A stretch of 43,209 bases of DNA, from assembly GCA_016183575.1 (NCBI GenBank), contig JACPEI010000021.1, positions 1-43,209 on the forward strand. Reading direction: 5' to 3'. Below, in pieces: positions 1-43,209 of this stretch; positions within the stretch are counted from its first letter, which is position 1, and each line of letters opens with the position of its first letter. Origin of the DNA: Nitrosomonadales bacterium. GTDB taxonomy: Bacteria; Pseudomonadota; Gammaproteobacteria; Burkholderiales; Gallionellaceae. Under the pieces are notes generated by a model, which did not search any database, was not told the DNA's origin, and saw only the letters and a list, made by a program, of their open reading frames with translations. The translations under genes were made by a program, and so were the position numbers.

Positions 1-144
1 GTGCGCACAGCGCACGCTACCCCCTGACAAATAGGGCACAGCGGCAAAGCATCGTCCGGCCCATCGCAGCCGTTATTTTGATACAGACAAAGAGGCGCAA
101 TTCCTTTAATCTGCATACTCCGCAACCCGTACAAGGAGCTCAAC

Positions 145-336
145 ATGAAAACCAACGTAGGCAATATAGATCGTATTTTGCGCATCGTGGCAGGTCTGGT
201 GCTCATCGCGCTGGCGGCAACCGGGATAATCGGCATTTGGGGCTGGATAGGCATAGTGCCTTTGCTGACCGGTATTTTCAGGTTCTGCCCGGCATATGCC
301 CTGCTTGGCATGAGCACTTGCCCGATGAAAAAATAA
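145..336 (+). CDS. DUF2892 (YgaP-type) small inner-membrane protein
   Basis: MKTNVGNIDRILRIVAGLVLIALAATGIIGIWGWIGIVPLLTGIFRFCPAYALLGMSTC pattern typical of DUF2892; ribosome-binding-like aaggagctcaac before ATG. Confidence 0.85.
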   Translation: MKTNVGNIDRILRIVAGLVLIALAATGIIGIWGWIGIVPLLTGIFRFCPAYALLGMSTCPMKK

Positions 337-429
337 TTCCTCGATTGAATATCCACTGCGCCCGATAACTTTTATCGGGCGTTTTTACACCCACGCCGCT
401 CTTCGGCAAGATGTGCATATAATTGACGC

Positions 430-2689
<2,260 letters not shown>

Positions 2690-2691
<2 letters not shown>

Positions 2692-2714
2692 AAAAGCCGG
2701 GTACTTCCCGGCTT
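2690..2714 (-). terminator. Rho-independent terminator for the bcp-slyD transcript
   Basis: aagccggg-tactt-cccggctt; the T tract lies on the minus strand. Confidence 0.65.
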
Positions 2715-2833
2715 CTCATCGTGCGTGGTTGGAAAGCACTTGCCAAATGTCCGCACCACCCATTTTCTCGCAGGCATGTTCATCGCGGATGATGGTAAAT
2801 TCGCTTGAAAACAGAACCTGCTGAAATAGGCTC

Positions 2834-3328
2834 CTAATGGAGGTGGCCACCACCTTCATCATGCACATGCCCATGTGCCAGCTCTTCCGCAGTAGCCGGG
2901 CGCACGCCTGTCACGGTGCAATTGAAGGACAGCGTCTTGCCGGCCAGCGGATGGTTACCGTCCACCGTCACTTCATCGTCGGTCACATCAACCACGGTAT
3001 AAAGCAAAAAATCTTCTTCATCTTCATCGGAACCTTCAGGAGCGCCTTCGAACTGCATACCGACTGCGACTTCTTCCGGGAAGGCGTTGCGCGCTTCGAC
3101 TTCGACCAGTTGGTGGTCATATTCGCCGAAGGCATCGTCGGGCTGCAAGGTCACGCTGCATTGATCGCCAACATTCTTGCCGTGCAAGGCTTCCTCGACC
3201 AGCGGAAAAATACCGTCATAGCCACCGTGCAGATAGCTGACCGGTTCTTCGACTTTTTCCAGCAGCTCACCTTCGGAGTCGAATAATTCATAGCGCAGGG
3301 AAACAACGGTGTCTTTGGTTATGTTCAT
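2834..3328 (-). CDS. slyD: FKBP-type peptidyl-prolyl cis-trans isomerase, SlyD-like, His-containing C-terminus
   Basis: MNITKDTVVSLRYELFDSEGELLE...YLHGGYDGIFPLVEEALHGKNVGD; FKBP/IF domain and GHVHDEGGGHLH tail. Confidence 0.9.
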   Translation of the reverse strand: MNITKDTVVSLRYELFDSEGELLEKVEEPVSYLHGGYDGIFPLVEEALHGKNVGDQCSVTLQPDDAFGEYDHQLVEVEARNAFPEEVAVGMQFEGAPEGSDEDEEDFLLYTVVDVTDDEVTVDGNHPLAGKTLSFNCTVTGVRPATAEELAHGHVHDEGGGHLH

Positions 3329-3804
3329 TTCAGTTCCTTTATCAAATTAAAAATTTCCTGTGCATGTCCATGTGCATGAACACCATACATGACATGGCGC
3401 AGCGTACCCTGCTTGTCGATGACAAAAGTGGAGCGCTGAATGACGTGTTTTTTGTGCCCGTCCACTTCCTTTTCAATCATCACGCCGTAGCGTTTGCAGA
3501 CGCGCGCATCGGGATCTGAGAGCAGCAACACCGACAGCCCATGCTTATCGCGGAACGATGCATGGCTCAAACAATCGTCGCGGCTGATGCCGACCACGAT
3601 GGTGTCCAGCTTGGCGAGGTCATCATCGAGTTCGCTGAACTCATTGGCTTCCATAGCGCAGCCCGGCGTATCGTCCTTTGGGTAAAAATACAGCACGACA
3701 TTTTTCTTGCCCTGAAGCGAGGTAAGCGCAAAAGTTTCCATGTCGGCATCCGGCAACTCGAAGTGCGGCGCTTCCATTCCAACGTCAAGATGAACTGATT
3801 GCAT
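3325..3804 (-). CDS. bcp: Peroxiredoxin, thioredoxin-dependent (Bcp/PrxQ family)
   Basis: YFYPKDDTPGCAMEANEFSEL peroxidatic motif; overlaps slyD start by 4 nt. Confidence 0.9.
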   Translation of the reverse strand: MQSVHLDVGMEAPHFELPDADMETFALTSLQGKKNVVLYFYPKDDTPGCAMEANEFSELDDDLAKLDTIVVGISRDDCLSHASFRDKHGLSVLLLSDPDARVCKRYGVMIEKEVDGHKKHVIQRSTFVIDKQGTLRHVMYGVHAHGHAQEIFNLIKELK

Positions 3805-4002
3805 TAATATTTCCCCCTGTGCGGCATTTTAAACACTTTTCGGCGGCATTATAAAAATTTTTGCGCCGCCGAACCGGACATGAGACGACTATAATTCACT
3901 CCGTCAAATATATGCTTCATGCCCATTTAGATTGAACGAACTGCTTTACCTTTGGCATTTGGACGACCCATATTTTTCTCATCTGAATTTCAGGAGCAAA
4001 TC

Positions 4003-4402
4003 ATGAGTGACGGCACGCTGCAACACATCAGGCTGGACGGTATCGTGGATTACATCGCAGCACTGGATACGCTGTGCAAACTAGCACACCATAATTTGTA
4101 TTTGTTTGATAAAAATTTCGACGGCCTGGGGTTTAACAGCGAAGCACGCTATGAAACGCTGCGCGGCTTTTTGCTCGCCAGCCCCGCCAACCGGTTGTTT
4201 GTGCTGGCACATGACACACACTACCTGTCCACCCTGTACCCGCGTATGCGATGCGCATTATGTGCGCCGCTTCCATTTCGATGATCCGCGCGGCATTCTG
4301 GCACAGCATGACCCGGAAAATGCGCGCGTCTTGAAATCGCGCTTTATGGAAATCTGGACAGCTTCACACCCGTCGGCAACCACCACGAGACTGGTGCTAT
4401 AG
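4003..4402 (+). pseudogene. Disrupted gene (frameshift, probably with internal deletion)
   Basis: Reading frame MSDGTLQHIRLDGIVDYIAALDTL...FVLAHDTHYLSTLYPRM is lost near 4240-4250 and continues in another frame as YVRRFHFDDPRGILAQHDPENARVLKSRFMEIWTASHPSATTTRLVL. Confidence 0.65.
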
Positions 4403-4555
4403 CAAAAAAAGTTGCAAATCCGCTGGATTTCCTATATCCAAGTGCTAGAATACGCCGCCTTTGATTTTAGGCGTATTCCGGCTATTAATTGCGAATGCGT
4501 TTAAAGTCAGGTAAAAATTTGCGCTTTTTAACTTAAATCTCCCAAGGAATTGATA

Positions 4556-4774
4556 ATGAAACTCTCTGCTCTTGTTGCTGCCCTGTTGGCTCTTGCCTTG
4601 ACCGCTTGCGGTGGAAAACCTGCTGAAGCTCCTGCTCCTGCACCAGCTCCTGCTGTTGAAGCCGCTCCTGCTGCAGCACCAGCTGCTGAGGCTGCTTCTG
4701 CTCCGGCTGCCGCTCCTGAAGCCGCTCCTGCTGCTGCACCAGCTGCTCCGGCTGCACCTGCCGCCGCGAAGTAA
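4556..4774 (+). CDS. Small Ala/Pro-rich lipoprotein
   Basis: MKLSALVAALLALALTACGG signal peptide with lipobox LTAC, then low-complexity A/P/E repeats; aagga upstream. Confidence 0.7.
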   Translation: MKLSALVAALLALALTACGGKPAEAPAPAPAPAVEAAPAAAPAAEAASAPAAAPEAAPAAAPAAPAAPAAAK

Positions 4775-4788
4775 GCATCTAGCTTCAG

Positions 4789-4826
4789 GCAAATAAAAAG
4801 CCGGCGCAAGCCGGCTTTTTATTTGC
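4789..4826. terminator. Bidirectional rho-independent terminator
   Basis: gcaaataaaaagccggc-gcaa-gccggctttttatttgc: 17-bp perfect stem with GCAA loop, T tract on both strands, between convergent genes. Confidence 0.92.
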
Positions 4827-4839
4827 ACTATCAAAATCT

Positions 4840-5634
4840 TCAGATAATTTCGCGCCAGGCGAATCCCTCCTCCTGCGTCGCCACTCCCACCCAACTCGCT
4901 TCGCAATTCAGCACATCACTCAATGCCCGCACGGCGAGTGTCGCCGTGTTGTTCTGGCGGCTGAGGTGCGCGGCAACCAGGTGCTGCAAACGGCTCGCAT
5001 CCAGCCGGCTCAAAATACCGGCGGCATCCTGATTGTTCAGGTGCCCGAAACGTCCGCCCACGCGCTGCTTGAGGTGGTATGGGTAATCGCCGTTTCTCAG
5101 CATGCCGCTATCGTGGTTGCACTCCAATACCAGCGCATCGCAACCGCTCAGGGTCTGTTCGATATATGCCGTACTGCATCCGGCATCGGTCAATACGCCC
5201 AGCCGCCGCGTCCCATCATTGAATACAAATTGCACCGGCTCGGCGGCATCATGCGGAACCGGGTAGGGAATGATTTCGATCTCGCCGATTGCGAACGCCT
5301 GATGGGAATCAATTTCATGGAGATGGACAATGCCGGCAAAGGTTTTCGGCTGGCTGCGCAATGTGCCGTGGGTGAGCCAAACCGGCAGGTTGAATTTGCG
5401 CGCCAGCCGCGCCACACCGCCGCTGTGGTCGCCATGCTCATGCGTGACGACAATACCGCTCAACTGCTCGGCGGATACACCCAGACGCGCCAGCCGCAAG
5501 AGGGTGTCTTTCAGTCCAAAACCGCAATCCATCAGCACCAGCGTCTGACGGGTGCCCGAACAAAAGCTTTTCGTACCGGCCGCAATCAGCAGCGCGTTGC
5601 CTTCGCTGCCGCTGCCCAGAGAGGCAAATTTCAT
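4840..5634 (-). CDS. MBL-fold metallo-hydrolase (YycJ/WalJ-like)
   Basis: MKFASLGSGSEGNALLI..., VVTHEHGDHSGGVARLARKFNLPVWLTHGT. Confidence 0.88.
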   Translation of the reverse strand: MKFASLGSGSEGNALLIAAGTKSFCSGTRQTLVLMDCGFGLKDTLLRLARLGVSAEQLSGIVVTHEHGDHSGGVARLARKFNLPVWLTHGTLRSQPKTFAGIVHLHEIDSHQAFAIGEIEIIPYPVPHDAAEPVQFVFNDGTRRLGVLTDAGCSTAYIEQTLSGCDALVLECNHDSGMLRNGDYPYHLKQRVGGRFGHLNNQDAAGILSRLDASRLQHLVAAHLSRQNNTATLAVRALSDVLNCEASWVGVATQEEGFAWREII

Positions 5635-5654
5635 GAAGCGGGCCGTCTGGCAAC

Positions 5655-6341
5655 CTACTGATTGATATTTTTGTAAATCGCCTCGATCATCTGCTTGGTC
5701 GCATCGTCGCTCGCACCGTCCTGATCGGTAACGGACACTTCGCACGCCGCGCCGCCATCCTTGACGTTCACGCGATAACGCATATTGGAGTCCCCGCTGC
5801 TTTTCCATATCTGCAGTTTATCCAGCCAGCCTTTTTCCGCCTTGACCGGACGCAGGAAGTAGATGCCCTTGACGCGATCCTTGTCTTCGACCGCCAGGCC
5901 CGCGCGCTCGATAGCCAGCCCCACCCTGCGCCAGGACCGGTCGAATGCATCGTTCATCACGATAATCTTGCTGCCGTCGAAAATTTCCTCCAAGCTGGCT
6001 GTTCCGGCCGGCCCCGAGGCGCTGATCGCCACTACACTGTTGGCCGCCACTGCCGCAACGGCTGGTTCTGTTTCTCTCGGCAATACCGCTCCGGCACTAC
6101 GATCTTGGTCTGTGCCGCCCTTGCTGTAATCGGAAAAAGTCGCAACCCCCTCGTCATTGCCCTGCGGCACCCTGTAGCGTTCATCGCTGGCGGGTGTAGT
6201 CAGGTCGGGCGGCACTTCCAGCGCCGGCACCTGCGCCGCGCCGGCGCTGTAATCGATACGCTTGCTGCCCAAACCAAGCGAGTTGCAACCCACCAGTGAA
6301 GCCAGCACCACACCATAAATCCCGATCTGCCAAACTTTCAT
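5655..6341 (-). CDS. bamC: Outer membrane protein assembly factor BamC (lipoprotein)
   Basis: SLVGCNSLGLGSKRIDYSAGAAQVPALEVPPDLTTPASDERYRVP; upstream of dapA reading frame, adjacent on the same strand. Confidence 0.87.
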   Translation of the reverse strand: MKVWQIGIYGVVLASLVGCNSLGLGSKRIDYSAGAAQVPALEVPPDLTTPASDERYRVPQGNDEGVATFSDYSKGGTDQDRSAGAVLPRETEPAVAAVAANSVVAISASGPAGTASLEEIFDGSKIIVMNDAFDRSWRRVGLAIERAGLAVEDKDRVKGIYFLRPVKAEKGWLDKLQIWKSSGDSNMRYRVNVKDGGAACEVSVTDQDGASDDATKQMIEAIYKNINQ

Positions 6342-6366
6342 TGCTTCTCTCCAGCTATACAACTGA

Positions 6367-7245
6367 TTAATTGAACACGCCGGCCTGGCGCATCGCCGCC
6401 TCGACCACCCCTTGTGCGGATTGCGACAAGGGGGTAAGCGGCAGGCGCAGTACATTTTTCATTTTACCCATGCGCGCCACCGCCCACTTCACCGGAATCG
6501 GATTGGCTTCGACGAACAGGTTGCGGTGCAATCCGAGCAGGCGGAAATTGATTTCGCGCGCCTTGGCGACCTCGCCGTTCAAGGCCGCCGCACACATCTC
6601 GCGCATCAAACGGGGTGCGACGTTCGCCGTCACCGAAACCGTGCCATGCGCGCCGAGCAGCATCAATGCCAGCGTGCTGGCATCGTCGCCGCTGTATACC
6701 GCGAATCCTTCCGGCGCGCGTTGCAACAGGTCGCTGCCGCGCTCGATGTTGCCGGTCGCGTCCTTGATGCCGACGATGTTGGGAATCTGCGCCAGACGCA
6801 GCACGGTGTCGTTGCCCATGTCGGCAACGGTACGCCCCGGCACGTTATATAAAATATGCGGCATGCCCACCGCTTCGGCGATGGCCTTGAAGTGCTGGTA
6901 CAGGCCTTCCTGGGTCGGCTTGTTGTAATAGGGCACGACCGTCAGCGACGCATCCGCGCCGGCCTTTTTCGCGAACGCCGCCAGCCCGATGGCCTCTCTG
7001 GTCGAGTTCGCGCCGGTTCCGGCGATGACGGGAATGCGCCCGGCGGCGTGCTTCACCGCCTCGGTAATCAACAGCTCATGCTCTTCCACATCCACGGTAG
7101 GCGATTCGCCGGTGGTGCCGACCACCACGATGGCGTCCGTCCCCTGCTCGACGTGAAAATCAATCAACGCACGAAACGCCGCCAAGTCGAGGCTGCCGTC
7201 CTCATGCATCGGCGTGACGATTGCGACAATACTGCCCTTGATCAT
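6367..7245 (-). CDS. dapA: 4-hydroxy-tetrahydrodipicolinate synthase
   Basis: [61 protein letters not shown]. Confidence 0.96.
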
Positions 7246-7341
7246 TATTTCCTGCCACCCAAATAAATGCGGCATTCTACCGCAATCCGGCAACACGCCA
7301 AAGGGCAGCGCCGTGAAATATGTGGCGTCAGCAATTCATTA

Positions 7342-7770
7342 TCACTTATATGGGCACTTCTTTTTGGTGCAATCCGCATAGATATGGAGCGAGTGGTCGT
7401 GAACGGCAAAGCCGCGTTCGGCGGCGATCTTTTCCTGGCGCGACTCGATGGCCGCATCGTAAAACTCCTCGACATGGCCGCATTGCAGGCAAACGATGTG
7501 GTCATGGTGCTTGCCCTGATTGAGTTCGAACACAGACTTGCCGCCCTCGAAGTTGTGGCGCGTCAACAGTCCGGCCTGCTCGAACTGCGTCAGCACGCGG
7601 TAAACCGTGGCCAGCCCCACGTCATCGCCACTGGCCAGCAAATGCTTGTACACATCTTCCGCGCTCATGTGGCGCTCCTGCCCTAATTCGAACAACTCCA
7701 GTATCCTGATCCGTGGCACGGTGGATTTCAGGCCGGCATTTTTCAGATGCCCTGGTTGGGGTTTGTCCAT
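7342..7770 (-). CDS. fur: Ferric uptake regulator
   Basis: LKSTVPRIRILELF, HMSAEDVYKHL, VGLATVYRVLTQFEQAGLL, HHDHIVCLQCGHVEEF. Confidence 0.95.
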   Translation of the reverse strand: MDKPQPGHLKNAGLKSTVPRIRILELFELGQERHMSAEDVYKHLLASGDDVGLATVYRVLTQFEQAGLLTRHNFEGGKSVFELNQGKHHDHIVCLQCGHVEEFYDAAIESRQEKIAAERGFAVHDHSLHIYADCTKKKCPYK

Positions 7771-7821
7771 ATCAACGCTCTCCTGTCTTTTTTTGCATCA
7801 TGCCTGAAGGTGCTTGCAATT

Positions 7822-7846
7822 GCAAATGAGAACTATTATCATTTGC
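7822..7846. promoter_or_regulatory. Fur-box-like operator upstream of feoAB, in the fur/feoA divergent region
   Basis: gcaaatga-gaactatta-tcatttgc, 8-bp perfect arms with Fur-box spacing, 2 bp before feoA ATG. Confidence 0.7.
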
Positions 7847-7847
7847 T

Positions 7848-8081
7848 ATGCCTTCCACCACCCTAGCCACCCTGCACCCCGGCGAGTTAGCCACCATCGT
7901 CGCGATCCACGCCGAGGAAGCCCTGCACCAGCGCCTGCTCGCGCTGGGTTTCCGCAGCGGCAAGCAGATCGAGCTGATCCGCAAGGCGAGTTTCTCCGGC
8001 CCGTTGCAGGTGCGCATCGGCACCACCGACATCCTGCTGCGGCGCAGCGAGGCTGCCAAAATCACGGTGTGCAAGGTATGA
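7848..8081 (+). CDS. feoA: Ferrous iron transport protein A
   Basis: 77-aa FeoA/SH3-like domain LATLHPGELATIVAI...RLLALGFRSGKQIELIRKASFSGPLQVRI. Confidence 0.92.
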   Translation: MPSTTLATLHPGELATIVAIHAEEALHQRLLALGFRSGKQIELIRKASFSGPLQVRIGTTDILLRRSEAAKITVCKV

Positions 8082-9865
8082 AACGCATCGCACTCCTCGG
8101 CATGCCCAACACCGGCAAGTCCACGTTGTTCAACCGCCTGACCGGCGGCGCGGCGCGCGTCGGCAACTGGCCGGGCATCACCGTAGAATTGCTCAGCGGC
8201 AAGATCCTGCTCGGCGGCGACATGGTGGAAATCATCGACCTGCCCGGCATCTACGACCTGCACGGTTTCTCGGACGACGAGCAGGTGGTGCGCCATTTCC
8301 TGCACGACAACGTGCCGGATCTCGCGCTGGTCATCATCAACGCCACGCAGATCGAGCGCCAGATGAGCCTGTTGCTGCAACTCAAGCAGCTCAACATGAA
8401 CCTGGTGGTGCTGCTCAACATGGCGGACGAAGCCAAAAAATACGGCATCACCATCAACGGCAGGAAAATGTCCGAACTGCTGGGTATGCCGATTTTCCTG
8501 CTCAGCGGAAAATACGGCAGCGGCTATCCGGAAGCCCTGCAGGCGATCACCAGGGCATTGCGCTACCCAACGCCCGGCATGGCCGAACAGCTGCGCAGCC
8601 AGCTGGAACAGGATGTGCATATCGAAGCGGAAATGGCGCGCGTGCTCAGACATGCCGTGCAGATCCCGGCGCAACTGCCGGAAAACCTCACCGAAAAACT
8701 CGACCGCGTGATGCTGCATCCGTGGCTGGGACTGCCGATCTTTTTCGCCATCATGTACCTGCTGTTCCAGGGTATCTTCCTGCTCGGCCAGCCGCTGCAA
8801 ACCGGCGTCGCCAGTCTGTTCACCTGGCTGCGCGAGGCCGCGCTCGCGCCGCTGCTGGGCGGGCTGCCGCCAGCCGCGCAAGGACTGTTGATCGACGGTA
8901 TTTACAATGGCGTCGCCACCGTCGCCGCATTCGTGCCGCTGATCGTGCTGTTCTTCCTGTTCATGGCGATGGTGGAAGACAGCGGCTACCTGTCGCGCGC
9001 CGCGTTTTTGATGGACGCGCTGATGGCGCGTCTCGGACTGGACGGGCGCGGCTTCGTGATGCTGCTGATGGGCTTCGGCTGCAACGTGCCCGCACTGATG
9101 GGCACCCGCGTGATGCGTTCGCGCGCGATGCGCCTGCTGACCATGCTGGTGATCCCGTTCTCGCTGTGCTCGGCGCGCCTGCAGGTGTTCGTGTTCATCA
9201 CCGCCGCGCTGTTCTCGCCCAAAGCCGCGCCGCTCGTATTGTTCAGCCTGTACCTGTTCAGCTTTGCCGCCGCGATCCTCACCGCGCTGCTGTTCAAGGG
9301 CAAGTTCCTGAGCAACGAACCGTTCGTGCTGGAACTGCCGCCGTACCGCTTCCCCACCGCTTACCAGATTGTGATGCGCGGCTGGCTGGAAATACGCCAC
9401 TTTTTGCGCCGCGCCACCAAATTCATCATCGCCGGCGTCGTGCTGGTCTGGCTGCTCACCAACCTGCCGCCGTCCGCCGCGCCCGCCAGTCCCGATACGC
9501 TGGCCGGCATGATCGGCGGCTTCCTGCAGCCGGTCTTCGCACCGATCGGCATCAACGAGCAGCTCACCATCGCGCTGATCTTCGGCTTCGTCGCCAAGGA
9601 AATCGTCATCGGCGCGCTCGCGGTGATTTACGGCCTGAACGGCGCGGCATTGAGCGGCGCACTGGGACAGCAACTGGACTGGGTGCAGGCCTACAGTTTC
9701 ATGCTGTTCACGCTGATCTACATGCCGTGCCTCTCGACCATCGCCACGCTGCGCAGCGAGTCCAAAAACATGGGCTTCACCCTATTTACCATCGCCTGGT
9801 CGCTGACCCTGGCCTGGCTGGCGAGCTTCGCGTTTTATCAGGGCGCGCGGGCACTGGGATACTAA
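8078..9865 (+). CDS. feoB: Ferrous iron transport protein B (about 595-aa form)
   Basis: G1 motif GMPNTGKSTLFNRLTG, DLPGIYDL, FeoB core GFGCNVPALMGTRVM; ATGA overlap with feoA. Confidence 0.95.
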   Translation: MKRIALLGMPNTGKSTLFNRLTGGAARVGNWPGITVELLSGKILLGGDMVEIIDLPGIYDLHGFSDDEQVVRHFLHDNVPDLALVIINATQIERQMSLLLQLKQLNMNLVVLLNMADEAKKYGITINGRKMSELLGMPIFLLSGKYGSGYPEALQAITRALRYPTPGMAEQLRSQLEQDVHIEAEMARVLRHAVQIPAQLPENLTEKLDRVMLHPWLGLPIFFAIMYLLFQGIFLLGQPLQTGVASLFTWLREAALAPLLGGLPPAAQGLLIDGIYNGVATVAAFVPLIVLFFLFMAMVEDSGYLSRAAFLMDALMARLGLDGRGFVMLLMGFGCNVPALMGTRVMRSRAMRLLTMLVIPFSLCSARLQVFVFITAALFSPKAAPLVLFSLYLFSFAAAILTALLFKGKFLSNEPFVLELPPYRFPTAYQIVMRGWLEIRHFLRRATKFIIAGVVLVWLLTNLPPSAAPASPDTLAGMIGGFLQPVFAPIGINEQLTIALIFGFVAKEIVIGALAVIYGLNGAALSGALGQQLDWVQAYSFMLFTLIYMPCLSTIATLRSESKNMGFTLFTIAWSLTLAWLASFAFYQGARALGY

Positions 9866-9938
9866 GCAACATTTGGTAGATGTAGGAAACACTGTCTACA
9901 GCAACAACGCGTCATTATTAGTGATATAGTTCACAGCC

Positions 9939-10313
9939 ATGCGCGCTTACCTCGCTTTTCTGCTTGCCATCATGCTCTCACTGAACGCTGCTTACGCTGC
10001 ATCGGTGGGTGTTTGTGATGCACTTGAACACACATCGAACCACGCTGCACATTTCGGGCATCACAGCCACGAGCACAGTGACGATCACGCTCACGATGAA
10101 CCGGCAGTCGATGCTGATGGAGGAAGCGACATTTCTGTCGTCAGCGACCACCACCATGACCATGTGCATGCGGCTTTTTCCTGCCTGCTGTCGGACACCA
10201 TTGATGTGATACCGCTTGAGGGGTGCAGCCCCCTGATTGTAATCCCAGACAGCACTTTTATCTCGGCACCACAAGCTCTCATCGAGCATCCACCCAGAGC
10301 AGCCCTCGCCTGA
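9939..10313 (+). CDS. His-rich secreted protein, CzcI-like
   Basis: Signal peptide then HTSNHAAHFGHHSHEHSDDHAHDE...HHHDHVHAAFSC; located directly before czcB. Confidence 0.65.
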   Translation: MRAYLAFLLAIMLSLNAAYAASVGVCDALEHTSNHAAHFGHHSHEHSDDHAHDEPAVDADGGSDISVVSDHHHDHVHAAFSCLLSDTIDVIPLEGCSPLIVIPDSTFISAPQALIEHPPRAALA

Positions 10314-10592
10314 GCTGGCGGGACGCCTCTTTTTTCTTTGTAGCACCCTGCGCCTGACCCAGTGAATTGGTCCTGGCTGCGTCCCGTCGAAATTCAACTT
10401 TTCCGTTGAGGGTTTCGATGATTCTGCATCTGCAAAAATCACTGATTAAGACTACTAGCCATCTGACTAACAGCAAAATACGCTGGATAAGTCACTGGTT
10501 ATAGATTCGCCTGAATGACGGAGTTCAACGTGCTTTTGTCTTACACGTGTGGTCACGTTTGCCACGCTGTCAGGCACTACTTGAGGTTAATC

Positions 10593-11717
10593 ATGAACAA
10601 AAAGAATCCACGCTTTCAGATATACGCATGCGCCATAGCCGCGCTGTGCGCTTTCACATCATCTGCTCAGGCGGCCGGTCAGCCCGCCAAATTCGCCGTT
10701 CCAAACGGCCAGATACAGGCATTGGGCATCACGACTACGCCGTTACAGAGCCAAGCAGAATCGGTGCGCGCGAGCTTCCCCGCTCAGGTGGTGGTTCCGC
10801 CAAACGCCGAACAGGTCATCAGTTCACCGGTGGCCGGCTTGGTATCCCAACTGTTGGTTCAGCAGAACCAAGCGGTGCGGAGCGGTGCGCCGCTGGTTCG
10901 CATCGCCAGCCCGGAATTCGGCCAATTGCAATTGCAGTTGCTTCAGGCGAACTCTCGCGTCACGCTGGCGCGGCAAACCGCGCAACGCGAGCAACTGCTG
11001 CTCGACGAAGGCATCATCCCGCAGCGCCGCGTGCAGGAAGCGCAGGCAGGCTTGAAAGAAGCCGAAGCAGCACTCAAGCAGGCAAAGGCGGCACTGCGTT
11101 TAACAGGCATGCCGCCCGCGACAATAGAAGAGATTGCCGCTTCCGGCAATCCGCAAGAAAGCTTGACGTTGGTATCAACGCAAGCAGGGGTTGTTACCGG
11201 GATCGCGGTCAAAATCGGTCAGCGTGTGGATTCGGCCAGCCCGTTATTACATGTGGTGCAGACCGACACCCTTAGTCTCGATATTCAAGTTCCGGTCGCT
11301 GATAGCGCCAGTTGGCAACCCGGAACCAGGCTCAAGGTGCAAGGCCGCGACATTGCGGCGCGCATTCTGAGCGCCAGCCCGAGTGTCTCGGCTGGCAGTC
11401 AGACGGTGGTGCTGCGTGCAGTAATCGAGGGCAAGGCTGGCCAGGTACGCCCCGGCGAATTTCTTGCGGTCGAGCTGCCCGTCAAGGCTGCGGCGGACGG
11501 TTGGGACTTGCCTTTGCCCGCCGTGGCCCACGACGGCAACCAGGCTTATGTATTCGTCCGCACGGCGGACGGCTTTGAGGCCAGGCCGGTAACGGTCGCG
11601 GCCAGCGCCGGCCAGCGGGTGCGGGTGCAAGGTTCGCTCAAGGCGGGCGAACAAGTCGCCGTCAGCGGAGTGGTGGCGCTCAAGGGTGCATGGCTCGACG
11701 CAAAGGGAGACAAATAA
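10593..11717 (+). CDS. czcB: RND efflux periplasmic adaptor (CzcB/CusB family)
   Basis: Adaptor pattern PNAEQVISSPVAGLVSQLLVQQNQAVRSGAPLVRI...VRPGEFLAVELPV. Confidence 0.87.
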   Translation: MNKKNPRFQIYACAIAALCAFTSSAQAAGQPAKFAVPNGQIQALGITTTPLQSQAESVRASFPAQVVVPPNAEQVISSPVAGLVSQLLVQQNQAVRSGAPLVRIASPEFGQLQLQLLQANSRVTLARQTAQREQLLLDEGIIPQRRVQEAQAGLKEAEAALKQAKAALRLTGMPPATIEEIAASGNPQESLTLVSTQAGVVTGIAVKIGQRVDSASPLLHVVQTDTLSLDIQVPVADSASWQPGTRLKVQGRDIAARILSASPSVSAGSQTVVLRAVIEGKAGQVRPGEFLAVELPVKAAADGWDLPLPAVAHDGNQAYVFVRTADGFEARPVTVAASAGQRVRVQGSLKAGEQVAVSGVVALKGAWLDAKGDK

Positions 11718-14700
11718 TGCTTGCCCGCCTGGTTCAATTTTCCTTGTCGCAGCGCCTGTTCATCCTGCTTGCTACGCTGCTCGTCGCGGGTGTGGGCGGG
11801 TACGCCTATCAGGGGTTGCCGATCGACGCATTCCCTGACGTGGCGAGCACCCAGGTCAAGATCATCATGAAAGCCCCAGGCATGACGCCGGAGGAAATCG
11901 AAAACCGCATTGCGGTGCCGATCGAAGTCGAAATGCTCGGCATCCCCAAAACCAAGATTTTGCGCTCGATGACAAAGTACGGTTTGGTCGATGTCACGAT
12001 CGACTTCGAGGATGGCACCGATATCTATTGGGCACGCCAACAAGTCAGTGAACGTTTGGGAGGGCTTGCGGGAAGTTTGCCAACCGACATTTCGGGCGGC
12101 ATGGCGCCGATCACCACCCCCTTGGGCGAAATGTATATGTTCACCGTCGAAGGCGAGGGACTGTCTTTGGCGGAACGCCGCAGCGTGCTTGACTGGGCCA
12201 TTCGCCCGGCACTGCGAACCGTGCCTGGCGTCGCCGACGTAAATGCGCTGGGTGGTGTCGTTCGCGCTTTCGAAGTCGTGCCGGATCAGGTTAGGATGGC
12301 GGCGAGCGGTGTGACGATGGCGCAGTTCAAGGGGGCGATCGAAGCGAACAACCGCAACGACGGCGCGGGAAGGCTCAACGAAGGCGACGAAGTGCTCCTC
12401 GTTCGCGGCGAGGGCAGTATCACGAGCCTGGATGATCTGCGCTCGGTGGTGGTGGCCATGAAAGACGGAGCACCCGTTCGTGTGGGTGACTTGGCCGAGG
12501 TCAAGATCGGCACAGTCACCCGCTATGGGGTAGTCACACAAAGCGGCCGTGGTGAAGCCGTACAGGGGCTGGTGCTTGGGCTGGCCGGAGCTAACGCGCA
12601 AAAGGTGGTTGAGGGCGTTCGCAAGAAACTGGAAGAGCTGAAACCGACTTTGCCGCCGGGCGTTCAGGTCAATACATTCTACGACCGCGCCTCGCTTGTA
12701 TCCAAGGCGGTTGGCGCGATTTCCACAGCGCTGATCGAGGCGACTGTCCTGGTCATCGTGTTGCTTGGGCTGTTTCTGGGTAATATTCGCGCGGCTTTGA
12801 CTGTGGCCCTGGTGCTTCCGCTGGCGGCGCTAATCACGTTCATACTGATGCGCGTCTTCGGCATGTCGGCGAACTTGATGAGCCTCGGCGGGTTGGCGAT
12901 TGCCATCGGCATGCTGGTCGATGCCGCCGTCGTGGTGGTCGAAAACATTGTGCAGCGCCTGGCGATCGACCCGACGGTCGGCAAGCTTCCACGCTTGCAT
13001 ACGATCTACCGCGCGGTGCGCGAGGTTGCGGTTCCGGTTACCGCCGGGATTCTGATCATCATTACGGTATTTCTGCCGCTGCTCACCTTGCAGGATCTCG
13101 AAGGCAAGTTCTTCGTGCCGGTAGCGCTGACCATCGTCTTCGCCCTTGCCGGCTCGCTGGTGCTGTCGTTGACCGCCATACCGGTGCTGGCGTCTTACCT
13201 GTTGCGTGAAGTGAAGCACGAAGACCCGTGGTTGCCGCGCAAGCTGCTTGCCCTGTACGAGCCTGCACTCACCTGGGGCATGCGCCGGCAGCGCATCGTC
13301 GCGGTAGCCGCCGTGGCAATGCTGGTGGTGGCTGGCGTGATTTACACCCAGGTCGGCAAAACCTTCATGCCGACGATGGACGAGGGTGACCTTATTGTCG
13401 GCATCGAGAAACTACCCTCGGTAAGCCTCGAACAGAGTGCTGCACTCGATCTAAAAATTCACCGTGCCATCATGCAGGCAATACCGGAGATCACCGGCAT
13501 CGTGGCGCGCGCAGGCTCAGACGAAATCGGACTCGACCCGATGGGACTCAACCTGTCCGACACGTATTTGCTGATGAAGCCGCAAGGCGAGTGGCGCATG
13601 AAGAGCAAGGAAGCACTGATGGACGAAGTGCGCAAGGTGCTCGATCCCATGCCCGGCATCAAGTACAGCTTCACGCAACCGATCGAAATGCGGGTATCGG
13701 AAATGATCATCGGCGTGCGCGGCGATTTGGCGGTCAAAATCTTTGGGCCAGACCTCGATAAACTGAACGAGTACGCGAGCCAGGTTGAAGCACTTGTCAA
13801 GACGGTTCCCGGCAACCAGGACGTGTACACGGTACAGAACGACGGCGTGCAGTACTTGCGCGTGGTGGTGGATCGCTTGCAGGCCGGCAGGCTCGGTTTG
13901 AGCGTGGAAGAGATTCAGGATGCGCTGCGCACCCAGATAGTGGGGCAGAACGCCGGGATTGTCATTGAGGGCAACCGCCGCACGCCGATTGTGTTGCGCG
14001 GCACCGAAGCGATTCGCATGTCACCGGCCGATTTCGGGGCGATGCGCATTACCACCAAGGATGGCAACACCGTCCCATTGACCAGCGTCGCTAAATTGGA
14101 ACGCGCCGAAGGCCCGGTCAAGATTGACCGGGAAATGGGCAGCCGCTACAGCGTGGTCATTGCCAATGTGGAGGGTCGTGATCTGGTTGGTTTTGTTGAA
14201 GAGGCAAGGGCGCTAGTCACACAGAAACTCCCCCTGCCGACGGGCTACCGCATCAGTTGGGGCGGGCAGTTCGAGAACCAGCAACGCGCGGCAGCACGGC
14301 TGGCCGTCGTCGTACCGGTCGCACTCGCTCTGATATTCGTGCTGCTCTTTTCGACCTTCCGCTCGGTCCGTCAGGCTTTGCTCATCCTGAGCAACATTCC
14401 CTTCGCTCTGGTCGGCGGCATCGTCGCCTTATGGGTGACGGGAGAATACCTGTCGGTGCCGGCATCCGTTGGCTTTATCGCTCTGCTCGGCATCACCGTC
14501 CTGAACGGTGTCGTGCTGGTCAGCTATTTCAATCAACTGCAAAGCGAGGGAATGAAATTGAGCGAAGTCGTTGTGCAGGGTGCAAAACGTCGCTTGCGGC
14601 CGGTGCTGATGACCGCCTCTATCACTGCGTTCGGCTTGATCCCGCTGCTGTTTGCGACCGGTCCAGGCTCGGAAATACAGCGTCCGCTCGCCATCGTCGT

Positions 14701-14800
14701 GATTGGCGGCCTCATTACTGCCACGGCACTGACGCTGATCCTGCTGCCAATTTTATATTTGCGCTTCGCTTTCCCAGAACGAGAGGATTCCCATGTCTGA
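11717..14800 (+). CDS. czcA: Heavy-metal efflux RND transporter, CzcA-type
   Basis: 1027 aa; AYQGLPIDAFPDVASTQVKIIMKAPGMTPEEIENRIAVPIE; AMAIGMLVDAAVVVVEN-like IGMLVDAAVVVVEN motif; overlaps czcB stop. Confidence 0.94.
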   Translation: MLARLVQFSLSQRLFILLATLLVAGVGGYAYQGLPIDAFPDVASTQVKIIMKAPGMTPEEIENRIAVPIEVEMLGIPKTKILRSMTKYGLVDVTIDFEDGTDIYWARQQVSERLGGLAGSLPTDISGGMAPITTPLGEMYMFTVEGEGLSLAERRSVLDWAIRPALRTVPGVADVNALGGVVRAFEVVPDQVRMAASGVTMAQFKGAIEANNRNDGAGRLNEGDEVLLVRGEGSITSLDDLRSVVVAMKDGAPVRVGDLAEVKIGTVTRYGVVTQSGRGEAVQGLVLGLAGANAQKVVEGVRKKLEELKPTLPPGVQVNTFYDRASLVSKAVGAISTALIEATVLVIVLLGLFLGNIRAALTVALVLPLAALITFILMRVFGMSANLMSLGGLAIAIGMLVDAAVVVVENIVQRLAIDPTVGKLPRLHTIYRAVREVAVPVTAGILIIITVFLPLLTLQDLEGKFFVPVALTIVFALAGSLVLSLTAIPVLASYLLREVKHEDPWLPRKLLALYEPALTWGMRRQRIVAVAAVAMLVVAGVIYTQVGKTFMPTMDEGDLIVGIEKLPSVSLEQSAALDLKIHRAIMQAIPEITGIVARAGSDEIGLDPMGLNLSDTYLLMKPQGEWRMKSKEALMDEVRKVLDPMPGIKYSFTQPIEMRVSEMIIGVRGDLAVKIFGPDLDKLNEYASQVEALVKTVPGNQDVYTVQNDGVQYLRVVVDRLQAGRLGLSVEEIQDALRTQIVGQNAGIVIEGNRRTPIVLRGTEAIRMSPADFGAMRITTKDGNTVPLTSVAKLERAEGPVKIDREMGSRYSVVIANVEGRDLVGFVEEARALVTQKLPLPTGYRISWGGQFENQQRAAARLAVVVPVALALIFVLLFSTFRSVRQALLILSNIPFALVGGIVALWVTGEYLSVPASVGFIALLGITVLNGVVLVSYFNQLQSEGMKLSEVVVQGAKRRLRPVLMTASITAFGLIPLLFATGPGSEIQRPLAIVVIGGLITATALTLILLPILYLRFAFPEREDSHV

Positions 14801-15095
14801 ATTTTGCTTAAATCTATTGTGTCCACTGGCGGTCGAAGAAAAATTGCTCGACCTGCTGCTCATGTCACCCAATGCGGAGGTTTTTACCAGTGCGCCGACA
14901 GCCGCTCACGGCTTGGCCTTCGGGCGCTTGAGCCAGACCGAACAAGTGCTCGGCCGCATGCTGGCAACACAGATACAGGTGTTGCTCTCTGAGACAGACA
15001 AAGAAGCACTGCTCAAAATCATTCAACAACAATTTGCCGGTGTAGGCCTACGCTATTGGTTAACGCCGGTCATCGAATCTGGGAGGTTTGCATGA
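14793..15095 (+). CDS. DUF3240 family protein
   Basis: 100 aa, overlaps czcA and czcC ends; LLCPLAVEEKLLDLLLM...YWLTPVIESGRF. Confidence 0.8.
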   Translation: MSEFCLNLLCPLAVEEKLLDLLLMSPNAEVFTSAPTAAHGLAFGRLSQTEQVLGRMLATQIQVLLSETDKEALLKIIQQQFAGVGLRYWLTPVIESGRFA

Positions 15096-16369
15096 AACAC
15101 ATACTACTGAGTGGTCGATCTGCTTTGTTGCTCGCCTTATTGAGCGGCATTGCCTGTGCCGAAGAAATCAACCGCTCCGACCTGCCGCCCCCTGCGCAAG
15201 TAGAAAGCGCGTTGAACCAACACCTCACGGTGCTGAATGCTGCCAGCGAGCTAAAAATGGAACACACCAATCAGCGCAAGTGGAACAGCGGCAATTACGA
15301 GTTCAACCTGCGCGCCGGCACGGGGCAACGCAACATCGCCAGCACCGGACAAAACCTCAAGGAATGGGATGTCGCGCTGGAACGCCCGCTACGCCTGTTC
15401 AACAAGGTGGGCATTGATGAAGACATCGGTGCGGCCAGTGTCGCGCACGCCGAATACGCGCTCGGCGATGCGCGTCATGAAGCCGGGCGCACGCTGTTGC
15501 GGCTGTGGTTCGCATGGCAACGCGAGCAAGCCCAAGTCGCACTGTGGCAGCAGCAGGTAGACATCCTCAAGCAACAGGCGCAAATGACTGAAAAGCGCGT
15601 CAAGGCAGGCGATGCGCCCAAGCTGGAATTGAACCAGGCGCAGGCTGCCGCCGCACAAGCCAGCGTATCATGGCATCAAGCCCAATTGCGTGCACATCTC
15701 GCCGGCAATGATCTGACGCGCCAGTTTCCCACCATCCAGTTGCCGGAAAAATTGCCTCCCGCCACACCGCAAGCCACCGAGCATGATCTCGCCTTCTGGA
15801 AGTCGCGTGTGCTCGAACACAACCATGAACTTGGCATGATGCAGGAGCAGAACCGTGTACAACAACTGCTGGCGCAGCGCAGTCGTGCCGACCAACTGCC
15901 CGATCCCACAGTCGGGGTGCGTTATGCGAATGAAGTGGGCGGCAACGAAAAAGTGGCTGGCGTGTATATCAGCGTACCCCTCTCTTTCGGACAACGCAGC
16001 GCGACGGCTGTAGGAGCCGCACAACAAGCCGCCATCGCCGCCGATCAGGAAGCCTTTGTCAAACGCCGTCTGGAAGGCGACATCTACGCCGCATATACTC
16101 AAACGGTGAGCAGCTTCGCCACCTGGCAACAGGCGCACGAGGCGGCACAGGCGATCCGCAGCAATGCCGAACTGGTCGGCAAGGCCTATAGCCTGGGCGA
16201 AAGTAGCCTTTCGGACAGCCTCATCGCACGTCGCTTTGCTTTGGAATCCTCGCTGGCGGAAAACCTCGCGCAACTCGACGCCAACGAAGCGCGCTACCGT
16301 TTGCTGCTGGATGCCCACCAACTGTGGCCGTTAGATAATGAAGACGAACATCATGCTAACCATTATTAA
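15092..16369 (+). CDS. czcC: Outer membrane efflux protein, TolC/CzcC family
   Basis: Signal peptide, long helical heptads, KAGDAPKLELNQAQAAAAQA; follows czcA. Confidence 0.87.
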   Translation: MKHILLSGRSALLLALLSGIACAEEINRSDLPPPAQVESALNQHLTVLNAASELKMEHTNQRKWNSGNYEFNLRAGTGQRNIASTGQNLKEWDVALERPLRLFNKVGIDEDIGAASVAHAEYALGDARHEAGRTLLRLWFAWQREQAQVALWQQQVDILKQQAQMTEKRVKAGDAPKLELNQAQAAAAQASVSWHQAQLRAHLAGNDLTRQFPTIQLPEKLPPATPQATEHDLAFWKSRVLEHNHELGMMQEQNRVQQLLAQRSRADQLPDPTVGVRYANEVGGNEKVAGVYISVPLSFGQRSATAVGAAQQAAIAADQEAFVKRRLEGDIYAAYTQTVSSFATWQQAHEAAQAIRSNAELVGKAYSLGESSLSDSLIARRFALESSLAENLAQLDANEARYRLLLDAHQLWPLDNEDEHHANHY

Positions 16370-16474
16370 AACGCACGATATATCCATGCATTTATTTCAT
16401 GGAAATACGCACGGCGGTACAGAAGCAAGAGCGTTATCGTTTGCCGAGCCTGACATTGCCAGAAAGCTGAAAAG

Positions 16475-17524
16475 ATGAATTGGAGAAAAGGATTTCGCCA
16501 GCCGGGCATACCGGCAGCACTGGGGGCTGCTTTGTTGTTCGGCGCGGGAACGCCGCTGGCGAAGTGGCTGCTTGATGCTGTCGATCCGTGGCTGTTAGCG
16601 GGATTGCTTTATCTTGGCTCCGGGGTCGGGCTGACGCTTTATCGTCGCCTGCGCCATGCACCTGCCGTTCACCTTCTTCGGAATGACCTGCCCTGGTTTG
16701 CCGGGGCGATTCTTGCGGGCGGAATTGTTGGCCCTGTGCTGCTGATGATCGGGCTGACAAGTATGCCTGCATCCGGTGCTTCTCTCCTGCTGAATGTTGA
16801 AGGCGTGTTTACCGCGCTGCTTGCGTGGTTCGTTTTCAAGGAGAACTTTGATCGGCGCATCGCGCTGGGAATGCTTGCCATCGTGACAGGCGCGACAGTC
16901 CTGAGCTGGCCCGGAGAGGCAAGTTTTGCAGGGCTGTGGCCGACGCTGGCTGTCCTTGGCGCGTGCTTCGCATGGGGTGTCGACAATAACCTGACGCGCA
17001 AGGTGTCGCTTATGGATGCCACTTGGATCGCCTCGGTGAAGGGTTTGGTGTCTGGTGCTATCAACCTGATTTTGGCCTTCTCGTTGGGTGCTTCAATGCC
17101 AGCACTGCCAAATTTGGCAGGTGCGATGGCGGTTGGATTGCTTGCCTATGGGGTGAGTTTGACGCTGTTCGTGGTGAGCCTGCGCCACCTCGGTACTGCG
17201 CGCACGGGCGCATATTTCTCGGTTGCGCCATTCTTCGGTGCGTTGCTTGCCTTACTGATGGGAGAGTCGATCACGATGCCGCTACTCATGGCCGGTGCAT
17301 TGATGGCGCTGGGCACATGGTTGCATCTAACCGAGCACCATGAACACGGACACGCCCACGAAGAGATGGTGCATAACCACGAGCATATCCACGACGAACA
17401 CCATCAGCACGGGCACGATTATCCGGCGATACCCGGCAGCAAACATCGCCATCAGCACCGGCACGAACCAATGGCACATGTGCATCCACACTTCCCGGAT
17501 GTTCACCACCGGCACCACCATTGA
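16475..17524 (+). CDS. EamA/DMT-family permease with His-rich C-terminal tail
   Basis: Ten-TM EamA pattern then HHEHGHAHEEMVHNHEHIHDEHHQHGHDY...HRHQHRHEPMAHVHPHFPDVHHRHHH. Confidence 0.87.
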   Translation: MNWRKGFRQPGIPAALGAALLFGAGTPLAKWLLDAVDPWLLAGLLYLGSGVGLTLYRRLRHAPAVHLLRNDLPWFAGAILAGGIVGPVLLMIGLTSMPASGASLLLNVEGVFTALLAWFVFKENFDRRIALGMLAIVTGATVLSWPGEASFAGLWPTLAVLGACFAWGVDNNLTRKVSLMDATWIASVKGLVSGAINLILAFSLGASMPALPNLAGAMAVGLLAYGVSLTLFVVSLRHLGTARTGAYFSVAPFFGALLALLMGESITMPLLMAGALMALGTWLHLTEHHEHGHAHEEMVHNHEHIHDEHHQHGHDYPAIPGSKHRHQHRHEPMAHVHPHFPDVHHRHHH

Positions 17525-17642
17525 AAACGGCAGTTATCCAGTTGTCATGCAGTTGGGTTAGCGGCTTAATCACGTAACCCAACATACGTCTGAAAATGAA
17601 CTCCACGAATTTTCAAGCCCATAGGGCATGGGGATACAGACA

Positions 17643-19796
17643 ATGAAACATTCGATATTCATTATCCGCAACATGGACTGTCCGACCGAGGAGGCGCTGA
17701 TTCGCAAGCGTCTCGGATCGATGCCGGGCATCGGCGAGTTGGCGTTCAATCTCATGGAGCGCCGCCTTACCGTTGCGCACACGCTGGACGATGAACAACC
17801 CATCCGCGACGCCTTGCGTGAAATCGGCATGAAGGCGGTTCCCGCGCAGCAGGCGCAGCCGGATACCTGTTCCAATTGCGAAACAGATACGCCGTCCGTG
17901 TCACGAAAGATATGGGTGATGATGGCGGTGTCAGGCGCTGCCGCGCTGACTGCGGAAATCCTCGCTTGGAGAGGCGCGGCAGAAAATTCGCCCGTCGTCA
18001 TTGCCTTCGTCCTATTCTCAATCGCGACCGGTGGTTTGAGTACGCTTAAGAAGGGTTGGATCGCGCTCAAGACTTTCACCCTCAACATGAACTTTCTGAT
18101 GAGCGTCGCCATGATCGGCGCAATAGCCATTGGGGAATGGCCGGAAGCTGCGGTGGTGATCTTCCTGTTTGCGCTGGCCGAATTGATCGAAACCCTTTCC
18201 TTGGAACGCGCCAAGAATGCGATCCGGGGCCTCATGGCGATGGCTCCGGAGACTGCGACAGTGCGCCTCGACAGCGGTGAGTGGCGCGAGATTGCAGCAG
18301 CCGACGTGCAGGTAGACCAAATCGCCCTCATCAAGCCTGGTGGGCGCATTCCACTGGACGGCGTAGTCACTGCGGGCGGCAGTTCAGTGAACCAGGCGCC
18401 GATTACCGGAGAAAGTATTCCTGTCGCTAAGGTCGCGGGCGATCCGGTTTTCGCCGGAACGCTGAACGAGCGTGGGGTGTTGGAGTTTCGCGTCACCGCA
18501 AACAAGGGCAACACCACGCTTGCCCGCATCATCCGTTCGGTTCAGGAGGCGCAAGGCCAGCGCGCGCCGACGCAACGCTTTGTCGATCAGTTCGCGCGCT
18601 ACTACACGCCTGCCGTTGTGGCTTTTGCGGTTCTGGTGGCAGCCGTGCCGCCGCTGTTGTTCGGCGCTGCGTTTGAGCCATGGTTCTACAAGGCTCTGGT
18701 CATGCTGGTAATCGCCTGTCCCTGCGCGCTGGTTATCTCTACTCCGGTTACCGTGGTGAGCGGTCTCGCCGCAGCGGCAAGGCAGGGCATTCTGGTGAAG
18801 GGCGGCGTGCATCTGGAAAATGGACGGCTGGTCAAGGCCGTGGCCTTGGACAAAACCGGCACGCTGACCCACGGCAGACCGGTGGTGACCGATGTCGTCC
18901 CGCTCGTCGAACAACCGGCGCACACACTGCTCCAGCTTGCCGCCAGCGTAAACGCCCATTCTGAACACCCCGTTGCCGCCGCCATCGTTGCGGCTTGGCA
19001 AACGCCTGCCGATGGGAGTGAAGCACCCCGTGCATTGTTGCCGTCCACCGCGTTCGAGTCCCTGACCGGACGCGGTGCCAAGGCCATCGTTGGGGGGCGT
19101 CTTTACTATGTCAGCAATCACCGCCAAGTGGAGGAGCTGGGTATCTGTGGTGCGCATGTCGAGACAGTGCTCCACCGCCTCGAAGAACAGGGAAAAACCG
19201 CCGTCGTATTGGGCACGGAAAGCAATGCGTTGTGCGTCATCGGCGTCGCCGACACGCTGCGCGGCCACAGCGCCGAGGCGATCCGTCAGCTACACGCGCT
19301 CGGCGTGGCATCGGTGATGCTGACCGGCGACAACCAGACGACGGCTGATGCCATCGCCGCACAGGTGGGCATAGACGATGCGCGCGGCAACCTGTTGCCA
19401 GAGGACAAGCTGGCGGTCATTGATGAGCTGATCCGCCGCCATGGCAAGGTCGGCATGGTGGGCGACGGCATCAACGACGCGCCAGCGTTGGCCAAGGCGT
19501 CCATCGGCTTCGCCATGGGTGTCGCCGGAACCGATACCGCCATCGAGACAGCCGATGTAGCCTTGATGGATGACGATTTGCGCAAACTGCCGCACTTCAT
19601 TCGGATAAGCCGTGACACTTCACGTGTGCTGTGGCAGAACATTACGCTGGCCATCGGCATCAAGGGGATATTCTTTGTCCTGGCACTCGCAGGGGAAGCC
19701 ACGCTTTGGATGGCTGTGTTCGCCGATATGGGAGCCAGTCTGATCGTGGTGTTCAACGGCATGAGGCTGCTCAAAAGTAAGAACTTGCCTGGTTAG
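17643..19796 (+). CDS. cadA: Cd/Zn/Pb-translocating P1B-type ATPase (CadA/ZntA type)
   Basis: HMA variant [67 protein letters not shown]. Confidence 0.92.
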   Translation: MKHSIFIIRNMDCPTEEALIRKRLGSMPGIGELAFNLMERRLTVAHTLDDEQPIRDALREIGMKAVPAQQAQPDTCSNCETDTPSVSRKIWVMMAVSGAAALTAEILAWRGAAENSPVVIAFVLFSIATGGLSTLKKGWIALKTFTLNMNFLMSVAMIGAIAIGEWPEAAVVIFLFALAELIETLSLERAKNAIRGLMAMAPETATVRLDSGEWREIAAADVQVDQIALIKPGGRIPLDGVVTAGGSSVNQAPITGESIPVAKVAGDPVFAGTLNERGVLEFRVTANKGNTTLARIIRSVQEAQGQRAPTQRFVDQFARYYTPAVVAFAVLVAAVPPLLFGAAFEPWFYKALVMLVIACPCALVISTPVTVVSGLAAAARQGILVKGGVHLENGRLVKAVALDKTGTLTHGRPVVTDVVPLVEQPAHTLLQLAASVNAHSEHPVAAAIVAAWQTPADGSEAPRALLPSTAFESLTGRGAKAIVGGRLYYVSNHRQVEELGICGAHVETVLHRLEEQGKTAVVLGTESNALCVIGVADTLRGHSAEAIRQLHALGVASVMLTGDNQTTADAIAAQVGIDDARGNLLPEDKLAVIDELIRRHGKVGMVGDGINDAPALAKASIGFAMGVAGTDTAIETADVALMDDDLRKLPHFIRISRDTSRVLWQNITLAIGIKGIFFVLALAGEATLWMAVFADMGASLIVVFNGMRLLKSKNLPG

Positions 19797-21787
19797 CCCG
19801 GCTCCCTGTTCAGCATCGCCTTCAGCCGCGCCAGCTTATCCATGCCCTCATCCTTGGTCACGGTGGCTACGGCATCCGCGTGGCCGCCGGCATAAATCAG
19901 TTCGCTCTGCGGCATTTCTTCCATAAAGCGGCTCGGCTCGCAGGCCGCCCAGTCCTTGCCGCGCTTGCGGCGGTTGCAGTAGCTGATTTGCAGGCTGCGC
20001 TCGGCGCGCGTGATGCCGACATACATCAGGCGGCGCTCCTCCTCGATCTGTTTTTCGTCGCTGTCGCGGAACGGCAGGATATCTTCTTCCGCACCGACGA
20101 TGAACACATGCGGGAATTCCAGCCCCTTGGCGGCATGCAGTGTGGACAGCGAAACCGCATCCGGCTCCTGGTCCTTGCCTTCCAGCATGTTGATCAGCGC
20201 GATGGTCTGCACCATCGCGATCAGCGATTTCTCGTCGGCCTCGGCCTTGCGCTTGAGCCAGCCGGTGAAGTCCTCGACGTTCTTCCACTTGGTCTCGGCC
20301 TGCCGCGATTCATGCGAGTCGTACAGCCAGGTTTCGTAGTTGATCGCGCGCAGCAGTTCATCGAGCAATTCGCCGCAAGGGTCCTTGTCGGCGCGCTCCT
20401 GGATGCGGTTGATGAAGTTGCAGAACAGCATCAGCTCTTCATGCTGGCGCGGCGGCAGTTGCTGCTCCATCTCTATCTCGAAAGCCGCCTCGAACAGGCT
20501 GATGTGGCGCGCTCCGGCATGGCTGCCGAGTTTCTCCAGCGTCGTGTTGCCGATGCCGCGCTTCGGCGTGGTGACGGCGCGGATGAAGGCCGGATCGTCG
20601 TCCGGATTGGCGATCAGCCGCAGGTAGGCGGTGATGTCCTTGATCTCGGCGCGCTCGAAAAACGACGTGCCGCCACTGACGGTATAAGGCACGCGCTGGG
20701 TGCGCAGTTGCTCCTCGAACCCGCGCGACAAATGATTGCTGCGATACAGAATCGCGTAATCGGAATATCTGGTGCGATGCTCGAACTTGTGCGCCATCAG
20801 CTTCATCACCACGCTCTCAGCCTCGTGCTCGTCATCGCGCGCCGCGTAGATGCGCACCGGGCCGCCGATGCCGTGATCGCTCCACAGATTCTTCTCGAAC
20901 ACCTTGGTATTGTGATTGATCAGGTGATTCGCCACCTTGAGGATGCGCTGCGAGGAGCGGTAGTTCTGTTCCAGCTTGACGATGCGCAGCCTGGCGTAAT
21001 CGTTGCGCAGGTTGTGCAGATTTTCGATGCTCGCGCCGCGCCATGCGTAGATCGACTGATCGTCATCGCCCACCACGGTGAGCGCGCCGCGCATGTCCGC
21101 GAGTAGTTTAATCATCTGGTACTGGCAATCGTTGGTGTCCTGATATTCGTCCACCAGCAAATAGCGCAGCTTCAACTGCCAACGCAGCAGGGCTTCGGGA
21201 TGCTGTTTGAACAGCACCACCGGCAGATGGATCAGGTCGTCGAAATCCACAGCCTGATAGGCGCACAGCGTTTCCTGATAGCGTGAGTAGATGCGCGCAT
21301 GGAGTTTGGTTTCGTCATTATCGGCAATCTCAGCAGCTTGCTGCGGCGCGATGAAAGCGGATTTCCAGTTCGATATCTGCGTCTGCAAGTCGCGTATCTC
21401 CTGCTTATCGCCGGAGTTGGTCAGCTCGCTGAATATCTTCCATGTGTCGCCGCTGTCGAAGATCGAGAACTGCGGTTTGTAGCCCAGCAGCCTGGCTTCG
21501 GCGCGCAGGATGTTCATGCCGAGCGAATGGAAGGTGCTCACCACCAGCCCCTTGGTGCTGGTGTTCTTCAACAGGTCGCCGACGCGTTCGCGCATCTCGT
21601 TGGCCGCCTTGTTGGTAAAGGTGATCGCGGCGATATTGCGCGGCTCGTAGCCGCATTCGTTCACCAGATAGGCGATCTTGTGGGTGATCACGCGCGTCTT
21701 GCCGCTGCCCGCCCCGGCCAGCACCAGCAAAGGGCCGTCGAGATAGGTTACCGCTTCGCGCTGCGCGGGATTGAGCTTGTTCAACAT
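19793..21787 (-). CDS. rep: ATP-dependent DNA helicase Rep (UvrD/SF1)
   Basis: LNPAQREAVTYLDGPLLVLAGAGSGKTRVITHKIAYL, LLVDEYQDTN, VVGDDDQSIYAWRGA. Confidence 0.94.
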   Translation of the reverse strand: MLNKLNPAQREAVTYLDGPLLVLAGAGSGKTRVITHKIAYLVNECGYEPRNIAAITFTNKAANEMRERVGDLLKNTSTKGLVVSTFHSLGMNILRAEARLLGYKPQFSIFDSGDTWKIFSELTNSGDKQEIRDLQTQISNWKSAFIAPQQAAEIADNDETKLHARIYSRYQETLCAYQAVDFDDLIHLPVVLFKQHPEALLRWQLKLRYLLVDEYQDTNDCQYQMIKLLADMRGALTVVGDDDQSIYAWRGASIENLHNLRNDYARLRIVKLEQNYRSSQRILKVANHLINHNTKVFEKNLWSDHGIGGPVRIYAARDDEHEAESVVMKLMAHKFEHRTRYSDYAILYRSNHLSRGFEEQLRTQRVPYTVSGGTSFFERAEIKDITAYLRLIANPDDDPAFIRAVTTPKRGIGNTTLEKLGSHAGARHISLFEAAFEIEMEQQLPPRQHEELMLFCNFINRIQERADKDPCGELLDELLRAINYETWLYDSHESRQAETKWKNVEDFTGWLKRKAEADEKSLIAMVQTIALINMLEGKDQEPDAVSLSTLHAAKGLEFPHVFIVGAEEDILPFRDSDEKQIEEERRLMYVGITRAERSLQISYCNRRKRGKDWAACEPSRFMEEMPQSELIYAGGHADAVATVTKDEGMDKLARLKAMLNREPG

Positions 21788-22040
21788 TTACTTGTGCTTG
21801 GAACTGCCTGATGAGCAGGTATTTTTGAAAGGGGCGCATGATACCAAAGCATTAGGAACGATGAGGCTCACGCTGAATTTTTTACCGGCCTCTGCCGATA
21901 TTTCCAACAAGGGCGGCGCATTGTACGCAAACCCGCAAAAACCGGAACCCGGTCATGGAACGTTCAGCATGGATATGAGCAGGTTGCGTGGTCGAACGAA
22001 GACTTGCTCACCCTTCTGTAATTGCAGTTCGTGAAAACTG

Positions 22041-22901
22041 TCAGATGCTTACCTTGACCGGCAAGCCGAGCTTGCCGATGCGCCCGGCGAAAGCTTGCAG
22101 ATTTTCTGCGGGCAAGGCGGACAATCGCGGCGCTTCCACTTGCCGCGAGGGGCGCGCCAAGCCGTAGAGCAGCACGCCCTGCGGCCTGTGCCCGTCGCGC
22201 AGCAATCCCGAAACAAACTCCAGATAGTCTTCTTCATCCTGCCTGCCGGGCGGCTCGCCGTCCAGCGCGAACCAGCAGGTTTGCAGCCAGGTCGGGCACA
22301 GCGCGATAGCCGTCACGAGGTTATCGCGCACCTTGTCCATGCTGGTGTTGGTGTCGTTGATGCGCCGCATCCCCACTTCGCTGGCGCGGTCCAGCTTGAA
22401 CCATACCTCGCCGTTGAGTTGCGCCATGTCGCGCAGGCCTTGCTGCACTTCGCCGCGGTGCAGCAGGCTGCCGTTGGTGATCAGCACGGTTTTCGCCGCT
22501 TCCGGAAAAGCCGTTTCGCGACGCACGCGACCAATGAGTTCGATAACCTGGGGAAATTCGGCGGCGCTGGTCGGTTCGCCGTTGCCGGACAGCGCGATAT
22601 CGTTGATGCGCCGCATGCCTTCCGGGATGCGGCTTTGCATGAAATTGCCGTGCAACAACTCGTCGAGGAAACCGCGCAGTTCATTTTCCAGAACGGCCAG
22701 ATCAACCGGCGGCGCGGTACCGCGCGTCAGATCGGGAACCTGGCAGTAGATGCAACGCCAGTTGCAGGCATTATTGGGATTAAGGTTGATGCCGACCGAG
22801 ACGCCGCCGGCGCGGCGCGATACCACCGGGTAGACGTAGCGCAAAGCCGCACTGCCGCGGTCATGGTTGATGGTGCCGAGTTTTTTTTCGCTCAAGAACA
22901 C
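22041..22901 (-). CDS. Radical SAM protein
   Basis: NNACNWRCIYCQVPD (CxxxCxxC cluster), SGNGEPTSAAEFPQV; apparent GTG start. Confidence 0.83.
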   Translation of the reverse strand: MFLSEKKLGTINHDRGSAALRYVYPVVSRRAGGVSVGINLNPNNACNWRCIYCQVPDLTRGTAPPVDLAVLENELRGFLDELLHGNFMQSRIPEGMRRINDIALSGNGEPTSAAEFPQVIELIGRVRRETAFPEAAKTVLITNGSLLHRGEVQQGLRDMAQLNGEVWFKLDRASEVGMRRINDTNTSMDKVRDNLVTAIALCPTWLQTCWFALDGEPPGRQDEEDYLEFVSGLLRDGHRPQGVLLYGLARPSRQVEAPRLSALPAENLQAFAGRIGKLGLPVKVSI

Positions 22902-22974
22902 CTCTAAAAATTCAACACCGAATTATGGCTAGTTGTTCCATCAATGACGGAATCTGAACGATGATCCGTTCTCA

Positions 22975-23766
22975 TTAAAAACTATGTTCCTGGGCCGGAA
23001 AGCTGCCGTTCTTCACCTCGGCGACGTAGTTTTTCACCGCAGCCGCGATGCTGCCCGCGCCCTGCAGGTAGTTTTTCGCGAAGCGCGCCTTCTTGCCCGG
23101 ATAAATGTCCAGCATGTCGTACAGCACCAGCACCTGGCCGGAACAGGCCGCACCCGCGCCGATGCCGATGGTGGGGATGGAAAGCGCGGCAGTGATCTCC
23201 GCTGCCAGCAACGCGGGCACGGCTTCCAGCACCAGCATGCCCGCGCCGGCCTGCTCGAGCGCTGCCGCGTCCTCCAGCAGTTTTTGTGCAGCAGCGGATT
23301 CCCTGCCCTGCACACGGTAGCCGCCCATCTGATATACCGATTGCGGTGTCAGGCCGATATGCCCGCATACCGGAATGCCGCGCCCGGTGAGGAACTCCAC
23401 CGTTTCGGCCATTGCCGCTCCGCCTTCCAGCTTGACCATCTGCGCGCCTGCCGCCATCAGCTTTGCGGCATGCGCAAAGGTTTCCTGCGGGCTGATCTGG
23501 AATGTGCCGAACGGCATGTCGCCGATGATGAACGCCTGCTTGGCGCCCCGCGCCACGCAGGTGGTGTGGTAAATCATGTCGTCCAGCGAAACCGGCAGCG
23601 TGGTTTCATGCCCCTGCAGCACCATGCCGAGCGAATCGCCGACCAGCAGCACATCCACGCCCTGCGCCTCGAGCAGCGCGGCAAAGCTCGCGTCATAACA
23701 GGTCAGCACGGCGATCTTCTCGTCCTTGCTGCGCATCGCTTGTAATGTGGTTAGCGTTGTTCTCAT
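22975..23766 (-). CDS. panB: 3-methyl-2-oxobutanoate hydroxymethyltransferase
   Basis: [43 protein letters not shown]. Confidence 0.95.
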
Positions 23767-24407
23767 CAATCCCCCCGACTGAAAAATTCGCGCGGCCCGC
23801 GCATTTCCTCGATGCGTTGCAGCAGCAAGGCGAAATCCCCGGCATCCTCCTCGAAGTTCAGATGTTCGGTGTTCACCGTCAGCACCGGAGCCGCGTCGTA
23901 ATGATAGAAGAAATCGCTGTAGCCTTGTGCCACGCGCAGCAAAGAGTCATCGGAAATGGCCTGTTCGTAGGGTTTGGCGCGGCGGCGCACCCGCCCCGCC
24001 AGCGTTTCCGGCGCGGCCTGCAAGTAGATCACCATATCCGGCACGGGCGCCTCCAGTTGCAGGGTGCGGTAAATCTGCTGGTACAGCGCGAACTCCGCGT
24101 CGCTCAGGTTGAGCCGCGCAAACAGCGGGTCCTTGTCGAACAGGTAATCCGCCACGGTGTTGGTACTGAACAGATCCATCTGCGCCAGGTCGCGCACTTC
24201 GTTGCCGCGCTGGAACAGGAAAAACAGTTGCGTCGCCAGCGCATGGCGCGGCGGATCCTGGTAAAAGCGGGCGAGAAAGGGGTTTTCATCCGGCTTTTCC
24301 AGCAGCGCCGCGGCGCCGCTATGCTGCGCGAGGCGCCGCGCCAGGCTGGTCTTGCCCGCGCCGATCGGCCCTTCCACGACTACGTAACGATACTTATCAT
24401 GCAGCAT
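23766..24407 (-). CDS. Deoxynucleoside kinase family protein
   Basis: [43 protein letters not shown]. Confidence 0.88.
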
Positions 24408-24888
24408 CGGCGAGTTTCTCCAACATCTGATTCGTGCAATTCTGCAAGGCCTGCCGCGCCCGGCCCATGCCGGGTATTCCGGCATCCGGCGCGATCTCCA
24501 GCAGCGGTTGCAGCACGAAGGCGCGCAAGTGCATCTGCGGGTGCGGAATGGTCAGGCCATGCTCATGCAGTTGCGTATCGTCATACAGCAACATATCCAG
24601 GTCCAGGGTGCGCGGCGCATTGCGAAAGGTGCGCTCGCGGCCATGCTCATGTTCGATTTGCAGCAAGGCTTGCAGCAGAGTTTGCGGGGTCAGGGCCGTG
24701 GCGATTTCCGCCACCGCATTCACGAACTCTGGCTGATCCGGATAGCCCAGCGGCGCGCTGCGGTACAGCGACGAACGGGCAACGAGGCGCGTCTCCGGCA
24801 ACCCGTCCAGCTCGTCGAAGGCGCGCTGCAACTGGCTACGCGGGTCTTCCAGATTGCTGCCAAGCCCGATGAAGGCGATATGCGGCAT
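24397..24888 (-). CDS. folK: 2-amino-4-hydroxy-6-hydroxymethyldihydropteridine diphosphokinase
   Basis: IGLGSNLEDPRSQLQRAFDEL, RNAPRTLDLDMLLYDD, PHPQMHLRAFVLQPLLEIAP. Confidence 0.95.
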   Translation of the reverse strand: MPHIAFIGLGSNLEDPRSQLQRAFDELDGLPETRLVARSSLYRSAPLGYPDQPEFVNAVAEIATALTPQTLLQALLQIEHEHGRERTFRNAPRTLDLDMLLYDDTQLHEHGLTIPHPQMHLRAFVLQPLLEIAPDAGIPGMGRARQALQNCTNQMLEKLADAA

Positions 24889-26237
24889 TATGCTGCCGGC
24901 TCATCCGCTGCAACTGCTTCCGGTTTCCTGCGCGGCTTGCGGCGGCGGCGCTTTTTATCTCCGGCACCCTCCGGTTGCAGCATTTCCGCCTGCCGCTCGG
25001 CACTGGCATCCTGGAATTCGTCCCACCACAACCCGAGCTCCTGATCCGCTTCGCCGCTGGCGCAGCGCAGCAGCAAAAAGTCGAACCCGGCGCGGAAGCG
25101 CGGCTGTTCCAGCAGGCGGAACGGGCGCTGTCCGGCGCGCTGCTCGAAGCGTTGCTGCATCAGCCAGATTTCTTTCATCACCGCATCATGGCGATGCGGG
25201 ATAGCGAGCTGCGCCTTCTGCCGGGCCAACACCTCATCCATCGCCTCGTGCATCGCGCCCACCGGGCGCTCGCCTTGCTGCACGCGGATATTCCATGCCG
25301 CCAGCACCTCATGCCACAGCAATGCGGCAAACAAAAACGCCGGCGAGACCGTCTTTTCCTGGCCGAGACGTTCGTCGGTGTTGCGCAGCGCCAGCATGAC
25401 GAATTTCTCGCCCATCGGTTGTTCCAGAATCACATCCAGCAACGGCAGCAGGCCATGATGCAAGTTCATCTTGCGCAATTGCTGGATGCATTCCACCGAA
25501 TGACCGGACAGCAGCATCTTCAACACTTCATCGATCAAACGCGACTGCGGAACGTTGTCGAGCAGGTCTTTCATCTGTGCGATCGGTGCGGCAGTTGCGG
25601 CATCGATCTGCATTCCCAGCTTGGCGGATAAACGCACCGCACGCACCATCCGCACCGGGTCTTCGCGGTAGCGTACCAGCGGGTCGCCAATCATGCGCAG
25701 CAAATGTTTGCGGGTATCGGCATAACCATTGTGATAGTCGAAAATCTCCTGAGTGGCCGGGTCATAGAACAACGCGTTGGCGGTAAAATCGCGCCGCGCC
25801 GCATCCTGCTCCCGGTCGCCGAACTGGTTGTCGCGCAACAGTCGGCCATGCTCGTCGGTCTGCGCGTCTTCGGCCTCGATCATGCTGCGAAAGGTAGAGA
25901 CTTCGACCACTTCCTCGCCGAACATCACATGCACTATCTGGAAACGCCGCCCGATGATGCGCGAGCGGCGGAATACGCGGCGCACCTCCTCCGGCGTGGC
26001 ATCGGTCGCCACGTCGAAATCCTTGGGAATGCGCTTCAGCAGCAGATCGCGCACCGCGCCGCCCACCACATAGGCCTGATAGCCCGCCGCCTGCAGGCCG
26101 TCGGTGACTTTTTTCGCGCCGTAACTGATCTGCTCGCGCGCCACGCCGTGCAATTCGAACGGAATTACCTGTGCGTTTCCCGCCAATCCGACTTTTGCCG
26201 GCTTGCGGAATACGCGCTTGAGGAATTTTTTGATCAT
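24888..26237 (-). CDS. pcnB: Poly(A) polymerase I
   Basis: YVVGGAVRDLLLKRIPKDFDVATDATPEEVRRVFRRSRIIGRRFQIVHV; Lys/Arg-rich C-terminus KKRRRRKPRRKPE. Confidence 0.93.
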   Translation of the reverse strand: MIKKFLKRVFRKPAKVGLAGNAQVIPFELHGVAREQISYGAKKVTDGLQAAGYQAYVVGGAVRDLLLKRIPKDFDVATDATPEEVRRVFRRSRIIGRRFQIVHVMFGEEVVEVSTFRSMIEAEDAQTDEHGRLLRDNQFGDREQDAARRDFTANALFYDPATQEIFDYHNGYADTRKHLLRMIGDPLVRYREDPVRMVRAVRLSAKLGMQIDAATAAPIAQMKDLLDNVPQSRLIDEVLKMLLSGHSVECIQQLRKMNLHHGLLPLLDVILEQPMGEKFVMLALRNTDERLGQEKTVSPAFLFAALLWHEVLAAWNIRVQQGERPVGAMHEAMDEVLARQKAQLAIPHRHDAVMKEIWLMQQRFEQRAGQRPFRLLEQPRFRAGFDFLLLRCASGEADQELGLWWDEFQDASAERQAEMLQPEGAGDKKRRRRKPRRKPEAVAADEPAA

Positions 26238-26316
26238 GCAATCTTTACAAAATGGGGCGCGGCACGACCGCGCGAAAGGAGTTGAATTATACACCGCAGA
26301 TTTCCCGTCCCCAACG

Positions 26317-26340
26317 AAAAACGCGCCTTGCGGCGCGTTT
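26317..26340 (-). terminator. Rho-independent terminator downstream of the PsiF-family gene
   Basis: aaacgcgcc-ttgc-ggcgcgttt with T tract on the minus strand. Confidence 0.75.
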
Positions 26341-26359
26341 CCCGGCATAGCGGAAGCAA

Positions 26360-26701
26360 TCAGCCCTTCAGGCAGGCGCCCATGAATTTCTTGCGCTCAT
26401 CGTCCTTCAACCCCCTGGCCTTGGCATCGGCATTGCACGCCTTCATCTTGTCCTGTTGAGCGGACGAGGCCGCGGGTGCAGCAGGGGTGGCGGGGGTAGC
26501 AGCAGCAGGAGCGCCCGCCATCGCATCATGCTTCAGCACATAATCCTTGGACAGGCATTTCTTCATGAACGCCTTGCGTTCATCCCCCTTCATGCCTGTC
26601 GCCTCCTTACTGCAACCCTTCATCTTCTCGCCGGCCGCAAAAGCCGGAGCGGAAACGGTAAAGGCAAAACCCAAACAAGCCAGTGCGATCATCTTTTTCA
26701 T
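26360..26701 (-). CDS. PsiF-repeat family periplasmic protein
   Basis: Signal peptide; two PsiF-like repeats (CSKEATGMKGDERKAFMKKCL and CNADAKARGLKDDERKKFMGACL). Confidence 0.87.
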   Translation of the reverse strand: MKKMIALACLGFAFTVSAPAFAAGEKMKGCSKEATGMKGDERKAFMKKCLSKDYVLKHDAMAGAPAAATPATPAAPAASSAQQDKMKACNADAKARGLKDDERKKFMGACLKG

Positions 26702-26823
26702 GGAAATCTCCTTGGAGTTAGTGGCGGCGATGGATCAACGGGGATAAACACAGCGGCCCCGCAACGCACCCTACCCCTCGGCCATTACATAATCAATATG
26801 CCGGAATGCCTAGATAATTCGGC

Positions 26824-27531
26824 CTAGCGCTGCAACCCGGCGATCCATTTCGTATATAGCTGCGTCGCGACTTCCCGCAAGCGCGGCAATTCGCCCGCCA
26901 TTTGCCGCTGCATTGCGCTGGCGGATTGCACCGCAGGACTGGGGCTGCCGGCGGCAATTTCATCCGCGCCGATTTCGCACCAGGAAACGATCATCCCGGC
27001 GGTCATCTCAACGTGGCATTGCAGCGCGAGATGTTTGCCGATGGCCCAGGCCTGGTTGGTACAATAGGCACTGGATAGCAGATGCACCGCACCCTGCGGC
27101 AGGCTGAAGGTTTCGCCGTGCCAGTGGAATGCCTGAAAATTTCGTACCGCGCCAAACCAGTTACGTGCGCTGTCGTTGTCCGTTACCGCCACTTCGCCCC
27201 AGCCAATTTCCTTCACCGGATTGCGTGATACCGTGCCGCCCAGCGCCTTGGAGATCAATTGCCCGCCGAGGCAATGCCCCAGCACGGGAATATCCGTGGC
27301 TACCGCCTCGCGGATCAATGCCAGCACCGGCGGTATCCACGGCAAATCATCGTTGACGCTCATCGGCCCGCCCATGAACACCAGCCCGGAGTAGGCCTCC
27401 GCAGAGCGCGGCACGGCATTTCCCGCATCAATGGCGATCAACCGCCACGGGATTTGTTGCGTATCGAGGAATTCGGCGAGATAGCCGGGGCCTTCAGCTG
27501 CGGCATGGCGGAAGATGGCGATGGGTTTCAT
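26824..27531 (-). CDS. Class I glutamine amidotransferase (GMP synthase-like domain)
   Basis: GLVFMGGPMSVND, LGHCLGGQLISKALGG nucleophile elbow, FQAFHWHGETFSLP. Confidence 0.87.
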   Translation of the reverse strand: MKPIAIFRHAAAEGPGYLAEFLDTQQIPWRLIAIDAGNAVPRSAEAYSGLVFMGGPMSVNDDLPWIPPVLALIREAVATDIPVLGHCLGGQLISKALGGTVSRNPVKEIGWGEVAVTDNDSARNWFGAVRNFQAFHWHGETFSLPQGAVHLLSSAYCTNQAWAIGKHLALQCHVEMTAGMIVSWCEIGADEIAAGSPSPAVQSASAMQRQMAGELPRLREVATQLYTKWIAGLQR

Positions 27532-27535
27532 GTCA

Positions 27536-27623
27536 GGATTCGGGATTCGGGATTCGGGATTCGGGATTCGGGATCGGGATTCGGGGAGCGAGTGGAAAGC
27601 CGCGGCTTTTCGATCCTCGCTCC
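27536..27623. repeat. Heptanucleotide tandem repeat (GGATTCG) plus adjoining hairpin
   Basis: ggattcg x5, ggatcg, ggattcg (27536-27583); then ggagcgag (27585-27592) pairs with ctcgctcc (27616-27623) around a 14-nt palindrome aaagccgcggcttt (27596-27609). Confidence 0.88.
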
Positions 27624-27630
27624 TCGATCC

Positions 27631-28434
27631 TCAATCCTTCGTCTTATCTCTTTCAATAAGCGCATAAGCCGAATGGTTGTGTATCGACTCGAAGTTCTCC
27701 GATTCCACAATATAAGCATCGATGCGCTCATCGGCATTCAGCACCGCCGCGACATCGCGCACCATATCCTCGACAAACTTGGGATTGTCGTAGGCGCGCT
27801 CCGTGACGAATTTTTCATCCGGCCGCTTCAGCAGGCCGAACAGTTCGCAGGAAGCCTGCTCTTCGGCGATGCGCACCACTTCTTCGATCCAGACGAAACG
27901 GTTGGTGCGCAGCGTGAGCGTGACATGCGAACGCTGGTTATGCGCGCCGCGCTCGGAAATCTTCTTGGAACAGGGACACAGGCTGGTGACGGGCACCACC
28001 ACCTTCATTGTGACGCGCGCCTTGCCGTCAATCATCTCGCCGATCAATGTCACATCGTAATCGAGCAGGCTTTGCACGCCAGACACCGGCGCCGTCTTGT
28101 TCACAAAATACGGGAAGCTCATTTCGATGTAGCCGGACTGCGCCTCCAGGCGGATCACCATCTCATGCAAGATGCTCTCGAAGGATTCCACGGAGATTTC
28201 GCGTTCATGCTCGTTGAGTATCTCGACAAAACGCGACATGTGCGTGCCCTTGAAGTTATGCGGCAGGTGCACGTACATGTTGAAGGTGGCGATGGTGTGC
28301 TGTACGCCGACGCTTTTGTCCTTCACCTTGACCGGATGACGGATACCCTTGATGCCGACGCGATTGATCGCCAGATGGCGTGTGTCGGCGGAACTTTGCA
28401 CATCGGCGATGGTAGGTTTCACGGGGGCGTTCAT
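27631..28434 (-). CDS. folE2: GTP cyclohydrolase FolE2 (type IB)
   Basis: [51 protein letters not shown]. Confidence 0.94.
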
Positions 28435-28619
28435 GGCGGCATCTCTCAGATAATTGGCGGTGATTATAACCTTAGTGCCAGCCTCAAAGCACTAACCAGA
28501 CCCAACCAAACAAAACCCCCATCGCCGCCCCGGGATTCACTGTTCAGACAATTTGATAGTGTTTCGTGCCAGCAAAGTTTTGAACAAAGGCATTCGTTAC
28601 TGTTGCAACAGATGTGGCC

Positions 28620-29840
28620 TCAGAACTCATAGCGTACCTGGAGGTACAAGTTGTCGTCGCGCGCGAGTTGCCCGAACTGGCCCCACGGCTTGCCGCCGAA
28701 GAAGTTGGCGCCGACCGCGCCCCATACCCTGTCGGTGAAACTGTAGCGCAGCTCCGGATTTACGAAGTGGTCGCCGTTGCTGGCGTTGTATGAGGCGTAT
28801 GCGGAAAACCGCAGCGTCTGGTGCAGGAATAATTGCGTCAGCCGCGCCGTCACGGTATGGCTCCAGCGCTTGTCGACCGGAAAGCCGGCGGGCAGCGTGG
28901 CGAGGTAGGCATCGTAGTCGTGCATGATTTCTGCATAGTACTGAAAACCGAGCGAGGTATCCTCCGCCGGCTGCGTCTGGTAGCCGGCGAGCAGGCGCGT
29001 CTGCGAGTTAGGCACGGCAAAGTCGTTACCCGCACGATCCTCAGGCGAATCGTAGTAAGCCGCTTCCAGGCTCAGCACCCCGTCTCCCGCGCGACCGGAC
29101 AGGCTGGCGCCGTAGATCGCAAGCCTGGGATAGAAATACGTGATCTTCGCCGGCGCCGTCATGTTGTCCGGTCGCATCGAGGGCGTGCGCTGGAAGCCAC
29201 GATACCAGTAGAGCGCCGCATCATAGCCGGCAACATCGCGGTAAGCGCGCAACGCAACGTCTCCTTCTTCCGGTTTGACGGTTTCGCGGTTGACGACCGC
29301 TGGCATCGGGTCGTAAAGCCAGAATCGGCCAGCATCTGGTGTGCGGCTCTCACGGAAATTCGGCGCCAGCACCAGCTCGAACGAAGCGAACTCGGGATAG
29401 GCGCCCAGCTTCATCGCATCCACGCCGCGCTTGAGGTATTCCAGCGGTCGCCCGGCGAACAGCGCCTCATGATCTTTGGGAAAGAAGTCGTTCACGAACA
29501 CCAGGTCGCCCAAGCCCCAGGTGATGACCTGCCTGCCAAGGCGCAAATCCCAGTTGTCTCCCGCATAATCGACGTAGCCTTCGCGCAATTCACTCTCATT
29601 CTGGCGACCAAGATGATCATAGGCCAGATCGCCCTTCGCCAGCAGCCGCCAGGCATCGCCGCTGGCGTCGAGCTTGATTTGGGCGCGCTCCTCCAGCCAC
29701 TTGTAATGGCGGCCATCGGGATTCTGCCCGGCGGTGTTGAAGGCCGTGTTCTGCTGCAGGAAGCCGGAGAGCGTGATCTCCGCCCGCGCCACCAGCGGCG
29801 TCAACAGAAGAACCGCAGAGAGCGTGGCCGTTCGCAGCAT
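28620..29840 (-). CDS. Outer-membrane beta-barrel protein (DUF1302-like)
   Basis: Signal peptide; alternating strand pattern; LRLGRQVITWGLGDLVFVNDFFPKDHEALF; C-terminal YLQVRYEF. Confidence 0.75.
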   Translation of the reverse strand: MLRTATLSAVLLLTPLVARAEITLSGFLQQNTAFNTAGQNPDGRHYKWLEERAQIKLDASGDAWRLLAKGDLAYDHLGRQNESELREGYVDYAGDNWDLRLGRQVITWGLGDLVFVNDFFPKDHEALFAGRPLEYLKRGVDAMKLGAYPEFASFELVLAPNFRESRTPDAGRFWLYDPMPAVVNRETVKPEEGDVALRAYRDVAGYDAALYWYRGFQRTPSMRPDNMTAPAKITYFYPRLAIYGASLSGRAGDGVLSLEAAYYDSPEDRAGNDFAVPNSQTRLLAGYQTQPAEDTSLGFQYYAEIMHDYDAYLATLPAGFPVDKRWSHTVTARLTQLFLHQTLRFSAYASYNASNGDHFVNPELRYSFTDRVWGAVGANFFGGKPWGQFGQLARDDNLYLQVRYEF

Positions 29841-30733
29841 CAGTCAACCCATTTGCGCGGCGGCTGGCGCAGGAATCGTTCGGAGAACAGGCTGTCCTCG
29901 AGGCCGAGGCCGTAGCCGGTTTTGAGGTAAGCGACTTCGGTGCGGTGGCCGGTCTGCAAATTTTTCATGGTGCGCTTGACCACCGTGGGAATGCCATTTA
30001 CCTCGGCAATTTCATCGGCGCTGAACTGCTTGTAACGTGCGCCTTTCCTGTCGTATTGCTCTTCCTTGAGCGGCAAAAAATTGGCTTTGTCCACCCAGGT
30101 GAACTTGTAGCCGAAGTCCGAGTCCGCGCCTTTCGGCGTACTCTTCACCACGTAGCAGTCGCGGTCGCCCACTTTCTCCTCGCGCTCGACGACGTGGGTA
30201 TCGTCCTCGATGTCGCGCCCTGAAACGTCTTCGTAGGTGAAGTCGGAGCCGACGAAGCTGGAGCGCTTGTCCTGCGCGGCGATGCGCTTGACCATGCTGA
30301 TCGCCGGGATGAACATCCAGCGGTCGTCATCCTTGGCCGGATACTTGTTGATCATGAAGGTCATGTCCTTGACATCGGACGGCTGAAAGAAATACATGAA
30401 GTACTTCTGGTCGCCACCTGATTCGCCCATATTTTTGCGCAGCATCGTGAGTTCTCGCACCCGCTCCTGGCCGTCCTTGTTGATGAGTTTCATCACCACC
30501 CGCGCCTTGAAGTCCTTGCCCGGATAGAGGAAGGCGGCCTGCGATTTTTCCATCACCTCCTCGCCCGAGAGAGCGTGCGCCTGGTTCGAGAATGCAAAAG
30601 GCAGCAGAGCGGCGATTATCCATATCCACCAGTGTTTAGTTCCGGCATAACGCGCTTCGCGCATTAGCCTTCTCTGAAGTGACGTAAGCAGGTATTTCGC
30701 CGAAAGGCGAAAGCTCGCAAACTTCGTTTTCAT
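29840..30733 (-). CDS. LolA-like 'outer membrane lipoprotein-sorting' family protein
   Basis: MEKSQAAFLYPGKDFKARVVMKLINKDGQERVRELTMLRKN...FFQPSDVKDMTFMI...DRWMFIPAISMVKRIAAQDKRSSFVGSDFTYEDVSGR; start overlaps the downstream barrel gene as TGATG. Confidence 0.85.
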   Translation of the reverse strand: MKTKFASFRLSAKYLLTSLQRRLMREARYAGTKHWWIWIIAALLPFAFSNQAHALSGEEVMEKSQAAFLYPGKDFKARVVMKLINKDGQERVRELTMLRKNMGESGGDQKYFMYFFQPSDVKDMTFMINKYPAKDDDRWMFIPAISMVKRIAAQDKRSSFVGSDFTYEDVSGRDIEDDTHVVEREEKVGDRDCYVVKSTPKGADSDFGYKFTWVDKANFLPLKEEQYDRKGARYKQFSADEIAEVNGIPTVVKRTMKNLQTGHRTEVAYLKTGYGLGLEDSLFSERFLRQPPRKWVD

Positions 30734-30748
30734 TTCAGTCTCCTTATG

Positions 30749-30867
30749 AATGTGAAACTCGCATAGCGATTCATTCGCCTCCTCGCCCGCTTGCGGGAGA
30801 GGATTGAGGAGAGGGAACGGGCATGGCAAGTTCATTATTATGGGGTGGCTACTTGCCATGCCCGTTC
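30749..30867. repeat. Dispersed repeat, copy 1, with a 16-bp perfect inverted repeat
   Basis: gaacgggcatggcaag (30815-30830) / cttgccatgcccgttc (30852-30867); flanking aatgtgaaactcgcatagcgattcattcgcctcctcgcccgcttgcgggag resembles 38730-38813. Confidence 0.82.
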
Positions 30868-33206
30868 GCAAGTGCCGGGGCGGCGTCCGCCGTCGGCTTC
30901 GGTTCGTCAAACAGCCAATGTCGCCCGAGCATCACCAGTGCGGGCAGATAGAGAATGGTGAGCAGCGCGGAGAGCAGCATCATCGAGACGATGAAGGCGC
31001 CCACCGCGATGTAGGGCGTGAGGGGCGCGAACAGCATCACCGAGAAGGCAGAAGCGAACAGCAGCGCATTGCGCAGAATTCCCTTGCCCGGCCGCGCCGC
31101 CGTCCACAGCAGCGCCTCACGCAATGCCCCCTCATTCGTGCCACCGCCGGTCTCGGCCAGACGCTGGCGGAAGCGGCTGATGAAGTGGATGGAAAAATCC
31201 ACCGCCATGCCGAGCGACAGCGTGCTCAGCACGGACAGCGGCATATCGAAATCCTTGCCGGAGAAGCCGACCACGCCGTAGATCAGCAGGATGGTGAACA
31301 GCAGCGGCATGTAGCCGACCAGCGCCCATCCGACCGAGCGGAAGTTAAGGGCAAGGATGACAAACACCACGACCAGTGCCAGCGTGAAACCCAGCACCAT
31401 GTCGCCCAGCACCTCGTCATTCCACACCAGATTGAACCAAGCGACGCCCGCCGGTTTCACGGTAACGGCGAGCGGATGGGACTTCTGATAGTCTGCGGCG
31501 GCGTCAATTACTTGGCGCATGGCTTCCGCATCCCATGTCTTGATCTGTACCCAAACGTTCGCCTTCTGGAATGCGGAATCGACCACGTTATCCAGGTCTG
31601 CGGGTTTGGCCGACATGCTGAAGAGAAATAGATACTGGCCAACGGCCTCTTTCGTTTCCGGCACCGCATCGAATTCCGGATCGCCGTCATGCAGCACGCG
31701 GTTGATGCGCTTCACGTAATCGGCCACCGAAAAGGTCTTCCCCACTACCGGCAGTTGCTCGATGTGGCGTTGCAGACCTTCGAGCCAGCGCATGGCTTCC
31801 GGCCGCTTCATGAATTCCGGTTCGTTGGCCTGCACCACCAGATAGCCGAGCGAAGTGCCGCCCAAGGCTTGGCTCATCGCCGTATCGGCCATACGGATTT
31901 CACTCGATTGCTTGAACCAGGCCACCAGATTGTTGTTGACGTGTATCTTCGTGGTGCCGGCAATCGCGACGGCCACGAGGACAAGCCCGACCAGCACGGT
32001 GGCCAGCGGACGTGTCATGCCCACTTCGGCGATGCGGCGCAGGAAACGGGCTGTGCGGTCCAGCTCTACGCTCTCGCTCTCAGCGGCTTTGGCGATCTTC
32101 TCTTCCTTGACAAAGGTGAGGATGGCCGGAATCAGGCTGAAGGAGAACAGCCGCAGCACCACCGTACCGAGGGCGATCAGCCCGCCGAACACCATCACCG
32201 GCACGATGTTCATGAACAGCAGCACGGCGAAGCCGGCCGTGGTGGCGAGCGCCGTGTAGCGCACCGGACGGCTCACCGCCGCCATGGTCTCGCGGATCGC
32301 CACAAGCTTATCTCCGCGCTCCCGGTAGCGGAAATAGAACTCGTTGAAGATATGGATACTGTCGGTGGCGATAGCCATCAGAAATACCGGCGCCATCGAG
32401 CTCATGATATGCACCGGATAGCCGGCGCCGATCAGCGACCCCATGCTCAGGATAATCGCCGCCATGGCTACGCCCATCATGGTGAACGACAAGGACATGT
32501 TGCGGAACATGAGCTGAATGGCGATAAACATGATCATGCCTGCGACCGGTGAGAAAATGCCCATCAGCTTGAACATTTCGGCGCCGAAGGTATCGCGCGC
32601 CACCGGGTCGCCGGCGACGTAGTAGCGCTCCGACCCTTTCTCAGCGGACACGATCTCGCGGATATTGGCGGCGATGACGGCGCCATTGGCGCCCTTCTCC
32701 AGCGGCACATAAATGGCCGTGGTCTTGCCGTCCTTCGAGATCACGCGGTCAACCAGCAGCGGGTTGCCGAACAGCGCGGTACGCAGCGCTTCCACTTCCG
32801 CATCTGTCTGCGGCGCGCCCGGCATCAGCGGGCCGACTTTGAGAGTGCCGGCCTCCGCCGTGACATTGGTGATGGTGGTGAAGCTATTTACATCGCGGCT
32901 CGCCACGCCTTCCAGCTTGATGATTGCGTCGGTGACGCGGGCGATGCGAGTCAGAGTTTCCCGGTTGAGCACACCCGCATTGTTTTCCACGCCGACGACG
33001 ATGGTGTCCTCGTACAGCGCGAAAGTTTTGTCCACCTCGTCGTTCCACACGCGCACGTCGGAGTTTTCCGGCAGCATGTGCTTCGGGTTGGTGTCCGTAG
33101 CGATGTGCGGAAACTGGGTGAGAAACAACAGCGTGAGCGCCACCGTCGCCCAGACAACCAGCTTCGGGCGGCGGATGGAAAATTCGACGAGCGAGAATTT
33201 GAACAT
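30849..33206 (-). CDS. MMPL/RND-superfamily exporter (about 785 aa)
   Basis: Two RND-like halves, DTNPKHMLPENSDVRVWNDEVDKTF, ATDSIHIFNEFYFRYRERGD, GMAVDFSIHFISRFRQRL. Confidence 0.9.
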   Translation of the reverse strand: MFKFSLVEFSIRRPKLVVWATVALTLLFLTQFPHIATDTNPKHMLPENSDVRVWNDEVDKTFALYEDTIVVGVENNAGVLNRETLTRIARVTDAIIKLEGVASRDVNSFTTITNVTAEAGTLKVGPLMPGAPQTDAEVEALRTALFGNPLLVDRVISKDGKTTAIYVPLEKGANGAVIAANIREIVSAEKGSERYYVAGDPVARDTFGAEMFKLMGIFSPVAGMIMFIAIQLMFRNMSLSFTMMGVAMAAIILSMGSLIGAGYPVHIMSSMAPVFLMAIATDSIHIFNEFYFRYRERGDKLVAIRETMAAVSRPVRYTALATTAGFAVLLFMNIVPVMVFGGLIALGTVVLRLFSFSLIPAILTFVKEEKIAKAAESESVELDRTARFLRRIAEVGMTRPLATVLVGLVLVAVAIAGTTKIHVNNNLVAWFKQSSEIRMADTAMSQALGGTSLGYLVVQANEPEFMKRPEAMRWLEGLQRHIEQLPVVGKTFSVADYVKRINRVLHDGDPEFDAVPETKEAVGQYLFLFSMSAKPADLDNVVDSAFQKANVWVQIKTWDAEAMRQVIDAAADYQKSHPLAVTVKPAGVAWFNLVWNDEVLGDMVLGFTLALVVVFVILALNFRSVGWALVGYMPLLFTILLIYGVVGFSGKDFDMPLSVLSTLSLGMAVDFSIHFISRFRQRLAETGGGTNEGALREALLWTAARPGKGILRNALLFASAFSVMLFAPLTPYIAVGAFIVSMMLLSALLTILYLPALVMLGRHWLFDEPKPTADAAPALANGHGK

Positions 33207-33220
33207 GGCAGTCCCTTCAA

Positions 33221-33889
33221 TTATTGGCGGCGACCCGGCAGCACATCTGCGGCAACGGCGATGAAGCCCCCGCATCCCGGCAGCCAGCGCCGCAACAGCG
33301 GCTCCAGGCGCCGGCTCCAGCGCTTGCCGCCGGGTATTGTGATTGCGGTGCCGAGACCGGCACGATGCGCCTGCAGCCCGTCAAACAGGCGCAGCGCCTC
33401 GGCGGGCGTATGCCAGCGCGCGCCGCGGTAGGCGCCACGGCCGCCGCGTCTGCCTTTGGCGAGGTAGAGCAGACTATGCCGGTTGAGCAGCCCCAGCACC
33501 ACCCGGCGCCGGGCCACGCGCAACATTTCGCGCAGCGCCTGCTTTTCTTCCCGGATGAAGCACAGGGCAGTAATGCTGACGACCAGATCGAAACTGCCAT
33601 CGCGGAAAGGCAGTCGGCGCGCATCCGCCACCACGAAGCCGATGCCGCGCGCCGAGTGTCCAGCGGCAAAACGGAGCATGACCGAATCGATGTCGGCGCC
33701 GACCACATTTCCGTTTGCGGCATCGGTCGCGAATCGGCGCGTGAAATAGCCGGTGCCGCAACCGGCATCGAGCAATGTCTCACCTGGGCGGGGCGCAAGC
33801 AGTGATGCGATCAGGCGATACTCTTCTTCCCCGATCCATGCGCCCCTCTGTGTCGCATACCAGGCGTCGTATTGTTCCGGTTGTATAAT
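33221..33889 (-). CDS. Class I SAM-dependent methyltransferase; start codon uncertain
   Basis: QPEQYDAWYATQRGAWIGEEEYRLIASLLAPRPGETLLDAGCGTGYFTRRFA; motif I DAGCGTG, ADARRLPFRDGSFDLVVS. Upstream of the TTG at TLLDAGCG the frame has no ATG/GTG/TTG back to an in-frame TAG. Confidence 0.8.
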   Translation of the reverse strand: MIQPEQYDAWYATQRGAWIGEEEYRLIASLLAPRPGETLLDAGCGTGYFTRRFATDAANGNVVGADIDSVMLRFAAGHSARGIGFVVADARRLPFRDGSFDLVVSITALCFIREEKQALREMLRVARRRVVLGLLNRHSLLYLAKGRRGGRGAYRGARWHTPAEALRLFDGLQAHRAGLGTAITIPGGKRWSRRLEPLLRRWLPGCGGFIAVAADVLPGRRQ

Positions 33890-33896
33890 TATTTCT

Positions 33897-35048
33897 TCAG
33901 AAACGCCGGTACAGCCAGTGTTTCTCGTAGAGGATTTTGCCCATGTGCCAGAAGCGATTTGGTCCGCGCATTTCTACTTGCGGCGTCGGCTCGGCATAAA
34001 AATTACCCTTGCCGATACCGGCGCGACCGCCGCCGGTTTCGATGAAGCACATGCCTTCACCGGCAAATTGGCGCGGTGCGCCCTTGCCAGTCCAGGCATG
34101 GGCGATGTTGTGCGCCACGACCTCCGCCTGGCCGTGGGCAAACACGCCAGCCTTGGGCAAAGGACGCCCCATCTTGAGCGGAATGGTGGTGATATCGCCG
34201 AGCGCAAAGACGTTGTCGAATTGTGTTTGCAGCGTGTTGCGGTCGACGGAAACCCAGCCGCTTTCGTTGGTCAAGCCCGCATCGCGCACCACCGCTGGCG
34301 CGCGATGCGGCGGGACATAAAGCAGCAGGTCGTACTCGGCGCTCGCGCCATTGGCGAATGAAATGCGGCGATTGGCCGGGTCAACCTCTTTCACCTGGTG
34401 CTCGGGGTGATAAGCGATGCCGCGCGCCTCGACCATCCCGCGCACGGCGGCGCCCAGTTCGGGGCCGGCGACGAACATCGGCCGCGGTTCGGCGGCGAAA
34501 AACTCTATTTCGGCTTTCTCGCGCAGGCCGCGCTTGCGCAGATAGCTGTCGACCAGCAACGCGGTCTCGTAGGGCGCAGCCGGGCACTTGTATTGCGGTG
34601 CCGCGGTCAGGACGACGATGCGCCCGCCCGAAAACCGGGCCAGCGCATCGCGGATCGCGGTCGCGCCTTCCATCGTGTAGATGCAAAGCCCGGCTTCGGC
34701 GAGGCCGGGGATGGTCTCCGGCGCATACTCCGCACCCAGCGCAGTCACCAGCGCATCGGCACGCAGGGTTTGCCCGTCGATTTCCACTTCCCGCTGAACT
34801 GGATCGATCCGCGTGACGCTGCCCTGGCGAAACTCGATGCCGCGACGCAGCAGCCGATCCAGCGGCCGGGAAAATTCTTCCGGGCTTCGCTCGCCCACCA
34901 TCAGCCATAACAGTGACGGCGGAAAAAAATGCTGCCCGGCGCGATCCACCGCAATCACGCGGTCGGAGGCGGGCAGCAGCTTGCGCAATGTCTCGGCGGC
35001 AACGATGCCGCCGATTCCCGCGCCCAATACCAACGCTGTGCGGCTCAT
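33897..35048 (-). CDS. FAD-dependent oxidoreductase, sulfide:quinone oxidoreductase-like
   Basis: LVLGAGIGGIVAAETL, cysteine motif QYKCPAAPYE, FALGDITTIPLKMGRPLPKAGVFAHGQAEVVAHNIAH, GMCFIETGGGRAG. Confidence 0.82.
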   Translation of the reverse strand: MSRTALVLGAGIGGIVAAETLRKLLPASDRVIAVDRAGQHFFPPSLLWLMVGERSPEEFSRPLDRLLRRGIEFRQGSVTRIDPVQREVEIDGQTLRADALVTALGAEYAPETIPGLAEAGLCIYTMEGATAIRDALARFSGGRIVVLTAAPQYKCPAAPYETALLVDSYLRKRGLREKAEIEFFAAEPRPMFVAGPELGAAVRGMVEARGIAYHPEHQVKEVDPANRRISFANGASAEYDLLLYVPPHRAPAVVRDAGLTNESGWVSVDRNTLQTQFDNVFALGDITTIPLKMGRPLPKAGVFAHGQAEVVAHNIAHAWTGKGAPRQFAGEGMCFIETGGGRAGIGKGNFYAEPTPQVEMRGPNRFWHMGKILYEKHWLYRRF

Positions 35049-35059
35049 CTCATTTCCCC

Positions 35060-35410
35060 TTAAAAAACGATGACTTTATCGGCCCACTGCGTCCACTCGG
35101 TGAGTTGATCCATGGTGCTGCGCGACGCGCCTTCGATCAGCTCCCCGGCGGCAATGCCGCGCGCATCCAGGCAACTGCCGCACGCGCCGACTTCGCCGCC
35201 ATGGTGTGCCACCATGCCCAGCATGTCGCCGACGTTGTAAAACCCCTGCGGCACCTTCTGCCCGTTTTTGGCGCATGCGGCCGCATCGCCGATAAGGAAC
35301 ATCTTGACCTCCGCTTCGCCCGTCTTGAGCAGCGAGCGCGCAAGCCGCAACCCGTTGTAGCTGCGCTCCGTGCCGTAAGGGGCGTCGTTCAGGATCATCA
35401 GATATTTCAT
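35060..35410 (-). CDS. DsrE/DsrF-like sulfur-relay family protein
   Basis: MKYLMILNDAPYGTERSYNGLRLARSLLK...VKMFLIGDAAACA...GACGSCLDARGI; strong SD ggaggaaattATG. Confidence 0.86.
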   Translation of the reverse strand: MKYLMILNDAPYGTERSYNGLRLARSLLKTGEAEVKMFLIGDAAACAKNGQKVPQGFYNVGDMLGMVAHHGGEVGACGSCLDARGIAAGELIEGASRSTMDQLTEWTQWADKVIVF

Positions 35411-35440
35411 AATTTCCTCCGTTGACCAGTATTGGTTCGC

Positions 35441-35471
35441 GTATTCTTAAGAACTTGAGAATACAAGTCAA
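35441..35471 (-). promoter_or_regulatory. Palindromic operator overlapping a sigma70-like promoter for the DsrE-SQR operon
   Basis: Palindrome gtattcttaagaacttgagaatac (35441-35464, arms 10/11); minus-strand TTGACT (35471-35466) - 17 nt - AAGAAT (35448-35443). Confidence 0.6.
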
Positions 35472-35529
35472 GGAATTTTTCAGATGATCGGTATCCGGGG
35501 TTCAATTCCTGGGGTGGTAGTACCGGGAG

Positions 35530-36198
35530 CTAATCAGGTGTGCCTGTGACCACAGGCAAGTTTCGCGCTTTCCACTCGGGGAATCCCTCTTCCAGCCGCC
35601 GCGCCTGGAAGCCTTTGCCGCGAAGCATCTCGATGGCCTCATAAGCGAGCATGCAATAGGGTCCCCGGCAATAAGCCACGATTTCCTGATCGTGGGGCAA
35701 TTGCTTCAACCGCTTGGGCAGTTTGTCGAGCGTGATATTGATTGCGCCGGGGATATGACCGGCCTCGTATTCTTCGGGCGGACGGACGTCGAGCACGATT
35801 GCCTCGCCGCTCCGCACCCTTTCCAGCAACTCATCCCGCTTGACCGGTGTCAGCTTGTCACGGTTTTCAAAGTTATCCCGGATGATGCGCTCCACTCCCG
35901 CCAGATGAAGCTCGGCCACCCTGCGGATACCCGCAACAACATCTATGACTCGCTCATCAGCCAGCCCGTAGATCACCTGCTGCCCTTCTTTCCGCGAAAC
36001 CAGCAATCCGGCATCGCGCAGAATCCGCAAGTGATGCGACACATTGGAGACGGTTCGGCTACATGATTTTGCGAGCGCATCGACGCTGCGCTCGCCTTGC
36101 GCAATCGCCTCTATCAACTCAAGCCGGTTCGGATGAGCAAGCGCCTTCGCCACATGGGCGAATAACTGAAACAGTTGTCTTTTCGGGTTTGAACCCAT
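35530..36198 (-). CDS. ArsR-family wHTH regulator fused to rhodanese domain
   Basis: ALAHPNRLELIEAIAQGERSVDALAKSCSRTVSNVSHHLRILRDAGLL then IVLDVRPPEEYEAGHIPGAINI...IVAYCRGPYCMLAYEA. Confidence 0.93.
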   Translation of the reverse strand: MGSNPKRQLFQLFAHVAKALAHPNRLELIEAIAQGERSVDALAKSCSRTVSNVSHHLRILRDAGLLVSRKEGQQVIYGLADERVIDVVAGIRRVAELHLAGVERIIRDNFENRDKLTPVKRDELLERVRSGEAIVLDVRPPEEYEAGHIPGAINITLDKLPKRLKQLPHDQEIVAYCRGPYCMLAYEAIEMLRGKGFQARRLEEGFPEWKARNLPVVTGTPD

Positions 36199-36265
36199 CG
36201 TGGTCAAATAGACGTGATTAGGCAAATCGTGAAGGGCGAACACCCTCCCGTTTGTGTGAGACGTT

Positions 36266-38140
36266 TCACGTTTCACTTCCCGCTTTATTAATGGCAACGA
36301 CCAGTCCGGCGGCGTCCAGGCCGCAATCCGCCAGCATCTGCGCGTGCTCGCCCTGCTCGATGAAGCGATCCGGCAGACCGAGTTGCAGCACGGGGATGAC
36401 GATACCATGCTGTTGCAAGCATTCCGCCACCGCGCTGCCCGCGCCGCCCTGCACGGCGTTTTCCTCCACCGTGACCAGCAGTTCATGTTCGCGCGCCAGG
36501 CGCAGTACCAGCTCGGCATCCAGCGGCTTGACGAAGCGCATGTTGGCCACGCTCGCATCCAGCTGTTCGGCGGCCGCCAACGCGGGAGCCAGCATCGAAC
36601 CGAATGCCAGGATCGCCACACGCTTGCCTTCACGGCGCAACTCGCCTTTGCCCACCGGCAAGGCGCGCATCTCTCGGTCGATCGCCACGCCGGAGCCGCA
36701 TCCGCGCGGATAGCGCACCGCGCTCGGCGTGTTCAGCCGGAACGCGGTGTAAAGCATCTGGCGGCATTCGTTCTCGTCGGCCGGAGCCATCACCGTCATG
36801 TTCGGAATGCAGCGCAGATAGGAAAGATCGAAGCTGCCCGCATGGGTCGCGCCGTCCGCGCCGACCAGGCCGCCACGGTCGATCGCCAGCACCACCGGCA
36901 GATTCTGGATCGCGATGTCGTGGATGAGCTGGTCGTAGGCGCGCTGCAGAAAGGTCGAATAAATCGCCACCACCGGCTTGTAACCATCGCAGGCCAGACC
37001 GGCGGCAAACGTCAGCGCATGCTGTTCGGCGATGCCCACGTCGAAATAGCGCGCCGGAAAACTGTTGGCAAATTCCCCCATCCCGGAGCCTTCGCACATC
37101 GCCGGCGTGATGCCGACCAGCCGCTCGTCCTGCGCCGCCATGTCGCACAGCCACTTGCCGAACACCTCGGCATAAGTGGGCTTGGCAGCCTGCTCTCCGA
37201 GATTGTCCCTGGCAGGAGCGATGCCGTTGGCCGGATCGAACTTGCTCACGCCGTGATACAGGACGCAGTCCCGCTCGGCATGCGCGTAGCCCCTGCCCTT
37301 CTGCGTGACGACATGCAGAAACTGCGGGCCGGTGAGCTGGCGGATGTTGCCCAGCGTGTCCAGCAGCACATCCAGGTCATGCCCGTCGACCGGCCCGATA
37401 TAGTTGAAGCCGAATTCCTCGAACAGCGTGCTCGGCGTCACCATGCCCTTGACATGCTCCTCGGCGCGCTTGGCAAATTCCAGCACCGGCGGCAGCCCCT
37501 TGAACATTTTCTCGCTGCCGCGCCGCATCGCCGCATAGAAACGCCCCGACATCAGCCTGGCCAGATAGTTATTCAGCGCGCCGACCGGCCGCGAAATCGA
37601 CATATCGTTGTCGTTGAGGATGACCAGCAGATTGGCATCGAGCGCGCCGGCATTGTTGAGCGCCTCGAAGGCCATCCCGCCGGTCAGCGCGCCATCGCCG
37701 ATGATCGCCACCGCGCGCCGCTCCGAATTTTCCAGTTGCGCCGCCACTGCCATGCCCAGCGCCGCCGAAATCGACGTGCTGGAATGCCCGGTGCCAAACG
37801 CATCGTAGGGGCTTTCGTCGCGCTTCGGGAAACCGGCGATGCCGCCCGCCATGCGCAGCCTGCCCATCGCTTCGCGCCGCCCGGTGAGGATCTTGTGCGC
37901 GTAGGTCTGGTGCCCGACGTCCCACACCAGCCGGTCGTCCGGCGTGTGGTAGATGTAATGCAATGCGATGGTCAGCTCGACCGTGCCGAGGTTGGAAGAC
38001 AGATGCCCGCCGGTCTTGCTCACCGACTCGATTAGAAAGCGGCGCAACTCGTCGGCGAGTTGCGGCAACTGCACGCGTTCCAGCTTGCGCAGATCGTCCG
38101 GGAGATTGATGGAAGCCAGCAAGGGGGGCATCAATGGCAT
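36266..38140 (-). CDS. dxs: 1-deoxy-D-xylulose-5-phosphate synthase
   Basis: [30 protein letters not shown]-type motif, [46 protein letters not shown]. Confidence 0.96.
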
Positions 38141-38163
38141 CTCTGGATTGTAGCCAAAAGGAA

Positions 38164-38207
38164 GTAGGTCGGGCTCTGCCCGACATGTCGGGCAGAGCCC
38201 GACCTAC
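38164..38207. repeat. 44-nt perfect palindrome between ispA and dxs
   Basis: gtaggtcgggctctgcccgacatgtcgggcagagcccgacctac, 22-nt arms, no mismatches. Confidence 0.95.
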
Positions 38208-38234
38208 AAAAGCGCCTTACCATGAAGTTTTCCA

Positions 38235-39135
38235 TCAGAATTTCCGCAGCACAATAAAGTCAGCAAGTTCGCGCAGGCGTTGCGCCGGTTCGCCGAACCC
38301 GTCCAGGGTTTCCAGCGCCTCGCGATGCAGCCGTTGCGCCATGTCGCGCGCGCCCTGTATGCCCAGCAGGCTGACATAGGTCGGCTTGTCGTTGTCCGCA
38401 TCCTTGCCCGCGGTCTTGCCCAGTGTCGCGGTGTCCGCCTCGCAGTCGAGTACATCGTCCACCACCTGGAACGCGAGGCCGATCAGCTTGCCGAAATGAT
38501 CCAGCCTGTCCAGTTGCGCCGCAGAGGCCGACCCGCATTGCGCGCCGAGCAACACGGCGGCACGGATCAGCGCGCCGGTCTTGTGGATATGCATGAATTC
38601 CAGTTCGGGGAGCGTGAGCGATTGGCCCACACTGGAAAGATCGATCGCCTGACCGCCCGCCATGCCGCGCGAACCGGAAGCCAGCGCGAGCAGTCTGACC
38701 ATTTCCAGCTGGCGCGCCGCATCGTCGTTAACGTGGAACTCGCGCAGCGATTCGTTTGCCCCTTCCCTCGCTTGCGGGGGAAGGTTGGGATGGGGGAAAC
38801 GGGCATGCCCGTTCAGGCGATGCTCCGCGAGCAACTGGAATGCCAGCGTTTGCAGGGCATCGCCGACCAGCAGCGCGGTCGCCTCGTCGTATTGCTTATG
38901 GCAGGGCGGCTTGCCGCGGCGCAGCACATCGTCGTCCATGCACGGCATATCGTCATGCACCAGCGAATAAGCGTGGATCATTTCCACGGCCGCCGCCGCA
39001 CGCGCCAGTTCAGCTTGATCAGCCGCGAACAATTCGCCGGCGGCGCGCGATTTCCGCGCGCGGCAGCAACCCGCACAGCACCTCCTCGAAGCGCGCCTGA
39101 TGCGCGGCGACCCAGCCCTGAAAATCCGCTCCCAT
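38235..39135 (-). pseudogene. ispA: Polyprenyl/farnesyl diphosphate synthase, frame-disrupted at the N-terminus
   Basis: Frame 1 from ATG at 39135: MGADFQGWVAAHQARFEEVLCGLLPRAEIARRRRIVRG*; frame 2 picks up as AAGELFAADQAELARAAAAVEMIHAYSLVHDDMPCMDDD...DDVLD. The expected GGKRxRP segment is missing. Confidence 0.75.
38730..38813. repeat. Dispersed repeat, copy 2, in frame within ispA
   Basis: 84 nt; encodes approximately NGHARFPHPNLPPQAREGANESLREFHVN; includes palindrome aacgggcatgcccgtt (38798-38813). Confidence 0.78.
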
Positions 39136-39398
39136 TAACCTTGCCCTGCTTCGCCGGTGGCGGAAAAATCCTTCAGCACGCCGTTCTCCAGCACGCTCAC
39201 CTGCTGCTGCGCATCTTCCAGTTTGGATCGGCAGAACGACAACAGCTCCGCGCCGCGCTTATAGGCTGCCAGCGAATCTTCCAGCGGCAACTTGCCCGCC
39301 TCCATGTCAGCGACAATTTGCTCAAGCTCGGCCATGGCCGACTCGAAGCCAACCGTTTTTTGCGTCCCTGACTTTTTTAATTGGCCAGCCATAACCAT
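39135..39398 (-). CDS. xseB: Exodeoxyribonuclease VII small subunit
   Basis: GFESAMAELEQIVADMEAGKLPLEDSLAAYKRGAELLSFCRSKLEDAQQQV. Confidence 0.93.
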   Translation of the reverse strand: MVMAGQLKKSGTQKTVGFESAMAELEQIVADMEAGKLPLEDSLAAYKRGAELLSFCRSKLEDAQQQVSVLENGVLKDFSATGEAGQG

Positions 39399-39579
39399 CT
39401 CCGCTTGCGAAAGACTGGCATTTTACCCAACCCACCCTGACTGAGCCAATTTATATTGCCCCATGCAAAAAATTCGTGGAGAATCCGCGCCCCTTTTACC
39501 TATAAGTCTACGAAACAAGGCAAAACACAAATATCGGCTTATGCGCAATCACAGATGAACCCCGAAAATCCATTGGCTT

Positions 39580-39704
39580 CGTCATTCCCGCGAAGGCGGG
39601 AATCCAGCGAGATAAATACTCCGCAAGGCGGGCAACACCTTGATTTTGTCCCGCTGCGCGAGGATTGTTTAATCAACTGGATTCCCGCCTTCGCGGGAAT
39701 GACG
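39580..39704. repeat. MITE/BIME-like element: inverted pair of 28-nt REP-type repeats
   Basis: cgtcattcccgcgaaggcgggaatccag (39580-39607) and its exact reverse complement (39677-39704), 69-nt spacer; each arm holds ttcccgc-gaag-gcgggaa. Confidence 0.93.
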
Positions 39705-39732
39705 CTGATTTTGGTCTAATGGTCAATCCTGC

Positions 39733-40593
39733 ATGAAATCATCCTGGATGCTGGTCGCCGGATTGCTGTTCGGCTGCATGGGGGTGTTCGTCAAACTCGG
39801 CGCGGCGCATTTTTCGTATATCGAACTGGTGTTCTACCGCTCGTTTTTCGGCCTGCTGCTGGTCTACGGCATCATGCGATCACAGCGCATCGGCGTCGCC
39901 ACGCAACACTGGCGCAACCACTTGTGGCGTGGCATCTCCGGTTCGGTAGCCCTGGCGCTGTTCTTCTACTGCATCACCGTGCTGCCGCTCGCCACCGCCG
40001 TCACGCTCAACTATACCGCGCCGCTGTTCCTCACCCTCCTCACCATGCTGGTGTTCAAGGATCGTTTCCACCTGCCGCTGACCATCGCGATCGGCGTGGG
40101 ATTCTGCGGCGTGGTGTTGCTGCTGCACCCAACGCTCCAGCAGGACCAGCTGCTGCCCGGCCTGCTCGGCCTGATTTCCGGCTTCCTCGCCGGGGTCGCG
40201 TACCTCAACGTAAAACAACTCGCGATGATCGGCGAACCGGACACGCGCACCGTGTTCTATTTCAGCCTCATCGCCTCGCTCGGCAGCGGCGTCTGGATAC
40301 TGTTCGGCACCGTGCATGCGATCACGCCGCAAGGCTTCGCGATTCTGCTCGGGCTGGGCAGTTCCGCCACCCTCGCGCAGCTCGCGATGACGCGCGCCTA
40401 CCGCACCGGCAGGACGCTGGTGGTCGGCAGCCTGGCCTACAGCACCATCGTGTTCGCCAGCCTGTTCGGCATGCTGCTGTGGGACGAAACCCTGAGCCTG
40501 GGCAGTTGGCTGGGCATGGCGTTCATCATCGCCAGCGGTGTGCTAAGCTTGCGCCTGTCACCTCAACACCCGCCAAAAGAAGGAGCAACATGA
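39733..40593 (+). CDS. EamA/DMT-family permease
   Basis: MLVAGLLFGCMGVFVKLGAAHFSYIELVFYRSFFGLLLVY; repeated EamA halves. Confidence 0.9.
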   Translation: MKSSWMLVAGLLFGCMGVFVKLGAAHFSYIELVFYRSFFGLLLVYGIMRSQRIGVATQHWRNHLWRGISGSVALALFFYCITVLPLATAVTLNYTAPLFLTLLTMLVFKDRFHLPLTIAIGVGFCGVVLLLHPTLQQDQLLPGLLGLISGFLAGVAYLNVKQLAMIGEPDTRTVFYFSLIASLGSGVWILFGTVHAITPQGFAILLGLGSSATLAQLAMTRAYRTGRTLVVGSLAYSTIVFASLFGMLLWDETLSLGSWLGMAFIIASGVLSLRLSPQHPPKEGAT

Positions 40594-40937
40594 TTACCAT
40601 CGAACAAACCGACAACCTCGTCAACGTTGCCGTCATCGGCGAATTCACCCTTGCCGATTTCAAGCTGTTTGAAGAGCAATCGCTGTACAAACTGAAATCC
40701 CCCGGCACGGTAAACCTGCTGTTCGACCTGCGCGCGATGATCGACTACACCGTGGACGTCGCCTGGGAAGAGATCAAGTTCTTCAGCCGCGAACACAACC
40801 ACGACTTCAACAAGATCGCCGTGGTCACCGACGACCAGTGGCTCACCTGGCAGGCATGGCTGTCGCGCATCTTCATCGATGCCGAGATTTCCGTGTTTAC
40901 GGATTACGATGAGGCGCTGGCCTGGGTGCTGGGCTAA
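40590..40937 (+). CDS. STAS/SpoIIAA-like domain protein
   Basis: MITIEQTDNLVNVAVIGEFTLADFKLFEEQ...NLLFDLRAMIDYTVDVAWEEIKF; aaggagcaacATG; ATGA overlap with preceding gene. Confidence 0.8.
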   Translation: MITIEQTDNLVNVAVIGEFTLADFKLFEEQSLYKLKSPGTVNLLFDLRAMIDYTVDVAWEEIKFFSREHNHDFNKIAVVTDDQWLTWQAWLSRIFIDAEISVFTDYDEALAWVLG

Positions 40938-41030
40938 GGTGCCTTTGCCGGCATTTTTTAGGGTGCTACTTTACGTTGCACCAGCAAATTAATCTTGACA
41001 ACTCTGAAATGTACCCATAATGACTAACAG

Positions 41031-41095
41031 CACAGCACAGCACAGCACAGCACAGCACAGCACAGCACAGCACAGCACAGCACAGCACAGCACAG
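41031..41095. repeat. Pentanucleotide simple-sequence repeat, 13 x CACAG
   Basis: Uninterrupted cacag units counted directly from the sequence. Confidence 0.98.
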
Positions 41096-41138
41096 CAACA
41101 AGCTACAGCTTCGGCTGGCTACGCTTGACGATGCGGGA

Positions 41139-41537
41139 GTGCTCTTGAAATGGCGAAACAATCCTGCCACTCGTGAAGCCAGCCACAACACTGCCCTTAT
41201 CAACGAAGACGAGCATATTCAGTGGCTGAAACGAATCTTGGCAAATGAAAATCGCAAGTTATACGTTGCAGAAATTGATGGCGTTCCCGTTGGAACAGTA
41301 CGAGTGGATTCCGAAGCCCTTGGATATGAGCTTTCTTGGACTGTCTCCCCCACGATGCGTAGCTCTGGCATTGGGAAGGCAATGGTCTCTCAGCTTGCGA
41401 AAGGCATACCAGAATCAATCCGTGCGGAAATCAAAGCTGGCAATATCGCTTCAATCCGCATTGCAGAGGACGCGGGAATGGCGTTTGAACGTGAAGAGAA
41501 AGGCGTTCTCCACTATCGGCGTGACGCTGTTGCCTAA
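41139..41537 (+). CDS. GNAT-family N-acetyltransferase; true start probably upstream of or within the repeat
   Basis: KLQLRLATLDDAGVLLKWRNNPATREAS...VPVGTVRVD...LSWTVSPTMRSSGIGKAMV; stop TAA lies in the attC R'' box. Confidence 0.78.
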   Translation: MLLKWRNNPATREASHNTALINEDEHIQWLKRILANENRKLYVAEIDGVPVGTVRVDSEALGYELSWTVSPTMRSSGIGKAMVSQLAKGIPESIRAEIKAGNIASIRIAEDAGMAFEREEKGVLHYRRDAVA

Positions 41538-41595
41538 CCCGGCATTCGAGAGGGACTGCGCGAAAGCGCTGCGCCCCTTAAGGCATACGTTCGAC
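41532..41595 (+). mobile_element. attC-like recombination site 1 (integron cassette)
   Basis: gcctaac ... gcgcgaaagcgc hairpin ... acgttcgac; aligns with site 2 (shared GCCTAACCC, CCCCTTA, ACGTT at near-identical spacing); R' deviates from GTTRRRY. Confidence 0.65.
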
Positions 41596-41651
41596 ATAGG
41601 GTCGCGAAGCGCGCTAGAATTACCTTATTAGTTTTGAATGGAGCCCAGATA

Positions 41652-41879
41652 ATGAACACACAACTTTTGCAGCAAGCTCGTGTGCTCGACATTGACGAGC
41701 AGATCGAACTGGTTGAAGCTATCTGGGACGGTATCGTTAGCCGTGGTGCCGCGCCATCGTTGACCGAAGCGCAGGGATCGGAGCTTGATCGCCGCCTCGC
41801 CGACCATATGGCGAACCCGAACGATGTGATTCCATGGAGTGAAGTAAAAGCAGCCGCTCTTGCCAAAATCAGGCAATGA
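41652..41879 (+). CDS. Addiction-module antitoxin (PF09720-like)
   Basis: QLLQQARVLDIDEQIELVEAIWDGI...ELDRRLADHMANPNDVIPWSEVKAAALAKIRQ. Confidence 0.83.
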   Translation: MNTQLLQQARVLDIDEQIELVEAIWDGIVSRGAAPSLTEAQGSELDRRLADHMANPNDVIPWSEVKAAALAKIRQ

Positions 41880-42172
41880 GCCTACCCATCACTTTTCATC
41901 GTGCCGCCAGTGCAGAGTTCACAGAAGCTAGCGCGTGGTATGAGACCAAGCGATTTGGCCTTGCTCTTGAGTTCATGGCCGAGATTGACCGTTGCGTATC
42001 GCTGGCATCGAAACACCCTCTCCAGTTTGCCGTTGTTCGCGAGGACATTCGACGTGTCGTCGCCAATCGTTTTCCATACAGCGTTTATTTTCGCGCAGAG
42101 AAACATCGCATCGTTGTCTTGGCGGTATTTCATGGCAGCAGAGATCCCGATATTTGGCAGGCCAGAGCCTAA
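41876..42172 (+). CDS. RelE/ParE-family toxin
   Basis: ITFHRAASAEFTEASAWYETKRFGLALEFMAEIDRCV...RRVVANRFPYSVYFRAEKHRIVVLAVFHGSRDPDIWQAR; ATGA overlap with antitoxin. Confidence 0.9.
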   Translation: MSLPITFHRAASAEFTEASAWYETKRFGLALEFMAEIDRCVSLASKHPLQFAVVREDIRRVVANRFPYSVYFRAEKHRIVVLAVFHGSRDPDIWQARA

Positions 42173-42229
42173 CCCTACGCTCAAGCGTGACAGGCCAGAA
42201 GCGGTCTGCCCCTTAGCTCCACGTTGGGC
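42167..42229 (+). mobile_element. attC-like recombination site 2 (integron cassette)
   Basis: gcctaac (R'') ... caggcc-agaagc-ggtctg stem ... gttgggc (R' fits GTTRRRY), 63 bp; toxin stop codon lies in R''. Confidence 0.75.
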
Positions 42230-42385
42230 CGTTCAGACGCCACGATAACTAGGGCACAACAGTCCGCCACGGCGTTTGCTCATCATGTGCAGCAATGGCG
42301 GAACGCCAGCTGCAGGCGGCCATCTTGATATCACAAGCAGCACGGAGCACAGCCAATACGTCTATAACCTTTACAGGAGATCGTC

Positions 42386-42943
42386 ATGAGCAAATACCAA
42401 ATCGCTGTTGTCGTCGGCAGCCTTCGTCAGGATTCGTTCAACCGCAAGCTGGCAAGCGCCGTCGCAAGACTGGCGCCGCCGGCGTTCTCGTTCAAGCAGG
42501 TGCAAATCGGCGACTTGCCGCTCTACAACCAGGACGACGATGCAAACCAGGCCGAATCCGTCAAACGGCTGAAAGGTGAAATCCTGGCTGCACAGGGCCT
42601 GCTGTTCGTCACCCCGGAATACAATCGTTCAATCCCCGGTGTGCTCAAGAACGCAATCGACCATGCCTCGCGTCCCTATGGCCAGAGCGCCTGGACGGGA
42701 AAGCCTGCGGGCGTGTTGGGCGCTTCGCCCGGTGCCACCGGCACGGCCATGGCGCAACAGCATTTGCGCAACATCCTCGCGACTCTGGACGTCCCGACGC
42801 TTGGCCAACCCGAAGCATTCATCCAGGTAAAGGATGGATTGTTTGACGATGCCGGCAATATCGGTGAAGGCAGCAAGAAATTCCTGCAAAACTGGATGAA
42901 CCAGTATGTCGCCTTGGTGAAAAAACACGCCGGTGCCCCATAA
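42386..42943 (+). CDS. NADPH-dependent FMN reductase / NAD(P)H oxidoreductase
   Basis: VVVGSLRQDSFNRKLASAVARLAP, GLLFVTPEYNRSIPGVLKNAIDHASRPYG; tttacaggagatcgtcATG. Confidence 0.92.
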   Translation: MSKYQIAVVVGSLRQDSFNRKLASAVARLAPPAFSFKQVQIGDLPLYNQDDDANQAESVKRLKGEILAAQGLLFVTPEYNRSIPGVLKNAIDHASRPYGQSAWTGKPAGVLGASPGATGTAMAQQHLRNILATLDVPTLGQPEAFIQVKDGLFDDAGNIGEGSKKFLQNWMNQYVALVKKHAGAP

Positions 42944-43099
42944 GAGACGCTCGCGGTAGCCATACCTGAAAGCCTAAGCCTTCCTGGCTCCTTAGTCCCT
43001 GCCTGCTAGACGTTAGCACGTTTACTATGAACGGTTGTTAACGTTCTCTTAACATTATCGACCTGAATATTGCAAATACTTACGCATGTAATTTATTGT

Positions 43100-43112
43100 T
43101 ATCAATATGTTA
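43100..43112 (+). promoter_or_regulatory. IHF-consensus site
   Basis: tatcaatatgtta matches WATCAANNNNTTR exactly. Confidence 0.45.
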
Positions 43113-43117
43113 AATAT

Positions 43118-43136
43118 TTGGCACGGTTCATGCTTA
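43118..43136 (+). promoter_or_regulatory. Sigma54 (-24/-12) promoter
   Basis: ttGGcacggttcatGCtta: GG-N10-GC spacing, close to YTGGCACGNNNNTTGCW (one deviation, ATGC for TTGC). Confidence 0.65.
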
Positions 43137-43209
43137 TATTAGTGCAACTCCCTGTGAACGGCATCCTTGCCTTCACAGGCGAAAATCCCCCTCGTTAAGA
43201 CGGTCGGGA

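Follow-up and report, generated by a model that had tools for sequence, protein, structure and literature searches.

We identified a gene cluster in which sulfane-sulfur chemistry and an envelope machine, consisting of an MMPL transporter, a LolA-like carrier, and an outer-membrane barrel (hereafter, the trio), are strongly supported by comparative sequence analysis as forming one functional unit under an ArsR-type sensor. The analysed window, a contig of 43,209 nt, comes from a Gallionella-like metagenome-assembled genome of 1.55 Mb and 79% completeness. The first-pass annotation had described seven consecutive minus-strand genes there, and this was confirmed by the ORFs and a Pfam domain search, with matching domains for all seven genes, the same order, and spacing that agreed at all the junctions listed (Table 1).

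Table 1. Features of the cluster in the window
Feature	Position	Strand	Basis
ArsR-type winged-helix regulator fused to rhodanese domain	35530..36198	-	Pfam HTH_5/HTH_20 + Rhodanese
Candidate ArsR operator TATTC-N12-GAATA	35442..35463		Palindrome, one match in window
DsrE/F-family sulfur-carrier protein with CxxC	35060..35410	-	PF02635, 4e-26
SQR/flavocytochrome-c-sulfide-dehydrogenase-like flavoprotein	33897..35048	-	Pyr_redox_2, FCSD_central
Class I methyltransferase, apparently accessory	33221..33886 (5' end approximate)	-	Methyltransf_11
MMPL / HAE3-type RND inner-membrane transporter	30849..33206	-	PF03176
Palindromic dispersed repeat in the MMPL-LolA gap, outside the system	30734..30848		Absent at relatives' junction
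Periplasmic LolA_like carrier	29840..30733	-	PF17131, 1e-59
Outer-membrane beta-barrel with signal peptide	28620..29840	-	Weak DUF1302/Wzi

The gaps are 11 nt between DsrE and SQR, about 0–10 nt between SQR and the methyltransferase, and 14 nt between the methyltransferase and MMPL, and the LolA and barrel genes overlap by 1 nt. The MMPL–LolA gap of 115 nt is filled by a repeat of which three more inexact copies occur at other places in the genome; in relatives, these two genes overlap or lie within about 10 nt of each other, and the gap is evidently secondary. The LolA N-terminus contains an 87-nt in-frame insert (30647–30733, residues 1–29), which is common to locus L041. In 22 same-genus genomes, dxs and folE2 occur on one contig, and in 21 of these they lie 68–138 nt apart. 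Here the distance is about 7.8 kb and takes in the whole cluster, showing that the cluster is an insertion between these genes and that the cassette is mobile. In relatives, the cluster occupies other genomic sites. The closest MMPL protein, with 91% identity, is that of a Gallionellales bacterium.

GTDB genomes were scanned with the MMPL family, and 80 loci whose MMPL proteins were 64–91% identical were kept, with hosts in Betaproteobacteria, Nitrospirota, deltaproteobacterial groups, Elusimicrobia, Bdellovibrionota, and Rokubacteria. ORF families and profiles, the latter built from these study loci, were called over all 80 loci. A LolA-like gene was found near MMPL in 75 loci and a barrel gene in 72. 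A sulfane-sulfur gene (DsrE/F/H, DsrE2, SQR, or YeeE) lay within 8 kb of MMPL in 67 of the 80 clade loci, and SQR (55 loci), DsrE/F (49), rhodanese (37), DsrH (27), and DsrE2 (23) recurred. The control consisted of PF17131 loci outside the MMPL clade from one order, the same as that of the window, nine of which carry an MMPL–LolA–barrel trio. Only one of these nine had a sulfur gene in reach (Fisher p = 2.2e-5, for clade loci that are related to one another and a control from a single order). The trio is thus not consistently found without sulfur genes, and the idea put forward in the first-pass annotation, that sulfur chemistry and an envelope machine form a unit with an ArsR-type regulator, is strongly supported by this many-phylum synteny. 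All matches to DsrE/F (79/79), SQR (59/59), and DsrH (27/27) were on the MMPL strand. Sulfur-domain matches upstream of MMPL numbered 170 at 0–4 kb, four at 4–6 kb, and none at 6–10 kb, a positional gradient that is independent of the control set.

In the MMPL tree (FastTree), the clade was separate from the control trios, a split with full local support, and Nitrospirota required at least six phylum-label changes, which is consistent with transfer between phyla. The Nitrospirota clusters contained extra rhodanese, YeeE (PF04143), TauE, and DsrEFH-like genes. The window-type SQR was about 57–94% identical among beta-type clusters, whereas the identity of the Nitrospirota SQR to it was about 26–32%, and the Dsr carrier families also differed between the two cluster types; therefore, the function recurs with different genes rather than as one hitchhiking block. 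Thirteen of the 80 clade loci had no sulfur gene in reach, and six of these (L045, L049, L050, L066, L075, and L101) had about 10 kb of sequence on both sides, so the trio is able to occur by itself. A FadL-like gene was present instead in several of the sulfur-gene-free beta loci.

SQR makes sulfane sulfur, and DsrE proteins are carriers of persulfides. The DsrE-family protein has the PF02635 domain and the active cysteine that define the family, and the CxxC motif is kept in 18 of 18 sequences. The flavoprotein has the FAD fold and the two redox-active cysteines expected of an SQR (C155 and C334, conserved in 46/49 and 49/49 sequences across loci, with C122 as a third cysteine), and sulfide:quinone oxidoreductases were its best matches in the PDB (E 1.6e-34). 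It resembles SQR/FCSD in its fold and in the equivalent positions of the redox cysteines, but its best NCBIfam model, a type III SQR of the seleno subtype, gave 235 of 525 bits, below the cut-off, and it is a putative quinone reductase.

The window regulator belongs to a group that we call class A, being about 51–59% identical to the regulators of four loci (L053, L067, L100, and L108) and about 40% identical to those of most relatives, termed class B. SqrR and CstR exert the same kind of repressor control as that in BigR-type sulfide operons. In the latter, an ArsR-fold repressor at the -10 region controls genes of sulfide oxidation and sulfane-sulfur disposal (PMC5823870). The first-pass annotation had placed the regulator with the BigR/SqrR sensors, an assignment that did not survive the cysteine alignment, which rules out a BigR-type sensor: the ArsR-fold pair (Cys42/Cys108 in BigR) is absent in 19 aligned ArsR-rhodanese proteins, in which the only cysteines kept are the rhodanese CRGPYC pair (19/19). 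The score of the window regulator against NF040642 was 50 of 155 bits. The cluster shares with BigR-type operons a putative ArsR-fold repressor of sulfide-oxidation and sulfane-sulfur genes (PMC5823870), but its candidate sensor cysteines are in the fused rhodanese domain and not in the HTH, and the trio is found where a dioxygenase would be. The candidate operator, matched once in the window against 0.02 times expected from shuffles, overlaps the putative promoter of DsrE, with a TTGACT -35-like box just upstream of it. A full ATTC-N12-GAAT lies upstream of DsrE in L108 and degenerate forms in L053 and L100, and class B loci have TCTAA..TTAGA repeats at the corresponding place. As both the regulator class and the palindrome differ from those of most relatives, the regulator and candidate operator appear to have changed together.

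The transporter has the MMPL Pfam domain (PF03176, 94.5 bits; cut-off 20.5) and the transmembrane Asp residues, of proton-relay type, of MMPL/HAE3 RND proteins: Asp282 in the first half and Asp670 in the second were both present in 81/81 clade sequences, whereas Asp282 was present in 0/9 control trios. Its score against the HAE3 model TIGR00921 was 165 bits, below the cut-off, and a PDB search returned only SecD. Hopanoid transport by an HpnN-type protein was rejected, with scores (65.8 of 751.85 and 32.9 of 1100 bits) far under the NCBIfam cut-offs; HpnN is likewise an HAE3-related RND protein for a hydrophobic compound, but its partners differ from those of the window MMPL. The AlphaFold2 model of the LolA-like protein (pLDDT 81) was closest in fold to 9tp6 (LolA3 of Porphyromonas), the DUF1329 protein 4z48, and 3bk5, and its match to DUF1329 was at threshold only. 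A conserved cysteine of this protein was considered as a sulfur-binding site and dismissed as unspecific, being present in most control LolA proteins as well. The barrel model (pLDDT 89) was many-stranded, with DUF1302 just over the cut-off, and the fold search returned generic porins alone (weak TM of about 0.5), with no close solved relative.

The closest characterised machine is AmeABCD of Castellaniella defragrans, which comprises an HAE3 RND protein, a LolA-superfamily protein, and a DUF1302 barrel, and behaves as an efflux system for apolar monoterpenes (PMC6394551). The trio matches it in its HAE3-type RND protein, periplasmic LolA-superfamily protein, and DUF1302-type outer-membrane barrel, and in lying beside genes that metabolise a hydrophobic substrate. 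On the other hand, AmeB is a DUF1329 protein, whereas the window carrier belongs to another LolA subfamily (PF17131), no counterpart of AmeC, the second periplasmic protein, was seen in the window cluster, and sulfur genes are not described for AmeABCD. The trio thus lacks the complete tetrapartite set (RND, DUF1329, DUF1302, and AmeC) and resembles this type without being a member.

Further indications came from loci in which DsrE and SQR occur without the trio. In the sister genomes G021, G025, and G049, the trio is missing, and next after the window-type DsrE–SQR pair come a gene for a metallo-beta-lactamase-fold protein resembling persulfide dioxygenase (PDO-like) and an MFS gene, with an additional rhodanese in G021; SQR–DsrE thus seems to be combined either with a probable oxidative sink or with the envelope trio, with the exception of G011, which has both the trio and a PDO-like gene. 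In G044, a barrel remnant lies behind SQR. Neither soxB, dsrA above the cut-off, nor a PDO-like gene was found in the window genome, which is 79% complete, and these may sit on missing contigs. Across 101 genomes, with few trio carriers, the trio showed no clear association with dsrA or soxB.

From the roles of the SQR and DsrE families and the export of apolar compounds by AmeABCD, we infer that the cargo is zero-valent sulfur moving outward, and the sensing chemistry and the order of the steps are inferred with it. The favoured reading, to which we assign not quite an even chance, is that the cluster serves ArsR-rhodanese-regulated disposal of sulfane sulfur, with the trio exporting hydrophobic zero-valent sulfur or perhaps a near relative of it. 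The main reason for favouring export is the alternation of the PDO-like gene and the trio, together with the absence of soxB, dsrA above the cut-off, and a PDO-like gene from the incomplete window genome. A rise in sulfide or persulfide would modify the rhodanese cysteines of the regulator, and the modified repressor would come off the candidate operator, which overlaps the putative DsrE promoter. Sulfide would be oxidised to sulfane sulfur by the SQR-like flavoprotein and carried on by DsrE as a cysteine persulfide; the product would be S8 or a long polysulfane, which may be capped or S-methylated in clusters with a methyltransferase. The proton-driven MMPL pump would take up this hydrophobic zero-valent sulfur and pass it to the LolA-like periplasmic carrier for release through the outer-membrane barrel. 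The more specific proposal, a dedicated cross-phylum trans-envelope transporter for S8 or long polysulfanes, linked to SQR/DsrE and with ArsR-rhodanese as the sensor, is tentative and somewhat less probable than an even chance. Several observations count against the export reading: the clade loci without a sulfur gene and G011 with its trio and PDO-like gene; the YeeE/YedE relatives, which import zero-valent sulfur and fit an import system equally well; and SelD in a few Nitrospirota clusters, which makes selenium possible.

The reverse direction, in which the barrel, LolA-like carrier, and MMPL would bring extracellular S0 or polysulfide to DsrE, SQR, or Dsr enzymes for oxidation or disproportionation, is unlikely, although it accounts for the YeeE/YedE-type permease in 14 of the 80 clusters, the FadL-like proteins in eight loci (mostly beside the barrel), and the inclusion of Thermodesulfovibrionales among the trio carriers. 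In particular, YedE1E2 imports zero-valent sulfur, not the reverse (PMC10812762). However, the characterised relative AmeABCD exports (PMC6394551), the beta clusters showed no YeeE, and the window genome, among other carriers, shows neither soxB nor dsrA above the cut-off with which to use imported sulfur.

In the version of the first-pass annotation, the flavoprotein and methyltransferase would modify a hydrophobic organic substrate, such as a sulfur lipid or methylated polysulfide, that the trio then moves to the outer membrane. Methyltransferase domains occur in 27 of the 80 loci, in Nitrospirota often between LolA and the barrel, and the identical seven-gene set, with a divergent ArsR gene, was found in L053. 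The window methyltransferase is also under some constraint (dN/dS 0.30 versus L053 and 0.18 versus L047; neighbouring genes 0.09–0.15). Nevertheless, most loci do not have the gene, among them those of close Gallionella relatives in which the other genes are intact, and in G011 only both its ends are left, the interior being deleted. In the window, its 5' end has ATA (33886–33884) where L047 and L053 have ATG, and no in-frame ATG, GTG, or TTG was found ahead of this ATA, which may reflect rare-start translation, decay, or an assembly error. Modification by the methyltransferase as the central step is therefore not borne out, and the enzyme was rejected as a general core component; it appears to be accessory and no constant part of the system. 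We consider the modified-substrate version rather unlikely.

Similarly improbable is that the cluster expels a thiophilic toxin or metalloid, such as arsenic, selenium, mercury, or an organo-derivative, and that its sulfur proteins act in detoxification. Pointing in this direction are the ArsR-family regulators, the arsenite-methyltransferase-like gene that lies close to ArsR in three Gallionella loci, SelD in five loci, and the seleno subtype of the best, below-cut-off SQR model, but the ArsR-rhodanese regulators keep the rhodanese cysteines alone, the partners that recur serve sulfane-sulfur trafficking (DsrE/F/H, YeeE, and rhodanese), and the recurrent families of the clade loci included no known metalloid pump. 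Envelope repair, in which the trio would move a membrane lipid to the outer membrane in response to sulfide or persulfide damage and sulfur would be the signal and not the cargo, draws on the lipid-handling families to which LolA-like and HAE3/HpnN-type proteins belong; it leaves unexplained both the DsrE carrier and SQR producer as usual partners and the PDO-like gene in the trio's place, and seems quite improbable. That the genes are chance neighbours or hitchhikers on a mobile cassette, without shared function, is very improbable and largely excluded by the synteny analysis: the cassette does move, and DsrE–SQR without the trio and the trio without DsrE–SQR both occur, but tight same-strand synteny over many phyla with non-orthologous replacement of parts argues against it.

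Among known sulfur clusters, the YTD/DsrEFH type II cluster shares DsrE/F/H-like carriers, the YeeE/YedE permease (in the Nitrospirota clusters), and overlapping host phyla with the clusters described here (PMC13293266, PMC12998232). It differs in that the window cluster is without the yedE–tusA core, and hence without the yedE–tusA–dsrE set, and in that MMPL or LolA is unmentioned in the YTD papers searched (PMC13293266, PMC12998232). No recurrent TusA family was noted in the Nitrospirota clusters among called ORFs, which were of at least 80 amino acids. In the searched literature, which included few subscription papers, no published link of MMPL or LolA to DsrE, SQR, or sulfur was found. The HAE3–LolA–barrel kind of exporter is already known; its sulfur-linked role would be new, if proven.

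How S0 crosses the outer membrane in globule-forming bacteria has been stated as an open question, and vesicles are the current proposal for S0 outside the cell in Chlorobaculum (PMC12285230). A pump, periplasmic carrier, and barrel tied to SQR/DsrE constitute a directly testable candidate for this crossing and, if the export reading is true, would be the missing machinery for putting S0 outside the cell without vesicles. LolA-like carriers would then possibly have a new class of cargo, and the gene set would serve as a marker for sulfur-handling capacity in Gallionella-like and Nitrospirota genomes.

The LolA-like gene of the window carries an 87-nt in-frame insert, which places 29 additional residues ahead of the signal peptide of its product. 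The same insert was found in L041, one of the compared loci, and it is probably also present in L030. The dispersed repeat GCGAATGAATCGCTANGCGAGTT occurs at low copy number in the genome of the window, and a related repeat was observed in the SQR–MMPL gap of another compared genome, G016 (L031:3307-3390). The window ispA gene has an apparent internal deletion with a frameshift near position 39025, and the rest of the gene is interrupted in frame by the palindromic repeat PHPNLPPQAREGANESLREFHV; an assembly error could be the source of its broken appearance.

Coordinates of features in the window and in the compared locus L112
Feature	Coordinates	Strand	Remarks
ispA (farnesyl diphosphate synthase)	38235-39135	-	apparently broken
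In-frame insert, LolA-like gene	30647-30733	-	87-nt element directly past gene start
Dispersed repeat GCGAATGAATCGCTANGCGAGTT	window 30756-30778		also on contigs C46, C47 and C71 of the window's genome (G000)
YeeE/YedE-type permease, large	L112:3263-4648		~463 aa; family in 13 loci

Among the compared loci, three from Gallionella (L031, L024, and L029) have a methyltransferase gene close to that of the ArsR-rhodanese regulator; its product contains an early CC motif (MHxIVxDYYGKQL...ACCDA) and is arsenite-methyltransferase-like. In genome G044, a remnant of the C-terminal part of the barrel gene lies behind DsrE–SQR (L034:3763-3927) and is likely a relic of a lost MMPL–LolA–barrel trio. The YeeE/YedE-type permease, in which four cysteines are fully conserved across the family, is usually accompanied by a rhodanese and a small unknown protein, hyp13 (~132 aa), between MMPL and LolA.

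Behind the barrel gene of the betaproteobacterial loci L045, L049, L050, L053, L054, L055, and L066 lies a convergent gene for a FadL/TodX-like outer-membrane protein, mostly in loci that lack DsrE/SQR; in L118, such a gene is located upstream of MMPL. In several of the Nitrospirota clusters (L061, L079, L080, L090, L093, and L119), the barrel gene is followed by genes for a PhnD-like binding protein and a sensor kinase, joined by a sigma-54 activator gene on contigs that extend far enough; together these possibly constitute a second sensing layer in these clusters.
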